64,000 nucleotides of DNA, taken from contig JAPPMB010000047.1 in NCBI GenBank assembly GCA_028819255.1, forward strand, positions 9,039-73,038. The letters run 5' to 3'. The translations under genes and the position numbers were made by a program. The notes beneath the pieces are model-generated. The model did no database searches. It was not told the DNA's origin and saw only the letters and a program-made list of their open reading frames with translations. Below are positions 1-64,000 of the stretch, one piece after another (within the stretch, counting starts at the first letter, position 1; the number at the start of each line of letters is the position of its first letter). Source of the stretch: Bryobacterales bacterium (GTDB lineage: Bacteria; Acidobacteriota; Terriglobia; Bryobacterales; UBA6623).

Positions 1-120
1 TGGTGTCTTCATGGGGGGGGCCCCGCCCCCCCCCCACCCCTCCCCGGGGCCCGCCCGCCCGGGTGTGGGGGGGGGGGGGGCGCGCCCGTCGCCCCGCCCC
101 ACCACCTAGATCCTCCCTCG
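1..120. repeat. G/C homopolymer low-complexity stretch at the window edge
   Basis: Runs of up to a dozen or more consecutive G or C make up almost all of this stretch. No coding signal is seen. Such composition at the very start of a sequence is typical of contig-end assembly or sequencing artefact, although a genuine GC-rich repeat cannot be excluded. Confidence 0.6.
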
Positions 121-987
121 TTGTTCGTCACCTCCTGGACCGGGGCCGGGACGGCCCCCGCCAGCAGAATGGTGAGCACTCATAGAAGAGCGAAGGGTGT
201 GCCATGGACGGGATTCTAGCGCGCACCGTCTTGGCTGCGGCCGTCCCCGGCCGTTTCTCTCTCAGAGCGCTGCGCGCGCGCTGTGGTCCCCGCTCGCTTC
301 CCTGTCGCTCCCCGTCCGGAACCCTCTCATGTTGGTAGAGGGCCGGGCCAGCAGACGTTGTGTAGACAGTAGCAACCCATACACGCGATTCCTGACAGGC
401 TCTGCAGTTTTTCGCAACGGGGGCCTCCGGAAAAATCCGCCCTCCCCATATCGCATCCGTTGCACCTGTCGGTGCCGGAGCCTGTGGCCGCACTGCGCCA
501 GCTCGGCAGAGGAATTGCCGGGGCCGTGCGAAGCAGTCCGGGAACGGCTGCGCCATCTGGCAGGTGTCTATGCCATTCCGAGGGGGCTCCTGTTGCTCAC
601 CTATCAAGCGTGAGATTCGCACCCCCAGCGCCCTCTCGAAGACACCAATGTGTGGACTCGCCAACCTCAATTCGCGAATCCGCTGAGTCAAGCGCGTCGA
701 GTCGCTAGGGCCTACAGTGTGTGCGGAAGGTGCCATTGGTACAATCCTTTCGTCCTGCAACGTGCTCCTGACCTGAGATTTCCTCGGGTCACACAGAAGC
801 TGTGGCACCGGCGGGACGAGCCGCGTTCCGGTGTCTGGCAGACTGAGGGGGACGTGGTCCCGTCCGTTGCGGACAGTGAATCGGATCAACGGCTGGCCGT
901 CGCGGCGGCTTTCACCGGCAGTGGCGGCGAGTCCGGGGGGATCGCTCCCTCAGGTGCCTTCCCGCCGCGAGAATCAGGGAGATGAGC
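121..987. other. No recognisable gene
   Basis: About 870 bases upstream of the DUF1501 gene. Open frames exist on both strands but read as arginine- and proline-rich shadow frames without recognisable motifs. Genes for DUF1501 proteins are often preceded by a DUF1549/DUF1553 (PSCyt1/PSD1) gene in the same direction. None is seen here, so the partner is either absent or lies beyond the window edge. Confidence 0.5.
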
Positions 988-2403
988 ATGGAACGGATGA
1001 CCAGCCCCTTGCTGAGACGGAGGGCGTTCCTCGGCCAGGCCTCGATGGGGCTCGGGGGCCTGGGCCTGGGACAGCTGCTGCGTCCGGACCTTTTCGCCGC
1101 CGAACCGGGCGCGGCGGGCTTTCCCAACCGTCGCACGAAGATCAAGCGGGTGATCTTCCTCTGCATGGCGGGCGGGCCGGCCCATCTCGAGCTCTTCGAC
1201 TACAAGCCGGAACTTGCCAGGCGGGATGGCGAGCCGATGCCGGACTCGTTCACCAAGAACCAGCAGATCGCCCAGCTGCAGGGCCAGGAACTGCGGATAC
1301 TCGGCCCCCAGCACCCGTTCAAGCACTACGGCGAATCCGGCCAGCACATGGTCGAACTGCTGCCGCACATCGGCGGGATCGCCGACGACATCTGCATTGT
1401 GCGGTCGATGACAACGGAGCAGATCAACCACGACACCGCACACACCTTCATGAACACGGGATTCCGGATTCCCGGACGGCCGTCGATGGGCTCGTGGATC
1501 ACATACGGCCTCGGCAGCGAGTCCGAAGACCTGCCGGGCTTCGTGGTGCTGACATCGGTCGGCGGAGCCCAGGACCAGCCGATCGCTTCTCGGCAGTGGG
1601 CAGCCGGCTTCCTGCCGAGCAGGTACCAGGGCGTCAAGCTCAACTCCTCGGGGGACCCCGTCAACTACGTGCGCAATCCCGCCGGCGTCGACCGAAAGAA
1701 CCAGGGTGATCTGGTCTCCACGATCAGCAAGCTGAACGCGCTCCAGCGCTCCATGGTCGACGATCCGGAAATCGAGACCCGAATCGCGCAGTACGAATTG
1801 GCGTTCAGGATGCAGATGAGCGTTCCGGAACTGGTCGACTTTTCCACCGAACCCCAGAGCGTCAGGGAGATGTACGGTACGGAGGGGGGCGACGGCAGCT
1901 ACGCGTCGAACTGCCTCCTCGCGCGCAAGCTGGCGGAGCGCGGCGTCCGGTTCATCCATCTCTACCATCGCGGCTGGGATCACCACGGGAGCATCAAGTC
2001 GGGCATCGAGACGAGTTGCCGGTACGTTGACCAAGCGACGGCCGCACTCGTCAAGGACCTGAAGCAGCGCGGGCTCTTCGAAGACACGCTGGTCGTGTTC
2101 TGCGGCGAGTTTGGGCGGACACCGATGTCGCAGGGTGACCGATCGACGGCAGGACGGGACCACCACATCAAGGGGTTCTCGATGTGGATGGCGGGTGGTC
2201 CGATCAAGGGCGGCGTCAGCTACGGCAACACGGACGAGCTGGGCTACAACGCGGTCGAGGACGTGGTCCACGTGCACGACCTTCACGCGACTATGCTCGA
2301 TCTGCTGGGAATCGACCACACGAGGCTCACATACCGGTTCCAGGGACGGAATTTCCGCCTGACGGATGTGGGCGGAAAGGTCTTGCGTCCGATTCTGGCC
2401 TGA
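988..2403 (+). CDS. DUF1501 domain protein, Tat-exported
   Basis: A 471-residue member of the DUF1501 family, a sulfatase/alkaline-phosphatase-fold family common in Planctomycetota, Acidobacteriota and Verrucomicrobiota. Its biochemical role is not established. The N-terminus carries a twin-arginine signal (RRRAFLG near residues 10-16) and a hydrophobic Gly/Leu-rich stretch, so export of the folded protein is expected. The family-type segments MAGGPAHLELFDYKP, GWDHHG, FCGEFGRTP and DHHIKGFSMWMAGGPIKGG are all visible. Three ATGs lie close together (982, 988, 997). AGGGAG at 976-981 is best spaced for 988, so that start was chosen. The usual DUF1549/DUF1553 partner is not upstream. The next gene is convergent. 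Confidence 0.9.
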   Translation: MERMTSPLLRRRAFLGQASMGLGGLGLGQLLRPDLFAAEPGAAGFPNRRTKIKRVIFLCMAGGPAHLELFDYKPELARRDGEPMPDSFTKNQQIAQLQGQELRILGPQHPFKHYGESGQHMVELLPHIGGIADDICIVRSMTTEQINHDTAHTFMNTGFRIPGRPSMGSWITYGLGSESEDLPGFVVLTSVGGAQDQPIASRQWAAGFLPSRYQGVKLNSSGDPVNYVRNPAGVDRKNQGDLVSTISKLNALQRSMVDDPEIETRIAQYELAFRMQMSVPELVDFSTEPQSVREMYGTEGGDGSYASNCLLARKLAERGVRFIHLYHRGWDHHGSIKSGIETSCRYVDQATAALVKDLKQRGLFEDTLVVFCGEFGRTPMSQGDRSTAGRDHHIKGFSMWMAGGPIKGGVSYGNTDELGYNAVEDVVHVHDLHATMLDLLGIDHTRLTYRFQGRNFRLTDVGGKVLRPILA

Positions 2404-2717
2404 GACAAGACGCGGAGAGGCCGAGGCGCATCCCCACCTCCCAGGCCGGCCTCCGGACTGGGGCGGCGATGTCCACAGGCGCTACCGGATTGTTCGACCT
2501 GGGACTGGCCGCTGCGCTCGTCAGAGGCATTGGCCCGCCAGGGGCCGAAATCAGGCAGACGGGACGGCGGGCTCCTGTGCCGCAATTGCCTCCGGCAGCC
2601 CGGCTTCGGGCCGCCACCGCAGCGTCGGAGCCGACTTTCTGCTCCGTCTGCGGACCTGCCCGGGCGTGATCAGGCACGGAGGGCCCAAGGGTCGGGCCGG
2701 GCAGGCCCGAAGGCGCG
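2404..2717. other. Convergent intergenic region, no gene seen
   Basis: Lies between the ends of the DUF1501 gene (+) and the rhomboid gene (-). No frame here gives a recognisable protein. The only structure noticed is the hairpin at 2712-2731, next to the rhomboid stop codon. Confidence 0.5.
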
Positions 2718-2731
2718 CTATCCGGCGCGCC
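2712..2731 (-). terminator. GC-rich hairpin at the rhomboid stop codon
   Basis: A perfect 7-bp inverted repeat (GGCGCGC / GCGCGCC) with a 6-base loop spans the rhomboid stop codon. There is no U-tract, so it may be a Rho-assisted or mRNA-stabilising 3' structure rather than a classic intrinsic terminator. Confidence 0.3.
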
Positions 2732-3413
2732 AAGTCCGATGCCACTGCCTTCTCCGGGGCCTCGTCAGAATCAGTCCCGCGCCTGCGACGAATCCTCCGA
2801 TGTGGGCCCACCAGGCCACTCCGCCCGCCGCGGCGCCATCCGTCCCGCTGAGGACCTGGATGACCAACCAGTAGGTGAGCATGAGGAAGGCCGGCAGCCG
2901 GATCTTGGTCCAGATGATCACGAGCGGGAGGAGCACCGTGACGCGCGCCCGTGGGAACCGGATCAGATAGGCGCCCATGACTCCCGCGATGGCTCCGCTG
3001 GCACCCACAATGGGCACGCCCGAGCCGGGGTCCGCCAGGAGCTGGGCCACCGCGGCGATGACGCCGCAGCCCACGAAGAAGAGCAGGAACGAGAAGTGGC
3101 CCAACTCGTCCTCGACGTTGTCGCCGAAGATCCGCAGGAACCACATGTTCCCAATCAGGTGCATCCATCCGCCGTGCAGAAACATCGACGTGAAGACCGG
3201 AATCAGCCCGGCCGCGAGAGGCTCGCTCCCCGTGATCGCGCCGGCGACCCGGGACGGCACCACGGCGTAGGACGCGATGAACGCCTCCTGTGCGCCCGAC
3301 GTCACGAATCCGAGAGAGAACTGGTAGAGGAAGATGCCGACGTTGACCACAATCAGCACCCACGTGAAGAAAGGCTTCGTAAGGCTGGGAGCGTCGTCCC
3401 AAAGCGGGATCAT
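2718..3413 (-). CDS. Rhomboid-family intramembrane serine protease
   Basis: A 231-residue protein with about six to seven membrane segments. It shows the rhomboid signature: HGGWMHLIGN (residues 80-89), where the second His and the Asn are the conserved H-x3-N; GASG with the nucleophile Ser139; and the catalytic His204 in AHIGGF. Rhomboids cleave membrane-anchored substrates within the bilayer; the substrate here is unknown. An upstream extension of the frame is open but arginine-rich and non-homologous, so the ATG at 3413 is taken as the start. It lies 8 bases after the PfkB kinase stop and is the last gene of a three-gene operon (fucosidase, kinase, rhomboid). Confidence 0.9.
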   Translation of the reverse strand: MIPLWDDAPSLTKPFFTWVLIVVNVGIFLYQFSLGFVTSGAQEAFIASYAVVPSRVAGAITGSEPLAAGLIPVFTSMFLHGGWMHLIGNMWFLRIFGDNVEDELGHFSFLLFFVGCGVIAAVAQLLADPGSGVPIVGASGAIAGVMGAYLIRFPRARVTVLLPLVIIWTKIRLPAFLMLTYWLVIQVLSGTDGAAAGGVAWWAHIGGFVAGAGLILTRPRRRQWHRTWRAG

Positions 3414-3421
3414 CGGCGCAC

Positions 3422-4381
3422 CTACGGGCCGCTGCTCCCGGTTCGAACGACGAACTCGGGCTTGGACCGGCGCTCCCCGTCCCGGATCAGCCGCCGTGCT
3501 GCGCGGATCCCGCGGATCCCTCCTTGCGCGCCGAGCGACTTGCAGTTCAGCGCGGCCATCGCGTTGGAGAAATCCAGTGCGTCCTCGATCGAGTATTCGT
3601 TCACGATCGCGTAGCAGAACGCGCCATGGAACACGTCGCCCGCGCCGGTGGTGTCCTGGCAGTTCACCACGAAGGCCGGCGAGTAGTGGAAGCGCCCCTC
3701 GTGCAGGGCCAGGGCGCCGTACGGACCGAGCGTCATCGCAGCAACCCTCATCCCGTACTCCCTCTGGATCAGCTCCAGCGCCAGGAAGGGGTCGCGTTGA
3801 CTCGTCCATTGCACGGGAAAGTTCGTGCTCGCAATCAGGTAGTCCACAAACGGGAGGACTCGGTCAAAGCCCCTGTAGATGGTGTCGACGTCCACGGTCA
3901 CGGGAATTCCGTGCTCGTGGGCAATGCGTGCCGCGTGCTCGACCGCCGCGGTGTCGTGACCGTCGATGTGCAGGACCCGGGCACCAAGGATCTGCTCCGG
4001 GGCGATCTGGTCGGGCACGATCTGCAGGCAGTCCGGCCTCTTCCAAAGGATCGTGCGTTCGCCCGTGGTCTGGTCGATGATGATGTAGGCGGACTGGTTC
4101 GGGCAGTCGCTCCTGAGCTGCACGTGAGTGATGTCGATGCCCGCCGCCTTCAGGCTCCGCATCAGAATCCGCCCGCCCTCGTCATCTCCCACGCTGCCTA
4201 TGTACTTCGTGCGCAGGCCGAGCTTGGCACACGCCACCATCGCGCTGGCGACCTGACCGCCCGGCGAGCGGATCTCGCGAACGAAGGGGGCCTTGCCGCC
4301 GTAGGCCGGGAACTGCGGGACGAGCAGCAGGATGTCTGTGGCGTTGAGTCCAACGCCCACGACGTCGAAGGTCTTTCCCAT
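3422..4381 (-). CDS. PfkB-family sugar kinase
   Basis: A 319-residue ribokinase/PfkB-superfamily kinase that phosphorylates a sugar or nucleoside with ATP. The N-terminal GG substrate motif (SPGGQVASAM, about residues 39-48) and the C-terminal anion-hole/catalytic motif DTTGAGD (243-249) are intact. The substrate cannot be read from sequence. Its position directly downstream of a GH29 alpha-L-fucosidase hints at a deoxyhexose or another hexose released from glycans, but this is inference. The ATG at 4381 was chosen because it follows GGTAGGACAG and sits 11 bases after the fucosidase stop. The open frame extends further upstream into the fucosidase gene without homology. Confidence 0.88.
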   Translation of the reverse strand: MGKTFDVVGVGLNATDILLLVPQFPAYGGKAPFVREIRSPGGQVASAMVACAKLGLRTKYIGSVGDDEGGRILMRSLKAAGIDITHVQLRSDCPNQSAYIIIDQTTGERTILWKRPDCLQIVPDQIAPEQILGARVLHIDGHDTAAVEHAARIAHEHGIPVTVDVDTIYRGFDRVLPFVDYLIASTNFPVQWTSQRDPFLALELIQREYGMRVAAMTLGPYGALALHEGRFHYSPAFVVNCQDTTGAGDVFHGAFCYAIVNEYSIEDALDFSNAMAALNCKSLGAQGGIRGIRAARRLIRDGERRSKPEFVVRTGSSGP

Positions 4382-4392
4382 GATCGGCTGTC

Positions 4393-5934
4393 CTACCTCG
4401 ACGCGGCGGCGCCGGACTCCACCTTGAACGTGTACGCGTGTCGGCACGGGAGCTCTTCGGGAGTCCAGTGCGGTACGGAGATCCGCAAGCCTCCGGACTC
4501 CTGGGTCCAGTCGAGCTCCTGGGCCAGGCCGAGCATGGTCACGGAGGATCCCGGACTGGCGCGAACGCCTTCAAGCCTGAACGTCCCCTTGGGCAGTCCG
4601 GGCACGATCGCGTAGAGGTCCCCGTCCCTGCAGGTGAAGAATGCCATCTTGCGCGCCTTGTCCCCGTCCGGCGCCAGCCCGGCGAGCTTCAGAATGTCGT
4701 ACTGCTGCCGATACTGCCTGTATTCCTGCACGGGCCGTTCCCCGTCGGTCCATTGCGCCGGCACCCTGCAGGGGCGCGTTCCATAGATGGCGTCTCCGTT
4801 CACCGCCAGCCAGTCGCCCAGCTCCGCCAGGCGAGCCTGCTGCAGTGCGGGAATCCGGCCGTCGGAGGTCGGCCCCACGTCGAGCAGCAGGTTGCCGCCC
4901 CGGCTCACCAAGTCGGCGAGCACCCAGACGAGCTCCTTGCCCGTCATGTAGTTCTCAAGGGGCTCGTTCCGGTTGTAGCCGAACGAATGTCCGATTCCTC
5001 GGTTCTCCTCCCAGGGATGCGAGTCGTCGGCCATGCCGGCCCCGTACTCCGTCGTGTAGTATCCGCCATGCTCGTGCCGGATTCCCTTGCCCCAGCGGTC
5101 GTTGACCACGACCTCTTCGCGGCTCGGCGATTCGTTGAACAGCCACGCTAGCAGCTTGGTGCTGCCCCATGCCTCGTGCTCCAGGTCCCACTCGCCGTCG
5201 CTGAAGATGATTGCCGGCTCGTAGCGCGAGACGACATCCTTGAACTGGGGAGTCATGTGACTGCGGATGTAGCGCAGTCTGTCCTCGAGCCAAAGCGGAT
5301 TGAACCACTCATAGAGCGAATAGTAGAAGCCCATCCTGAGCCCCGCAGCCCGCACCGCTTCGCCGAGGTCGCCCAGCAGGTCCCGCATCGGCCCCACCTC
5401 GGCGCTGTTCCACGGCCTCCCCCACGTCCGGCTCGCGTCGCCGCTGGGCCAGAGCGCGAAGCCGTCGTGGTGCTTCGAAGTCAGCACGACATAGCGGGCG
5501 CCGGCCCGGCGGAAGATCTCCGCCCACTGCGCGGGCTCGAACATCTCCGCCTTGAACAGCGGCGCGAAGTCCGCGTAGTCGAAGTCGTCGCCGTAGACTC
5601 TCCTGTGAAACGCCCGCGTCGCATCCGCGTTGCGGCGCTGCCGCTCGTTCCGGCCCTCTTGAGGTGACCTCAGGGAATGCCAGTACCATTCCGAGTACGA
5701 GTCCGGGTAGGCGAACGCCGGCACGGAATACACGCCCCAGTGAATGAAGATTCCGAGCTTGGCGTCGAGAAACCACTCCGGCGTCGGACGGGAATCCAGC
5801 GAAGCCCAGTTCGCGGAATACTCGGCTCCGGAGAGCGCGGCCTGCCCGAGCAACAGGGTCAGCGCGGGCGCCAATGCCCGCCATGCGGGGACGGGATTCA
5901 CGGCACGGAACGATGGCGGGGGAAGAGTCCTCAC
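4393..5934 (-). CDS. Secreted alpha-L-fucosidase, GH29 family
   Basis: A 513-residue glycoside hydrolase family 29 enzyme that removes alpha-L-fucose from glycans by a retaining mechanism. A hydrophobic signal segment (about residues 18-37) is followed by family blocks: WFLDAKLGIFIHWG (54-67), LTSKHHDGFALW (151-162), GFYYSLYEW (202-210) and IIFSDGEWD, where Asp246 is the expected nucleophile. The downstream GGNLLLDVGPTSDG block is also typical. Translation appears to start at GTG (5934); another GTG lies 11 codons in, giving a shorter signal peptide. It is the first gene of the operon with the PfkB kinase and rhomboid, and diverges from the M20 peptidase gene with 65 bases between them. Confidence 0.9.
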   Translation of the reverse strand: MRTLPPPSFRAVNPVPAWRALAPALTLLLGQAALSGAEYSANWASLDSRPTPEWFLDAKLGIFIHWGVYSVPAFAYPDSYSEWYWHSLRSPQEGRNERQRRNADATRAFHRRVYGDDFDYADFAPLFKAEMFEPAQWAEIFRRAGARYVVLTSKHHDGFALWPSGDASRTWGRPWNSAEVGPMRDLLGDLGEAVRAAGLRMGFYYSLYEWFNPLWLEDRLRYIRSHMTPQFKDVVSRYEPAIIFSDGEWDLEHEAWGSTKLLAWLFNESPSREEVVVNDRWGKGIRHEHGGYYTTEYGAGMADDSHPWEENRGIGHSFGYNRNEPLENYMTGKELVWVLADLVSRGGNLLLDVGPTSDGRIPALQQARLAELGDWLAVNGDAIYGTRPCRVPAQWTDGERPVQEYRQYRQQYDILKLAGLAPDGDKARKMAFFTCRDGDLYAIVPGLPKGTFRLEGVRASPGSSVTMLGLAQELDWTQESGGLRISVPHWTPEELPCRHAYTFKVESGAAASR

Positions 5935-5999
5935 TTCATGAAAGTTAGCACGGCCGAGGGGATCAACGTCCTAGGCCTGTCGGTTGCTAAACTCCGACT

Positions 6000-7250
6000 G
6001 TGCTGGCGAGATACCGACCTGCCGCCCGCGCCGCGGCGGCCAAGGCCGACGGCTGGCCGGCGCGACTCGCGTCGGTTGCTGCGCTGGACAGCGTTCGCCG
6101 AGCCTGCACGCAGGCCGCCCGGGATCAAGCCTGGCTGAATCGGCAGCACCTTGAGCTCTGCCGGATCCCCGCCCCGACCTTCCAGGAAGGCGAACGCGCC
6201 CGGCACCTGCGCCGGGTGTTCGCAGGCCTCGGCCACACGCCAAGGATCGATCCGGCGGGGAACGTGGTCGTGCCTCTGGCTCACGCCCCGAGGCGTCCGT
6301 ACATCGCAGTCACCGCCCACATGGACACCATCCTGGCCCCGTCCCGGCCCGACGATATTCGGGTCGACGTGGACGGGACCATGCGCGGTCCCGGCGTCAC
6401 CGACAACGGGACGGGGCTGGCCGCCCTGGTGGCGCTGGCCAAGCTACTTGCCGAACCGCTGGTGGACAACCCGACCCGCAACACTCTTCTCGTCGCGAAT
6501 GTCGCGGAGGAGGGCGAAGGCAACCTGCACGGAATCCGGTATGTCGCCAACGAGTCGCCGTACGCCAAGAGCATCGACAGATACTTGGTCGTCGACGGCC
6601 CATCGGTCAGCCACATCACGACGGCGGCGCTGGGCAGCAAGCGGTACGAGCTCGTGATTGAAGGGCCCGGCGGGCACAGCTGGAACGACTTTGGCCGGGC
6701 CAACCCGATTCACGCCCTCTCGCGCGCGGTCGACCTGATGACCCGTGCGAAGCTCCCTGTCCGGCCGAGGACGACCCTGAGCGTCGGTGTGGTCCAGGGA
6801 GGCACCAGCGTAAACTCCATACCGACCTCGGCTCGCGCCAAGATCGACGTTCGGTCGGTCGACGAGGAGGAGATACGCCGCACGGCGAGGTTTGTCGAGG
6901 AGGCGGCGCGGACGGCGATTCTCGCGGAGAACAGGACCGCAACGCACCGGCTAACGCGTTTTCGGCTTCGCGAGATCGGCAGCCGTCCTGCCGCAAGGGC
7001 GCTCCCGCTGAATCCGGTCGCGGACTGCTTCGAGGCAGTCGATTCGCACTTGCGAATCCCGTCCACCTTCGACTGTGCGTCGACAGACGCCAACGTGCCC
7101 CTGGCTCGAGGAGTGCCCACCGTTGCAGTGGGATCAGGGGGCCGCGGAGGAAACGCCCACGCACCAGGCGAGTGGTACGACCCTCAGGGCCGGGACCTGG
7201 GACTGCGGCGCCTTGTCCTCGCTCTGGCCTGCCTCCAGCAGGAACGATAA
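6000..7250 (+). CDS. M20-family metallopeptidase
   Basis: A 416-residue M20/PepT/ArgE-type zinc amidohydrolase. Metal-binding motifs are visible: AHMDT (His107 and Asp109), GVTDNGTG with bridging Asp135, and the base/metal Glu pair in VAEEGEGN (170-171). The dimerisation-domain segment GPGGHSWNDFG follows. The family releases terminal amino acids from peptides or cleaves acyl-amino acids; the substrate is unknown. No signal peptide is evident, so it is probably cytoplasmic. The start codon is GTG at 6000. It stands alone, divergent from the fucosidase operon. Confidence 0.85.
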   Translation: MLARYRPAARAAAAKADGWPARLASVAALDSVRRACTQAARDQAWLNRQHLELCRIPAPTFQEGERARHLRRVFAGLGHTPRIDPAGNVVVPLAHAPRRPYIAVTAHMDTILAPSRPDDIRVDVDGTMRGPGVTDNGTGLAALVALAKLLAEPLVDNPTRNTLLVANVAEEGEGNLHGIRYVANESPYAKSIDRYLVVDGPSVSHITTAALGSKRYELVIEGPGGHSWNDFGRANPIHALSRAVDLMTRAKLPVRPRTTLSVGVVQGGTSVNSIPTSARAKIDVRSVDEEEIRRTARFVEEAARTAILAENRTATHRLTRFRLREIGSRPAARALPLNPVADCFEAVDSHLRIPSTFDCASTDANVPLARGVPTVAVGSGGRGGNAHAPGEWYDPQGRDLGLRRLVLALACLQQER

Positions 7251-7334
7251 TCCTCTGGCCGCAGACCGCGGTCCGCGAGTCAAGAGACGCCCCGGGGAAC
7301 GACCTCCGCAAGCCGGGCCCGACGCTGATGTAGT

Positions 7335-8303
7335 ATGGGGCCCGTGAGTCGCACTCGAGCCGCCTTCGGGATGCTTCCATGGGCATTGGCGGTCGGTCTG
7401 GCCTTGGCAGCTCCCGCCTTGGCGGACGATCACCGCGTCGTTGTCGGCGAGTCAGTCGCAGTCGGCGCGGACGAGGTGCTCGACAGCGTGATCTGCCTGT
7501 TCTGTTCCGTCCATGTCGAAGGCGTGGTGAGGGAGAGGGCGTTCGTCGTTCTGGGGGAGCTGGAGAATCACGGCACGATCGAAGGCGACGCGACGGTCGT
7601 TCTCGGCACCATGCGCCTCCACGGAAGTGTCGGCGGAGACGCCGTCGCACTCATGGGCAACATCGAAAGCGGCCCCGGGGATGTGGCGATCGGCGGCGAT
7701 GCGGTAGTGGTTCTCGGGAACCAGTCGGGACTCTCGCCAGGCAACGTCGGTGGAGGGATCAAACAGATCGGGGACAAAGGATTCGGTCAGGCAGTCATCG
7801 TGGGCCTGCTCGTCGGACTGTTTGTGGTGGCGCTGGCCGGACTGGTCGGGCTAATGGCACTCAACCTGGTCGCGTACGTGATGCTTGGCCCGAAGCGTGT
7901 CGAGACCATCGCATCCACTCTGAGCCAAAGCACCCTCACATGCTTCCTCGGAGGCATCTGCACCTGCTTCTCGCTGACAGTGGTCGGACTGGTCGTGGCA
8001 CTGATCCTCCCGGTCTCCCTGCCGATGATCCTCGTATTCTTCGTGGTCTCGGTTGCAGGCTACTGCGGATTGACCTACTGGATCGGCACCAACCTCTTCT
8101 CAAGCCGGGCCAAGCTGACGGCGACTGTCGCGGCATCGACACTGGTGATCATGCTGCAGATGATTCCAGTCATCGGATGGATGGTCGCGCTGGCGCTCTG
8201 GAACATCGCAATCGGCGCGGCGGTCCTCAGCGGATTCGGCACCTCGACCGACTGGCTCTCGGCACGGATGTCGTCGACCGCTCGGGGCCGTTCCGTGCCC
8301 TGA
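7335..8303 (+). CDS. Bactofilin-like beta-helix protein with membrane domain
   Basis: A 322-residue protein of unknown function. Residues 1-30 form a signal peptide (cleavage near ALADD). Residues about 45-140 are short Gly/Val repeats of the polymer-forming, bactofilin-like type (GTIEGDATVVLG, GSVGGDAVALMG, VAIGGDAVVVLG). Residues about 150-305 contain about five hydrophobic segments. Bactofilins are usually soluble cytoskeletal polymers. Here the repeat domain would lie outside the cytoplasmic membrane, followed by an integral membrane domain. The architecture resembles uncharacterised polymer-forming membrane proteins of several high-GC phyla. The start at 7335 lacks a strong ribosome binding site, so GTG 7344 is an alternative. 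Confidence 0.7.
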   Translation: MGPVSRTRAAFGMLPWALAVGLALAAPALADDHRVVVGESVAVGADEVLDSVICLFCSVHVEGVVRERAFVVLGELENHGTIEGDATVVLGTMRLHGSVGGDAVALMGNIESGPGDVAIGGDAVVVLGNQSGLSPGNVGGGIKQIGDKGFGQAVIVGLLVGLFVVALAGLVGLMALNLVAYVMLGPKRVETIASTLSQSTLTCFLGGICTCFSLTVVGLVVALILPVSLPMILVFFVVSVAGYCGLTYWIGTNLFSSRAKLTATVAASTLVIMLQMIPVIGWMVALALWNIAIGAAVLSGFGTSTDWLSARMSSTARGRSVP

Positions 8304-8660
8304 CGACTTCCTCGATGCACTACAGGGGCCGCCCATGTGCTTTCGTCGAACCTTGCCGCCGGGTCGGGACGCTCTCACCTGGTGGACTCAGGACTCCACA
8401 GCGGAATCGGGCCGCCTGTCGCTCCGCCACGAGACTTGTCGTCCTGACCGCTGCGAGGCGCGCGTCGCCGCCGGACCGCCTCAGAGGGTCTCGTCCGCGC
8501 GGGAGAGCTTACGCGGGTGCCAGACAGTTCAAATGCGAAGGGCTTGACACTCGCTCCCCGATCGCGGGTGCGGGGGAACCCGCCTCCGGTCTTCCCCGCC
8601 CCGCACGCAGGAGCCGGCAATGCGGACCTCCCGTTCTTGGTACCGTGGGACAGTAGGTAG
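8304..8660. other. Intergenic region, nothing recognised
   Basis: About 360 bases between two genes on the same strand. No motif-bearing frame, clear promoter or strong terminator was found. Confidence 0.45.
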
Positions 8661-9872
8661 TTGCCCCGATCAAGATCAAAGCGGAAACCGCCCCCGGCGG
8701 CGGCTCCGTACATAGACAGCGCGGAAAAGCTCATACCGGTCGCAAAGAAGCTGGCGGCAAGCCCGCTCATCGCTTTCGACACCGAGTTTCTCTGGGAGCG
8801 CACGTACTCGCCCCGCCTGGGCCTGATCCAGGTGGCTGATGCGCAGTCCACTTGGCTTGTTGATCCGTTGGCGGTCCCGGCCAAGGGTATGGAGCCGCTT
8901 CTCGACGTGCTTGTTTCGGCGGACACGCTGAAGGTCGCCCACGCGGTTGATCAGGACCAGATCTGCCTGCACCGCGACTACGGCATCGTCGCGGAGCCGC
9001 TGCTGGACACCGCAGTGGCTGCGGCACTGACGGGCATGGGCGAGCAGATAGGCCTGTCCAACCTGATCAGCAAGCTTCTCCGCATCCCGCTTGACAAGGG
9101 CTACAGCCGCACGAATTGGCTGAAGCGGCCTCTCTCACCGCAGATGCTGCAGTATGCGGCGGATGACGTTGCACATCTCTGCGAGGCTGCGGGTCTGCTG
9201 CTCGACAAGCTGCGCAAGCTGAATCGCGAGGAGTGGGCACTGGAGCTCTCGGCGAAGGCCGGCGACGTCGCCAAGGCGCACTTCGAGCCAAGTTCGTTGG
9301 CCCGGAAGCTCGCGTCGGCCCGGAGGCTGAGCCCGCGCACCTACTGCGTTCTGCGGGAGCTGATCGCCTGGCGCGAGGGAGCGGCGGACCACCGGAACCT
9401 ACCTCGACGGTGGATGGCGGAGGACAAGACGCTCGTGAAGCTTGCATCCGCCTCCCCGACGACCCGCAAGCAGCTCGAGGACTTCCGGGGGCTGCGCGGT
9501 GTAAGCAACCCCCGCAGTGCAGCCAGGATTCTCCGCGCGATCAAGGCGGGACTGAAGTCCTCTCCCGACGGGTACAGTGTGCCCGTGCGCCCCAGGGGTC
9601 CCACGGCGCGGGAGTCGGCAGCCCTGGTCGTGCTCAGGTGTTTCCTGAACGCTCTCGCTGCCGAGCACCGGATCCCAGCACGCCTCCTGGCCAGCCAGGA
9701 GGAGATGGTGGCCCTCCTGAGAGCCAAGGCGGGGGACGTCGAGGCGCTGAAAGAGTCAGCGATTCTGGCAGATCGGGTCGCGGACCTCATCGGTGAAGAC
9801 TTGGTGGCCATCCTGAACGGACGCAGGTGCCTGCGGATTGTCGATGGCAAGGCCTCCCTGATCGATGGCTAG
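8661..9872 (+). CDS. rnd: Ribonuclease D-like 3'-5' exonuclease
   Basis: A 403-residue RNase D homologue, a 3'-5' exoribonuclease of stable-RNA maturation. The DEDDy exonuclease domain begins with FDTEF (Asp40 and Glu42) and includes AHAVDQD and YAADDVAHL, where the Tyr and the second Asp complete the active site. The C-terminal half contains an HRDC domain (about 205-285), as in E. coli Rnd. Length is close to that of the family. The start is a TTG at 8661, with GGGACAG about 10 bases upstream; no in-frame ATG or GTG fits better. The basic N-terminus (RSRSKRKPPP) may bind RNA. Confidence 0.88.
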   Translation: MPRSRSKRKPPPAAAPYIDSAEKLIPVAKKLAASPLIAFDTEFLWERTYSPRLGLIQVADAQSTWLVDPLAVPAKGMEPLLDVLVSADTLKVAHAVDQDQICLHRDYGIVAEPLLDTAVAAALTGMGEQIGLSNLISKLLRIPLDKGYSRTNWLKRPLSPQMLQYAADDVAHLCEAAGLLLDKLRKLNREEWALELSAKAGDVAKAHFEPSSLARKLASARRLSPRTYCVLRELIAWREGAADHRNLPRRWMAEDKTLVKLASASPTTRKQLEDFRGLRGVSNPRSAARILRAIKAGLKSSPDGYSVPVRPRGPTARESAALVVLRCFLNALAAEHRIPARLLASQEEMVALLRAKAGDVEALKESAILADRVADLIGEDLVAILNGRRCLRIVDGKASLIDG

Positions 9873-9889
9873 CTTGCGGGCCGAGGCCG

Positions 9890-10801
9890 TCAGTCGACCT
9901 CAAGCCTGCACAGCACCAGGTTGTCCTGGTCGAGGTTGTGGGACCAGATGAAGTCGGCATCTCCGAACCGGTCCACATAGTCCCGGTACGCACGCTGATT
10001 GGTCACGTCGCTCGCGGGGTAGGTCGACGCCTGATGCCAGTCCGAGTCGTCGAATCCGGGCGAGGCCCATTCCTCGGGAACGGGAATGTGAAGCGCCCGG
10101 CAGGTGGCCGGATCCCTTTCGACGCAGGGAGGCCTCTCGGCGCAGGCCGTGGTGTCGGGTCCGGGCCCAACACATGAGAGATCCTCCAGCGGGCTGATGT
10201 AGAATGCGCGGCATTTCCAGTCCGCCCCGGTCGCGGCGCCGTCGCTGAATCGCGCGATGAAGCCTCCGTCGCCAACATTCCACCGGTCGTACTCCATGCC
10301 GACGCCGAGGTGGGTGCCCCAGTCGATCAGCTTGACGGCGTACGTGAGCGGTCCCTTTGCCCGGAATCGAACGACTCCGGAATTGAACGGCACGAATCCC
10401 ACGGGGTCCCGCGCAACGATCCGCCCGTTGACGTACAGCTCGTAGTAGTTGTCGCCGAACACGTATCCCGTGACCTCTTCTCCATCGGGGTCGATCACAA
10501 CTGTCTCAAGATCCTCGAGATGGGTGGGATTGTGGCCTGACCCGGCACAATCGTTGTAGAGGTCGGTTGGATCGGGCCCCTCAGCCGGTACGGCAGGCAC
10601 CTGCACCCTCACCCCGTCCTCTGCGACCACAATCCCGCACCGGGCCTCGATGAATCGTCGGGCGGTTCCGGGACAGGTCCTCGCAAGGTTTCCGCACGAG
10701 AAGGTCTCGGTGGCAAGTCCCTGGGTCAGGACACTACCATCCGGCAGCTGCTGTGCCGAAAGGACTCCGGCGACGAAGGCAATGGCCAATGAGACTCGCA
10801 T
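9890..10801 (-). CDS. Secreted protein of unknown function
   Basis: A 303-residue exported protein whose function I do not recognise. The ATG at 10801 gives a clean signal peptide (MRVSLAIAFVAGVLSAQ). The mature part has many Cys residues, suggesting disulfides, and beta-rich segments such as GDNYYELYVNGR, VPFNSGVVRF, GDGGFIARFSDG, and the C-terminal pair WASPGFDDSDWHQAS and DFIWSHNLDQDNLVL. The last two resemble galactose-binding-like or lectin-type folds in large secreted proteins. An open frame extends 13 codons further upstream but would spoil the signal peptide. It is convergent with RNase D (17-base gap). Confidence 0.6.
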   Translation of the reverse strand: MRVSLAIAFVAGVLSAQQLPDGSVLTQGLATETFSCGNLARTCPGTARRFIEARCGIVVAEDGVRVQVPAVPAEGPDPTDLYNDCAGSGHNPTHLEDLETVVIDPDGEEVTGYVFGDNYYELYVNGRIVARDPVGFVPFNSGVVRFRAKGPLTYAVKLIDWGTHLGVGMEYDRWNVGDGGFIARFSDGAATGADWKCRAFYISPLEDLSCVGPGPDTTACAERPPCVERDPATCRALHIPVPEEWASPGFDDSDWHQASTYPASDVTNQRAYRDYVDRFGDADFIWSHNLDQDNLVLCRLEVD

Positions 10802-10994
10802 CTCGTCTAGCGTGACAGAGTCGAAGGCCGTGAGAAGCACCCCCGGGCCTTGGACGGGCGGTTCGGCTGCCCGCCCTCGGGGTCCGCGCGAGCGTCGTGC
10901 TCAATTGTCCACCCGTGCGTCCTTCGGGACCCAAGGCCGGCTGCCTCCTGGAAGGAATCCGGGTTACGCGCAGAACACGGTGGCGTCAAGCGGA

Positions 10995-11825
10995 TCAGGA
11001 CTGGTAAAGCCCCTGGGCCACAATCCTCGCCGGACCGGTCAGCCCGATTCCGTCCTCCCAGTCAACAACCAGCGTTCCGCCCTCAGCCTCGATCTCCACA
11101 CTGGCTCCGATCCATCCGTGGTGCCGGGCGGCCAAGGCAGCGCCTAGCGCCCCTGTGCCGGAACTCAGTGTCGCGCCGGCCCCCCGTTCCCAGAACCGAA
11201 CATCCAGGGCGGGCGAAGCGTCGCGCCGGGCACGAACCCTGACGAACGACACGTTCGATCCGTCCGCGAAGTGCGGATGCCTCTCCAACCGACGTCCCAG
11301 CTCCGGCCAATCGAAATCAAACGATCGCACGCGTCTCACGCACTGCGGGTTGCCGACGTCGACGGACGTGACCTCGAAGCGCTCGCCATCGACGTGCAAG
11401 GACAACGAGCCGTCCAGCACCCGGCAGGCGTCCGCTCGGCTCGTCATCCTGAATGCGAAGTCCGGGTGGGCCGCTGCCGTCCGCACCACCTCCCTCGGGC
11501 CGGCGCCGGTCTCGATCACGAACCGCTCGGGCAGGTCCGTCCTCTGGCTGAGGTAGGCGGCCACGCAACGCGTTCCATTGCCCGAGATTTCCGCTGCGCT
11601 GCCATCGCTGTTCCACAGGTGTGCAGAGGCGACGACATCCGGCAGCTCGGACGGGCCGACGATCTCGAGTCCGTCAGCACCGACTCCGAAGCGCCTGTCG
11701 CAGATCTTGCGCGCCAGCCCGGGAAGACCCGAGTCCGGGACTCCGAGTCCCGACAGGTCGTTGCGGTCGACGATGAGGAAGTCGTTCCCTGCCCCGTGGG
11801 CCTTTGTGAATGGGAGCTCCGGCAT
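10995..11825 (-). CDS. dapF: Diaminopimelate epimerase-like protein with substituted active site
   Basis: A 276-residue DapF-fold protein. DapF converts LL- to meso-diaminopimelate for lysine and peptidoglycan synthesis. The fold hallmarks are clear: HGAGNDF near the start, WNSDGSAAEISGNGTRC with the first catalytic Cys87, and RRFGVGADG. Three usual active-site residues differ. The GNPH motif reads GNPQ (161), the Glu of ERGxGET is Ala (218), and the second catalytic Cys of ACGTG is Ser222 (SSGTG). This may mark a divergent DapF subfamily or a related racemase. The start is ATG 11825, with TAGGGAC just upstream. The flanking genes are unrelated. Confidence 0.8.
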   Translation of the reverse strand: MPELPFTKAHGAGNDFLIVDRNDLSGLGVPDSGLPGLARKICDRRFGVGADGLEIVGPSELPDVVASAHLWNSDGSAAEISGNGTRCVAAYLSQRTDLPERFVIETGAGPREVVRTAAAHPDFAFRMTSRADACRVLDGSLSLHVDGERFEVTSVDVGNPQCVRRVRSFDFDWPELGRRLERHPHFADGSNVSFVRVRARRDASPALDVRFWERGAGATLSSGTGALGAALAARHHGWIGASVEIEAEGGTLVVDWEDGIGLTGPARIVAQGLYQS

Positions 11826-11932
11826 GTCCCTAGTTTGGGCGAATCGGGAAGCCCAGCGCCTTGAGAGAGTCCGGCGACCAGCTCTTGATCGGCACCGAAA
11901 CCTCGTCAGATACCCTAAGAACTCAGAGCCTC

Positions 11933-13945
11933 ATGTCCAATTCCCTGACAGAGATCCAGTTCGACATTCCATTTGACAAGATCCGTGCCGACCATGTGGA
12001 GCCCGCGATCGACCAACTGCTGGCGGAGGCGCGATCGTCTCTGGAAGCGCTTGTCGGGTCCAAGGAGGTTCCGACGTACGCCAACACCTTGGGCGCACTG
12101 GAGGATCTTCGAGAGAAGCTCAGCCATGCCATCGGCGTCGTCGGGCATCTTGAGAGCGTCGCCACGCACTCCGAACTCCGCGCGGCCTACAACGCGGTGC
12201 AGCCCAGGGTCAGCGAGTTCTTCTCGGGCATACCTCTGAACGAAGGCGTCTGGAAGCGGATTCGAGCCTTTTCGGACACGGCCGAGGCAGCGGCGCTCAG
12301 CCCTGTACGCAAGCGCTTTCTCAAGAAGACGCTGGACGACTTCCGCCGAAGCGGAGCGGAACTGAAGCCGTCCCAGAAGCAGCGGCTACTCGAGATCAAT
12401 GTCGAACTCACCAAGCTCACAACAAAATTCAGTGAAAATGTTCTGGATGCCACAAACGCCTTCCAATTGATCATCGAAGACCAGGACGGACTCTCGGGAC
12501 TGCCCGCGTCCGCGGTCGAGGCAGCCAGGGAGGACGCCGAACGCAAGGGAGAGAGGGGCTGGCGATTCACACTGCAGGCTCCGAGCATGATGGCCGTCAT
12601 GACCTACCTCGACGACAGACTCGTCAGGGAAGAGATGTATCACGCGTTCGCGCTGAGAGCGTCGGGAGGAGCATTCGACAACACCGAGCACATCGCCAGG
12701 ATCCTGGCCCTGAGGAGGGAGAAGGCGGAACTGCTGGAGTATTCCGACTTCGCGGACCTTGTGCTGGAGGACCGGATGGCCAAGTCCGGCCAGAAGGCAT
12801 GGAGGTTCGTGGACGACCTCAGGAGCAGAACGCGGGGGGCCTTCGACGAGGAGAACCGGGAACTTGAGGAGTTCTCCGGCACAGAGGTCAGGCCATGGGA
12901 CCTCGCCTACCAGGCGGAGAAGCTTCGGAAGGAGCGATTCGACTTCGACGAGGAGGACCTCAGACCGTACTTCCCGTACGAGGGAGTGCTACGGGGGATG
13001 TTCGAGATTGCCCAACGGCTGTTCGGGATCGAGATCCGCAAGCGGGAGGGCGTGCCGACATGGGATGAAGCGGTCGATGCCTACGAAGTCCTGGACTCGG
13101 ACGAGAGCCATCTCGGGTCCTTCTACGCGGACTACTTCCCACGCGAGAACAAGCGCGGCGGCGCATGGATGGACTCCCTGATCACGGGAGAGCGCAGGGA
13201 TGACGGCTTCTCGCCGCATCTGGGTGTCAACTGCGGGAACCTGACGCCACCGACGGCCGGAAAGCCGGCCCTCCTGACGCACCGGGAAGTGGAAACGATC
13301 TTTCACGAGTTCGGGCATTTGCTGCACCACCTGCTGAGCCGCGTCGAAGTGAAGAGCCTGGCCGGCACGAACGTGGCATGGGACTGGGTCGAGTTGCCCT
13401 CGCAAATCATGGAGAACTGGTGCTGGGAGCGTGAGGCGCTCGACCTGTTTGCCAGGCACTACGAGACCGGCGAGCCGATTCCGGAAGAGCTCCTGGACAA
13501 GATGCGGCGAGCACGGAACTTTCGCAGTGCCAACGCGCAGATGCGGCAGCTGGGTTTCGGAACTCTGGACCTGGCGCTGCACACGAGATTCAACCCGAAG
13601 GTCGATTCGAACGTAATCGACTACAGCCGGGACATCCTGCAGGCTCACTCTCCCGTCGAACTGCCCGCGAACCACGCGATGGTCACGGCATTCACGCACT
13701 TGTTCTCGAGCCCGGTCGGCTACGGTGCCGGCTACTACTCGTACAAGTGGTCGGAGATGCTGGATGCGGACGCCTTCACGCGGTTCTCCCGCGAAGGCAT
13801 CTTCAACGCCGAGACCGGCGACTCGTATCGCCGCAGCATCCTCGAGCAGGGCAACAGTGCCGAACCAGAGGAGCTGTTCCGCCGCTTCATGGGCCGCGAC
13901 CCCGATGCCGAGGCCTTGCTTCGGCGTCTCGGCCTGGCGGCGTAG
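11933..13945 (+). CDS. M3-family oligopeptidase (oligopeptidase A type)
   Basis: A 670-residue M3 zinc metallopeptidase similar in length and layout to oligopeptidase A / dipeptidyl carboxypeptidase, which degrade short peptides in the cytoplasm. The HEFGH zinc motif is at residues 458-462, preceded by LLTHREVETI. The downstream Glu ligand lies in the WVELPSQIMENW block. The C-terminal GYYSYKWSEMLDADAF segment is also characteristic. The ATG at 11933 was chosen because homology begins soon after it (ITEIQFDIPF-like N-terminus); an in-frame ATG 24 codons upstream adds a non-conserved leader. No signal peptide. It is followed after 42 bases by the glycosylase gene on the same strand. Confidence 0.92.
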   Translation: MSNSLTEIQFDIPFDKIRADHVEPAIDQLLAEARSSLEALVGSKEVPTYANTLGALEDLREKLSHAIGVVGHLESVATHSELRAAYNAVQPRVSEFFSGIPLNEGVWKRIRAFSDTAEAAALSPVRKRFLKKTLDDFRRSGAELKPSQKQRLLEINVELTKLTTKFSENVLDATNAFQLIIEDQDGLSGLPASAVEAAREDAERKGERGWRFTLQAPSMMAVMTYLDDRLVREEMYHAFALRASGGAFDNTEHIARILALRREKAELLEYSDFADLVLEDRMAKSGQKAWRFVDDLRSRTRGAFDEENRELEEFSGTEVRPWDLAYQAEKLRKERFDFDEEDLRPYFPYEGVLRGMFEIAQRLFGIEIRKREGVPTWDEAVDAYEVLDSDESHLGSFYADYFPRENKRGGAWMDSLITGERRDDGFSPHLGVNCGNLTPPTAGKPALLTHREVETIFHEFGHLLHHLLSRVEVKSLAGTNVAWDWVELPSQIMENWCWEREALDLFARHYETGEPIPEELLDKMRRARNFRSANAQMRQLGFGTLDLALHTRFNPKVDSNVIDYSRDILQAHSPVELPANHAMVTAFTHLFSSPVGYGAGYYSYKWSEMLDADAFTRFSREGIFNAETGDSYRRSILEQGNSAEPEELFRRFMGRDPDAEALLRRLGLAA

Positions 13946-13987
13946 CACGGGGTCGAGGGCAGCAGCGGTACACCCAGGGGTCCGGCC

Positions 13988-14590
13988 GTGGATCTTGAGG
14001 AAATCCTCGCTGCGACCCATCTGCCGACGAGAGCCTTCTTTTCTCGACCGTCCGCCGTCGTGGCCAAGGACCTCCTGGGCGCCACGCTTCTCCATCGCAC
14101 CGCACAGGAAGCTCTCGCGGGAACCATCGTCGAAGTGGAGGCGTATCTGGGCGAGGGCGATCCGGCGGCCCACAGCAGCGCCGGGCGCACACACCGCACG
14201 AGAGCGATCTTCGGCCCGCCGGGCCACGCCTATGTCTACCGCATCTACGGGATGCACCGCTGCCTGAACGTGGTCGCGGAGCCGGACGGAGTGCCGGGCT
14301 GCGTCCTGGTGCGCGCCGTCGAACCTGTCTGCGGCATTTCAGCGATGAAGTCCAGACGGAATGCCAGGCGGAGGGTCGACATTGCCAGCGGCCCTGGAAA
14401 ACTCACAGCGGCGATGGGCATCGGAATGGAGCTATACGGCGCCGACCTGCTCAAGGGTCCTCTGACGATCAGGCCGCCCAACGGGCCGCGCCGATTCGAA
14501 ACGGAGACATCCCCGCGAGTCGGAATCACCAAGGCAAGGGATCTCGAACTCCGGTTCTTCGTCAAGAACAGCCCGTACGTAAGCCGCTGA
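13988..14590 (+). CDS. DNA-3-methyladenine glycosylase (AAG/MPG family)
   Basis: A 200-residue monofunctional glycosylase of the alkyladenine (Mpg) family that excises alkylated purines such as 3-methyladenine and hypoxanthine in base excision repair. Recognisable blocks: AKDLLGATLLHR, IVEVEAYLGEGDPAAHSS with the active-site Glu, RTRAIFGPPGHAYVYRIYGMH with the Tyr-rich intercalating segment, and SGPGKLTAAMGI. Length is normal for bacterial members. The start is GTG at 13988, with CAGGGG upstream. It probably shares a transcript with the M3 peptidase (42-base gap). Confidence 0.92.
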   Translation: MDLEEILAATHLPTRAFFSRPSAVVAKDLLGATLLHRTAQEALAGTIVEVEAYLGEGDPAAHSSAGRTHRTRAIFGPPGHAYVYRIYGMHRCLNVVAEPDGVPGCVLVRAVEPVCGISAMKSRRNARRRVDIASGPGKLTAAMGIGMELYGADLLKGPLTIRPPNGPRRFETETSPRVGITKARDLELRFFVKNSPYVSR

Positions 14591-14787
14591 CCGAGAGTTG
14601 CCTTACCCGCCGAGACTTCGAAATGCTTGCCCTCACAAGCCCTTCGTTGCTGCTGGTCCCCGCTGCCATGGCCAGGATGCGCTCCGCGCTGCCTTCCGGC
14701 ATGCCCGCACTGCCCTTGCATTGAAGGTGCAGGAAGCGGCGCGGTGAACGCCGCCGCGGCAATGACCGGGACGCGAACTCCCTCAGG

Positions 14788-14806
14788 AGGCCTCTCGAAG
14801 AGGCCT
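14788..14806. other. Perfect 8-bp hairpin with 3-base loop
   Basis: AGGCCTCT and its exact complement AGAGGCCT are separated by CGA. It lies about 200 bases downstream of the glycosylase gene. Confidence 0.4.
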
Positions 14807-14847
14807 GTGGTAAGCCTCGGGGACACGGACCCTGGTTGGGCCGCTGT

Positions 14848-14873
14848 GCCCTCAGCCGTCTCTGGCTGAGGGC
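14848..14873. terminator. Perfect 10-bp hairpin, terminator-like
   Basis: GCCCTCAGCC pairs perfectly with GGCTGAGGGC across a 6-base loop (GTCTCT). The following bases (CCGCTTCTTG) are pyrimidine-rich but contain no true U-tract. It could act as a transcription end for the M3 peptidase/glycosylase transcript or belong to a structured RNA. Confidence 0.4.
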
Positions 14874-15269
14874 CCGCTTCTTGCGCATCGAATTCCGGGA
14901 ACGCCTGCCACATGTCGGCTCCGATCCGCGCCAGGTCCTCTGATCGCGCATTGCGTCAATAACGCGGAGGATCGAATCTGGGGCAGTTGAAGAGGCTGAA
15001 TGAAAGAGTCGACGAGAACAAGCGCAGGAAATTCTGCTCCTCCATTCGAGTGTGCGTCCCATGCGGCCGCCGCGCCATCACAGCCATGTACCTGTGCACA
15101 CCTACCGCCAGGAGCCGAAAGCGGGGGCTTCCGATGTTCGGTGGCGCCGGCTGGTTTACAAGTGAGGAAGGAGGAAGGTTGTCGGGCCGACGAACCAGCC
15201 TTGCTCTTGCGACAACTCGGAGAGTGCGGCAGGACAGGATACCACCGCGCGAGGTGCGGAACGGACGGT

Positions 15270-15289
15270 GCGGCTCGACGAGGAGCCGC
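15270..15289. other. Perfect 7-bp hairpin
   Basis: GCGGCTC and GAGCCGC are separated by a 6-base loop. It is the third perfect stem-loop in this non-coding kilobase. No function is assigned. Confidence 0.3.
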
Positions 15290-15590
15290 GCTGCATCGAC
15301 TTGCAGCGAGAGCGGAATAACCTGACGCTGTGTTCATGCTGCGATCAACTTCGCTCGAGCGAACTTGGTCCTTCAAGCCAGCGTCGGCGGGTGTGTCGGC
15401 TTGCGCCGCCCGCGCGGCAGGCGGAGACCGCTCCCGCGCGAAGCGTTGGAGCCCATCGCGATTTCCATGTGCACTTGAAGGTCGGGCTACGTCTTAGCTG
15501 TGAAACGTGCCCAGCAGGCCCGAAGGGCACCGTTTCTGCCGGAACCTATGATGAAGGTGGAGTCTGCCGCCCATCAGCACCCGCCTGCGC

Positions 15591-16826
15591 ATGTCTTTCC
15601 GGTCGGTCTTCGTTGCCGTCGCAATCAGCGGCGTCCTGATACTGTCCGCACTCCTGATCCATCACTCGAGGCACGGGTCCGACGTCGATCAGCCCCTGCC
15701 GGAACTGGTTCGGGCGACCGGTCGCTGCGCACAGTGTCACCGCGAGGAGACCCCGGCTGTCGTCCACCAGTTCGAGCGCAGCGAGCACAGCCGCGCCAAC
15801 ATAACCTGCTTCGACTGCCACCAAGCTGGCGAGGGGCAGGAATCCTACATCCATTTCAACTTCCGCCTCGCTCAAGACGTCACCTCGCTGAACTGCAGCG
15901 GCTGCCATCGCACGGAGTACCAGCAATTCGCACGAAGTCGGCACGCCCTGCCAGCGTGGTCCGCAGTCAGCGGCTCCGAGGGCATGTCGCCCGAGCAGCT
16001 TTCGGCCGGCGAGCGTCACCATCCCGGCGCGGTGGATCGTGCGCCCAATCCGCTTGCGCGAAAGGAGGGTCTCGCCGCGACCCAGACCGGTTGCCTCGGC
16101 TGCCACCAGATCGGCCGGCCAAATCGCGACGGGTCAATCGGAAGCTGCACCGAGTGCCACTCGCGACACTCCACCTCGATCGAACTGGCCCGCGAGCCCC
16201 AGACCTGCGGGCAATGCCACATGGGCCCAGACCACTCGCAAATCGAGATCTACAACGAATCCAAGCACGGCGCGCTGTATGCAGCCCAGCGCATGTCCAT
16301 GGATTTGAGCACCGAGCCGAAGCTTCTGACGACGGCCGACATGCCGGTTCCGACGTGCGCGACCTGCCATCTCAGCGGATTGGACGGGCTCAAGGTGACC
16401 CACGACACGACGGAAAGGCTGTCGTACTGGCTCTTTGCCCCGGTCTCGGAGAAACGCCCGGGATACGCCCGCGCCCAGGCCGAAATGCAGGAGACGTGCC
16501 TCCGCTGCCACGCCTCGTCAAGTGTCACGCGCTTCTACGAGGAAGCGGAGGCCGTCTTGGCGAAGACGAACGAGCGGGTCCGCGAAGGGGAGGCGGTAAT
16601 GGCCGCATTGCGCGATGAGGGCCTGCTGACCTCCGATCCGTTCGACGAGCCGATCGAGTTCCTGTATTTCGACTACTGGCACTACTTCGGCCGCACCGCC
16701 AAGCACGGCGCGTTCATGGGCGGAGCTGACTTTGTCCAGTGGCACGGCAACTACGAGCTGCTCCATTCGCTTGCCGAGCTGAAGGAGATGGCGCGCGAGC
16801 TGAGGGATGGTCGGACAGATCCGTAG
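15591..16826 (+). CDS. Octahaem cytochrome c, hydroxylamine oxidoreductase-like
   Basis: A 411-residue exported cytochrome with exactly eight CxxCH haem-binding motifs, beginning near residues 46, 73, 102, 168, 186, 206, 256 and 303. It has an N-terminal hydrophobic signal or anchor (about 5-23). The C-terminal block with WHYFGRTAKHGAFMGGADF and QWHG (about 363-386) resembles the conserved end of the hydroxylamine oxidoreductase (HAO) family. HAO-family enzymes oxidise hydroxylamine or hydrazine; the reductive (epsilon-HAO) class reduces nitrite to ammonia. I cannot decide from sequence alone which applies. The gene overlaps the next one by 20 bases, implying co-expression with a membrane protein that could link it to the quinone pool. 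Confidence 0.85.
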   Translation: MSFRSVFVAVAISGVLILSALLIHHSRHGSDVDQPLPELVRATGRCAQCHREETPAVVHQFERSEHSRANITCFDCHQAGEGQESYIHFNFRLAQDVTSLNCSGCHRTEYQQFARSRHALPAWSAVSGSEGMSPEQLSAGERHHPGAVDRAPNPLARKEGLAATQTGCLGCHQIGRPNRDGSIGSCTECHSRHSTSIELAREPQTCGQCHMGPDHSQIEIYNESKHGALYAAQRMSMDLSTEPKLLTTADMPVPTCATCHLSGLDGLKVTHDTTERLSYWLFAPVSEKRPGYARAQAEMQETCLRCHASSSVTRFYEEAEAVLAKTNERVREGEAVMAALRDEGLLTSDPFDEPIEFLYFDYWHYFGRTAKHGAFMGGADFVQWHGNYELLHSLAELKEMARELRDGRTDP

Positions 16827-17640
16827 CTGGGTGGCTTGCCGGAAGAGCTTGCTGCTGGAGTGGTTCGTCGTCGCGAATTTCGCCTTCCTCGTCCTGGACG
16901 TGTTTCTCGCCCATTCGGTCAACAACTTTCGACATCCCGCCGAGTGGATCCCCGTCGTGTTCTCGGCCGTGGCGGCAGCGGGCCTTGCCCCGGCTCTTTG
17001 GCAAGCGAGTGGGGCAACCCTTGGGTCCTACGCCCATCGCGTTGGGCTCGCTGTCGGATTCGCTTCTGTCGTTCTCGGCATTGGAGGTGTGGTCTACCAC
17101 TTGCAGAGTCAGTTCTTCTCGCAGTGGACGCTTCGCAGCCTGGTATACACCGCGCCGTTTGCGGCTCCATTGGCGTACTCGGGCCTTGGGTTCCTGCTGC
17201 TTCTCAACAGGTTGGTGCCGGCTGAGACGGAGGAGTGGGACCGATGGGTGGTCTTTCTTGCCTTGGGCGGCTTTCTCGGCGTGTTCGTCCTGGCCCTGTG
17301 CGATCACGCGCAGAACGGCTTCTTCTACGGCAGCGAATGGTGGCCGGTTGCAGCAAGCGCTCTGGCGGGAGGGTTCCTGGCGGTTGCGCTTGTCGAGCGC
17401 AGTGCGGACTTCATCCGCATCTGCTTCGGTGTGCTTGCCCTGCAGGCCATGGTTGGACTGGTCGGCTTCTGGTTTCACGTTGAGGCCGATGTCAACGGCC
17501 TTTCGGCCAGCCTCTTCGAGAACTTCCTGCATGGCGCACCGGCCTTCGCTCCGCTGCTCTTCGTCGATCTTGCATTGCTGGCGGCGATTGGCCTCAGCCC
17601 GCTGGCCTGTGACGGCATGAATCCAGCGGAGTCTGCCTGA
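16807..17640 (+). CDS. Multi-pass membrane protein paired with the octahaem cytochrome
   Basis: A 277-residue integral membrane protein with about seven to eight predicted hydrophobic segments. I do not recognise a named family. Charged or polar residues between helices include several His (HRV, VYHLQSQF, CDHAQNGFFYGSEW, WFHVEADVNG), which might hold cofactors, but no CxxCH is present. Its start overlaps the end of the octahaem cytochrome gene by 20 bases in another frame, a strong sign of translational coupling. A role as membrane anchor or electron carrier between quinones and the cytochrome is inference. Confidence 0.75.
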   Translation: MVGQIRSWVACRKSLLLEWFVVANFAFLVLDVFLAHSVNNFRHPAEWIPVVFSAVAAAGLAPALWQASGATLGSYAHRVGLAVGFASVVLGIGGVVYHLQSQFFSQWTLRSLVYTAPFAAPLAYSGLGFLLLLNRLVPAETEEWDRWVVFLALGGFLGVFVLALCDHAQNGFFYGSEWWPVAASALAGGFLAVALVERSADFIRICFGVLALQAMVGLVGFWFHVEADVNGLSASLFENFLHGAPAFAPLLFVDLALLAAIGLSPLACDGMNPAESA

Positions 17641-18233
17641 CTGCCCGACTGCCGTGAGTCCAGTTGGATACCATCCGAAGTGCTGGGGGCAGTGCCCGGA
17701 TCATCCTGCGCCACTTCCATGACGTCGACACGGAAGTGCTGTGGATGGTTGTCGTCGAACGCTCTGATTCTTCTGCCTGACCCGACCGATTCGATGCCCG
17801 TGGCTGGTCGCTCATTTCCCGATCAAGCTCCGGAGCCCGTCCCGCGATGGCGAAGGTCTTCCAATGCCGGAGCGACCAGCGCACCAGCGACGCGGCCTTG
17901 GCGGTGGTCACCGAGCAGTCTCGCATCGCGGGCGCCGCCAGACCCGTCCCAGAGATGCCCGAAGACTCCAGCCCGTATGGATCTCAATCCATTTGGTGGA
18001 TCACGGACGTGTCTAATCTAGGCAACGTGAAATTCGACAGCAGTTATACGCGCAACGCTTTGACACCCTTTCCAACGCTAGATTCGTCCTAGACTGATTC
18101 CTTACTGAACGCCCCAGTGTCTTATCAAAATGATACAAATGATCCTCGATCGTCTAAGGCACGAGCAAATCTATATCGTCTCCAATCGACGAGATCTCAC
18201 GTGTCACTTATTCCCATATTGTTAATGTCAATA
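17641..18233. other. Convergent intergenic region, AT-rich on its right side
   Basis: Lies between the ends of two convergent genes. From about 18000 the base composition falls sharply in G+C, continuing into the neighbouring spermidine-synthase-like gene. A 40-codon open frame at about 17658-17780 (+) reads fluently (for example LRHFHDVDTEVLWMVVVE) but has no good start and no recognised family. An ATATTG/CAATAT inverted repeat (18216-18234) touches the stop of the next gene. Confidence 0.4.
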
Positions 18234-19913
18234 TCATCGATTCCAGCTCTCATTGAGATAGAATCTCAGAAGTGCTGGTGCCATCAGGGTATTGACCTGC
18301 TCATTAGGGGATACCAGATCGTTTTTGCCAAAAGCGACTGATGCTCGAAATATTTCTGGCGTGATATACCGCAACTGGCTTTGGTCGACAGCGAACTCAT
18401 CCAAGTGTCCCACTTTTTTTCGGACTTCACTATCGTGTTGGCCAGAATTCCATGCGAGAATCCATCCCCAGTCGCCGAAACTCGGCACATTATCATGGTA
18501 TGGAAGAGCCTCATATCCAGCGCTGACGATCGTTCTCAAGATACAAAGAAACGATTCCTTGGCGTGGTATGGCGACGTCGACTGAACAGCCAAGACACCT
18601 TTCCGTTCCAAGAGTCGATGCAACTTGAAATAAAACTCCCGACTATAGAGCTTCACCAGCTCGACCGAGTTCGGATCCGGCAGATCCACTATGACGACAT
18701 CGTACCTTCCCTGTAGGTGAGCGAGCATCTTGTCCGCATCAACCGTATACACATGGACTAGAGCGGCTTGCTCGACAGTATCATTCGGATCCAATCCGAC
18801 GGATGTTGCACGCCCATAAAGTGGTCGAATCTGCGGATCTTCGGTGATTCCTGAAGCCGCCTCTGCAGACACACGCGCGTCGTCAAAGGCCGCATTGTTC
18901 AATTCCGTCATGATGTCATCCTGTGATGCGAACTCGATCATCCCCGGGTCGATATCGACCAGAGTCACCTCCACAGTGTCGTTGTATCTCAAGACTTCCC
19001 TGAGTGCCAGACCGTCCCCACCACCAAGAATCAGCACTCTCCTGCGGTTGTTTGCCAGCGTCATGGCTGGATGGACCAGAAGCTCATGATAAACGTGCTC
19101 GTCAAGACTCGAGAATTGAAGGTTGCCATTGATGTAAAGCCGGTATTCCGTCGGGGCTGTTCGGGCAGTCATCACGATGTGCTGGTACCTTGTCGTTTGT
19201 GAGTGTACGATTGGCTCGTTGTAGAATCTCTGTTCAAGCAGGTCGTTCCAAGTCCGGTTCTGAGAGTATCCGTGTCCAAGACCGAAGGCAATCAATCCGA
19301 TTGCGGCGCGCTGCACCAATCTACGCGAAGCCAATCCATGGTACGAGAAATAGCCGTAGGTGACAACTGCGACGGCGAAATTGACCCCAGCCACCAAGAA
19401 ACTGATCTCCGTCAAAGGAAGATACTTCAGCAAGACGTACACCCAGATCACGGCACCGATAAATGCACCAACATAATCTGTACTAAATATGGAAGCGATG
19501 TTTGACTTTAGTTGTGGAACGAATTGTTTATTCAATCGAAGAATAAGTGGGATCTCCAGTCCAATCAAGAATCCAATTGTCAAGACAAATAGGTACTGAA
19601 CTAGAATAAAGTGTACCTCCATGTAAGCATAGGATGCGTATACTGCGATCGGAGCAAATCCACCGAGGATCGCCAGACTGATTTCAACAAGCAAGAATTT
19701 CTCGATCAAGCCTCGGTCACTGATCCTGCTTTGCAAGACACTGGCAAGTCCCATCATGAGCATCATGAGCGAAATAGTGACTGAAAACTGCTCAATGCTA
19801 TTGCCAAGCACAAACGTGGCGACCGTGCTCAGAATGCACTCAAATATGAATCCGCTTGCTCCGGTGAGGAACATCGAGCAAGCCAGCAGTGTCGTGGCAA
19901 CTCTGGGTCGCAT
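18234..19913 (-). CDS. Membrane-fused spermidine synthase-like protein
   Basis: A 559-residue protein with an N-terminal membrane domain of about seven helices (residues 8-215) and a C-terminal polyamine aminopropyltransferase domain. The S-adenosyl-type binding motif LILGGGDG (about 294-301), LVDIDPGMIEFA and the catalytic-loop VDLPDPNS followed by LYSREFYFKLHRLL are intact. Soluble SpeE makes spermidine from putrescine; membrane-fused forms may act on membrane-associated substrates. The ATG at 19913 was chosen because the membrane domain begins directly after it; the longer open frame overlaps the divergent amine oxidase gene. Base composition is far more AT-rich than that of all neighbours. 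It belongs functionally to the TelA/DUF350 cluster to its right. Confidence 0.82.
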   Translation of the reverse strand: MRPRVATTLLACSMFLTGASGFIFECILSTVATFVLGNSIEQFSVTISLMMLMMGLASVLQSRISDRGLIEKFLLVEISLAILGGFAPIAVYASYAYMEVHFILVQYLFVLTIGFLIGLEIPLILRLNKQFVPQLKSNIASIFSTDYVGAFIGAVIWVYVLLKYLPLTEISFLVAGVNFAVAVVTYGYFSYHGLASRRLVQRAAIGLIAFGLGHGYSQNRTWNDLLEQRFYNEPIVHSQTTRYQHIVMTARTAPTEYRLYINGNLQFSSLDEHVYHELLVHPAMTLANNRRRVLILGGGDGLALREVLRYNDTVEVTLVDIDPGMIEFASQDDIMTELNNAAFDDARVSAEAASGITEDPQIRPLYGRATSVGLDPNDTVEQAALVHVYTVDADKMLAHLQGRYDVVIVDLPDPNSVELVKLYSREFYFKLHRLLERKGVLAVQSTSPYHAKESFLCILRTIVSAGYEALPYHDNVPSFGDWGWILAWNSGQHDSEVRKKVGHLDEFAVDQSQLRYITPEIFRASVAFGKNDLVSPNEQVNTLMAPALLRFYLNESWNR

Positions 19914-20002
19914 TTCTTGTTGTGCTGTCAGGGTTCCAAGTGTCGAAGACACAAAGAACGCCCACCTTTCGGCCCAGTTCACTTGCAAGTCGAAACGTAC
20001 GA
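19914..20002. promoter_or_regulatory. Divergent promoter region with short palindrome
   Basis: The 89 bases between the divergent starts of the spermidine-synthase-like and amine oxidase genes must contain both promoters if these starts are right. A GTGTC-GAA-GACAC palindrome at 19940-19952 is a possible operator. No consensus -35/-10 pair stands out. Confidence 0.3.
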
Positions 20003-21661
20003 ATGACCGTGAGCGAACCCGTGATTTGCGGATTTGGGCACGATGGCCCATCCTATCACGAGGCCTTGGGATCAACTGCGCTAGCATGTGGCTTGGCGGG
20101 CAAGCTGACTCGTCGGAGCGCTCTTCAGGCAGTGGCGGCCGGCGCCGGCATCACGGCGGGCACGACTGCGTTTCTCTTCCGCAAGCCGCGCCCGGTGGCT
20201 GGCCGCTACGTCGACCGCAGCCATGCGGTCGGCCACGCGATTCGGGACGGTCGGCCGGTGCCCGCGACTGGTGCTCGGTCAAGAGTGCCGGTGGCCATCG
20301 TCGGAGGTGGGATCGCCGGACTCTCGGCCGCCTGGAGGATGAGGCGGCTCGGATTCGACGATTTCGTCGTGCTGGAAATGGAGGACTCGCCGGGCGGCAA
20401 TTCCCGCTCCGGCGGCAACGAGCACACTGAGTATCCATGGGGTGCGCACTACGTGCCGGTCCCTGACCGGCGGATTCCGCTTGTGGAGGAGTTGTTCACC
20501 GAACTGGGCGTGCTGCGGGACGGAAAGTGGGATTCCAGCCACGTCTGCCGGGAGCCTCTCGGGCGACTATTTCTGCGGGGCGAATGGGTACCGGACATCG
20601 AGCCGGGCGAGGAGTCATCGCCGTCCGAGCGGGAGCAGTTCGACCGCTTCTGGGACCGGATGGACTACTTTCGCCACGGCGGCGGATTCACCATTCCGAT
20701 TCGCGGAGGCCGCCGGGCCGGCGAGCTCGACTGGATTTCGATGAAGAGCTGGATGATCGAGCAGGGGTTCTTCAACGCCAGGCTCCGCTGGTACGTCGAC
20801 TACGCCTGCCGAGACGACTATGGCGGTTCGTACGGGCAGACCTCGGCGTGGGCGGGGATCCACTACTTTGCCGCCAGGGCGGAAGACGATACCGCACTGC
20901 TGACATGGCCTGCGGGCAACGGCTGGATCGTGAAGCGACTCGCGACCGAGCTTTCCCCGTGGCTCCGTAAGGGAACACCCGTACACCGGATCGCGGAGGC
21001 CGACCGGCACATTGAGGTGGTGACTGAGAGAGCCACCTACGAGTGCGACGCTGTCGTGTTTGCGGCCCCTGCATTCCTCGCGCCGTTTCTAATGCCGGGC
21101 TTGCGGGACCGGCTTCCGTCGATGAGCGAATTCGACTACTCGCCGTGGTACACGGCGAACCTCGTGATCGACCGCCTTCCGCGCGAACACGGCACCTCCC
21201 CGGCTTGGGAAAACGTCATCTACGACTCCCCCGGACTGGGCTATGTCGTCGCTACGCACCAGACGACCGGCGGGTCCGTCGCGCCGACGGTGTGGACCTA
21301 TTACCGCGCGATGTCCGGCCAGACGCCGCAAGCCGCGCGACATGCCCTGCTCAACACCAGTTGGTCTGACCGGAAGGAGGAAATCCTCGCGGACCTTGAG
21401 CGAGCCCATCCGGACATTCGGGACTGTGTGCAGAGGCTGGACATCATGCGACTTGGCCATGCGATGATCCGGCCCGCTCCGGGCTTCATCTCGTCCCATG
21501 CAAGGGATAGGCTGGCCACGATGGAAGGACCCGTCCAGTTCGCGAACTCAGACCTGAGCGGAATCTCGATCTTCGAGGAGGCCCAGTATCGTGGCGTGCG
21601 GGCCGCCGAGCGGGTCCTTTCGAGGCTTGGATATCGAAACCTCGACTACGCGGACGATTGA
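20003..21661 (+). CDS. Tat-exported FAD-dependent amine oxidase-like protein
   Basis: A 552-residue flavoprotein of the amine oxidase/protoporphyrinogen-oxidase-like superfamily. A twin-arginine-type segment (TRRSALQAVAAGAGITAG) precedes the dinucleotide-binding motif VAIVGGGIAGLSAAWRM, with the adenine-binding Glu in VVLEMEDSPGGNSRSG. A C-terminal FAD-contact region lies in FANSDLSGISIFEEAQYRGVRAAE. Next to a polyamine aminopropyltransferase-like gene, a polyamine or modified amine is a plausible substrate, but this is inference. Starts further upstream would overlap the divergent neighbour; the ATG at 20003 is preferred. It converges with the DUF350 gene (15-base gap). Confidence 0.85.
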   Translation: MTVSEPVICGFGHDGPSYHEALGSTALACGLAGKLTRRSALQAVAAGAGITAGTTAFLFRKPRPVAGRYVDRSHAVGHAIRDGRPVPATGARSRVPVAIVGGGIAGLSAAWRMRRLGFDDFVVLEMEDSPGGNSRSGGNEHTEYPWGAHYVPVPDRRIPLVEELFTELGVLRDGKWDSSHVCREPLGRLFLRGEWVPDIEPGEESSPSEREQFDRFWDRMDYFRHGGGFTIPIRGGRRAGELDWISMKSWMIEQGFFNARLRWYVDYACRDDYGGSYGQTSAWAGIHYFAARAEDDTALLTWPAGNGWIVKRLATELSPWLRKGTPVHRIAEADRHIEVVTERATYECDAVVFAAPAFLAPFLMPGLRDRLPSMSEFDYSPWYTANLVIDRLPREHGTSPAWENVIYDSPGLGYVVATHQTTGGSVAPTVWTYYRAMSGQTPQAARHALLNTSWSDRKEEILADLERAHPDIRDCVQRLDIMRLGHAMIRPAPGFISSHARDRLATMEGPVQFANSDLSGISIFEEAQYRGVRAAERVLSRLGYRNLDYADD

Positions 21662-21676
21662 CGGCGAGATCCAGGC

Positions 21677-22591
21677 TTACGCGACCAGGGATCCGATCAT
21701 GATTGCCAGCGCAATCTGAGCACACACGGTCACCGAAGAGGCAGCCACGTTGCGGTCCCTCTCGACCTCGATCTTGAGCGTTGTGTTCGGAAGGAACGCC
21801 TTGTCGATCAGCCGTTGGAACGCTACCAGCAGGACCATGCCCGCGAGGCCGCTCACGGCGAATCCGGTGATGCCCTCCGTCCACCCCTCGAACGGCCCTG
21901 AAACGGCAAAGCTGAGAACGATCCCCAACGAGATCAGGGTTCCGGACAAAATCACACCGGCCGCAGTGTTTCCGTCCCTGATCTCTCCCATGCAGTCGAA
22001 GGGTGTCGCCCATTCATAAAGGAAGGCAAACGCGATCAGCGCGACCTGTCCCATCGCGAAAAAGGCGACCGATGTCTCCCATCCACCACCCTCGCCGTGG
22101 AAGGATCCGTACGCAATCAGGCCGGTGGCCACGAGAATGCCGAATTCCGCGAACCCGACGGCCAGATTTCCCTCCAGCAGTTCCTTCGCGTTCTGCACGT
22201 GCCCAAGGACGACGCGTTCGGAGAGGAATTGAGCCACGAAGAAGAAGATCAGCAGGACTGCGCAGTAGATCAGGATCTCCCTGGTGTCCATCAGGACGGC
22301 ATCCAGACCCTGAGAGAATCGCGCGACCCCGTCGGCCACCACGCCGGCCAGACCGAGGCCGAATCCGATGCCCAGCCCGCAGCGCCTCAGTGCCACTGCG
22401 AGATTGCTCTGTTCCTCGATCTGGTAGTCGACAGTCCGTTCACGGGCGTCCGTCACGCCCGCGCTGCGCAGCCCCGACCGGAAGAACCAGTCGCTCGCTA
22501 TCTTTGCGATGACGAGGACCAGGAGGACGAGGAACGTGTCCGCAAGCCCCTGGATGAGCGTTTCGAGAATATCAATCGCCACTTGGTCCAC
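21677..22591 (-). CDS. Tandem DUF350 membrane protein
   Basis: A 304-residue integral membrane protein built of two DUF350 units (about residues 1-150 and 155-304). Each has about four helices; the second ends with the family-type VERDRNVAASSV motif, and the first with the degenerate DYQIEEQSNLAVALRR. E. coli YjfL is a single-unit relative encoded in a stress operon with a PspA-like protein and a glutathionylspermidine-synthase-like protein. The molecular function is unknown, probably in membrane integrity. Translation starts at GTG 22591, 2 bases after the lipoprotein gene. It is the last gene of the six-gene minus-strand operon starting at 27281. Confidence 0.85.
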   Translation of the reverse strand: MDQVAIDILETLIQGLADTFLVLLVLVIAKIASDWFFRSGLRSAGVTDARERTVDYQIEEQSNLAVALRRCGLGIGFGLGLAGVVADGVARFSQGLDAVLMDTREILIYCAVLLIFFFVAQFLSERVVLGHVQNAKELLEGNLAVGFAEFGILVATGLIAYGSFHGEGGGWETSVAFFAMGQVALIAFAFLYEWATPFDCMGEIRDGNTAAGVILSGTLISLGIVLSFAVSGPFEGWTEGITGFAVSGLAGMVLLVAFQRLIDKAFLPNTTLKIEVERDRNVAASSVTVCAQIALAIMIGSLVA

Positions 22592-22593
22592 CC

Positions 22594-24204
22594 TTACTTC
22601 CCGCTAGACCCGAAGAACGTCGACCGAGTGCTCGGACCGGCTCCCCGAACGGTGGTGGGGGGCCGGCGGAATCCCCCGCCCCGAGCGAATGTCGAGCCCT
22701 GCATTCTGGGCGAGGTTCGCGTGGCCTGACTGTTCGTGCCCCATTTCGGAGCGGCCGAGCTTCCACCGTAGAACGGCCGGCGACCGCGGTAGCCGCCGCT
22801 CCACGTATCCCATTCACTCCTCTCGTAGCTCCTTCTGGACCCGAACAGCGTGGAATAGAAGAGGTACGGCGCTACCCATGTCCAGACGGAGCCGCCGGAG
22901 CCGTCGGAAGTCCAGCGACCGTAGTGGGGATTGCCCACATACGCCATGCCGGGGGGAGCCGCTTGCGTGAGCTTCTCGGAGTCAAAGGCTCCGTAGGGCT
23001 TCGACTCGACATCCATTCCCAGGTTGTTGATATTTGCGTTGTAGAAGTCCGCTGTGACCTCTGTCCAGTCCGACTCCTGGGTCTCCCCGTTTTCCTGCCG
23101 CAGGTACTTGTGAAAGAAGTGGGCCTCGGCCCCCTGCACCCAGTACTCGGCCCGATCGTGGCTGGGAGGCCACCGGGCATAGAGGTCGAGACCGAGCAGG
23201 TTCCATTGGGCGCGATCCGTTCCGGAGAGCATGATCGGCTCTCTGTTGAACAACCTGGACCTGTAGGACCGCACGAGCGACCCTCGAATGGCTGTGAGAT
23301 GCTCGAACGTGGCCACGCTCACATTCCTCACGCGATAGTCGAGGAATGCGGTCTGCGGATAGTCCCGCGAGTCGTCCCAGCTTTCCCGCCGCACAGTCAG
23401 CTCATACTCGACCTTCATGTCCATCAGCGTCAGGGAGTAGCTTCGGTCCAGCTCCGCCAGCTTGGCGCTGACTTCCGGTGCCCGTTTCAAGTAGTCCGCA
23501 GAGATCGCACCCGCATTCCGGCAGGAGTCCCCGAGCACGGCCAAGTCGAATTCGTCTCCGGACCTGCGCTTGCGCAACTCTGCCTGCGCCTCGACTAGCA
23601 GCCCTCCCGCGGAGGCAACCAGCTCGGAGAGCGGCCCAGCGAGATCGTCGATCTCATCCGCTCTCCCCGCGTGGTCTTGACGCACCTGCTGGATCTTCTC
23701 GGCCAATTGGGGCCGTAGTTCGTTCATCGCGCCGACCGAGGACCCGCACTCGGCGACCATCTCGTCGGCGCGTTGGGCCACTTCGTTGAGAAAGTCGCGC
23801 CGGTCGGCCCACCGCCGGGCCGACTCGTGAGCGCCCGCAAGCAGCGGATTGATCTTCCCTAGCGCTTCGGCCAGATCGCCGGCCGTGCCAGGCTCATCCC
23901 GCTCGACGAGGGGAAGGACCGACGACTCGTAGATGTCCTCGGCAGATCTGACCTTGGCCCGGGCCGCCTCGATGTGCTGGGACCATTCCTCCCGGTCGGC
24001 GTATTCCTCGAGTGCCGCGAATTCGGACGATCCGCGAAACTCCTCGTACTGGTCTCCAAGGCTCTCGACTCTCCGGGACTCCTCGCCGATTCGGCTGTCC
24101 GCCAGCCGCGCCCTCTCCACGAGATCCCGCGGCAACCCCATGCATCCAGCCAGGACCAATGCGACGATGCCCGCGCTCCATCGGAATCCGCTCGTGTAAG
24201 CCAT
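22594..24204 (-). CDS. Cluster-associated lipoprotein with coiled-coil region
   Basis: A predicted lipoprotein of 536 residues. The ATG at 24204 gives a signal peptide ending in the lipobox LAGC (Cys21), and GGGAGGG lies about 10 bases upstream. A second ATG at 24225 adds 7 residues. Residues about 25-210 are charged and helical, probably coiled-coil. The C-terminal 120 residues contain YGRWTSDGSGGSVWTWVAPYLF, YERSEWDTW and an arginine/glycine/serine-rich tail. This tail resembles exported proteins found beside DUF350/DUF4178 genes (DUF4247- or DUF1190-like), but I cannot assign the family firmly. Its location in the DUF2617-DUF350 operon suggests an envelope role. Confidence 0.7.
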   Translation of the reverse strand: MAYTSGFRWSAGIVALVLAGCMGLPRDLVERARLADSRIGEESRRVESLGDQYEEFRGSSEFAALEEYADREEWSQHIEAARAKVRSAEDIYESSVLPLVERDEPGTAGDLAEALGKINPLLAGAHESARRWADRRDFLNEVAQRADEMVAECGSSVGAMNELRPQLAEKIQQVRQDHAGRADEIDDLAGPLSELVASAGGLLVEAQAELRKRRSGDEFDLAVLGDSCRNAGAISADYLKRAPEVSAKLAELDRSYSLTLMDMKVEYELTVRRESWDDSRDYPQTAFLDYRVRNVSVATFEHLTAIRGSLVRSYRSRLFNREPIMLSGTDRAQWNLLGLDLYARWPPSHDRAEYWVQGAEAHFFHKYLRQENGETQESDWTEVTADFYNANINNLGMDVESKPYGAFDSEKLTQAAPPGMAYVGNPHYGRWTSDGSGGSVWTWVAPYLFYSTLFGSRRSYERSEWDTWSGGYRGRRPFYGGSSAAPKWGTNSQATRTSPRMQGSTFARGGGFRRPPTTVRGAGPSTRSTFFGSSGK

Positions 24205-24228
24205 GACTGGTACTGACCCTCCCATGCC

Positions 24229-24825
24229 CTAGACGGCAACGGCGAACGAGCGTTCGGCTGCCTTCTCTCTGCTCGGCAAGACGACGCTGCTCTCGCTCAG
24301 TGCGACAAGCCCCTCCGACGGATACGAGTGCGCCGTACGGGCGGTTACGCCCCCGGGACGGGCAGCCGCCCAGACCAGCGTCTCAGCCGTCCAAGGCCCG
24401 TTCGAACCGGAAGGAAACCGGTGGGCAAGCCCGACTTCGGTGGATGACCGATCTGCACGGCGGATCATTCTGCGAAGTTGCCGTAGCGTACCACGAACTC
24501 CTTCCAGGTCCATCACTTCCGCGTCGAAGCGGTACCGCACTGCATCGTGAGCGGCGTACTCGACCGCCGAGTCGCCGGGCTGCCACCACGCCACCGGCTG
24601 AGCGTTTTCCGGTGCGGCACAGGCCAGCAGCTCAGTCAGGGCCAGCGATCCGCTGCGAACCTCCATCACGTGGCTGGCCCCAATCACCGAGGCCCGGATC
24701 TCCAGGTCGCCGCGCGCCGCCCGTCCGCGCAGGAGCACGGTGGCGTGGGGACAGGTCACGCTCCCGGCGTAGAGCCGCAGCCGCAGGGCGTGCGCGGAGA
24801 GATCCTTGAACGCAACCGGCGTCAT
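24229..24825 (-). CDS. DUF2617 family protein
   Basis: A 198-residue protein matching the DUF2617 pattern as I know it: an N-terminal LYAGSVTCPHATVLLRG strand region, GASHVMEV in the middle, and a C-terminal block ending TARTAHSYPSEGLVALSES. No catalytic residues are known for this family. Start ATG 24825 overlaps the DUF4178 stop by four bases (ATGA), a tight translational coupling. In actinobacterial genomes DUF2617 genes often sit with DUF4178, DUF350 and polyamine aminopropyltransferase genes, and the same company is kept here. Confidence 0.78.
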   Translation of the reverse strand: MTPVAFKDLSAHALRLRLYAGSVTCPHATVLLRGRAARGDLEIRASVIGASHVMEVRSGSLALTELLACAAPENAQPVAWWQPGDSAVEYAAHDAVRYRFDAEVMDLEGVRGTLRQLRRMIRRADRSSTEVGLAHRFPSGSNGPWTAETLVWAAARPGGVTARTAHSYPSEGLVALSESSVVLPSREKAAERSFAVAV

Positions 24826-25430
24826 GCTCCTCCCTTGACGATGACTTCGATCGCCCTGGGATCGAGATAGGTGCTCAGAATGACGTTGTGCTCGTAGCCC
24901 GAGTCCTCGTCGCCCCATTCCTCGACGCCCACGAACTCCCGCTTGTCCGGACTCGAGAACAAGTACTGGTGAAACGGCGTCCCCTTGGCGCCGCCGTCGC
25001 GGAAGAAAACGACTCGCGAGTCGTCGTGGTAGCGGTATCTCGCGCCCTTATATCGGACCTCTCCCGAACCCGCCTGCGAAATCTCCCAAAGGTGCTCCTT
25101 GCCCTTGAGACCGACCTGCCTGAAGCTGAGCTTCTCTCGGGAGACGTAGACCGAGACCTCGTCCTCCTTCTCCCACTCCAGGTACTGCGTCGTGCCGTCG
25201 TTCAGCCGGTACATCGCCAGTTCCGGCCAACGCGCTCCCTCGCGCTCGTACGTGCTGATGGTCTTGACCTCGTAGAGGTTGCCCTCGAATCGGAGGAAAC
25301 CGCCCAAGCCAACATCCTCGATGGAAACGCGATGACGCTCGGCCGCCGGCATGGGCGCGGTGATGCGTCGAGCCGCAGCGAACTGCTCGGCGAACCGGGC
25401 GCGCTGGTCGGGCTGCAGGAGCGAAGCCAT
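24822..25430 (-). CDS. DUF4178 domain protein
   Basis: A 202-residue soluble protein with the DUF4178 pattern: an N-terminal beta-rich unit with GGFLRFEGNLYEVKTISTY, YLEWEKEDEVSVYVSREKLSF, and a C-terminal repeat-like part with RYRYHDDSRVVFF. Function is unknown. The family recurs beside DUF350, TelA and polyamine aminopropyltransferase genes. The ATG at 25430 is preferred; a TTG three codons upstream is also possible. It lies 24 bases after the TelA stop and overlaps the DUF2617 start. Confidence 0.8.
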   Translation of the reverse strand: MASLLQPDQRARFAEQFAAARRITAPMPAAERHRVSIEDVGLGGFLRFEGNLYEVKTISTYEREGARWPELAMYRLNDGTTQYLEWEKEDEVSVYVSREKLSFRQVGLKGKEHLWEISQAGSGEVRYKGARYRYHDDSRVVFFRDGGAKGTPFHQYLFSSPDKREFVGVEEWGDEDSGYEHNVILSTYLDPRAIEVIVKGGA

Positions 25431-25454
25431 CTCAGTCAAATCGCAGGCGGCTCG

Positions 25455-26636
25455 CTATCCGCCGGACAGCTCCAATGCACCAGGAATTTCGGACGCAGGC
25501 AGCTCCTTGGCTGCGCGGAGCGCCTCGACCTTCGGTTCCAGGGCCGCCGACATCTTGGTGAGCTCGGAGATCCCGGCACGGGCCTTTTCGGTCCCTGCCA
25601 TCCGGATCTGCTCCATCTCGTCCATGGCGCCGACCAGCGACTCGTAGGCGTTCCTGACACGGTCGAGGGCGATGACGGGGTTGTTCTGCATCTCTCCGAT
25701 CTCCCTGGTCTGGCGCCCGATGGCCGCCGCGTTGGCCTCCAGCATGGCGGCGGTGCTGTCCTGCACCTGCTTTACAGCGGTGGCGATCTGCTTCTGGTTG
25801 GCCAGCGCGGCCTGGATCGCAAGGCCGACGGTCAAGAGACTCTGCGTGACCATCACCGTACGGTCGATCTGCTCGCACAGGGAGTCGTTGTTCTGCAGCG
25901 TCATGTCTATGGACGAGAAGAACTGGAGGTTGACCTGCTCCATGGTGCGCAGGTCCTGTACGCGCATCGACACCTTGTGAGCCATCGTCTGCAGCTTCTG
26001 GCGCTGCACGGTCTCAGTCTCTTCAACCATGCTGTCCTCGATCCGCTGCATCAGGAGCTCGCCCACATACGCGCTTTGCTGGACACCCTGCTGGGCCACA
26101 TGAACCTGCTCATAGAGTTGCTCCAGTTCGGTGCTGTCCTGGAGGAGCTTGTCCTTGCCATGGCGCAGCCCGGCCATGATCTGGTCGATCTGCGTCTGCA
26201 CTGACTCGTACTTCACCGCGATGCGCTTGAGGATCTTGCCGACTCCCGGCGTCCTGCCCAGCAGTTTGGCGATGCCGCTCGGTTGGCCCAAGACCTGCGG
26301 ATTGATCTCGTCCATCGTGTGCCGCAATGCGATCAGGGTGCGGGGGATCTCGGCGCCCTCGCCATCGAGTTGCGAGAGCATGGTGCCCACGCGGGTCTTG
26401 AGCAGCCCGATCTCACGCGACGCCTTCTGCTGCTCGCGCACGCCCATCGCGCTCACCTGGCGACCGAGCTTGCGATCTCCGGGGTCGGCAAGCACCGCCA
26501 AGGCCAGCTGGTCGGCCTTTTGAGCGAGTTGCGTCTGGCCATGTTCGTCCAGCCCCCTCGGTGCCTTCGCGACCAGACCGGACGACGCACCTGCAGTCGC
26601 CGGACCGTTGGATTGCGCGGAATCAGAAGTGCTCAT
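25455..26636 (-). CDS. telA: TelA-family toxic anion resistance protein
   Basis: A 393-residue, almost entirely helical protein of the TelA/KlaA/YaaN family. It was first linked to tellurite resistance and is now seen as part of wider membrane and envelope stress systems. Typical features are a poorly ordered first 40 residues, long amphipathic helices (IDQIMAGLRHGKDKLLQDSTELEQLY) and a well-conserved C-terminal half (NQKQIATAVKQVQDSTAAML). A strong ribosome binding site (GGAGGG) precedes ATG 26636. It is 18 bases downstream of an XpaC-like gene, the same order as xpaC-yaaN in Bacillus. Confidence 0.9.
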   Translation of the reverse strand: MSTSDSAQSNGPATAGASSGLVAKAPRGLDEHGQTQLAQKADQLALAVLADPGDRKLGRQVSAMGVREQQKASREIGLLKTRVGTMLSQLDGEGAEIPRTLIALRHTMDEINPQVLGQPSGIAKLLGRTPGVGKILKRIAVKYESVQTQIDQIMAGLRHGKDKLLQDSTELEQLYEQVHVAQQGVQQSAYVGELLMQRIEDSMVEETETVQRQKLQTMAHKVSMRVQDLRTMEQVNLQFFSSIDMTLQNNDSLCEQIDRTVMVTQSLLTVGLAIQAALANQKQIATAVKQVQDSTAAMLEANAAAIGRQTREIGEMQNNPVIALDRVRNAYESLVGAMDEMEQIRMAGTEKARAGISELTKMSAALEPKVEALRAAKELPASEIPGALELSGG

Positions 26637-26654
26637 GCCGTTTCCCTCCAGACC

Positions 26655-27281
26655 CTATAGACTCTGTACAAAGCGAGCCCGCAGAAACGCGGCCTTTGCC
26701 TTAAAGTCGCCCATCTTCTCGCCGCGCACCAGATCGGCTACGTTGTCGAGTTCCGACTCGAGGCCATCCAAGCTGCGGAGGATCTCCGCACGACATCCCT
26801 CGCGATCCTTCGGCGAAAGCGCCAGATAGGGACCAGTCACCTTGCGCAGATACGACTTTGCCATTTGATTCACGGTCCAGGTGAGGTCGTGCTGCGGGTG
26901 ACGCTCGTTGAGGTCCTCCAGCAGCGCGCGAAGCTTGTCGATGATGCCCTCGACGCGGGCCAGCACGTCTGGGGCGACCGACTGCTCCCGAATGTCGATA
27001 TTGAGATCCACGAGACCGCGGAGCATGCCCACCAGTTCAGCGCGGGGATCACGCTTCCGGATCTCGGGCTGTGACTTCCGCTCTCGATAGCGAAGGACGG
27101 CCAGCGTCACGAGTGAGGCTACCGCAGCGCTCACGGCAGCCACCACAAGGACCCGGAACAGCGCGAAGACTACGACTGCGGCGACGAGGCCCGCCCCGAT
27201 CAGCCCAACCCAGCGAAATGCCGACTTGCTCAAAGTGCCCGTCCAGCCCGTCGCTCTCAGTATACGTGGCCAACGGTGCAT
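26655..27281 (-). CDS. XpaC-like membrane-anchored protein
   Basis: A 208-residue protein with two adjacent hydrophobic segments near the N-terminus (about residues 24-62) and a helical cytoplasmic domain (about 75-208) containing LVGMLRGLVDLNIDIREQ and YLRKVTGPYLALSPKDR. The arrangement and the neighbouring telA match the XpaC family, named after hydrolysis of 5-bromo-4-chloroindolyl phosphate but of unclear function. The assignment rests on topology and context more than on strong motifs. The ATG at 27281 is directly preceded by an in-frame GTG; GGGGAAG lies upstream. It is the first gene of the operon running to 21677. Confidence 0.65.
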   Translation of the reverse strand: MHRWPRILRATGWTGTLSKSAFRWVGLIGAGLVAAVVVFALFRVLVVAAVSAAVASLVTLAVLRYRERKSQPEIRKRDPRAELVGMLRGLVDLNIDIREQSVAPDVLARVEGIIDKLRALLEDLNERHPQHDLTWTVNQMAKSYLRKVTGPYLALSPKDREGCRAEILRSLDGLESELDNVADLVRGEKMGDFKAKAAFLRARFVQSL

Positions 27282-27688
27282 CACCTTCCCCGCGCGGACT
27301 CGCGCCCCGGCAAGAGCCTGGACTGGCGCGGAACCGCGGCTGATCGCGCGCAGCGGCTTCCCGCTCCGGTGGCCGGAGGCTCTCCGGACACTGCATACAC
27401 CTCACTCTGCCGCATCGGTCTTGCCCACACCGGCCAGACCCCCGTTTGCCTTGTTTGCAAGCCGGGCCCCAGACACTCCCGTTTCTTCCGTCGGAACCGT
27501 CGAGCAGCGGCCCGTCCCCGCAATGCCTGCGCCCCGCGCAGGCCCAAGGCCGGAGACCGCCCCCGATGCTCTCAGGCCGTTCATCCGGGCGCGCCCGCTC
27601 GCCGGTTGGCACGGCATTTCGGCCTCTACTACGCTATGACGGTACGCGACGGGCTCGGCGGCGAGCCGGTCTGTCGGCGGAGCGAATC
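27282..27688. other. Divergent intergenic region
   Basis: About 400 bases between the start of the XpaC-TelA operon (-) and a sulfatase (+). It should hold promoters for both directions. No clear consensus element or conserved small frame was found; open frames here are extensions of the sulfatase frame or proline/arginine-rich shadows. Confidence 0.4.
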
Positions 27689-29467
27689 GTGAGACCCCTC
27701 CTTGCCGCCGTCATCCTATGGATCGTCCCGCCCGGAGCCCACGCCCGGGAAGCCTGCGAGGCGGCGCCGGCGCCTACGTTCGAAGGTGTCATCGGCCGCA
27801 CGGCCCGGGATTCCACACCTTCCCCTCTAGAACCCGTGCGACCGGCACCGGGCAGTCCGAATGTCGTGTACATCGTCCTCGACGACACCGGCTTCGGAGA
27901 CCTGGGCTGCTACGGGGCCTCTGTTTCGACGCCCAGCATCGATTCTCTCGCGAAAGCCGGCCTGCTGTTCAACAACTTCCAGTCGAAGGCGGTCTGCTCT
28001 CCGACCAGGGCTTCGCTGCTGACGGGACGCAACGCCCAGGCGGTCGGGATGAAGGAGCTGCCGGGGGGAGACCAAGGGTACCCCCACACGCGCGGACGGG
28101 TTCCTGCGTCGGCGGCGAACATCGCACAGATCCTGAGCCGCGGCGGCTACAGCACATTCGCAGTCGGGAAGTGGCACCTTGTGCCTCGCGAAGACATGAC
28201 GCCTGCGGGCGACCGCACCCACTGGCCGCTTCAGAAGGGCTTCGACCGCTTCCACGGATTCCTCTCGGGCTGGACCGATCAGTATCGGCCGGATCTCGTG
28301 GTGGACAACCACGCCGTTGCCCCGCCCGAACGGACGGGATACCACTTTTCTGAAGACATCGTGGATCAGGCGATCGCGATGATCGAGGGCAAGCTGGAGG
28401 CGGACACGGAGAAGCCCTTCTTCCTTTACGTGGCATTCGGAGCCACGCACGCGCCGATCCAGGTGCCCAAGCGCTACATCGAGAAGTACAGGGGCGCATT
28501 TGACGAAGGGTGGGACGCAGTCCGCGAGCGGCGCTATCGCAGGCAATTGAAACTCGGCGTCATTCCGACCGGGGCCAAGCTTCCGCCGCGCAACCCGGGC
28601 GACCCGGCCTGGAGCGACCTTGGCGGGACAGAGCGCAGGGTCTACGCGCGCTTCATGGAAGCCTACGCCGGGTTCACCGAGCACACGGACGGTCAAATCG
28701 GCCGCCTGATCGGGTTCCTGAAGGAGAGCGGGCAGTTCGACAACACGATGGTCGTCCTGATCTCGGACAATGGCGGCGCTCCGGAAGCCGGCGTGAAGGG
28801 GAACTTCGCGCGTTCGTACGGCGACCCCACCACGGTCGAGGAAATGCACGAGCGGCTCGATGATCTGGGCGGGCCCGGCACGCAGCCGCTGTATCCGCGG
28901 CCTTGGGCAATGGCCTCGAGCGCGCCGTTCAAATACTACAAACTGTGGCCATTCAACGGCGGCGTACGCACGCCGATGATCGTCTCGTGGCCCGAGGGGA
29001 TCCGCGAGACCGGGTTGCGGGAGCAATTCGTCGATGTCATTGACATCACGCCGACGGTGCTCGACTACCTCGGCGTCAAGGAACCGGAGGCCTTCGACGG
29101 CGTCTGCCAGATGCCCATGCACGGCAAGAGCCTGCGGAATGTGTTCGACGACCCGGCCGCCCCCGCTCCCCGCGACACGCAGTTCTTCGAGTTGTGGGGC
29201 AGCCGCGGAATCTACCACCAGGGCTGGAAGGCGGTGGCGTTCCATACTCCCGGAACCGACTTCGAGTCCGACCACTGGGAGCTCTACAACGTGAAAGCGG
29301 ACTTTACTGAAACGGCCGACCTGGCCAGCCGAAGGCCCGAGAAGCTAAAGGAACTGCAGGACCTGTGGTGGGACGAGGCGGAGAAGTACGGTGCGCTGCC
29401 CCAGCTCGAAGCCATCACCATGCGGCAACGGACGTACGATCAGATCCTGACGGCCCCTGCGCCTTAG
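27689..29467 (+). CDS. Secreted arylsulfatase, formylglycine type
   Basis: A 592-residue sulfatase that hydrolyses sulfate esters. The start is a GTG at 27689, followed directly by a hydrophobic signal segment ending GAHAR. The long open frame upstream (to 27446) is arginine- and proline-rich and not homologous. The motif AVCSPTRASLLTGR holds Cys103, to be converted to formylglycine by a maturase not present in this window. Metal ligands appear in VYIVLDDTGFGDLG and LISDNGG, with further active-site residues in GKWHL and ATHAPIQVP. At nearly 600 residues it resembles large PAS/AslA-like sulfatases. Substrate unknown. Confidence 0.9.
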   Translation: MRPLLAAVILWIVPPGAHAREACEAAPAPTFEGVIGRTARDSTPSPLEPVRPAPGSPNVVYIVLDDTGFGDLGCYGASVSTPSIDSLAKAGLLFNNFQSKAVCSPTRASLLTGRNAQAVGMKELPGGDQGYPHTRGRVPASAANIAQILSRGGYSTFAVGKWHLVPREDMTPAGDRTHWPLQKGFDRFHGFLSGWTDQYRPDLVVDNHAVAPPERTGYHFSEDIVDQAIAMIEGKLEADTEKPFFLYVAFGATHAPIQVPKRYIEKYRGAFDEGWDAVRERRYRRQLKLGVIPTGAKLPPRNPGDPAWSDLGGTERRVYARFMEAYAGFTEHTDGQIGRLIGFLKESGQFDNTMVVLISDNGGAPEAGVKGNFARSYGDPTTVEEMHERLDDLGGPGTQPLYPRPWAMASSAPFKYYKLWPFNGGVRTPMIVSWPEGIRETGLREQFVDVIDITPTVLDYLGVKEPEAFDGVCQMPMHGKSLRNVFDDPAAPAPRDTQFFELWGSRGIYHQGWKAVAFHTPGTDFESDHWELYNVKADFTETADLASRRPEKLKELQDLWWDEAEKYGALPQLEAITMRQRTYDQILTAPAP

Positions 29468-29758
29468 GGGGCCGACGAGGGACACACGCCTTGCTGCGCG
29501 GACTCTCTTCAAGCTCGATCGCAGGCCCGCCTGCGCTCCCGTTGAGCGTGGTGTCTTCCTGGCCGTCTGAGGCCGACAGTGCGGCAAGACGGAGTCCGGC
29601 ATCGTCCGGACGGGGACCAATGGGCGCGGAGAGGCGCCGCAAGGCCTTCCCGGATGCCGGGGCTTCGCAGCCCGTGCATGCGATCCGCGAAGCGATCCCT
29701 GTGGCAACAGGACCAGTTTTCGCCTTATCATCCCCTAGAATCAGAGGACTGCACTGAC

Positions 29759-31036
29759 TTGCCCCTCGACGCCGAAGCGACACCCGTCATTCTCCACCTC
29801 GACATGGACGCGTTCTTCGTGTCCGTGGAGGAGCTCTCGAACCCTTCGCTCAAGGGGCGGCCGGTCGTGGTGGGCGGACGGCCCGGAGAGCGCGGCGTCG
29901 TGGCGGCTGCGTCGTATGCCGCCAGGAAGTTCGGAGTCCACTCGGCGATGCCTTTGAGGGAGGCGCATCGGCGCTGTCCGCAGGCTGTGTTTCTCGAGGG
30001 ACACCCGCACAAGTACCTGGAACACTCCCGCCGGATCAAGGCCGTTCTGGAACGATTCTCGCCGCTCGTCGAAATGGCGTCGATCGACGAGGCCTACCTG
30101 GACCTGACCGGGACGGAGAAACTGCTCGGTCCTCCGCTCCGGGGCGCGCACGAACTCCACGAGGCGGTCTCGGCCGAGACTTCCCTGCCCTGCTCGATCG
30201 GCATCGGCACCTCGCGGCTGGTGGCAAAGATCAGTTCCGGCCTCGCCAAGCCGAACGGCATACTCTGGGTGGCGCCCGGGGCTGAGGCGGCGTACTTGGC
30301 GCCACTGCCGCTGCGCCGCGTGCCCGGCGTCGGCAGGGTCACGGGCGCAAAGCTCAAGGGTCTCGGGCTCGAGACGATCGGACAGATCGCAGGCCGGGAT
30401 GACGACTTTCTGGAGCGCCATCTCGGTAACACGGGCCCGGAACTCGCCCGGAAGGCACGCGGCCTGGATGCCGGGGCCTGGTTCGGTCCCGGCGTTTCCG
30501 ACAGGAAGGGTCCGAAGTCAATCAGCCACGAGAGCACATTCAAGGTCGACACGACCGACCCGGCCCTCATCGACGCCACGGTGGCGAAGCTCTCGCAGCT
30601 CGTGGGAAGACGGCTGCGGGAGCGTGGACTGTGGTCACGCACCATCCAGATCAAGTTCCGCTACAAGGACTTCACGACTAAGACCCGGGCCAGATCGCTC
30701 GCCGAGCCCACACAGCTCGACACCGTGATCCTTGACACCGTGCGAGACCTCCTGCGAGCGCATCGCGACCCAGGAAGGGCGATACGGCTGCTGGGAGTCC
30801 ACGCCGGGAACCTGATGGAATCGCCCCTGAGCCAGCCGGGGCTCTTCGACGGGGACAGCCGCGACAAGATGGCCCACGCGCTGCAAGCGGTTGACGCCGT
30901 TCGGGACCGGTTCGGGGAATCGTCGCTGGGGCTTGGATCGGCGTTGCGGCACGGGCGCCGGGAGCGCGTTCACGAGAACCCGGTGGGGCTTGCCGGCGGC
31001 GGCCGGCGGCAGCGGAGAGCTCCGGACCGGAGCTAG
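29759..31036 (+). CDS. dinB: DNA polymerase IV (Y-family translesion polymerase)
   Basis: A 425-residue Y-family polymerase that copies damaged DNA. The palm motifs are intact: LHLDMDAFFVSVEEL with catalytic Asp15 and Asp17, and MASIDEAYLDLTG with Asp110 and Glu111. The helix-hairpin-helix RVPGVGRVTGAKLKGLGL and the little-finger domain (about 235-345) follow. The C-terminus has PLSQPGLFDG, resembling a beta-clamp-binding QxxLF peptide. No ATG fits the family N-terminus, so TTG 29759, with AGAGGA about 11 bases upstream, is the likely start. The frame is open 60 codons further up but not conserved. Confidence 0.9.
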   Translation: MPLDAEATPVILHLDMDAFFVSVEELSNPSLKGRPVVVGGRPGERGVVAAASYAARKFGVHSAMPLREAHRRCPQAVFLEGHPHKYLEHSRRIKAVLERFSPLVEMASIDEAYLDLTGTEKLLGPPLRGAHELHEAVSAETSLPCSIGIGTSRLVAKISSGLAKPNGILWVAPGAEAAYLAPLPLRRVPGVGRVTGAKLKGLGLETIGQIAGRDDDFLERHLGNTGPELARKARGLDAGAWFGPGVSDRKGPKSISHESTFKVDTTDPALIDATVAKLSQLVGRRLRERGLWSRTIQIKFRYKDFTTKTRARSLAEPTQLDTVILDTVRDLLRAHRDPGRAIRLLGVHAGNLMESPLSQPGLFDGDSRDKMAHALQAVDAVRDRFGESSLGLGSALRHGRRERVHENPVGLAGGGRRQRRAPDRS

Positions 31037-31047
31037 TTGAGCGATCC

Positions 31048-31527
31048 TCAACCGGGGCGGAACGGAAGGACGCTTTCCCCGGGGCGGAACGGCGGTTCGA
31101 CACCGAGCTTTCCGGCGATGTCCTCCACATCGCTCCTGGACCAGCTGACGGAGGTGTGAATGACTTCCCCTCGCTCGATCAGGAAGACTGTCGGCACGTT
31201 CGTCAGACCATAGTCGTTCGAGACCGGAAAGCCGGATTCTTCCGTGTCGAACAGCACCCGAGTCCCGTAGTCGAATTCCAGCTTGAACCGTTCAGCATCG
31301 CCGGGAGATTCCTGGCACACGGAGACCGCCTGGGCGGACGTTCCCTCAAGGGCGGCCGCAAGCCGGTCCAGAAAGGGCAGGCCGTACTGGCAGGTCGGGC
31401 AACTGGCCTTGAAAAAAGTCAGAACGACAGGGCCGTTCTCAAGCTCGCCGCCCAGGTGGAACTCGTCACCATCGGCGTCGAGAAGCCAAAAGTCGGGCGC
31501 ATGTGTTCCAGGCTGCAGGGCCGGCAC
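31048..31527 (-). CDS. Thioredoxin-fold peroxiredoxin-like protein
   Basis: About 159 residues of an AhpC/TSA or TlpA-type thioredoxin fold. APDFWLLDADGDEFHLG is the usual N-terminal strand pair; TFFKASCPTCQYGLPFLDRL contains a redox CxxC; VFLIERGEVIHTSVSW contains the beta strands after the cis-Pro region (NVPTVF). No signal peptide or membrane anchor is evident with the chosen start, a GTG at 31527. The frame is open upstream to 32025 but loses homology, so the true start is uncertain. It converges with dinB (11-base gap). Confidence 0.7.
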   Translation of the reverse strand: MPALQPGTHAPDFWLLDADGDEFHLGGELENGPVVLTFFKASCPTCQYGLPFLDRLAAALEGTSAQAVSVCQESPGDAERFKLEFDYGTRVLFDTEESGFPVSNDYGLTNVPTVFLIERGEVIHTSVSWSRSDVEDIAGKLGVEPPFRPGESVLPFRPG

Positions 31528-31936
31528 TTCTCTGATCGTAGCTGCTCGCTCCGGGGGCGGGGCGAAGATGCGGCCCGCCTGCAACCTCGGGGCGTTCCCG
31601 AAGGCGATGGTTCGCGCAACACGCCATGGAGACCCGCAATTCGCGCGTCCGAACCGGGGACATTCGTCCGGCGGAAGCGGAAGCTGTCCGTCATGACTCC
31701 TCAGGCACTGATCGTGCCGGCTCGCGCCCCATGGAAAGCCACGCCCGGGCCCGGCGGTGCCGTGGCACCTGGGTGCGTTCTGAATGCGACGACGGCGGAC
31801 CGGTCTGCGGACGCTTGACGGACCTTGAACCCTTCTCCGCAAGTCCGATGGCCGCCATTCACGCCGGCGCCGTGCGAATCGGATCGTGTGGCGGCCCGCT
31901 GCGGGGTGAGTCAACGCCATTACAATGAGACCGAAG

Positions 31937-32203
31937 ATGAAGAAGCCCGTGGGTCTTGCGATTCTGTTCGTCGGCGCCGTACTCGTCGCGCTGGTGTATT
32001 CTTCAATGGACCTCAGGCAGCACACCTACGAGGTCTGCATCGAATTCAAGGGGCGCACCAACTGCGCCGTGGCGTCCGGCACCACCAGGGAGGAGGCGAT
32101 CCGGACCGCCACGGACACCGCCTGCGCCACGATCTCGGGCGGCATGACCGAGAGCATCCAATGCAGCCGGACCCCTCCGATCAGCGTGACTGAGCAGGAT
32201 TAG
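31937..32203 (+). CDS. Small membrane-anchored protein of unknown function
   Basis: An 88-residue protein not assigned to a family. One N-terminal hydrophobic segment (about residues 5-22) would anchor or export it. The remaining 60 residues hold four Cys (CIEFKGRTNC, TACATI, SIQC) and a TTREEAIRTATDTAC helix, so a small disulfide-stabilised periplasmic domain is likely. The ATG at 31937 fits the anchor best; an in-frame ATG four codons upstream is possible. About 400 bases to its left (31528-31936) hold no other recognised gene. Confidence 0.5.
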   Translation: MKKPVGLAILFVGAVLVALVYSSMDLRQHTYEVCIEFKGRTNCAVASGTTREEAIRTATDTACATISGGMTESIQCSRTPPISVTEQD

Positions 32204-32230
32204 GCCGGCACGGTCGGACGAGCCCGGGGT

Positions 32231-32860
32231 CTACCGGGATCGCGCGCGATGCCAAAGGAATGACGCCCCCAGGATCGCGAGCACGGAGGCCAGGACAAGT
32301 CCGGTGACCGCCCAGTTCACGTCCTGAACCGCGAGCGGGCGGTCTGGAACCGCCAAGGCGGGAACCAGCAGCAACGCGCTGACGTGGGCGACGGATGCGA
32401 ACCGCAGGGCGCCCGAAGCGGTCCTCCGAGCGAAAGGTGCGACTGAGGCCAGCGCCACGACACAGCCGTACGAGACCCCGAGCGCGAGCCCGACCGGGAG
32501 GCCGGTCGCTCCGTCAATGCCCGCAAGCACGTATCGGGCTGCCCCGATCAGCACGACGCACAGAACCGGCGTCGGCAGAATCGAGAGCCAGTCCGGCAGC
32601 TCTCCGCGCAGGCCTCGACGCCCGGACCGAAAGGAAAGCGCGCCGTGAATCGCCGCCGCCGGCGCCCAGAAGCGAAAGTCCGCCAAGAGCGCACGGGCCT
32701 CGGTCGCGGACAGCGTCTCCGCGACCAGACCGCAACCCGCGGCGGTCCCGACCAGCAGTGGCGGATAGGCGAGGAAGAGCCGGCAGCGGGCGGCGAGCAG
32801 GCGCGCGTCTCGGATGCAGAATAGGACGGCGGCCGCTCCGAAGATCAGGCTCTGATCCAT
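32231..32860 (-). CDS. Multi-pass membrane protein of unknown function
   Basis: A 209-residue protein consisting almost entirely of hydrophobic segments (about six to seven helices) joined by short Arg-rich loops. No family motif was recognised. A resemblance to YhhN/lysoplasmalogenase-type proteins was considered but is not convincing. The ATG at 32860 was chosen because the sequence upstream of it (frame open to 33085) is Arg/Ser/Gly-rich and not membrane-like. It is convergent with the small protein at 31937-32203 and lies downstream of the SNF2 helicase gene on the same strand. Confidence 0.5.
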   Translation of the reverse strand: MDQSLIFGAAAVLFCIRDARLLAARCRLFLAYPPLLVGTAAGCGLVAETLSATEARALLADFRFWAPAAAIHGALSFRSGRRGLRGELPDWLSILPTPVLCVVLIGAARYVLAGIDGATGLPVGLALGVSYGCVVALASVAPFARRTASGALRFASVAHVSALLLVPALAVPDRPLAVQDVNWAVTGLVLASVLAILGASFLWHRARSR

Positions 32861-33114
32861 GGGTCGGGTTCCGGAACAGTGTATCCGTCGCAGGCGCCGA
32901 CAGGCTTCGGCCTTCCGAATCTCAATGCCCTGCCCGTCACCTGAAGTCCCGCAGCCATCGTCGGACGCGGTCCGCAGGATGGTCGTGCCCGGCGCACCAT
33001 GGAACTCGTTGGCGCGGGTGATGGAGTCGGATTCCAGGTTGGCGCGACGCGACCCCGTCCACCTCCGGGAACGCGTAGCTGTCACAACCCCCGAGGCCGG
33101 TCCCGCCCGATCGC

Positions 33115-35625
33115 TCAGCCCCCTCCCGAAAGCCTGCGCAGCAGCCCGCCCACGGCTTGCTCGATTCGCTCGGCATCGACGGTTTCCGGCAATGGAATCG
33201 CCACTACGCGGCTGCCGGAATCGGGATCCTTCTTGATCAGGCTGGCAACGCCGCCTTGATTGGAGCTTCGCCGCCGCTGGCCGGAGACCTGCTGAGCCGC
33301 CTGACCCGCGGGCGGCGCCGGCGCCGGTGGGGACAACGCTTCCAGAAACCGGAGGCCCGCCTCGAAGAGTCCGGCGACGGCTCCCTCGAAACTGGCTGGA
33401 GTTGGGACCGGGGTTGGAAGCGGGGCGGGGACCGGAGGCGGAGCCGCGGGCACATCGGACGGCGAACCCGCAGGGCTTGGAACCGGCGGGGCACCGGCTT
33501 GCCCTCCGCCCACAAGACCCTGCAATTCCGGCTCTTCCCTTCCCCCGGCGTCCGGCACGATGTCCTCCTCAAGTGCAACCGGCTCAGGCTCAGGCTCCGC
33601 TTCTGTCGCGGGGGATGGGCTGGGCGTGTCGTCCACGACCTCCTTGACGACCTTCATCATTGTCGAGCGCCCGAGCTTCTCGAAGCTGACTTCGTCGGCG
33701 GTCAGGTCGAACAGACCGGAAAAGAGCGCCTTCTTGAGCTGCATCGTTTGCCACACGCGCTCTTCGATGCTGCCCTCCGTAAGCAGGTGAATCACCTGGA
33801 CCGGGCGGGACTGCCCCATGCGGTGGACTCGACCGATTCTCTGCTCCAGCCGCGCAGGGTTCCATGGCGGCTCAAAGTTGATCACGGCAGACGCGGACTG
33901 GAGATTGAGGCCGACGCCGCCAGCGTCGGTCGAGAGGAAGACCAAGCAATCGGGATCTTCGCGAAATCGAGCCATCAGATCCCCACGCTTGGGGGTCGGA
34001 ACGCCGCCGTGCAGGGAGACGTACCCGATTCCGAGCTCGTCCAGTTCCTGTCCAGCCAGCATGGTCATGCGCTGGTATTCGCTGAAGACCACGACCTTGC
34101 GGCGCTCCTCAATCGTCAGCTCGCGGATGATCTCGCGGAACTCCACCAGCTTCGGCGAGAAGTTCGTCTCCTTGTCGAACAGGAACGTCGAGTTGCAGAG
34201 CATTCGCATGTTCTGCAGGCAGCACGTGATCCTGCGCAGGTCCACCTCCGAGAGCCAGCCCTGCCGATTCCACTTGTGAATCAGCCTGGCCAGGATTTCG
34301 TTCTGCTCCCAGTACGGTGCGGCCTGTTGCTCGGTGAGCGGGACCAGGAACGTCTGGTCGGTTCGTTCGGGAAGCTGCTTCAGGACCTCTTCGCGTTTGC
34401 GGCGGATGAGAATGGGCTCCAGCTGCTTGTGGATCCGCCGCAAGCCCTGGTAGCCGATCAGCCTGCCTGTGTCGGTTGTCTGCACGTGGTCGTGCAGGAA
34501 GCGGAAGGCTGGTCCGAGGACGCGACCGTCGACGAACTCCACGACCGAGTACAGCTCCTCGAGCTTGTTCTCCAGGGGGGTTCCGGTCAGAACGAACGCG
34601 TAGCGGCTCTTGAGCTGCTTGACCGTGCGCGCCGTTTTCGTCGTCCAGTTCCTGATGCGCTGGGCTTCGTCCAGAACGATCAGGTCGGGGCCAAGGTCCC
34701 GGATCAGCTCCATGTCGTGCCGAATCAGCTCGTAGTTGATCAGGTTGAAGAAGGTGGGACTGGCATAGAGCTTCTGCCTCCGCGTTCTCCTGCCATCGAT
34801 CACCTGGACCGAGAGGTCACTGAAGCGCTCGATTTCGGTCTTCCATTGGTACTTGACGGAGGCCGGCGAAATCACCAGCACCCGCCGGATCCCGCGCCGC
34901 TTCCGCAGCAACGCAGCAGCCGCAATCGTCTGGACCGTCTTTCCCAGGCCCATGTCGTCGGCGAGAACGATCCGCCCTCGGCCGGCGGCGAACAGGACAC
35001 CCTCAACCTGGTAGGGAAACAGCGGAACCTTGAGCAAGTCCTGTAGGACCGGCTTGCCGGCGGCCACCCTCCGCAGCTGGCGCCTCTCCCAAGCGAGCCC
35101 TTCCTCAAGTTCATTCACCCGGTCGACATGGTCCAGAACGTCGCTGTAGATGACGGCCGCCGCGTCGGACCGGCGAAGCTCCCCCATGATGCGCCCGAAC
35201 CGCTTGTACCTGTCCCTCCGCAGGAATCCCGAAGAATCGAAGTGTTCGGCCCGAATGCCGACCAGCGCCGAGTCCGGGTTGTCGGGCAGGTTCAGCTGGA
35301 CTTCCAAAGTGTCGCCGTACACGAGTGACACCGAGGCTCGCTCGCGTTCCACGCGGTGGCGCATCAGTTTCGAGCGATACCGATTGCGCAGGCGGGTGAG
35401 TATGTTCTCGATGTGCTTGCAGGTTCCCAGCGTGTTGCGGGCAAAATCCGGGCACGAACAGAAGTTGTCGAACAATCCGGGACCTCGCATCGCGACCCGG
35501 TACTGCTCACCGCTTGTGGAGAGCACGTCGTAGTCACCGAAGGGCTTGGGCGGTCTCTTCAGGATGCGCTTGACCGCTTGCTTGGCTCGCTTCTGCCGCG
35601 CCTGTATCTGCTCTTCAACTAGCAA
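33115..35625 (-). CDS. SNF2-family helicase with SWIM zinc finger
   Basis: An 836-residue SWI2/SNF2-type double-stranded DNA translocase. The N-terminus has a SWIM zinc finger (Cys56, Cys58, Cys69, His71 in CSCPDFARNTLGTCKHIE). Helicase motifs follow: ADDMGLGKTVQT (Walker A), VLDEAQRIRN (Walker B, DEAQ rather than DEAH), LTGTPLENKLEELYS, and in the second lobe SLHGGVPTPKRG, STDAGGVGLNLQSA and EQRIGRVHRMGQ. A Pro/Ala/Glu-rich low-complexity linker (about 670-770) separates the motor from a short C-terminal module. Bacterial members probably remodel protein-DNA or transcription complexes, like RapA. No adjacent restriction or defence partner is evident. Confidence 0.93.
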   Translation of the reverse strand: MLVEEQIQARQKRAKQAVKRILKRPPKPFGDYDVLSTSGEQYRVAMRGPGLFDNFCSCPDFARNTLGTCKHIENILTRLRNRYRSKLMRHRVERERASVSLVYGDTLEVQLNLPDNPDSALVGIRAEHFDSSGFLRRDRYKRFGRIMGELRRSDAAAVIYSDVLDHVDRVNELEEGLAWERRQLRRVAAGKPVLQDLLKVPLFPYQVEGVLFAAGRGRIVLADDMGLGKTVQTIAAAALLRKRRGIRRVLVISPASVKYQWKTEIERFSDLSVQVIDGRRTRRQKLYASPTFFNLINYELIRHDMELIRDLGPDLIVLDEAQRIRNWTTKTARTVKQLKSRYAFVLTGTPLENKLEELYSVVEFVDGRVLGPAFRFLHDHVQTTDTGRLIGYQGLRRIHKQLEPILIRRKREEVLKQLPERTDQTFLVPLTEQQAAPYWEQNEILARLIHKWNRQGWLSEVDLRRITCCLQNMRMLCNSTFLFDKETNFSPKLVEFREIIRELTIEERRKVVVFSEYQRMTMLAGQELDELGIGYVSLHGGVPTPKRGDLMARFREDPDCLVFLSTDAGGVGLNLQSASAVINFEPPWNPARLEQRIGRVHRMGQSRPVQVIHLLTEGSIEERVWQTMQLKKALFSGLFDLTADEVSFEKLGRSTMMKVVKEVVDDTPSPSPATEAEPEPEPVALEEDIVPDAGGREEPELQGLVGGGQAGAPPVPSPAGSPSDVPAAPPPVPAPLPTPVPTPASFEGAVAGLFEAGLRFLEALSPPAPAPPAGQAAQQVSGQRRRSSNQGGVASLIKKDPDSGSRVVAIPLPETVDAERIEQAVGGLLRRLSGGG

Positions 35626-36239
35626 TTCCTCTGGTCCCCCACTCGATTGAAGAAAGATCCGCTCGGCCTCAAGACGCGGAGCCGGTGAGGCCCTGACCGC
35701 CTGGAACCGGGAGGCAGCACCGCTCGGAGCGCACCAGAGCCGAAGAAAGTGACGGGCATCGCCCGTTTCGGCAATCTTACCGCATGAAGTGGCCCTAGCG
35801 GCCTGTCACTTCATGATCTTGGGGTAGACGGACTTGAGTTCGCAACGAGCGTCGTCGATCTTCATGGGCTGATCGACACTCTGCTCGCCCGATCAGTTCG
35901 GACCGTCGGTCTCGAGATTGCCCCGGTTCCTCTTGCGGCACGCCACCTAGCTGCTGACCGCAAGGTTGCATATGGGTTGATGGCACATCCTGCGCTCGTG
36001 GGCCGAGAATTGCACGACGCACTACTTCTTCAAGCCTTCTCCTCAGCTTGGATTGGCCTGTGTGGATCCACGTGTCAATCCCTTCTCTCGCTTGGCCTGG
36101 TTCCACGCCAGGCCCCTGGGCCGAACAGACTGCTCGTGCATTGGTGGAGTCGGGGAGTTCGCCTGCTTGCGTGGAAGGCCCGCCGCGACAGGGCGCGTCC
36201 GGTGCGGAACGCCGGACCGACCGGAATTGGCGGAAGAGA
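35626..36239. other. Intergenic region with inverted repeat
   Basis: About 610 bases upstream of the helicase gene and downstream of the Uma2 gene. The only clear structure is an inverted repeat at 35783-35815. Next to it, a short minus-strand frame (about 35805-35885) reads SVDQPMKIDDARCELKSVYP, perhaps the tail of a lost gene. Nothing else is recognised. Confidence 0.4.
35783..35815. repeat. 9-bp inverted repeat, imperfect hairpin
   Basis: CATGAAGTG and CACTTCATG are exact complements separated by 15 bases, inside which GCC/GGC can extend the stem after a bulge. Its left edge is about 160 bases upstream of the helicase start. It could be an mRNA structure, an operator or a relic of a mobile element end. 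Confidence 0.35.
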
Positions 36240-37097
36240 TCAATCCTCGCCTGGCAGCCGCGTTCCTAATTGCGCCAAACGCGCTTTCAGCGCGGCCAGT
36301 TGTGCCTCCGCCGCCTCGGCCCTCGCCTCCGCCGCGTCGGCTCTCGCCCTGTCCGCCTCAGCTCTCGACGTCGCCGCCTCGGCTCTCGCTCGCTCCGCCT
36401 CGGCCGTTACCGCCGCCTCCTCGGCCGTCGCCTCCGCTGCCTCGGCCCTCGCCGTCGCCTCCTCGGCCACCGTGTCCAAGTCCTCGTGCGACAGGTAGTC
36501 CTTCCCGGTTTCCAGGTTGCGCACCCGGATCAATGGACCCGCGATCCGCAGCGAAACCCCCAGCGTCTCGCTCCGCAACTCCCGCTCGGGCCCCGAACGC
36601 GGATCCGGCCGCAGCTCCACGTACTCCCCGCCCCACAGCCGGTAGCCCACCAGCCGCTCGCCCGGCCGCGCCTCGTTCGGCTGGAACACGAAGTACTCCT
36701 GCACCCCGAGCTCGCTGTACAGGGCCTTCTTGTCGACCCGGTTGCGGATCTCGCTTTTTGGCGAGATCACCTCCAGCACGAAGTCCGGAACCTTGCCCTC
36801 GACCCAGATCCTGTACGGCGACCGGCACTTCCAGACGTGGTTCAGCAGCACGTAGACGTCCGGCGCCACGCACCCGCTCTTGTCGCCCGGCCGGTAGTAG
36901 ATGAAGTGGTTGCCTTCCACCACCGCGTTCGCCACCTGCTTCAGATGCAGGCCGAGGTCGTTGCGCACGCTGATGATCGCATGGGCCTGCAGAGGGTTCT
37001 CGGGCAAGAATCTACCGTCCGATTCCGGGTAATGCACGGGGTCGGATTGGATCTCGGCGACAGGGATCCGTTGCTCGAAGATGCCCTCGTCCCCCAT
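36240..37097 (-). CDS. Uma2-family (DUF820) putative nuclease with Ala-rich coiled-coil tail
   Basis: A 285-residue protein with the PD-(D/E)xK-fold Uma2 domain (about 30-190). Landmarks are CVAPDVYVLLNHV, PDFVLEVISPKS and the helix with KKALYSELGVQEYFVFQP. The catalytic role of the family is predicted, not proven. The last 80 residues are an Ala/Glu/Arg heptad-rich coiled coil (many repeats of the AEAAEA type). This tail is encoded by a locally repetitive GC-rich sequence. The ATG at 37097 starts homology; the longer open frame upstream is Arg/Pro-rich noise. These genes occur in many copies in cyanobacteria and other multicellular or symbiotic lineages. Confidence 0.85.
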   Translation of the reverse strand: MGDEGIFEQRIPVAEIQSDPVHYPESDGRFLPENPLQAHAIISVRNDLGLHLKQVANAVVEGNHFIYYRPGDKSGCVAPDVYVLLNHVWKCRSPYRIWVEGKVPDFVLEVISPKSEIRNRVDKKALYSELGVQEYFVFQPNEARPGERLVGYRLWGGEYVELRPDPRSGPERELRSETLGVSLRIAGPLIRVRNLETGKDYLSHEDLDTVAEEATARAEAAEATAEEAAVTAEAERARAEAATSRAEADRARADAAEARAEAAEAQLAALKARLAQLGTRLPGED

Positions 37098-37888
37098 GCT
37101 GGCCTTGCGGGAGCGCCAGCTCCGCAGGGGGCCACGATAGCACGGGCTGCGCCGGGCCCGTTCCCCTCGCGCTGGGCTCGCCTGCGAGACAATTCGGCAC
37201 GGCGCGGCGCTCGCCGCGACGGCTTCGGCGCGCCCGCCGGCCGCGCGACCCGGGCATGGCGCAGGCGGCGGGGGGACCCTCGCACCCGGCAGCGCGGCCC
37301 GAAGGCCGGGACACGCTGTGAACCGTCCCGAGAAGGGCCGGGAAGTTGCGATCGAGTTTCCGGCGGCACGTTCCCGACCGGTCGCCGCACCGGCCGCCCA
37401 GGCAATCAGCGACAGGAAATGGCGTCGTGGCCGACCGCAGTGAACACTCGCCAGAGCGGCGTAGACTGGCGCACGGGGAACCGAAGACACCCGGTGCAAG
37501 GACAAGTCGGCCTACCCGAAATCCAAGGGTCTACGAGGCACTGGGTTGGTGCCCGACAGCATCCGCGTCAGCGCTCGCAGCCGAGAACGAGACGCAGGAA
37601 CGGGTTGGCCCGCCCCGCTGTCTCGGCGGATCGGCGCACGATGCCAGAGGCGATCCGGGGAAACGTCCGACGGACTGCCGGTATCCGGGAGCTGACCCTG
37701 CGGGGGCGGTCGCCCAGAGCGGCGGTCGTACGCGTCAGTCTCGGCGCGCTGAAGCCGACTGCGTGAGGCGCTTGCGCGGCGAACGGCGGTCGAACCGGAC
37801 CTCCCTGTACCTGCGGGCGCCGATTCCGAGGTCGAACCAACGCCGAGCGCCCGCGTTCGAGTAGCATCAACAAGAGGCACATCTGCAA
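37098..37888. other. Divergent intergenic region, nothing recognised
   Basis: About 790 bases between the Uma2 gene (-) and the DUF1684 gene (+). Many open frames exist because stop codons are rare at this G+C, but all are Arg-, Pro- and Ser-rich without motifs. Promoters for both neighbours should be here; none was identified with confidence. Confidence 0.4.
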
Positions 37889-38776
37889 ATGGCAGGCAGA
37901 TCAGGAAGCATCGTCTTGTGTGCGCTGGCGGCGCTTGCGCTCGGCATGCCTGCCTCGGAGGACTACCAAGGGAAGATCAAGGCGTGGCGTACGGACCGCG
38001 AGAAGAGCCTCAAGGCCGACGAGGGTTGGCTCACGATCGCCGGGCTGCACTTCCTGGAAGAGGGCGACAATTCGTTCGGCTCGTCGCCCGAGAACGACAT
38101 CGTGCTTCGGACAGGGCCGGCACACGTAGGTCTGATCACCGTGCGGGAAGGTGTCGTGGACGTCGCTGCGCCTGCGGGAGAAACGCTGTCCGTCGACGGT
38201 CGCGAGGTGAGGACAGCGCGGCTCTGGAGCGGAGTCGGCGGTGACCGCCCCTCAATCGACCTGGGCGCTCTTTCCCTGTTCTGCCACCTGAGCGGTGAAC
38301 GGCTCGCGATCCGATTGAGGGATCGGGAGAGTGACATTCGGCGCGATTTCGCCGGGCTGCGCTGGTTTCCCGCCGACGAGTCCTTTCGGGTTCGGGCTCG
38401 CTACGTCCCTCACGAGCGCCAGCGCCGGATGAGCCTGCCCAACAACCTCGGCGACGTCTTCACGGTCCCCAGCGGCGGATCGGTCGCGTTTGCGCTTGGG
38501 GACCAGGAGCTGCGTCTCCTCGCCATAGAGGACGATGGCGAGCTCTGGCTCATCTTTCGGGACCTGACGAGCGGCAAAGAGACGTATCCCGCCGCACGGT
38601 ACCTCTACGCCGACGCTCCGGACGAAGACGGCTTCACGATCGTTGACTTCAACCGGGCGTACAACCCGCCCTGTGCGTACAACCCCTACACGACATGTCC
38701 TCTGCCTCCGCCCGAGAACCGCCTGCCGGTTCGGATCGAGGCGGGGGAGCTCGACTACCGGGCCGGCAAGCGCTGA
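37889..38776 (+). CDS. DUF1684 family exported protein
   Basis: A 295-residue protein matching DUF1684: YQGKIKAWRTDREKSLKADEGWLTIAGLHFLEEG near the mature N-terminus, and the conserved C-terminal core DFNRAYNPPCAYNPYTTCPLPPPENRLPVRIEAGE. It has a short signal peptide (residues 1-21). Despite how common the family is, the function is unknown. Two Cys in the C-terminal core (YNPPC, TTC) are typical. It stands alone, upstream of the mtnP gene with a 167-base gap. Confidence 0.9.
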   Translation: MAGRSGSIVLCALAALALGMPASEDYQGKIKAWRTDREKSLKADEGWLTIAGLHFLEEGDNSFGSSPENDIVLRTGPAHVGLITVREGVVDVAAPAGETLSVDGREVRTARLWSGVGGDRPSIDLGALSLFCHLSGERLAIRLRDRESDIRRDFAGLRWFPADESFRVRARYVPHERQRRMSLPNNLGDVFTVPSGGSVAFALGDQELRLLAIEDDGELWLIFRDLTSGKETYPAARYLYADAPDEDGFTIVDFNRAYNPPCAYNPYTTCPLPPPENRLPVRIEAGELDYRAGKR

Positions 38777-38943
38777 GTGCGCCGGGAGTCCGAAAACACC
38801 GGCGGAGAGTCCCCCTCATCGGAAGTGGCGGCCTTGCCCGATCGCTCCTCCCCGCGACCGTCTGGAGATCCGAAACGGCGCGTCAGGCGACGGTTTGGCC
38901 ATTCCGGCGCCGACTGCCGGCCGCCCGGTAGAATGGACCGTTC

Positions 38944-39798
38944 ATGAGCATCCGCATTGGAGTCATCGGCGGAAGCGGCCTCTACGACATGGACTCGCTC
39001 GAGGACCGGAGGAAGGTGCGAGTGGACACACCGTGGGGCGAGCCGTCCGATGCATACGTCACGGGCCGGATCGCCGGTCGAGAAGTGGCCTTCCTCGCCC
39101 GTCACGGCCGGGGACACCGGATCATGCCCTCAAGCCTGAACTTCCGGGCCAACATCTACGGCCTGAAGTCGTTGGGCGTCGAGTACGTGCTGTCGTTCAG
39201 CGCGGTGGGTTCGCTTCGCGCCGAGCTGGAGCCGATCCACTTCGTGATCCCCGACCAGTTCTTCGACCGCACGCGGGGGCGCGTGTCGACCTTCTTCGAC
39301 GACGGACTCGCCGCCCACATCACGTTCTCCCACCCGATTTGCTCCACCCTCGCCGACGTGGCCGAGGAAGCATGCAAGGCCTCCGGCGTGACCGTCCATC
39401 GCGGAGGCACCTATTGCTGCATGGAGGGACCGGCCTTCTCGACGTTGGCCGAGTCGGAACTCTATCGCGCATGGGGATTCGATGTGATCGGCATGACCAA
39501 CCTCCAGGAAGCGAAGCTGGCCCGCGAGGCCGAAATGTCGTACTGCACGATCGCAATGGTGACCGACTACGACTGCTGGCACCCGGAGCACGACGCCGTG
39601 ACCGTCGACACGGTGATCGAGTACCTGACCAGGAACGCCGCGAATGCCCAGAAGGTTGCGGTCGAGGCCGTCAAGCGGATTCCCGACTCGCCCAGCCCGC
39701 ACGCCGCCGCCCTCAAGAACGCGATCATCACCGACCGCGCCGCCATATCGGACCGCGTGCGGGAGAAATACGCTCTCCTGGCAGGCAGGTACCTGTAG
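38944..39798 (+). CDS. mtnP: S-methyl-5'-thioadenosine phosphorylase
   Basis: A 284-residue MTA phosphorylase of the purine nucleoside phosphorylase family. It cleaves methylthioadenosine, the by-product of polyamine synthesis, to adenine and methylthioribose-1-phosphate. Characteristic segments: IGVIGGSGLYDM with the phosphate loop, FLARHGRGHRI, GTYCCMEGPAFST, IGMTNLQEAKLAREAEM and MVTDYDCWH, whose Asp contacts the adenine. It lies 25 bases before a PfkB kinase gene, so the two are almost certainly co-transcribed. MTA is produced by aminopropyltransferases such as the one suggested at 18234-19913, which gives a metabolic link within the window. Confidence 0.93.
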   Translation: MSIRIGVIGGSGLYDMDSLEDRRKVRVDTPWGEPSDAYVTGRIAGREVAFLARHGRGHRIMPSSLNFRANIYGLKSLGVEYVLSFSAVGSLRAELEPIHFVIPDQFFDRTRGRVSTFFDDGLAAHITFSHPICSTLADVAEEACKASGVTVHRGGTYCCMEGPAFSTLAESELYRAWGFDVIGMTNLQEAKLAREAEMSYCTIAMVTDYDCWHPEHDAVTVDTVIEYLTRNAANAQKVAVEAVKRIPDSPSPHAAALKNAIITDRAAISDRVREKYALLAGRYL

Positions 39799-39823
39799 GC
39801 CGGACGGCCGAGGGCGAGGGTTC

Positions 39824-40738
39824 ATGGCTCTGCTCGTGGTTGGATCCGTCGCCTACGACGGGATCGAGACCCCTCACGGCAGGGTCGACCGCGTTCTGGG
39901 AGGCGCCGGCTCCTACATCGCTCTCGCGGCCAGCCCTTTCGCGGAGGTCCGCCTGGTCGCCGTCGTCGGCGACGACTTCGACGACGACGATGAGGCGGTG
40001 CTGCGCAGGCGCAATGTGGACTGCGAAGGGCTGGTGCGGGCATCCGGAAAGACCTTCTACTGGAAGGGCGTCTACAACCGCCGGATGAACGAGCGACGCA
40101 CGCTGGCGACCGAGCTCAACGTCTTTGCCGACTTCCGGCCACGCCTTCCCGAGTCCTACCGGGACACGTCGCACATCCTGCTGGGAAACATTCAGCCGGA
40201 TCTCCAGTCCCTCGTCCTGGACCAGACGCCGATCCGTCGGTACGTCGCGGGCGACACGATGAACTACTGGATCGAGCGGACCCCGGACGAACTGGCGGCG
40301 ACCATGCGCCGGTGGAACACGATCCTGGTCAACGACGAGGAGGCGCGGCAGCTGACAGGCGAGGACAACCTGCGGCACGCCGGCCGGGCAATACGGCGCA
40401 TGGGGCCCGAAACAGTTGTGATCAAGCGCGGCGAGCACGGCGCGACGCTGTACCGGACGGACGAGTGCTTCATGGCGCCGGCCTACCCCCTCGACAAGCT
40501 CGCGGATCCCACCGGGGCGGGCGACGCCTTCGCGGGCGGCTTCATGGGCTATCTGGCGAGCTGCGGATTCCGCGAGACCGGCAGTGCGGCCGGCGCGGAC
40601 CTGCGCCGGGCGATGATCTACGGCTCGGTGATGGGCAGCTTCTGCTGCGAGCGATTCGGCGTCGACGGCCTCAAGGACCTGCGAGCGGAACAGATCGAGG
40701 AGCGGTTTGAGGAGTTTCGCGCGATGACCGCGTTCTGA
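39824..40738 (+). CDS. PfkB-family kinase adjacent to mtnP
   Basis: A 304-residue PfkB/ribokinase-family kinase. It starts at ATG 39824 (MALLVVGSVAYDGIETP) and has the N-terminal GGAGSY substrate motif (about 24-29), VVIKRGEHGATLY, and the catalytic loop DPTGAGDAFAGGF. The pairing with MTA phosphorylase suggests a role in salvage of methylthioribose-1-phosphate, adenosine or ribose, but no residue pattern proves it. The mtnP-PfkB pair occurs in several bacterial phyla as far as I recall. The frame is open upstream into mtnP without homology. Confidence 0.85.
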   Translation: MALLVVGSVAYDGIETPHGRVDRVLGGAGSYIALAASPFAEVRLVAVVGDDFDDDDEAVLRRRNVDCEGLVRASGKTFYWKGVYNRRMNERRTLATELNVFADFRPRLPESYRDTSHILLGNIQPDLQSLVLDQTPIRRYVAGDTMNYWIERTPDELAATMRRWNTILVNDEEARQLTGEDNLRHAGRAIRRMGPETVVIKRGEHGATLYRTDECFMAPAYPLDKLADPTGAGDAFAGGFMGYLASCGFRETGSAAGADLRRAMIYGSVMGSFCCERFGVDGLKDLRAEQIEERFEEFRAMTAF

Positions 40739-40754
40739 ACGGACTCCCGCAGCC

Positions 40755-43619
40755 CTACGGCTCGTACCGGATCCACAGCGGACTCGCCCAGGCCATTGCC
40801 TCGTTCCTCTGCTTCAGCCGCACGTAGTACATGTTCCACTCGCCGGCGGCGGCGTCGGCGTCGGACCAGTCCAGATCGACTTCGACCTGCCTGGGCTCCA
40901 TGGAGGCCACGACCTCCGGCTTGGCAAGTCCGACCTGCCGAATGATCTCGATGCTGTCGATCGGGGCCGTGCCGGTGGCGACGATCGAGAGTCTCGGGGT
41001 GCGGTCGGTGGAGAACTCGTCCCCCATCAGGCGATCGCCGGAGCGAACGACCAGTGCGATGTTGTCGTGAGCGGCATAGGAGTGCCTCCGCTTGAAGCCG
41101 TCAATGATGCCCTCGCGCGAGTTCTCCTCGGCCAGCACGACCGCATAGCTGATGTGCGTCGAGACATGGTCGCTGCTGGCCTGGAAGCCGAGACGGCGAC
41201 CCCTCTGAAAGGCCTCCCAGACGAAGCCGGCCGGCCTGTATCCCTGGATCGTGTCGTCCGGGCCCGTTGCGGCGGTGGGGCCGCCGGACAGCTCGTAGCT
41301 CTGGCGGTGCCCCTGGAACAGCTCGACAACCGGCTCCACCTCGGTGTCCCCGTCCCGCCAGTCAGTGCCCATGTTGGTGGCGGAAGTGTGCGAGGAGCAG
41401 ATCGCACCGAAGTGCCGCAGATAGGCATACAGGTTCCGGATGTCGGGCGATCCGCCCTCCTCGGTGCCGTTCACGCGCTCCCTCCCCCGCATGCGGGGCA
41501 GCGGCCGAATGCCGCGTCGCGGCAGCATGACGTTCCGGTGGCCGCTCGGGTAGCTGACGCTCCGTTCGTAGGTGTACATGGCGCTGAACGATCCGGGAGC
41601 GTGGTACAGGTCCGCCGCCTTCTGCTGCAGCCACCACATGTAGTCGTGGCCGATCGCGAAATCGTGATCGCCAGGCCCTATCCAGTCCATGCCCGCCACA
41701 TCGAGCCCGTAGCGCCAGACCTCCTCGAACGGACCGTCCCAGTCGCGGTGCGCAGAGAATTCGGTGTGCCGGTGAAACTCTCCCCGAAGAAACCGAAGTT
41801 CCCTCCCGCCGATCCGAATGCGCTGCGCCCGCATGCCCGCGATCTGGGCCGTCTCGTCCGGGTGGACCGGAGCGGATTCCCGGCGAGGGAGGCGGGCGTC
41901 TGCGGAACGCAGCGTGGGCTCGGAGGGGCTGCCGCCCACCTCCAGGACGGACTCGTACAGGTCGCTGTCCTCGCGGTCCCGCGCCCGCTCGCGCTTGTCG
42001 CTTGCGAACACGGCACTGAGGCCCCCGTCCGGAAGCGCGGCAAGCCCCGGCTGGCGGTCCAGCAGGTGGTCGGAGGCGGGCAGTTCGATCGCGGCGGACC
42101 AGGCGTCCCCGTCGAGATACGAAGCGAAGCTCCGCCAGCGCTCGCCCCGCCCTGTCTGCAGGGGGTGCTTTCGGAACAGAACCCAAGGCCGGCCGGCCCC
42201 GTCGAACGCCATGGAAGGAATGCTGATCCTGTGCCGCAGGCTCGTCCCAATGCGGGGATCGTCGTGGAAGTAGTCAACGGTCGGGGCGTGCGGCGGGGCC
42301 GCCGGCTGCTTGAGCGAGCCGTCCCAGACTCGGACGAGCACATTCTTGTCGACATACATCGCCGAAGCGCGCTTGCCGGTCCAGCGGTCGCCGTAGTCCT
42401 TGCCCCAGCCTTCGACGGAGTCCTCGTAGGCCACCCAGACCCGATCCCGGCTGTCCACGGCGACGGACGCGCGCGCCTCGAATCGCGGCGAGGCGGCAAT
42501 CGCCAAGGGCCTGCCAAGGCCGTCGCCGTCGAGGCTTCGCAGATGCACGTCGTAGTTCCCGGCATCGTAGGTGTCCCACGCGATCCACGCGCCACCGCCT
42601 GAGTCCGTGGCGATCGACGGCCTCCAGTCATTGGCCTCGCTCGTCGAGACCTGAACGGGCCTGCCTTCAAGATGGCGCGCAAAGACGTCGAAACCGCCGG
42701 CGCGCCGACCCTGCCAGGCCAGATACTCCCCGCTCGCCACCACGTTGAAGTCCTGCCCTGGGTCCGTGGTGAGGCGGCGTCTCGGACTCAGGACGCCGCT
42801 GGCTGAGCGGTACTTCCGCAGGTAGATGTCCCAGTTCCCGTTGCGCTGCTCCGACCAAAGCACGGCCGCGTTGCCATCGGATAGGACCGTCACGACCGGG
42901 CGCCACACGTCACTTCCGGGTGGCGTCGCGTAGACCGGATACCCCCATCTCGAGGCGGTCCGCCTGACGAGAGCCACGCGGTCACCGTTGCCGCTGAACT
43001 CGATGGATCCGAAGTCGCCCTCCAGCGCCGCCCTCTCATCGACGGGACTGCCGGGCCGGTACTCGACGAAGGCACAGAGGACGGAGGCGTCCGGCAAGGC
43101 CGCGCAGGCCGGGTAGTCCTGTTCGGCCGACCCTGGCAGGAACGCGACGCTGGCAGGAAGCCTCTCGACCTCCACTCGACCGTCGAGCATCGCGGCGGGC
43201 CTGCCGAGAGGGAGTTCGAAAGGCGCGAACTCGAAGTTCCCCTGCGAAGTCGCAACGCCCAGCATCTGCCCCGTGTCCACCTCGCTACCACATGGGTGCT
43301 GCGGAAGGCCGAGGTCGACCGAGGCGGGGAGAATGCGCGGCGACTGACCGCCGCCTGCCAGCTTGAGGGGACTCGACTCCGATGCCGCCTTCCAGGCAAC
43401 GCCCGCAGGCAATGCCGGACTGGAGGCGGAGCCGCTCCAGTCGGTCGGGGAGCCGTCGCCTACACCCAAGCGCATTCTCAACACGCCATGGGACCGGCAC
43501 TCCTCACCGGCGGGGGATTGGGCCAAGGCCTCGACGGGACCCGAATCGGGCGCCCGGACGGCGAACTGGACCGCGGCCAGGGACAGGAGCGCCAGAACAC
43601 CGATCAGGGTCTTCGTCAT
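40755..43619 (-). CDS. Large secreted protein with beta-propeller and DUF3604 domain
   Basis: A 954-residue exported protein. Residues 1-22 form a signal peptide. About 150-560 contain repeated strands of beta-propeller type (DGNAAVLWSEQRNGNWDIYLR, GGGAWIAWDTYDAGNYDVHLR). The C-terminal third is a DUF3604 domain with PHP-like metal motifs GEFHRHTEFSAHRDWDGP (near 615), GPGDHDFAIGHDY and CSSHTSATNMG. DUF3604 proteins are predicted metal-dependent hydrolases of unknown substrate. The downstream end of the gene faces the PfkB gene (16-base gap), and the DUF1080 lipoprotein gene lies 52 bases upstream on the same strand, making a likely two-gene operon. Confidence 0.85.
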   Translation of the reverse strand: MTKTLIGVLALLSLAAVQFAVRAPDSGPVEALAQSPAGEECRSHGVLRMRLGVGDGSPTDWSGSASSPALPAGVAWKAASESSPLKLAGGGQSPRILPASVDLGLPQHPCGSEVDTGQMLGVATSQGNFEFAPFELPLGRPAAMLDGRVEVERLPASVAFLPGSAEQDYPACAALPDASVLCAFVEYRPGSPVDERAALEGDFGSIEFSGNGDRVALVRRTASRWGYPVYATPPGSDVWRPVVTVLSDGNAAVLWSEQRNGNWDIYLRKYRSASGVLSPRRRLTTDPGQDFNVVASGEYLAWQGRRAGGFDVFARHLEGRPVQVSTSEANDWRPSIATDSGGGAWIAWDTYDAGNYDVHLRSLDGDGLGRPLAIAASPRFEARASVAVDSRDRVWVAYEDSVEGWGKDYGDRWTGKRASAMYVDKNVLVRVWDGSLKQPAAPPHAPTVDYFHDDPRIGTSLRHRISIPSMAFDGAGRPWVLFRKHPLQTGRGERWRSFASYLDGDAWSAAIELPASDHLLDRQPGLAALPDGGLSAVFASDKRERARDREDSDLYESVLEVGGSPSEPTLRSADARLPRRESAPVHPDETAQIAGMRAQRIRIGGRELRFLRGEFHRHTEFSAHRDWDGPFEEVWRYGLDVAGMDWIGPGDHDFAIGHDYMWWLQQKAADLYHAPGSFSAMYTYERSVSYPSGHRNVMLPRRGIRPLPRMRGRERVNGTEEGGSPDIRNLYAYLRHFGAICSSHTSATNMGTDWRDGDTEVEPVVELFQGHRQSYELSGGPTAATGPDDTIQGYRPAGFVWEAFQRGRRLGFQASSDHVSTHISYAVVLAEENSREGIIDGFKRRHSYAAHDNIALVVRSGDRLMGDEFSTDRTPRLSIVATGTAPIDSIEIIRQVGLAKPEVVASMEPRQVEVDLDWSDADAAAGEWNMYYVRLKQRNEAMAWASPLWIRYEP

Positions 43620-43671
43620 GTCCGATCATTGTAGGCGGGGACTGGGCCGCGCCTTCGAGAGCCGAGACTGC

Positions 43672-44673
43672 TCAGCGGCGCTTGAGCGGCGTCACCACGA
43701 TTCTCCGAAACTCGACGGGACCGTGGTCGCCTTGCAGCGCGATCGGGCCCGGTTGCGATTCGCGGGCATCGGTTGCCATGGCGGTGATGCCGTCGATCAC
43801 CTGGCGATCTATGATCGTGACGCCGTTGAGGACAACCGTGACGACGCGCCCGACGAGGCGAATGTCAAAGTCCTGCCACTCGGCATGGTGTCTCGTAGCG
43901 ACAACGCGTGGAGTGATTCGGCTGTACACTGCGCCGTTGCCGTGAATCGACGGATCAGCGCCGAAGTCGTCCAGGATCTGGATTTCGTAGCGGCCTCGGA
44001 GGGCGATCCCGCTGTTGCCGCCCTCGGAAACGCGGTACTGCACCTGCAGCTGAAAGTTCCAGAACTCCCGATTCGACACGATCTCGGGGGCGGTGCCGCT
44101 GTTGACCAACCTCTCGTCGCGGATGAGCCATCCCTCAACCCGGCCCGAGGCGCCCGTATTCCACTCCGACAAATCGGATCCGTCGAACAGGACGACCTGT
44201 CGCCCCTCGACCCAGTCACCGCCGTCAACATCGCTGACGGCATCCGGGCGCCGGCCGGTCCAGATCCTCCTGCCGTCACGGTCATCGCGCACGGTCTCGC
44301 CTCGGAGTCGGTCACCCTCGAACCACGCCACCGTGTCGCTGCCGACGACCGATCCGCCGTCGAACTCGCGCTCGACCCGGAATTTGAGCCTGCCGTCGAC
44401 GATTGAGCACTCAAGAAACGGCTGTGTGCGCCCTCCGACAGCGCCGACGATGGAGCCCGACATCTCTGGAGTTCCAGCGGCGGCGATCTGCAGCGCCATG
44501 GGGCCCGAGTTCCCCTCCAGGACCCACGACCCATCGAACCGGGACGCATCGAACGCCCCGGGGGGCTGTGAACAGGCCACGGCCGTCAAGAGAGCAAGCA
44601 CCAGGGAAACCGGGAGACTCGGTCGGGATCGCCCAGTGTCCTTCGCGCGGACAGCGGGGGGACGGGTGACCAT
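43672..44673 (-). CDS. DUF1080 (3-keto-disaccharide hydrolase-like) lipoprotein
   Basis: A 333-residue protein with a signal peptide ending TAVAC, a lipobox-like site. It carries the DUF1080 concanavalin-like fold: LFDGSDLSEWNTG, RDERLVNSG, FWNFQLQVQYRVSEGGNSGIALRGRYEIQILDD and DFDIRLVGRVVTVVLNGV. The first 100 mature residues form an additional beta-rich unit. Some DUF1080 proteins act as 3-keto-disaccharide or 3-keto-glucoside hydrolases; many are only sugar-binding. The start at ATG 44673 gives the best signal peptide, though no strong ribosome binding site is seen; the frame is open to 44847. First gene of the operon with the DUF3604 protein. Confidence 0.82.
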   Translation of the reverse strand: MVTRPPAVRAKDTGRSRPSLPVSLVLALLTAVACSQPPGAFDASRFDGSWVLEGNSGPMALQIAAAGTPEMSGSIVGAVGGRTQPFLECSIVDGRLKFRVEREFDGGSVVGSDTVAWFEGDRLRGETVRDDRDGRRIWTGRRPDAVSDVDGGDWVEGRQVVLFDGSDLSEWNTGASGRVEGWLIRDERLVNSGTAPEIVSNREFWNFQLQVQYRVSEGGNSGIALRGRYEIQILDDFGADPSIHGNGAVYSRITPRVVATRHHAEWQDFDIRLVGRVVTVVLNGVTIIDRQVIDGITAMATDARESQPGPIALQGDHGPVEFRRIVVTPLKRR

Positions 44674-45109
44674 GCACGAAGGCGGAATCGAGGAGCCGCA
44701 AGACAGAATGCCAAACCGAACCGAACTGAGCATGGCGCGCACGATTGAACCACATGCGGGTGCGTGCCCGGCGCCAACAGTAGTCGCTGCCGCGCTCTCA
44801 TCCGAAGTTCGGGTGGAGGCCACGCGACGCAACTGGACAGGGGACACAACTCAGTAAGCGGCCGGCTTCCAGCCAGTCCGTTCAGCGACTCCCCGACTTG
44901 TCTGATCAGGGGCCTTACGCAGCTCGACCAAAGCCTGTCCCGTCACTGTCCAGAACGCAGACTGCGAGATTTCCGGAACTTCCGATGCAGGCGGCCATCA
45001 TCCAATCGCAGCCAAGTTCCAGTCGTGATCCGGAAGCCGGGAAGGATCGATCGGCGAAGACACTCCGACCGCAGGTCATCGCGGCCCTCGGCATCGGCTG
45101 GGAGAAAGG
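44674..45109. other. Intergenic region, nothing recognised
   Basis: About 436 bases between two genes on the minus strand. It should include the promoter of the DUF1080-DUF3604 operon. No clear motif or small gene was found. Confidence 0.4.
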
Positions 45110-46861
45110 TCACCGCTCGAATCGGTAGTCGAACACGCACGACTCCCCGGCCATCTCTCGGAACCACAAGGTGGCGCTGGCCCCGAGCGAGTCGGTGAGG
45201 CGCACCGCTTCGTTCAGCGCGAACCGCACGGGCTGGATCTCACCGTCGTTGATCGCGACATTGTGCGCGTAGAGATACGTCCGATCCAGCCTGTCAAGTG
45301 TTGCGTCCAGCTGCCCCTGCATCCCCGGCAAATGCCCGGTGCGCCGGGCAAAGATCCGCGAACCCCCGTGCGATGTCGGCCGCATGCGGACTTCCAGCGG
45401 CCCGTCGGGGTGATAGCTATGCGTCACGTGGGCTGTGAATCCCTCCGCGGCGCACAGCACGGTCATCGGCAGGCTGGCGTAGAGCACGAAATCAGCGCGC
45501 CCGAATGAATCGGTCCGCGCCTCGCGATAGGTCCTGTTTGGATACAGCATCAACACGTGCACGCCCGGCAGCAGCTCGCCCGTGTCACCGTCGACAACCA
45601 CCACGCGAGCACCAACCCCTTCCGCCACGGGATCGCGGGCCGCCGGCAGAACGACCTTCAGCTCCCGTTCGCCAACCAGCTCGAAGATCGGGTGCTGCCC
45701 GGCGAGATGGAACGTCTCGTCCTGGATCACGGCAATCCCTTCCCCGCGTCGCTCGATGAAATACCGCCGCCCACCCGACCCGGGCACGTCCCCGACGTCG
45801 CACTGTCCGAGCCGCGACGCGAGCAGTTCGTTGCGCGTGAACTGGCTGGTGCGCAGGTCATCGGTGGTCATGGAATTGCAGAGGCCGCCGGGCGAGTACA
45901 GTTCCAGTCGGTCGTCGAACATGAACAGGCGTATCCGCGATCCGGAAACCGCATAGTCCCGATGCACCACCGCGTTGACCACAGCCTCGAAGACCGCACG
46001 GTCGCTGAATTGTGGGATGTCCGTCCGTGCAGGATCCTTGTAGGCGGCAACGCGCCGGTTGCGGACCACAAAATGCATCGCTTCACGGATCTGTTCATCG
46101 AGCGGGCCGGTGATATCGCGGGCGTCCACTTGACGAGCGGCGTCCGGCCGGTCCCCGCGATAGCACACGGCCTGAATCCAGGCGTTCGGCAGCCACTCGC
46201 GAGGATCCTCCGCTGCCAGAAGAACGCCGCCCACGGTCGCCCGCAGCGTGCCATGCGAATCGACCTTCACAAACCGCAGCTTCGCCAAGGCTACTGCGGG
46301 TGCATCGTCCGTGCGCGAACTCACATACTGCCGCCACAGATCCCCTCGCAGGCTCCTCACGCCGGTGCCTAGTACCACCTGCGTGTCGGTTGACAAGGCA
46401 TCGGACTGCCCGCGCACATCCGACAGCCGCCGAATCTCCGCCGAATCCATCTGGCGCTTGGTATCTCCCCGGCGGCGGAAGTAGCCGCCGGGCGACCGGT
46501 GAACTGTCACGCCCGCGGCAATCTCGACAACGATTGCACCGCCGCTTGCCGGCTGCGGCGCAGCCACTCGGAACACGCTGAAGTTCAGGGGCGGCTTGAT
46601 GCTGTCCATGCAGATCTCGCCCACCAAGTTCACAAGCACGTCGAGTTGCGATGGATCGAGTGACTGTGGACGCCGGTCGTCCGTCACACCCAAAACCACT
46701 CGTCCGCCGCGGGCGTTGCCGAATGCCGCCAATTCGTCGGCGAGCGAGTCCCGGCGAGGCGCTGAGACCTTCCTGCCCCGGAACTGGACGGCCTTCAACT
46801 CCAGTTCCGAGTCCTCGCCCAGCGTAACCTGCCGCCACAGGCGTGAGGGTTCGATAGTCAT
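45110..46861 (-). CDS. Schlafen AlbA_2 domain ATP-binding protein
   Basis: A 583-residue protein. Residues about 15-140 form an AlbA_2 (Schlafen-like, DUF3375-type annotation) domain: ELELKAVQF, SLADELAAFGNARGGRVVLGV, and YFRRRGDTKRQM. Residues about 290-370 resemble an ATP-binding HATPase_c_4 module (FEAVVNAVVHRDYAVSG, LELYSPGGLCN). A C-terminal beta-rich part (GARVVVVDGDTGELLPGVHVLML) looks like a carboxypeptidase-regulatory-type domain, an unusual addition. Such proteins are often annotated as transcriptional regulators or putative helicases and are frequent in accessory regions. The ATG at 46861 overlaps the stop of the small upstream gene as TGATG. Confidence 0.82.
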   Translation of the reverse strand: MTIEPSRLWRQVTLGEDSELELKAVQFRGRKVSAPRRDSLADELAAFGNARGGRVVLGVTDDRRPQSLDPSQLDVLVNLVGEICMDSIKPPLNFSVFRVAAPQPASGGAIVVEIAAGVTVHRSPGGYFRRRGDTKRQMDSAEIRRLSDVRGQSDALSTDTQVVLGTGVRSLRGDLWRQYVSSRTDDAPAVALAKLRFVKVDSHGTLRATVGGVLLAAEDPREWLPNAWIQAVCYRGDRPDAARQVDARDITGPLDEQIREAMHFVVRNRRVAAYKDPARTDIPQFSDRAVFEAVVNAVVHRDYAVSGSRIRLFMFDDRLELYSPGGLCNSMTTDDLRTSQFTRNELLASRLGQCDVGDVPGSGGRRYFIERRGEGIAVIQDETFHLAGQHPIFELVGERELKVVLPAARDPVAEGVGARVVVVDGDTGELLPGVHVLMLYPNRTYREARTDSFGRADFVLYASLPMTVLCAAEGFTAHVTHSYHPDGPLEVRMRPTSHGGSRIFARRTGHLPGMQGQLDATLDRLDRTYLYAHNVAINDGEIQPVRFALNEAVRLTDSLGASATLWFREMAGESCVFDYRFER

Positions 46862-47196
46862 CACACTGGTTCCAGAGGCGTTCGAAGTGCCTCAATTCTG
46901 CCAACTCTGGCTTTCGGGATTCCGACTGTGGATTTGTGCCGTCCAACCATCTCCTGGATTCCTCCCTGCAAGTCTAGCGACGGCGTCCCAAGGCAGGAAC
47001 ACCTGCGCCTTGTGATCCCGATCGATGAGAACCCTGTGAGCCGTCCGACCACTCCGACAAGCCTCCCGCCGCTGCGGAGGCGCGACGGCGCAAGAATGAG
47101 CTTAGGGCGCAGCAGGTCGCAAAGGGCAGTTGGAGTGCCGGGCTCGAACCAGTTCTTCAGCGTCCGCGCCGACACACCCCTCACTTCGCCAATCAT
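46861..47196 (-). CDS. Small unknown protein coupled to the AlbA_2 gene
   Basis: A 111-residue frame whose stop overlaps the downstream AlbA_2 start (TGATG), which is the main argument that it is real. The N-terminus (VRGVSARTLKNWFEPGTPTAL) could form a helix-turn-helix. The rest is basic with a hydrophobic patch (RLVGVVGRLTGFSSIGI) and ends with PLEPV. No family recognised. It could be a small regulator or a decayed fragment. The start codon (ATG 47196) has no clear ribosome binding site. Confidence 0.35.
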   Translation of the reverse strand: MIGEVRGVSARTLKNWFEPGTPTALCDLLRPKLILAPSRLRSGGRLVGVVGRLTGFSSIGITRRRCSCLGTPSLDLQGGIQEMVGRHKSTVGIPKARVGRIEALRTPLEPV

Positions 47197-47577
47197 GGCA
47201 GAGACCGTCTGGGGCCCGCTCAGGACTCATCTGTCTTCGATTCCCTCGGCGGGCCGCGCTGACGGCTCTTGAGCGGTCCCATCATTGAGAACTCGAGCAG
47301 CACGCGGAAGCCCTGATCCGCAAGCCGCGCATAGAGGAGGCTCCGGCTGGCCTACGATCGGAGCGTGGGCTTGGGGCAAGCGAACTCCTTGGTCACGGCA
47401 CTTCGAAACTCGACCAAAGCCATTCTCTTGCAGGCGGGGCCGCGGGCTTGAGAGCACCATGGTGATGTCGGAGGAGTATTCGATGGCACGTGTATCATCG
47501 GATGGGGAGACAGTCTGTAGCCAGATGATCCCCTGATCGGACCCGGAGCTGTAGACCTCCCAGGCAGTTTCGACACA
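47197..47577. other. Divergent intergenic region, nothing recognised
   Basis: About 380 bases between the small AlbA_2-linked gene (-) and the NfeD-like gene (+). No recognisable frame or element. Confidence 0.35.
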
Positions 47578-48189
47578 GTGTTGGACATTGATCAGTACCT
47601 GGCAGTCGGCGTGGACGCGGCGGCCTATTTCGTCGTGGCGGTCACATCGACGTCCGCTTACGTTGTCAAGCTGGGGCTGTCTCTCGTGGGGGGAAGCATT
47701 GAAGCAGATGTCGCGGACCTCGACGCGGATTTCGACAGCACGGCATCCTTCTCGCTGTTTTCGCTCCTCTCCGTCCTTGCCTTCCTGATGGGAGCGAGCT
47801 GGATGGGACTCGCTGGCCGATTGAACTGGGGGCTGGGATCCTTCCTGTCTGCCACGCTCGCCGCCGGATTCGGAGCGGCCCTGATGACGGGTTCCGCCGG
47901 GCTGATGTACGCCGTTCAGCGAATGACCCATGTGCCCCGGTACAACCTCAGGTCTGCCGTCGGACGGACCGGAACGGTCTACCTGACTGTGCCTGCCAAC
48001 GGGCAGGGTGAAGGGCAGGTTGAGATCGACGTCTCGGGAAGGCGGAAGATCGTGGCAGCGGTCAGCGAGGACGACGAGATTCCCGCCTTCGCGGCTGCCA
48101 GGGTCATCGGTGTCAGGAAGGGCAATGTGTTCGTGCTGGAGAGCGCCGAGGTGACCAGGGCAAGGCCGGGCCGGTCCGGCCGCAGATGA
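47578..48189 (+). CDS. NfeD-like (YqiJ-type) membrane protein
   Basis: A 203-residue membrane protein with three to four hydrophobic segments (about 15-35, 60-80, 85-110). The C-terminal OB-fold-like domain is of the NfeD type (SAVGRTGTVYLTVPANGQGEGQVEIDVSG, AARVIGVRKGNVFVLE). NfeD-like proteins are encoded beside flotillin or stomatin genes and are thought to help organise membrane microdomains; the flotillin gene follows 68 bases later. The start is GTG 47578 or the adjacent TTG 47581. The overall arrangement matches YqiJ-YqiK of E. coli. Confidence 0.8.
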   Translation: MLDIDQYLAVGVDAAAYFVVAVTSTSAYVVKLGLSLVGGSIEADVADLDADFDSTASFSLFSLLSVLAFLMGASWMGLAGRLNWGLGSFLSATLAAGFGAALMTGSAGLMYAVQRMTHVPRYNLRSAVGRTGTVYLTVPANGQGEGQVEIDVSGRRKIVAAVSEDDEIPAFAAARVIGVRKGNVFVLESAEVTRARPGRSGRR

Positions 48190-48257
48190 CGCAGAATACA
48201 GGATCTCGCTCGGCCTCAATCTGAGTCGGCGGCATCCGAGCGAAGGGAGAGTTTCCA

Positions 48258-49823
48258 ATGACCCAAACTGTTGTCGTTGCCCAGACGCTTGCAGCGCCGA
48301 TCATGCTGCCCATTCTGGTCGTTTTCCTTTTTCTGGGCGTGCTGCTCTTTGTCGTCCGCCAGTACAGGCGCTGCCCTTCCAACCGGGTGCTCGTCGTCTA
48401 CGGAAAGGTCGCGGGAAGACAGGCGGCTCGGTGCATCCATGGTGGCGGCGTGTTCGTTGTGCCGCTCTTCCAGGACTACCAGTACCTGTCCCTGGAGCCG
48501 GTCACGATCGACATCGAGCTCACCGGAGCTCTCTCGAAGAAGAACATTCGAGTGAACGTGCCATCCACGTTCACAGTCGGCGTTTCCACGGAGCCCACGA
48601 TCATGAACAACGCAGCCGAGCGCCTGCTCGGCTTGCGCGAGCCCGACGTTGCAGCCCAGGCGCGCGACATCATCCTCGGCCAGATGCGCCTCGTCATCGC
48701 GACGCTTTCCATCGAGGAGATCAACCAAGATCGGGAGAAGTTTCTTGACCTTGTGAACAAGTTCTGCGCCGGGGAGCTGCTCAAGATCGGGCTCGAAGTC
48801 ATCAATGTCAACATCCGGGACATCACGGATGAGTCCGGGTACATCGACGCGATCGGCAAGAACGCCGCCGCGGAGGCCATCCAGAAGGCCAAGGTCGAGG
48901 TCGCGGAGCAGGTCAAGCAGGGCGCGATCGGTGAGTCCGTCGCAAACCGCGCCAAGGAGGTCGAGGTTGCCAACCAGACCGCCGCATCGACGATTGGCCG
49001 CAAGGAAGCGGAACGTGAGCGGCGCATCAGCGTGGCCAAGCTGGAAGCCGAGGGACTGGCGGCCGAGGCCCTCTCACGCCGCGAGCAGGACGTGGCCATC
49101 GCCGAACAGGTTGCACTCTCCGAGGAGGGCAAGAAACAGGCCGAATCCGCCCAGCGGGTCCGCATCGCCACCTTGGAAGCCGAGGCGGTCAAGGGCGAGA
49201 ACGAATCGAGAGCGAGCATCGCTGCCTACAACGCAACCCTCGACGAGCGTCGTGCGGACGCTCGGCGCCGCGGCGAGGTGGCGAAGGCTCAGGCCGCTCG
49301 TGACGTGCTGATTGCCGAGAGGCAGGAGGAGCTGGCCCGCCTCGAGAAGGAGCAGATCAGCCTCCAGCAGGTCGAGAAGGAAAAGATCGAGATCGAGGCT
49401 GAGGCGGAAGCCGAAAGGCTTCGCCGGATCGCCAAGGGCAAGGCAGATGCGGTTCTGGCCGAGTACAGCGCTGAGGCCGACGGCGTGAGGAAGGTCATCG
49501 AGGCGAAGGCGGAGGGCTATCGCCGGCTTCTGGCCGTCTGTGCGGAGCGGCCGGATCTCGCCGCGACGCTTCTTGTCGTTGAGCAGCTGCCGGAACTGGT
49601 GGCGGAGCAGGTCAAGGCGGTTCAGAACCTCAAGATCGACAAGGTCACGGTCTGGGACAGCGGAGCAAACGGCGGAGGGCGCGTCGAGGGATCCGGCGGA
49701 GCGACGGCGGACTTCATGCGCGGACTGGTCACCTCGTTGCCGCCGTTGCACGAGCTGGCCAAGCAGGCCGGAATCGACCTCCCGAACATCCTCGGAAAGG
49801 TGAACTCAAAAGACAGCTCCTAG
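48258..49823 (+). CDS. Flotillin (YqiK-type)
   Basis: A 521-residue flotillin. An N-terminal membrane segment (about 12-34) is followed by a PHB/SPFH domain (about 45-225, with NRVLVVYGKVAGRQAARCIHGGG and NVNIRDITDESGYID). A long Ala/Glu-rich coiled coil (about 200-430) contains many AEAERLRR- or VAKAQAAR-type repeats. The C-terminus ends with LPPLHELAKQAGIDLPNILG, typical of YqiK/FloT. Flotillins scaffold membrane microdomains. A clear ribosome binding site (AAGGGAG) precedes ATG 48258. It forms an operon with the upstream NfeD-like gene. Confidence 0.93.
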   Translation: MTQTVVVAQTLAAPIMLPILVVFLFLGVLLFVVRQYRRCPSNRVLVVYGKVAGRQAARCIHGGGVFVVPLFQDYQYLSLEPVTIDIELTGALSKKNIRVNVPSTFTVGVSTEPTIMNNAAERLLGLREPDVAAQARDIILGQMRLVIATLSIEEINQDREKFLDLVNKFCAGELLKIGLEVINVNIRDITDESGYIDAIGKNAAAEAIQKAKVEVAEQVKQGAIGESVANRAKEVEVANQTAASTIGRKEAERERRISVAKLEAEGLAAEALSRREQDVAIAEQVALSEEGKKQAESAQRVRIATLEAEAVKGENESRASIAAYNATLDERRADARRRGEVAKAQAARDVLIAERQEELARLEKEQISLQQVEKEKIEIEAEAEAERLRRIAKGKADAVLAEYSAEADGVRKVIEAKAEGYRRLLAVCAERPDLAATLLVVEQLPELVAEQVKAVQNLKIDKVTVWDSGANGGGRVEGSGGATADFMRGLVTSLPPLHELAKQAGIDLPNILGKVNSKDSS

Positions 49824-50408
49824 GGCACGCCGCGCCCGTCCCGTCCTCTCGTCGGGGCTCGGAAGGTTCCGGTCGGCCGGCGCTGTCCCATCACCGCGAC
49901 GGATCCGCAGCGTAGCCTGCTCCTCGCCGCCGACGCTCCGGAGATCCCGGGATTCGGATCCGTACCCACGCTTCTGTTGAGGTCGGTCGGGAACGGACGC
50001 GACGAGACGACCAAGCCGAATTACGGACCTGGAATCGAATAGCCGGACGGTCGGGATCACCACACTGACGCGGGCAGGGGTCTGCGGCCTGCAGCAGCGG
50101 CGAATCGCGCCACCTGCGGCGCGGGGGAGACGGAGGCGTTGGAGCGCGACGCGCCCCGAGGGGATCGCAACAGGTCGCAAGTCCCGCCGGTCACTATCCC
50201 GGACCCGGCGGGAGCGTCGGACGGAGCCGAACGAGCCAGCAGGTCGGGCTCCGCGGAATCAGGGCGTTGAGGACTTCGCGTCTCGCCGCGACGAGTGGGC
50301 GCCGACGGCCAATCCCGACCGATTCGGAGAAATATCCGAACTGGCTCGACTAATTTGGAATAGACTCTCGAAAAGACGGACTAGCGGGGAGTATGATCCA
50401 AGAGAGCC
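49824..50408. other. Intergenic region with palindrome near its right end
   Basis: About 585 bases without a recognisable gene. The last 80 bases are markedly more AT-rich and contain the palindrome at 50323-50340, so the promoter of the DUF4143 gene is probably here. Confidence 0.4.
50323..50340 (+). promoter_or_regulatory. Palindromic candidate operator
   Basis: TTCGGA and TCCGAA are exact complements separated by the 6 bases GAAATA, about 70 bases upstream of the DUF4143 start in a locally AT-rich stretch. The form fits a dimeric repressor site. No regulator is assigned. Confidence 0.3.
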
Positions 50409-51569
50409 ATGTACGAGCGGACACTGCGAATCGAACTTCCGCGCGGGCAGTCGGCCTTCCTGTGGGGACCGCGCAAGGTCGGCAAGTCGACGCTGCTGCG
50501 CCGCCGGTTCCCCGATGCTCCCTACCTCGACCTCCTCGACACGCGGCTGATGCTCCAGCTGACGCGAGAGCCGTGGCAGCTGTCAGACCGGATTCGCGCT
50601 CACGGGCCTGCCGGCGAGGCACATCCCGTGATCCTCGACGAAGTGCAAAAGGTTCCCGCCGTCCTGGACGAAGTCCACCGCTTGATGGAGAGCGAAGGAC
50701 TCAGCTTCGTGTTATGCGGCTCCAGCGCAAGGAAATTGAAGCGGGGCCGATCGAACCTTCTCGGAGGGCGCGCGTGGCGATTGACGCTGCATCCGCTGAC
50801 ATGGAGGGAGGTGCCGCAGTTCGACCTTCTCAAGGCTCTGAACCGCGGTCTGGTGCCCCAGCACTACGACTCCCCGCACTACCGGCGGTCGCTCGCCGGA
50901 TACGTGGACGACTACCTCAAGGAGGAAGTGTTCGCCGAGGGTCTGGCGCGGAACGCAGGGGCCTTTGCCCGCTTCTTCGACGCGCTGTCGTTCAGCCACG
51001 GGGAACTGCTCAACTACAGCAACATCGCGCGCGACTGCGGCGTCAGTTCCAAGACGGTGCGCGGGTACTTCGAGATTCTCGTCGACACGCTGGTGGGCGT
51101 CCTTCTCGAGCCGTACAGTCGCCGACGATCCCGCTCCATCATCACCCGCGCCCCCAAGTTCTACCTCTTCGACGTCGGCTTGGCCGGCCACATGGCAGGC
51201 CGCTGGGTGGAGCGTCCGGCCGGCCCGCAGTTCGGCCGCGCTCTCGAGCACTTCGTGCTGATGGAGCTGCTGGCCTATCGGACCTACAGCGAACTCGACT
51301 TCCCCGTGCGGTTTTGGCGCACAAAGTCCGGCCTGGAGTGCGATTTCGTCCTCGGACGCGACGGGGGCGTGGCGATCGAGGTCAAGGCCAATGCGAATCC
51401 GCGGCCGAAGGACCTGCGACCGATACGCGCATTCGTTGACGAGCATCGCCCTCGCCTGGCCGTCGTCGTCTGCAATGCAGCCGAGGAAAGGCTCACCCGC
51501 GACGGCATCCGGCTCCTTCCATGGGAGCGGTTCCTGGAGCGGCTCTGGGGGGGCAGGATCCTACGCTGA
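50409..51569 (+). CDS. AAA ATPase with DUF4143 domain
   Basis: A 386-residue protein of the widespread AAA_14 plus DUF4143 family. The Walker A motif is GPRKVGKS (20-27); Walker B is HPVILDEVQKVP; the sensor region is LSFVLCGSSARKL. The C-terminal DUF4143 domain (about 190-340) holds PKFYLFDVGLAGHMAG, a helix with FGRALEHFVLMELLAY, and RFWRTKSGLECDFVLG followed by VAIEVKANA, which resembles a PD-(D/E)xK nuclease core. Such proteins are often mobile and of unclear role. The ATG at 50409 is 70 bases downstream of a palindrome. It converges with the formate dehydrogenase operon. Confidence 0.9.
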   Translation: MYERTLRIELPRGQSAFLWGPRKVGKSTLLRRRFPDAPYLDLLDTRLMLQLTREPWQLSDRIRAHGPAGEAHPVILDEVQKVPAVLDEVHRLMESEGLSFVLCGSSARKLKRGRSNLLGGRAWRLTLHPLTWREVPQFDLLKALNRGLVPQHYDSPHYRRSLAGYVDDYLKEEVFAEGLARNAGAFARFFDALSFSHGELLNYSNIARDCGVSSKTVRGYFEILVDTLVGVLLEPYSRRRSRSIITRAPKFYLFDVGLAGHMAGRWVERPAGPQFGRALEHFVLMELLAYRTYSELDFPVRFWRTKSGLECDFVLGRDGGVAIEVKANANPRPKDLRPIRAFVDEHRPRLAVVVCNAAEERLTRDGIRLLPWERFLERLWGGRILR

Positions 51570-51593
51570 GAGGAGGCTCGACGATCGGCAACT

Positions 51594-51740
51594 CCGCGTG
51601 AAGGAAGGTGTCCGAACCGACGATTCCCCCGCGCTCCACGATCCGGATCATGCGGTCGCGCTCCACGGCCTCGACGGACTCCGTTCCGCCCGAGGGCCAG
51701 CGGACCCAGAGCCGAACGACGGCAAAGGCTGCGTCAATCC
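51594..51740 (-). pseudogene. Possible ASPIC/UnbV (CRTAC1-type) domain remnant
   Basis: A minus-strand frame between the formate dehydrogenase iron-sulfur gene and the DUF4143 gene reads VRLWVRWPSGGTESVEAVE and then MIRIVERGG. This resembles the C-terminal WPSG-x-n-V...I-x-I-x-EG signature of ASPIC/UnbV repeat proteins. No start, upstream propeller or complete domain is present, so it would be the tail of a lost gene. It may be a scar of a rearrangement at the end of the operon. The match is short and made by eye. Confidence 0.3.
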
Positions 51741-51761
51741 CCTGTCCTTTGGCCGCTGTTG

Positions 51762-52709
51762 TCAACTCCCGCTGCTGCCCGACTTTCCGCCCCCCACGAA
51801 CTGCCAGCCGAATCGGCCCTTGATGCACAGGTTTCCCGAGGTCACTTCCTGGTCCAGCGGCGAGGTCGCCTTCACAATCCTGTTGTCCTGCGTGTGCAGC
51901 GTCAGCGTGCAGCCCACGCCGCAGTACGGGCAGATGGTGTCGGTCGTCTCCTGTTGCGATTCGTCCCACTCACCCGCATTCCTCAGGTCGTGCTCGCTCT
52001 TGAACATGAGCGCACCCGTGGGGCAGACGCCGATGCAGTTGCCGCAGTAAACGCAGGCCGAGTCCGGCAGAGGGACATCGAACTCGGTCGCAATGTGCGA
52101 CTCGAATCCTCTTCCGGCCACGGCGATCGCGAATGTGTTCTGGGCATCGACTCCGCAAGCCTCAACGCACTTGTAGCAGAGGATGCACTTGGAATAGTCC
52201 CGGACGTAGAGTTCGTTGTCGATCTTGGTCGGTTGAGCCTGTGTCGCCGCCTGGCCGTTCCTGCTCCCGTAGCGCTCCGGGTCCGCGCCGTAGCGCTCCA
52301 TGTACTCCTGCAGCTCGGGAGCCGTCTCCACGTCATTGCTGGACGAGAGAAACTCGAGCACCATCCTGCGACTGAGGCGTACGCGCTCGGAGTCCGTGCT
52401 TACCACCATTCCCTCGGCCGCCGGCCGGGAACAAGCGGGCACCAACGTCCGCGAGCCCTCCAGCTCGACGACACAAACGCGGCAGACGTTGACCGGGGAC
52501 AGTGTCTCCAAATAGCAAAGCGTCGGTGTGTCGACACCACGCTTGCTGCAGGCGTCGAGCAGCGTGGACCCTGCGGGAACCGTTACGGCCTCTCCGTCAA
52601 CCTCCAGGGTCACGGGCGGGCCGGCGCCGCGGTCGGGGGTCGACGGAAGCGGCCCGCGCGGAACCGGAATGGTCAGGCTGGGTGCATCGGGAGTGGGATA
52701 GTCGCTCAC
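51762..52709 (-). CDS. Formate dehydrogenase alpha N-terminal half, separate iron-sulfur protein
   Basis: A 315-residue protein that looks like the front part of an NAD-linked formate dehydrogenase alpha subunit. In order: a 2Fe-2S ferredoxin domain (about 34-110, Cys in CYLETLSPVNVCRVC and PACSR); a His/Cys-rich helical segment; two 4Fe-4S motifs (CILCYKCVEACGV and CVYCGNCIGVCPTGA); and a complete molybdopterin-oxidoreductase 4Fe-4S domain (CPYCGVGC ... LCIKGRFGWQFV). It then ends in a Gly/Ser tail (GGGKSGSSGS) exactly where the catalytic domain should begin. The rest of the alpha subunit is a separate gene at 54663-56588. Start GTG 52709 overlaps the previous stop by 4 bases. Confidence 0.85.
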   Translation of the reverse strand: MSDYPTPDAPSLTIPVPRGPLPSTPDRGAGPPVTLEVDGEAVTVPAGSTLLDACSKRGVDTPTLCYLETLSPVNVCRVCVVELEGSRTLVPACSRPAAEGMVVSTDSERVRLSRRMVLEFLSSSNDVETAPELQEYMERYGADPERYGSRNGQAATQAQPTKIDNELYVRDYSKCILCYKCVEACGVDAQNTFAIAVAGRGFESHIATEFDVPLPDSACVYCGNCIGVCPTGALMFKSEHDLRNAGEWDESQQETTDTICPYCGVGCTLTLHTQDNRIVKATSPLDQEVTSGNLCIKGRFGWQFVGGGKSGSSGS

Positions 52710-54553
52710 GGGTGGCTCCTTGAAAAGATCGGGAAGCGAGCCAGGGCCGAATCCACCGCGCTGGCGGCGGTATGCCCGAGCCCGCAGATCGAGGCATCTC
52801 GCATGACCTGCGAGATGTCCTGCAAGAGAGCCCGCTCCTGGTCCATCGAGCCGATGAAGCGCCCCTCCCGCAGCCGCTGCAGCAACTCATCCTGCCGCAC
52901 GGTCCCCACCCGGCAGGGCACACACTGACCACAGCTCTCCTCGCGGAAGAATTCGGCAATGCGCAGCAGGATCAGGGCAAGATCGACGCTGTCGTCAAAG
53001 GGCATCACCACGGCGGAGCCGACTGTCGCCCCAACGGCACGCATGCCCTCGAAGGTGAACGGGGCGTCCAGCTCGTTCGGCGCCAGGAAGGCCCCCGCAG
53101 CGCCTCCGACCAGCACTGCCTGGAGTTTCCCGGTTCCGGCAACTCCGCCTGCCATGTCAATCAGCTCTCGCACCGAGACCCCGAACCGAGCCTCATACAC
53201 TCCGGGCCGCTCGACATGGCCCGAAAGGCAGAAGAGCTTGGGCCCCCTTGAACCCTCCGTGCCGATGGCCGCAAAGTCCGATCCGCCCTGTAGCAGAATG
53301 CGTGGAACGTTTGCGAGAGTCTCGACGTTGTTGACCAGCGTAGGCTTGCCAAACAGACCGACTTCGGTTGGGTACGGCGGCTTGTTCCGAGGCTCGCCGC
53401 GATATCCCTCGATCGAGTTGAAGAGCGCGGTCTCCTCGCCGCAGATGTAGGCTCCCGCGCCTCGCCGGATTTCGATCGGGCACGCCGACTTCAACAGGCC
53501 GGCTTCCTCAAACTCCGCAATCGCGAATCGCAGGCGTTCCGTTGCACGAGGGTACTCGCCCCGGATGTAGACGTAGGCGCGCTCGCATTCCGTCGCGTAC
53601 GAGGCGATCGCAATCGCCTCAACGATGGCGAACGGATCTCCCTCCATCAGGACGCGGTCCTTGAACGTGCCGGGTTCGGACTCGTCCGCGTTGCACACGA
53701 GGTACTTTGTGCCGCTTGCGCCCGCGACTGCGCGCCACTTGACGCCGGTCGGGAACGCGGCACCTCCCCGGCCCACAAGCCTCGATGCCTCGACCTCCCG
53801 AAGAACCCAGTCCCGGCCCTTCCTGAGTGCCAGTCTGAGAGCTGACAGGCCTCCGCTGGCACGGTAGCCGTCCAGGCTCAGGGCACCGGACGAGCCGATC
53901 CGGCGAAGCAGATCGAGCGAAGCGTCTCCGGCTTGCGGCACCGACACCTCTGCGGGCTGCCTGTCGCTGACGCCCGGCGCAGGGAATCTGATGCATCGGA
54001 GGACGCTTGACGGGGAGGCCGGCGCCGAGACGCAGTTCGACGGCTGCTCCCCGGCTCCCGTGACGAGGACGGCCGGAGCACGCTCGCAAAGGCCGAGACA
54101 CGGAGAGCGGACCCAGTTCGAGGGCGTGCGCTGGCCGGAATGTGCGGCCGGACCCAGCGATTCTTCCAGCTTCGAGCAAAGCTCGTCGGCACCGCGTGCC
54201 AGACACGCGATGTCGTCGCATACGCGTGCGACAACGGCATGCTGCGGCTCCATCGACAGCATGTCGTAGAAGCTGGCCACTCCATAGGCCTCGGCGGGGG
54301 GGACGTCCAGGCGCCGGCAGGCGTAATTCAGCGCTCCCCGGCTGATCCATCCGACGCGCCACTGGACAGCGTGCAGGACGGGAAGCAGAAGATGCCTCCG
54401 GCCGGATGTCCGGTGGCCGCCGACCGCGGTCTGCCCTTCCGCCGGATCGGACCGTTCCCCTCCGGCCCAGCGCGACACGGCAGGCCCAAGGAGTGCATCG
54501 ACCGCCGAGATTTCGTCGTCGCTCGGCCTGTCGGAAGTGAAGTGTAGGTCCAC
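52706..54553 (-). CDS. Formate dehydrogenase beta subunit, NuoE-NuoF fusion
   Basis: A 615-residue fusion that carries electrons from the alpha subunit to NAD. The N-terminal NuoE/FdsG-like part (about 1-190) binds a 2Fe-2S cluster (C-x4-C in CDDIAC and C-x3-C in CLGLC). The NuoF/FdsB-like part has the FMN/NADH site (GRGGAAFPTGVKW, CNADESEPGTFKDR, GAGAYICGEETAL) and the 4Fe-4S motif SCGQCVPCRVGT with a later Cys in ASICGLGHT. This is the diaphorase unit of soluble NAD-dependent formate dehydrogenases. It lies 109 bases downstream of the catalytic gene and overlaps the iron-sulfur gene by GTGA. Confidence 0.9.
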   Translation of the reverse strand: MDLHFTSDRPSDDEISAVDALLGPAVSRWAGGERSDPAEGQTAVGGHRTSGRRHLLLPVLHAVQWRVGWISRGALNYACRRLDVPPAEAYGVASFYDMLSMEPQHAVVARVCDDIACLARGADELCSKLEESLGPAAHSGQRTPSNWVRSPCLGLCERAPAVLVTGAGEQPSNCVSAPASPSSVLRCIRFPAPGVSDRQPAEVSVPQAGDASLDLLRRIGSSGALSLDGYRASGGLSALRLALRKGRDWVLREVEASRLVGRGGAAFPTGVKWRAVAGASGTKYLVCNADESEPGTFKDRVLMEGDPFAIVEAIAIASYATECERAYVYIRGEYPRATERLRFAIAEFEEAGLLKSACPIEIRRGAGAYICGEETALFNSIEGYRGEPRNKPPYPTEVGLFGKPTLVNNVETLANVPRILLQGGSDFAAIGTEGSRGPKLFCLSGHVERPGVYEARFGVSVRELIDMAGGVAGTGKLQAVLVGGAAGAFLAPNELDAPFTFEGMRAVGATVGSAVVMPFDDSVDLALILLRIAEFFREESCGQCVPCRVGTVRQDELLQRLREGRFIGSMDQERALLQDISQVMRDASICGLGHTAASAVDSALARFPIFSRSHP

Positions 54554-54662
54554 CGCTGCTCCGTGTGTCCTATTTGCCTACGCGCACGCCGGCGTGGCCT
54601 GCACGCGGCCGCGTTCAACTCCGGGCACGGACCAACAATCCGTCACTCGCAACCCGCCCGGG

Positions 54663-56588
54663 TCAACTCCCGGTCGCGGCCGCACCTATCTTATCAACGC
54701 GAATTGCCGTCGCTTTGAACTCGGCAGTGCCGGACTTCGGATCGACGGCATCAATGGTGAGCCTGTTGGTGTCGACCTCGTCCGGGAAGTGCGTCGTCAT
54801 GAACGCCAGTCCCGGACGCAGCCCTGGGTCGAATCGGACGCGGGCCTCGACGGCGCCCCGCCGCGAACTGACTCGCACGCGCTCGAATTCCGCCAGACCG
54901 TGCATCTGCCCGTCTTCCGGCGAGAGGTCAAGTGTCTCGCCCCACCTCATGGGCGAGGCGTACTGGCTGCTTTGGACACCCGTGTTGTAGGAGTCCAGCC
55001 GCCTGCCGGTTGTGAGGCGAATCGGAAACTCGTCGTCCAGCACGTCGACAGGCGGGCAGTGCTCGACAGGCGCGAACGGGGCGCGGGGCCCGATCAGCGG
55101 GTCCGCCCAGAGACGACCATGCAGAAACAGCTCGCCCGGATGGGATTCGTCGTAGCAGGGCCAGCGGATCCCGCCAAGCTTCTCCAATCGCTCGTAGCTC
55201 ATTCCGGCATGCATCGGGCTCAGTGTCCGCAGCTCGTTCCACATCGTTTCGGAATCGGGCTCGCCCCACTCGTGTCCCATGTGGTTTGCAAGGTCGAAGA
55301 TGATCTGCATGTCGTCACGGCATCCGGGAGGCGGCTGGACAGCCCGGCGGACGCGCTGCACCTTGCGCTCGCTGCTGGTTACGGTGCCCTCGGACTCGGC
55401 CCAGCCAGCTTGGGCCGGCAGGACCACGTCTGCGATCTCAGCCGTCTGGGTGAAGAGAATGTCCTGCACGACAAGGAAGTCCAGGCCGTTCATCAGGCGC
55501 AGAGCCCGGTCCTTGTCGGCCTCGGACACGACCGGATTCTCCCCGAGAACGTAAAGCGTCGTCAGGTCCCCTCGTTCCATCGCGTCGAACATGCCGCTCA
55601 GGTGCCACCCCTTCTTCGGCGGAATCCTGCAGTTCCAGGCAGCCTCGAACTTGCTTCGCAGCGCGGGGTTCTCAACGTGCTGGAAGCCCGTCAGCCGATC
55701 CGGCAAGGCGCCCATGTCTCCCCCGCCCTGCACGTTGTTCTGGCCGCGCAGCGGGCACAGCCCCGAGCCGTACCGGCCGACATGTCCGGTGAGGAGGGCG
55801 AGGTTGATCAGGGCGCGGACGTTGTCCACGGCGTTGTGATGCTCGGTGATACCGAGCGTCCAGCAAAGCTGTGCTGTCGGAGCCTTGGCGTAGGCGTGGG
55901 CCAGGTCTCGAATCGCTTCCCCGGGGACACCGCTCTCGCGCTCGGCCCTTTCCAGTGTGTACGGCTCCACCGCCTTCCGGTAGGCATCGAACTCGCTCGT
56001 GGCACGCTCGATGAACTCGCGGTCGTGCAGCCCCGCCGAAAGGATTTCCCTGCCCGCTGCGTGGGCAAGGACGATATCGGTCCCGACATCCAGGCCGAGC
56101 CAGCGGTCGGCCCACTGGGCGGAACTCGTTCGCCGCGGGTCCACGACGTACAGTGCCGCTCCGTTATGGATGCCCTTGAGGACGTGGTGAAAGTAGATCG
56201 GGTGGGTCTCGCGAGCATTCGACCCCCACAACACGATAAGGTCCGTGTTCTCGACTTCCTCGTAGGAACTGGTGCCGCCCCCGGCCCCGAATGCTGCCGC
56301 CAGACCGGCGACGCTTGGAGCGTGTCAAGTGCGGTTGCAGCTGTCGATGTTGTTGCTCCCAACGACGGTGCGGACGAACTTCTGTGCCGCGAAGTTGAGC
56401 TCGTTGGTCGTCTTCGAGCAGCTGAACATTCCGAACGACCGGGTCGCGTCCCGGTCCTTCGCCCGCTGAAACGCGCCGGCAGTCGCGTTCAGCGCCTCGT
56501 TCCAGGTGGCCGGCTCCAAGGAGCCGTTGCGTCGGACCAGGGGGCGGGTCAGCCTCCTGGACCTGTCCGAGTGGCGTGCCATTGGCAT
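54663..56588 (-). CDS. Selenocysteine formate dehydrogenase catalytic subunit
   Basis: A 641-residue molybdopterin enzyme if the in-frame TGA at 56327-56325 is read as selenocysteine (residue 88). The context NNIDSCNRT-U-HAPSVAGL matches the active site of formate dehydrogenases, where Sec or Cys is followed by His. Downstream are NTDLIVLWGSNARETHP, LRGQNNVQGGGDMG, LYVLGENPVVSEAD, ADVVLPAQAGWAESEGT and a C-terminal MGD-binding beta-barrel. The protein starts at RLTRPLVRR-NG, lacking the usual N-terminal 4Fe-4S domain, which is encoded at 51762-52709. ATG 56588 (or 56582) is the start; GAAGG lies upstream. First gene of the operon, divergent from a sulfatase. Confidence 0.88.
56296..56327 (-). 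promoter_or_regulatory. TGA codon with bacterial SECIS-like hairpin
   Basis: Directly 3' of the TGA, after 12 bases, the mRNA can form a 6-bp stem (GUCGCC with GGCGGC, one U-G pair). The apical loop is GGUCU, the same as in E. coli fdhF. The spacing of loop to UGA is as in known bacterial SECIS elements. This supports SelB-dependent recoding rather than termination. No selA, selB or selC is in the window. Confidence 0.8.
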
Positions 56589-56666
56589 TGATGATATACC
56601 AACCTTCGGGCGATCCGGCGGAAGGTGAGAGCCGCAGGCGAGCGCCGGGGATAGAATGGCAAGGCC

Positions 56667-58142
56667 ATGAGATTCCTCGTCTCCTTGACGGCGGCAGTGT
56701 GTTTGTCGGGTTGCGGCCAAGACCCCTCCGAGACGCCTCCGTCCCCGCCAAACGTGATCATCATGATGGCGGACGACCTCGGGTGGGGAGATGTCGGCGT
56801 CAATGGAGGCGAGGTCATCCGGACGCCGAACATCGACGCCCTCGCGGAGCAAGGCGTCCGTCTGACCGACGGCTACGTGTCAGCCGCCGTCTGTAGCCCG
56901 TCTCGCGCCGGACTGTATACCGGGAGGCACCAGCAGCGTCACGGGTTCGAATACAACATCGCGGGCCGCGACACGAAAACGGGGATGTCGACCGAGGAGG
57001 CGACGATCGCCGACATGATGCGGAAAGCCGGATACGCGACCGGGCTCATCGGCAAGTGGCATCTGGGAAAACAGAAGCCGCATCACCCATTGAGCCGCGG
57101 CTTCGACGAGTACTACGGAATGCTGGCCGGTGGCTCAATTTATATCGATTCGACGAAGGAAGGCGTCGAGTCGTGGCCAAGGAGAAGCGCTCCCACGGCG
57201 CGGACCGAGGCCAACGCCATCTACGACGGGTTCGAGCCGGTCGAGGTCGAGGAGTACATCACAGACGTGTTCCGCGACAAGGCGGTCGACTTTATCGAGC
57301 GGCACAAGGATGAGCGGTTCTTCCTGATGCTGACTCCGAACGCGCCGCATACGCCGCTCCAGGCGACCAGGGAGTATCTGGACAGGTACCGACACATCGA
57401 GGACGACAGCGGGCGCATCTATGCGGCAATGGTTGCGGCGATCGACGACTATGTGGGGGCGGTCACGGCAAAGCTCCGCGAGACCGGCTTGGAGGAAAAC
57501 ACGCTCTTTGTCTTCCTCTCCGACAACGGTTGCGCCGGATACGTCGTGGAGAGCTGCTCAAACGGGCCATTGCGCGGCAACAAGCGCTACTACTGGGAGG
57601 GCGGCATACGGATTCCGTTCATCGCCAAGTGGCCGGCGGGCCTGCCTCAAGGCACGGATTACAGCCAGCCCGTGATCTCGCTTGACCTGTACGCGACAGT
57701 TGCCGGCGCGATTGGGTCCGATGCGACGGCCCAAGACAGTGTGAACCTCCTCCCGCACCTGCGCGGTGAGTCTGCGGCGGCCCCGCATGAGTACCTGTTT
57801 TGGCGGGCAAAGCCGAACATCGCGGTTCGCAAGGGGAACTGGAAGCTCTGGAAGGTCAACAAGACCGATCTCGGGTTCGAAGCCTTGACGGACCGTGCCG
57901 CTAGCCGGCTGCCGATGAAGGCATGGCCGCAGGATTCTCCTCACGGCCAGATGACGCTTCTGTACGATCTGTCAGCCGATGTCGGGGAGCTGACCAACGT
58001 GGCCGAAGAAAACCCGGAAGTCGTGGCAAAGCTGGAGGCCGCCCTGAGCGAATGGAGCGAATCGATGGGAGATCCGCTCTGGCCCGCGTTCCGGTCCACG
58101 CTGGACGCAATCGACGGGCAAACCGTGCATCTCTTCTTCTGA
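56667..58142 (+). CDS. Lipoprotein sulfatase, formylglycine type
   Basis: A 491-residue sulfatase. The N-terminus has a lipoprotein signal (VCLSGCGQD, lipidated Cys near residue 16). The activation motif AVCSPSRAGLYTGR has Cys76 as formylglycine precursor. Metal- and substrate-site segments are NVIIMMADDLGWGDVGVNGG, LIGKWHLGKQ, PNAPHTPLQA and FLSDNGCAGY. It is shorter than, and in a different subgroup from, the sulfatase at 27689-29467. Substrate unknown; membrane attachment suggests use of sulfated glycans outside the cytoplasm. Divergent from the formate dehydrogenase operon with 78 bases between starts. Confidence 0.9.
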   Translation: MRFLVSLTAAVCLSGCGQDPSETPPSPPNVIIMMADDLGWGDVGVNGGEVIRTPNIDALAEQGVRLTDGYVSAAVCSPSRAGLYTGRHQQRHGFEYNIAGRDTKTGMSTEEATIADMMRKAGYATGLIGKWHLGKQKPHHPLSRGFDEYYGMLAGGSIYIDSTKEGVESWPRRSAPTARTEANAIYDGFEPVEVEEYITDVFRDKAVDFIERHKDERFFLMLTPNAPHTPLQATREYLDRYRHIEDDSGRIYAAMVAAIDDYVGAVTAKLRETGLEENTLFVFLSDNGCAGYVVESCSNGPLRGNKRYYWEGGIRIPFIAKWPAGLPQGTDYSQPVISLDLYATVAGAIGSDATAQDSVNLLPHLRGESAAAPHEYLFWRAKPNIAVRKGNWKLWKVNKTDLGFEALTDRAASRLPMKAWPQDSPHGQMTLLYDLSADVGELTNVAEENPEVVAKLEAALSEWSESMGDPLWPAFRSTLDAIDGQTVHLFF

Positions 58143-58815
58143 CTGTCGGATCGAGGTGCTCTGACGGGACTCGCGCCGCCCGAGACCTGCTGGTCTCGGC
58201 GATCCAAGGTTCGGAGCGTCCTGTCGACGAGGGCCTACCAAGAGACCCAGGCGATTCGCCTCAGTAGCATCGAACTTGCTTGACAGCAAAATGTCGGAAC
58301 ACCGGCCCGGACGGCGAAACGGGCGAACCATACGGCAATCCAGAGAGTCACGGCCGTCCGATGGCTGGAGCAGTTTGATGGTGCCCGACCACGCTCGGGC
58401 GATCCGGTACCGACGATGGACCCCAGCGAGCGGAAACGAAGCGGCTCGCACTTCACTCCAGAGCGGCACTACGGCCTTGGTCGGTTGTTCAGGGGAGCAG
58501 CGGAGTTCGCCGTGATCTCACCGCCCAGTTGTACCGGCAACCCGACCGCCTCAAAGGAGAAAGCCAAGTGCAAGCCGCGGAGTCGGGATACGAATGTCAT
58601 CACGGCGGTGTGAATGCCCGAATCGGCGTACTCATGGTCGGCTCGTTGCGCCCCGGGGCGCGCCGCACCGGTTGGGAGCCGGATCCTAGCCGGCCATGAA
58701 TCCGGGCCACGCGAGAGAAGCGGCCGCAGAATCGGGATTCTCGTGCACCTCCACTGGAGTCGGACCCGGCTTCCGGCAAGACCCACATGCTAGATTGATT
58801 GCCAAGAAGAATGGT
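58143..58815. other. Intergenic region, nothing recognised
   Basis: About 670 bases between the sulfatase and the AbrB-type antitoxin gene. Frames here are short and lack motifs. The promoter of the toxin-antitoxin pair should be close to 58816. Confidence 0.4.
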
Positions 58816-59070
58816 ATGACTGCTACCATCGACAGTGCCGGAAGAATCGTCATCCCGAAAGCTGTCCGTAACGCCGCACATCTTGAGCCAGGCACGAAGG
58901 TTCGGGTCCAGGTAACGCCTTCCGGACGGGTGGAGATCGAGCCCGAACCGCTCTCGGTGGCCTTGGAACGGAGTGGGCGGTTTACCGTGGCGATCCCGAG
59001 GGATCGCCGTCCGGTATTGAAGCAGACTGACGTCGACCGCGCGGTCGCGGCGATTCGAGCAGGCGGCTAG
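58816..59070 (+). CDS. vapB: AbrB/VapB-type antitoxin
   Basis: An 84-residue protein with the SpoVT-AbrB swapped-hairpin DNA-binding domain (ATIDSAGRIVIPKAVRNAAHLEPGTKVRV, written here as its landmarks DSAGRIVIPK and LEPGTKV). The C-terminus (LKQTDVDRAVAAIRAGG) would bind and neutralise the toxin. ATG 58816 was chosen because the fold starts there and AAGAAGAATGG lies just upstream; the frame is open earlier without homology. The PIN-domain gene follows after 8 bases, the usual antitoxin-first order, so autoregulation of the pair is expected. Confidence 0.85.
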   Translation: MTATIDSAGRIVIPKAVRNAAHLEPGTKVRVQVTPSGRVEIEPEPLSVALERSGRFTVAIPRDRRPVLKQTDVDRAVAAIRAGG

Positions 59071-59078
59071 AGTCAGCC

Positions 59079-59509
59079 GTGGGTCGCTTCCTCTGTGAAA
59101 CGAGCTGTCTCGTGGCCGCAGCCTGCGGCTGGCATGAATTCCGCGCGCGAACGGTCGGGGAACTTGACAGGCGGATACGCGACGGCGATGATCTCTTGAT
59201 CGCAAGCCATTCGCTGGTTGAGTCCTATGCAGTTCTGACTAGGCTACCCTCCCCCAACCGGTTGTCGGCCGAGACCGCCATGACCCCTATCGAGGCGAAC
59301 TGGAGTGCCGTGGAGGAGGTGCATCTGACCGCGGCGGAAACTTGGCGGGCGCTTCGAAGGGCTAGGACGTTCGGAGTGTACGGGGCCGAGTCTACGACGC
59401 CGTGATAGCGGCCTGTGCCGAAAAGGCGAGAGCTTCGACAATCCTGACCTGGAACATTCGGCACTTCGCGCGGCTTTCCAGTGGAATACGGGTCACCGGG
59501 CCCCAATGA
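59079..59509 (+). pseudogene. vapC: VapC-type PIN-domain toxin gene, frameshifted by one base
   Basis: The frame from GTG 59079 encodes a PIN-domain ribonuclease up to GVYG and then ends early at about 59405. In the next frame the conserved end of the domain continues as GRVYDAVIAACAE, then TILTWNIRHFARL, stopping at 59509. Adding one G to the run at 59382-59385 would restore the usual GGRVYDA motif and a protein of about 143 residues. The first acidic residue is Glu (LCETSC) rather than the usual Asp. It is either a true inactivating frameshift or a sequencing error in a G run. Confidence 0.75.
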
Positions 59510-60326
59510 CTCCTCTCCCGCCGGTCTGAACGACAAGCTCGCCTTCGGCCAATCCCAGCGATTTCGCTCTTCGTCGGCCAAAGAGGATCCGAATCCACGG
59601 CCGGCGGCCGCTCCATGGCCCTGGCAGCATCGCAGCGGAGTCAGCGCTCCTGTGCCGCGCCCCGCTCGACGGCGCTGGGATCGACTCGGAACCGCCGCAC
59701 CCGCGGACGCATCGTTCGGAGTGTCCGACGACATCTGATATCAACACTCCGACCATATCGCCGCCGGGCATTCGTGGTCCTGATTCCAGCGATACGGTAT
59801 TCGGCGCCCGATGTTCGACAAGTTCACGCGGCGGATGACGCCCCGTCCTGATCAGCGAGGAACTTCACCTGAAATCAAGGCGGGATTGTGAACCCAAGTG
59901 GCGAAACCCCCAACATGTAGGTGTTCATGTGAATCAGATGAGGAGGGGATTGCGATGACCGGGAATGCAGAATCAAGCCAAGAAAGGCAATCCGGCGCTC
60001 AGCATCACCGAGCCACACCACCACTCGCAGCCCGCCCGTCGCCGCTGAATCGACCGTTGGACACCCCGGGTGGCCCCCTTCGAGGAATCGGAAGAAGCTG
60101 CCCCTCAGAGGGCTTCCGATGTGCCGAGTGGAACCCTTCCCATGGGCCGTTCACAATTCACGGGGACGCCGGAACCATCCGTTACAATTGGAGTCTTCGT
60201 TGATCGGCGAGACCCCCGAGAGGACACGCCGCAGCGGGTGGAGCGGCATTCAGGCAGTGGCCCGCTCCCCGTGCGCTCGTTTTTGCGCGGGAGCGACGTG
60301 CCAGACGCCCGTCAAGGAAAGACCAG
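59510..60326. other. Intergenic region with hairpin before gnd
   Basis: About 820 bases with no recognised gene. Several frames are open but show no motifs. A stem-loop at 60263-60295 lies in the presumed 5' leader of gnd. Confidence 0.4.
60263..60295 (+). promoter_or_regulatory. Hairpin in the gnd leader
   Basis: CGCTCCC and GGGAGCG pair, with an inner GCGC/GCGC stem after a 3-base bulge, closing an 8-base T-rich loop. It ends about 30 bases upstream of the gnd start, just before the AAGGAAAG ribosome binding site. Regulatory meaning is unproven. Confidence 0.3.
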
Positions 60327-61745
60327 ATGGCAACAGACAACTTTGGTGTCGCCGGCCTCGGCGTCATGGGGCGCAATGTCGCCCTGAACATCGAACGGAA
60401 CGGCTTCCCCGTGGTGGCCTACAACCGCGGCGACGAGAATGCCAACCGGATGCGCAGCGAGTCCGCTGGCAAGAACGTCACCGTCACGCAGTCGATTGAG
60501 GAGTTCGTCGCTCGTCTCAACAGGCCGCGACGGGTGCTGCTGATGGTAACCGCTGGGGTAGGCACGGACCGTGTCATCGATGCCCTGATGGAGCACCTCG
60601 ATGCCGGGGACGTGGTGATCGATGGCGGAAACTCCCACTTTCCGGACACGGACCGGCGGGCCGAGCGACTCCACGATGCCGGGCTGCACTTCGTGGGCTG
60701 CGGGATCTCGGGGGGAGAGGAAGGCGCCCTGTGGGGCCCCTCAATCATGCCCGGGGGCGACCGGGAGGCCTACGAGCGGATTGCCCCGGTTCTCGAGAAG
60801 ATCGCCGCAAAGTCGGAGGACGACGGGAGTTGCGTGACCTACTGCGGCCGTCGCGCAGCCGGCCACTACGTCAAGATGGTCCACAACGGCATCGAGTACG
60901 GCATCATGCAGCTGGTCTGCGAGGTGTACGACATCCTGCGGCGCGGCGCAGGGCTGCCGACCACGGAGATTCAGGCCGTGTTCCAGGCTTGGACGGAGTC
61001 CCCGCAGGTCGGAGGATACCTCGTGGACATCTCTGCCGAGTGCCTGGCGAAGACCGACAGCGATGGCGGCGGAGCACTCGTCGAGAAGATCCTGGACACG
61101 GCGGGCCAGAAGGGCACCGGCAAGTGGACAGCCCAGAGTGCGCTCGATCTGGGGGTCCCGATTCCCACGCTTTCGCAAGCGGTCAACGCTCGCATCCTGT
61201 CGGGCCTCAAGCAGGCAAGGGTCGAGGCGTCGAGGATTCTGACCGGCCCCACAGCTCCGTACGCCGGGGACCTCGAGGAACTCGTCCGGATTCTGCATGA
61301 CGCCCTGCACCTCGCGATGGTCGCCTCCTACGCCCAGGGTCTGCACTTGATCCAGACCGCTTCGAAGGAGTTCGACTACGGCACCGATCTCGCCGAGGTC
61401 TCGCGCATCTGGAAGCAGGGCTGCATCATTCGTTCAAGATTGCTCGATCCAATCAAGCGAGCCTACATGGAACAGCCCGAGATCGAGAACATGCTCGTTC
61501 ATCCGTCCTTCGCCGCGATCGTGAACGATTCCCTGCCCTCACTGCGCCGGGCAGTCGAGCTTGCGAACGCGAGCGGAGTCCCCTCGACCTGCTTCGGCGC
61601 GACCCTCGCATACCTCGACAGCTACCGTTCGGAGTTTCTCCCCGCCAACCTGCTGCAGGCCCTCCGCGACAACTTCGGCGCTCACACATACAGGCGACTG
61701 GACAAGGAAGGCGTGTTCCATAGCCAGTGGAGCCGCGAGGCTTGA
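60327..61745 (+). CDS. gnd: 6-phosphogluconate dehydrogenase, decarboxylating
   Basis: A 472-residue enzyme of the oxidative pentose phosphate pathway that makes ribulose-5-phosphate, CO2 and NAD(P)H. The coenzyme fold begins with GVAGLGVMGRNVALNI; VIDGGNSHFPDT and the catalytic FVGCGISGGEEGALWGPSIMPGG, then HYVKMVHNGIEYG (Lys and Asn) complete the active site. The C-terminal all-helical domain and tail (YRRLDKEGVFHSQW) are present and full length. Residues after the first beta strand (YNRGDENANR) contain the NRxxxK/R-like position that favours NADP in many members. A good ribosome binding site (AAGGAAAG) precedes the ATG. The HAD phosphatase gene follows after 34 bases. Confidence 0.95.
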   Translation: MATDNFGVAGLGVMGRNVALNIERNGFPVVAYNRGDENANRMRSESAGKNVTVTQSIEEFVARLNRPRRVLLMVTAGVGTDRVIDALMEHLDAGDVVIDGGNSHFPDTDRRAERLHDAGLHFVGCGISGGEEGALWGPSIMPGGDREAYERIAPVLEKIAAKSEDDGSCVTYCGRRAAGHYVKMVHNGIEYGIMQLVCEVYDILRRGAGLPTTEIQAVFQAWTESPQVGGYLVDISAECLAKTDSDGGGALVEKILDTAGQKGTGKWTAQSALDLGVPIPTLSQAVNARILSGLKQARVEASRILTGPTAPYAGDLEELVRILHDALHLAMVASYAQGLHLIQTASKEFDYGTDLAEVSRIWKQGCIIRSRLLDPIKRAYMEQPEIENMLVHPSFAAIVNDSLPSLRRAVELANASGVPSTCFGATLAYLDSYRSEFLPANLLQALRDNFGAHTYRRLDKEGVFHSQWSREA

Positions 61746-61779
61746 TCGAGGCTCGCAGCCCGGGTCCCTGGGGATTGCC

Positions 61780-62658
61780 ATGAAGACACTTCAGGATTTC
61801 CAGACATGCCGCGAGTTCTTTGTCGGCCTCGATTCCGACGGCTGCGTGTTCGACTCGATGGAGATCAAGCACAAGGAGTGCTTTACGCCAATGTTCATCA
61901 AGCATTGGCGTCTCCAGGCGGCATCCAAGTACGCCCGGCAGGTCTGGGAGTTCGCGAACCTCTACTCAAAGACGCGGGGCATGAACCGGTTTCCGGTCTG
62001 CGCAAGATCTCTGCGCCTTGTCCGGGACTGGCCGGAAGCCGCTGCGAGAGGCATCCGGGTACCGGACCTCGCCCCGCTGCAGGCCTTCATTGATTCCGAG
62101 TTCCCTCCCAGCAATGCCGGCTTGGAGGACTATCGCGAGCGCGCCCCGCACCCCCTCCTGGACCTGACTATGGGGTGGAGCCTGGCCGTCAACGCCGCTG
62201 TCAAGGACATCGTGTTCGGGGTGCCGCCGTTTCCCAACGTCCGGGAGACGCTGGACAAGATCGTCGCCAACGCCGACCTTGCCGTGGTCTCGGGAACGCC
62301 GGGCGAGGCGCTGCACCGGGAATGGGACGAGAACGACCTTTCACACTACCCGCAGCTTATCGCCGGACAGGAACTGGGCAAGAAGACCGTGCATCTTCAG
62401 GCGATGGCAGGCGGGGACCGATACGCTCCCGGCAAGAAGCTGATGATCGGTGACGCGCCTGGTGACAGGACGGCTGCGGAGGCATCAGGCTGCCTCTTCT
62501 ACCCCGTCAACCCCGGTCGCGAAGAGGAGTCGTGGGAGCGTCTGTGCGAGGAGGCGCTGGCACGGTTCTTCGAGGAGTCATACGACGGCGAGTATCAGGC
62601 GTCACGCATAGCGGAGTTCGAGGCGCTGCTGCCGGAGCACCCACCCTGGATCGCGTAG
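61780..62658 (+). CDS. HAD-superfamily hydrolase
   Basis: A 292-residue haloacid-dehalogenase-fold phosphatase. Motif I is GLDSDGCVFDSM with nucleophile Asp and acid/base Asp; motif II is VVSGTPGEAL; motif IV is MIGDAPGDRTAAE. A large insertion between motifs I and II (about 40-165) acts as a cap and includes KTRGMNRFPVCARSLRLVRDW. The substrate is unknown; linkage to gnd suggests a sugar phosphate. The ATG at 61780 was chosen since homology begins there; the frame is open into gnd without homology. Probably co-transcribed with gnd. Confidence 0.82.
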   Translation: MKTLQDFQTCREFFVGLDSDGCVFDSMEIKHKECFTPMFIKHWRLQAASKYARQVWEFANLYSKTRGMNRFPVCARSLRLVRDWPEAAARGIRVPDLAPLQAFIDSEFPPSNAGLEDYRERAPHPLLDLTMGWSLAVNAAVKDIVFGVPPFPNVRETLDKIVANADLAVVSGTPGEALHREWDENDLSHYPQLIAGQELGKKTVHLQAMAGGDRYAPGKKLMIGDAPGDRTAAEASGCLFYPVNPGREEESWERLCEEALARFFEESYDGEYQASRIAEFEALLPEHPPWIA

Positions 62659-62810
62659 GTGCCGGCCGGCCATTGATCCGTCCTCGATCGAGAGGTCTGG
62701 CAGACCGCTGCTGCCGGGCCTGCACAGCCGGAACTCTACAGCGTTGGTCCCCGGACGCGCCGGGCGAGCACAAGCTCGCAGCCAGGTGCCGTCAATCGCA
62801 GTGAGGCCGG

Positions 62811-64000
62811 CTACGCCGCGATCTTGTACAGCGTGGAGTGGGTCCGGATCAACAAGCCGCCTTCGACGATCGCGGGGGTGGCCATGCACATTTCCTCCAG
62901 CTTGTTGGATCCGAGGAGCCTGAATTCGGACCCGGCCTGAACCACGAACGTCGTGCCGTCCTCGTCCAGGCAGAACAGCTTGCCGTTGTAGGCCCACGGC
63001 GATGCCGTGAAGTTCGCTGAGTCCCTCGAGACCCGCTGCTTGCCGTAGACCTCCCCGCCGGTGCGCGCATCGTGACAGGTCAGGAATCCCCGGTCGAACA
63101 GGGTGTAGTAGTGCCCTTGGTACACGAGTCCCGAGGGATGGTACGGGCCGCCGTGCGGCACGCTCCATGCAATGAACTCGTTCGAGGTCACCCCCTGCGG
63201 CAAGGTGATGTCGCCGGATGCGCCGGGCTTGATCGCGTAGATCGGACGTTCGTCGCTGTTCATGTATCCCGAGGTCACGTAGAGCAGACCACCGGATGAG
63301 AACGGCGTGGGTATGGCTAGGGAGGACAGCCGGCTAAGTTCCCAGAGCCCCTTCCCGTCCAGGTCGTACGAACGAAGCCTGTTCCTGCCCATCGTTATGA
63401 TCTCGATGCGCGGCCCGCTGTCCCAGACGAAGGGCGTGGACCAGGTGGTTGGCTCGTCACGCTCCACTCGCCAAATCTCTTTCCCAGTGGCCTTGTCCAG
63501 CGCCAACAGGTAGGACTGGTCCTCGCTGTCGTTGGTGATGTAGAGCCGGCCATCGTGCAGGGCCGGCGACGACGCTGTCCCGTAACCCCAGCGGGTCCGG
63601 ACCGGATTCCACGCCCGGGACCAGACGATCTCTCCGTCGAGGTCCAGGCACCAGGTGCCGAGATCGCCGACGTGGGCGAACAGATGCTCCCCGTCCGTCA
63701 CGGCGGTTTCGGATGCGTAGGTGTTCTTCCGATGACGCCCGACCCTGGGGACAGCCTTCTCCAGCTCGGTTCGCCAAAGCTGCTTGCCGGTCTCCAAATC
63801 AATGCAATGCGCAAGCCACAGATGCTCGTCATCGGGTCTGGGACTCTCGACCGCGCCTTGGTAGAACCCGCCTTCGGGCACGTCGGCCATGCTGGCCGCA
63901 CGTGCGGAAGTGAAAAAGACCCGGTTGCCCCAAACGATCGGCGACGACCAGCCGCTTCCGCCGATAGACGCTTTCCACGCCACGTTCTCGGTCGTGCTCC
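62811..64000 (-). CDS. PQQ-type beta-propeller protein, partial
   Basis: The C-terminal 396 or so residues of a PQQ-binding-like (YncE/BamB-type) repeat protein whose start lies beyond the window: codons before AWKA still read STTENV. Repeated blades contain SSPIVWGNRVFFTS, CIDLETGKQLWRTE, SPALHDGRLYITN and ALDKATGKEIWRVE. Such proteins are secreted and often accompany DUF1501 or sulfatase genes in Planctomycetota and Acidobacteriota. Catalytic activity is unproven; PQQ ligands cannot be checked without the N-terminus. It converges with the HAD gene (152-base gap). Confidence 0.85.
   Translation of the reverse strand, partial: STTENVAWKASIGGSGWSSPIVWGNRVFFTSARAASMADVPEGGFYQGAVESPRPDDEHLWLAHCIDLETGKQLWRTELEKAVPRVGRHRKNTYASETAVTDGEHLFAHVGDLGTWCLDLDGEIVWSRAWNPVRTRWGYGTASSPALHDGRLYITNDSEDQSYLLALDKATGKEIWRVERDEPTTWSTPFVWDSGPRIEIITMGRNRLRSYDLDGKGLWELSRLSSLAIPTPFSSGGLLYVTSGYMNSDERPIYAIKPGASGDITLPQGVTSNEFIAWSVPHGGPYHPSGLVYQGHYYTLFDRGFLTCHDARTGGEVYGKQRVSRDSANFTASPWAYNGKLFCLDEDGTTFVVQAGSEFRLLGSNKLEEMCMATPAIVEGGLLIRTHSTLYKIAA

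Follow-up and report, generated by a model that had tools for sequence, protein, structure and literature searches.

A polyamine envelope-stress operon of Bryobacterales with TelA as its probable hub in place of PspA, and DUF2617 as a candidate AdoMet decarboxylase

Here we describe an eight-gene polyamine cluster from a Bryobacterales genome (6.7 Mb, 98% complete; closest named relatives are Bryobacterales/Acidobacteria MAGs). The set is a real, conserved system. We read it as a relative of the PspA-linked polyamine operons of envelope stress, built around TelA as hub: an anchor protein and TelA positionally replace CesT and PspA. As a whole, the locus is best explained, with slightly better than even confidence, as a TelA-hub polyamine operon in which DUF2617 would feed a membrane-fused aminopropyltransferase (TM-SpeE). 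Only tentatively do we put forward the broader combined proposal: that the DUF2617 proteins form a hitherto unrecognised family of AdoMet decarboxylases (Ser and Cys in one half, His in the other, as in the eukaryotic two-domain enzyme) feeding TM-SpeE in Acidobacteriota, haloarchaea and Actinobacteria that have no SpeD, and that TelA is a hub equivalent to PspA in envelope-stress polyamine systems. TelA, whose long-standing annotation says no more than 'toxic anion resistance', would thereby be tied to phage-shock membrane-maintenance systems as a natural PspA replacement.

Gene content and transcription of the locus

The analysed window comprises 64,000 nucleotides of contig JAPPMB010000047.1. 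An earlier note, made from these letters alone, had placed eight neighbouring genes in it; all are present, and Pfam searches bore out the TelA, DUF4178, DUF2617, DUF350, amine oxidase and SpeE families (Table 1). Six of the genes form a tight minus-strand run (21677-27281) in the order anchor-like protein, TelA, DUF4178, DUF2617, lipoprotein and double DUF350. The ATGA-type overlaps and few-base gaps reported for this strand were confirmed at the junctions: DUF4178 and DUF2617 overlap by ATGA, and gaps of a few to ~20 bases separate the others. The claim that all eight genes form a single transcription unit is refuted by the oxidase gene, which lies on the plus strand between the DUF350 and SpeE genes. 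Since it converges on the former and diverges from the latter, the eight genes cannot share one transcript and at least three are needed. The 'tandem DUF350' of the same note does comprise two DUF350 domains, but both lie within one protein with 8 predicted transmembrane (TM) segments. TM-SpeE likely starts at 19913, not at 20087.

Table 1. Genes of the cluster, with positions in the window and the evidence for their assignment
Feature	Coordinates	Strand	Evidence
Anchor-like membrane protein	26655..27281	-	~38-residue hydrophobic stretch, then helical-looking domain
TelA family protein, divergent subfamily, helical	25455..26636	-	PF05816, 178.9 bits (cut-off 30)
DUF4178 protein	24822..25430	-	PF13785, 41.4 bits
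DUF2617 protein	24229..24825	-	PF10936, 70.3 bits
Lipoprotein	22594..24204	-	Lipobox Cys; hhalign 99.9% to PspA-CesT operon lipoproteins
Double DUF350 (YjfL-like) membrane protein, 304 aa	21677..22591	-	PF03994 in two stretches, 126.6 bits; hydropathy
FAD amine oxidase, N-terminal twin-arginine motif, start uncertain	20003..21661	+	PF01593 (Amino_oxidase), 60.8 bits
TM-SpeE (membrane-fused aminopropyltransferase)	18234..19913	-	Spermine_synth, 114.6 bits; NCBIfam PRK03612, 573 bits (cut-off 472)

Recurrence in related genomes

The whole eight-gene arrangement was also found in genomes G008 and G013. G002 and G007 have the six minus-strand genes and the oxidase together; their TM-SpeE lies on a different contig or further along (in G007, ~8 kb beyond the oxidase). 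Of 18 genomes at the family level, the six with DUF4178 were exactly the six with full-length TM-SpeE (Fisher p 5e-5). These families co-occur beyond chance, and the suggestion that the genes form a recurring conserved unit stood: other genomes carry the set too, and it is one of the DUF350/DUF4178/TM-SpeE polyamine systems (PMC11237479). Seven other genomes of the same genus carried neither TelA nor DUF4178.

Within 61 order-level genomes, six TelA genes exceeded the cut-off and five of them lay inside the cluster; the divergent subfamily occurred in this sample only there, directly before DUF4178. Genome-level co-occurrence of TelA and DUF4178 alone was not significant (p 0.09), so the evidence linking the two is their adjacency. 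TelA was present in only 6 of 396 phylum genomes, and the other five have canonical TelA without the cluster genes. Scanning genome contigs with TelA gave matches limited to four known relatives; tblastn searches of plasmids with DUF4178 or acidobacterial DUF2617 gave no match, and neither did viral contigs.

An anchor protein and TelA in the position of CesT and PspA

Ravi et al. (2024, mSystems, PMC11237479) describe in their main text an operon in which a PspA-CesT dyad accompanies TM-SpeE, an 8-TM DUF350 protein, a lipoprotein and DUF4178 (for example AAN56744-AAN56747), as well as variants in which DUF4247/DUF2617 or band-7 replaces the dyad (for example CCP45394/CCP45395). The same text groups DUF350/DUF4178/TM-SpeE polyamine systems with phage-shock (envelope stress) systems and proposes that they monitor polyamines or alter membranes by aminopropylation. 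TelA occurs nowhere in that main text; the supplements may mention it.

In Bryobacterales, we found DUF4178 accompanied by one of three modules. In nine loci the order is CesT-PspA, then DUF4178 and the lipoprotein, in many cases with DUF350 after them. The band-7 module (13 loci) has SpeD, DUF4178 proteins and TM-SpeE as companions, in many cases also the oxidase. The third type, anchor-TelA-DUF4178-DUF2617-lipoprotein-DUF350, was present in five loci. In G017, from the same family as the source genome, DUF2617, TM-SpeE, oxidase, PspA, CesT, a K+ channel, DUF350, lipoprotein and DUF4178 occur together; a K+ channel gene also adjoins the anchor gene in G013.

Compared with the PspA-CesT/Tir operon (the second group of Ravi et al.), our locus has in common a SpeE domain fused to an N-terminal TM domain, the 8-TM DUF350 protein, the lipoprotein and DUF4178, with the same order around DUF4178 in Bryobacterales, but has TelA and a membrane anchor instead of PspA and CesT and adds DUF2617 and the oxidase. 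The source genome has no PspA, and TelA and the anchor stand where the dyad of the published operon would be. PspA was missing from G000, G002, G008 and G013 in a search that matched 9 of 14 control genomes, and G007 carries PspA elsewhere in the genome in addition to its TelA cluster. TelA, which the earlier note had listed together with XpaC as an extra member of the set, is indeed present, but the evidence says that it and the anchor replace PspA and CesT rather than joining them. With the DUF2617/DUF4247 and band-7 variants the locus shares polyamine genes together with DUF350, the lack of PspA-CesT, DUF2617 or band-7, and the oxidase; it differs in having TelA and in lacking SpeD in the cluster and, by PF02675, in the genome. 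The same order is also found outside the phylum: two Alteromonas mediterranea plasmids (pAMCP48-600 and MCP49-600) carry SpeE-SpeD-anchor-like-TelA-DUF4178-lipoprotein-DUF350. This cluster matches ours from anchor to DUF350 and in TM-SpeE, but has SpeD in place of DUF2617 and no oxidase.

TelA and its membrane partner

The TelA protein matched canonical TelA in profile comparison (hhalign 99.1%), and its AlphaFold model is all-helical with a mean pLDDT of 65. Homology to PspA was rejected (profile comparison 0.2%), as was structural likeness: this low-confidence model matched generic helical bundles only, and none of its top 50 hits was PspA/ESCRT-III.

By profile, the anchor protein is not XpaC, although it had been called XpaC-like. 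The source genome has no PF10112 match even at E 10, and hhalign to true XpaC gave 1.9%; for comparison, genuine XpaC genes that adjoin canonical TelA in this phylum reach 89-121 bits. As in the XpaC-TelA pairs (B. subtilis xpaC-yaaN, Listeria lmo1966-lmo1967), a membrane-anchored partner lies upstream of TelA, but here it is not XpaC by profile and the other cluster partners differ. PspM was rejected as well (NF047839, PspM/Rv2743c; 26.9 bits against a cut-off of 80, lost once the protein was split in two). The sub-threshold match was seen in four of five anchor orthologues, and a remote relation to PspM may exist. Two loci with canonical TelA in Acidobacteriota adjoin a solute-binding/vWA protein, and one of them also has a true XpaC.

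Probably the anchor protein tethers TelA to the inner membrane, where the two would form a hub on the cytoplasmic face and TelA would serve as the sub-membrane scaffold that PspA provides elsewhere. According to work cited in PMC12791056, disruption of TelA in Listeria lowered nisin tolerance and, to a lesser degree, tellurite tolerance, which fits an envelope role. A response to toxic anions, as the earlier note suggested, is conceivable too.

DUF2617 alternates with SpeD

Fifteen of the fetched TM-SpeE loci carried DUF2617 only and 17 SpeD only, while none had both and two had neither; after removal of duplicates the counts were ~12/16/0/2. By random draw, zero overlap at these counts would arise about once in a million (91/86,493,225), although the true chance figure is weaker because the loci are related. 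The alternation spans Acidobacteriota, Halobacteria and Proteobacteria. It may fail in Actinobacteria, since the main text of PMC11237479 says that operons of the DUF2617 group encode an AdoMet decarboxylase too. SpeD was present in 12 of 13 band-7-type loci, the exception being L048, which together with L090 makes up the TM-SpeE clusters with neither gene in the fetched stretch.

At the genome level, DUF2617 occurred in exactly 6 of 61 order-level genomes, namely those with TM-SpeE and no SpeD in the cluster. No PF02675 gene was found in G000, G002, G008, G013 and G017 by a search that matched 8 of 14 controls, and G007 has an AdoMet decarboxylase gene elsewhere in the genome, outside the TelA cluster. 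The corresponding PF01536 search is uninformative because it gave no match anywhere, controls included. Eleven of the 14 control genomes have SpeE, and eight of these eleven have SpeD; DUF2617 was found only in C. glutamicum and H. volcanii, which are two of the three controls with SpeE but no SpeD.

In haloarchaea, the 12 plasmid records that carry TM-SpeE are the same 12 that carry DUF2617, and the two genes adjoin. Eight plasmid operons consist of a small protein of unknown function, TM-SpeE, DUF2617 and usually an unknown protein of ~318 aa; neither DUF350 nor DUF4178 is annotated in them. According to a 2016 study (PMC5178350), no sequenced halophile was found to have an AdoMet decarboxylase, which raised the question of how their SpeE proteins obtain decarboxylated AdoMet. 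DUF2617 is a concrete candidate for that source.

DUF2617 motifs resemble the catalytic residues of SpeD

Only G49, S51, H52, E65, C69, H166 and Y168 were invariant in 14 of 14 DUF2617 proteins (G49-x-S51-H52; H166-x-Y168). By sequence, the Ser-His, Cys and His of this set resemble the catalytic residues of SpeD; in the T. maritima protein, the residues marked for processing and catalysis are S63, H68 and C83 (PMC10407285). Haloarchaeal DUF2617 proteins read IGESHY...CSCKP and YETYHTYPEYG, compared with AESH...HTWPE-x-G...CCRP in SpeD. Similar Ser-His, Cys and His-x-aromatic-Pro motifs occur in DUF2617 and SpeD (PF02675; T. maritima 1tlu), and both are encoded next to TM-SpeE, but DUF2617 has its motifs split over two halves, has no PF02675 match and, in Acidobacteriota, has Ala, Cys or Thr where SpeD has Glu before the processed Ser. 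In eukaryotic AdoMetDC, Ser and Cys lie in the first unit and His in the second. The DUF2617 motifs are likewise split between its two halves. The eukaryotic enzyme consists of two fused SpeD-like units, the second without the self-cleavage site, and its similarity to SpeD is almost undetectable (PMC10407285).

Searches of DUF2617 against PF02675 and PF01536 gave no match, PF10936 being the only match of note, and comparison with solved structures yielded no relevant one. Profile comparison with SpeD gave hhalign values of 10-72% depending on the part compared (10-46% at full length). The C part of haloarchaeal DUF2617 reached 71.7% with a score of 29.7, against 14.0 for the best of 60 column shuffles and at most 19.2 for unrelated cluster families; the N part gave no significant result. 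Profile homology between DUF2617 and SpeD is therefore only suggestive, a promising lead that falls short of proof. As a diverged AdoMet decarboxylase, DUF2617 could supply decarboxylated AdoMet in the place of SpeD, a step to which we give just under an even chance. An aminopropylated product would then arise on the inner side of the membrane through DUF2617 and TM-SpeE together.

Membrane and exported components

Homology links the lipoprotein of the TelA version to those of PspA-CesT operons (hhalign 99.9%), and it may correspond to the 'Ctha_1186' domain of Ravi et al. The AlphaFold model comprises a helical domain of high confidence (residues 26-253) and a beta region (256-390), the tail is conserved and rich in Gly, Tyr and Trp, and the fold has no relative among solved structures. 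Lipoprotein and 8-TM DUF350 protein would face outward or span the membrane, and it is about as likely as not that they relay the signal from outside or from the membrane. DUF4178 is a putative cytosolic partner.

In TM-SpeE, comparison with solved relatives indicates that the decarboxylated-AdoMet site and the catalytic Asp are kept (GGGDG, D-x-P-D-P); these motifs and YHE are conserved in 7 of 7 aligned sequences, and the catalytic domain is predicted to be cytoplasmic. The Bryobacterales TelA-hub versions, and only these, have an insertion of ~40 residues that precedes the second half of their SpeE domain. The TM-SpeE gene has a GC content of 0.50 (GC3 0.56), compared with about 0.64 for its neighbours and 0.61-0.68 for the others in the window; the value is low for the G008 gene as well, though not for that of G013, and a past transfer within the genus is possible. 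The twin Arg and an SGISxFEEAQ-type motif are common to the oxidases of all three hub types, and the oxidase is presumably exported via Tat. We regard it as an even call that TM-SpeE uses decarboxylated AdoMet to aminopropylate an amine on the cytoplasmic side while the exported oxidase breaks down polyamines outside. In this way polyamine charge at the membrane would be adjusted when the envelope is under stress.

Alternative explanations

The most serious alternative concerns DUF2617, which could be another enzyme that modifies the product or substrate of TM-SpeE, with decarboxylated AdoMet coming from an unrecognised source or another donor serving instead. This is quite conceivable, if somewhat short of an even chance. 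The main text of PMC11237479 predicts a beta-sandwich enzyme with conserved His, Asp and Glu, the profile match to SpeD does not reach the usual thresholds, and haloarchaeal SpeE proteins are reported without some conserved binding residues (PMC5178350). A different activity sits poorly, however, with the alternation with SpeD across three lineages and with the presence of Ser, Cys and His, as in SpeD, among the few invariant residues.

For TelA, we regard it as unlikely that the gene confers resistance to toxic anions or antimicrobial peptides and accompanies the polyamine genes without standing in for PspA. The Listeria phenotype and the lack of homology to PspA agree with such a passenger, but the subfamily lies in the order sample only inside the cluster, directly before DUF4178 like PspA, its gene order is kept on the Alteromonas plasmids, and the canonical TelA genes of the phylum adjoin true XpaC or vWA/solute-binding genes instead. 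Quite improbable, finally, is a system of the six minus-strand genes only, with oxidase and SpeE as separate neighbours. The strand changes at the oxidase, the SpeE gene departs in GC content from the others in the window, and in G007 it lies well beyond the oxidase; against this, the SpeE and oxidase genes adjoin, and often overlap, in each of the three hub types, and TM-SpeE presence matches that of DUF4178 genome by genome in the family.

Other genes in the window

A flotillin gene (Band_7 plus Flot) lies at 48258-49823, ~21 kb from the cluster, and a protein with Schlafen AlbA_2 and a RecG C-terminal-like ATPase is encoded at 45110-46864. Sulfatase-type genes flank the region at 27446-29467 (recognised by eye) and 56667-58142 (confirmed by Pfam).
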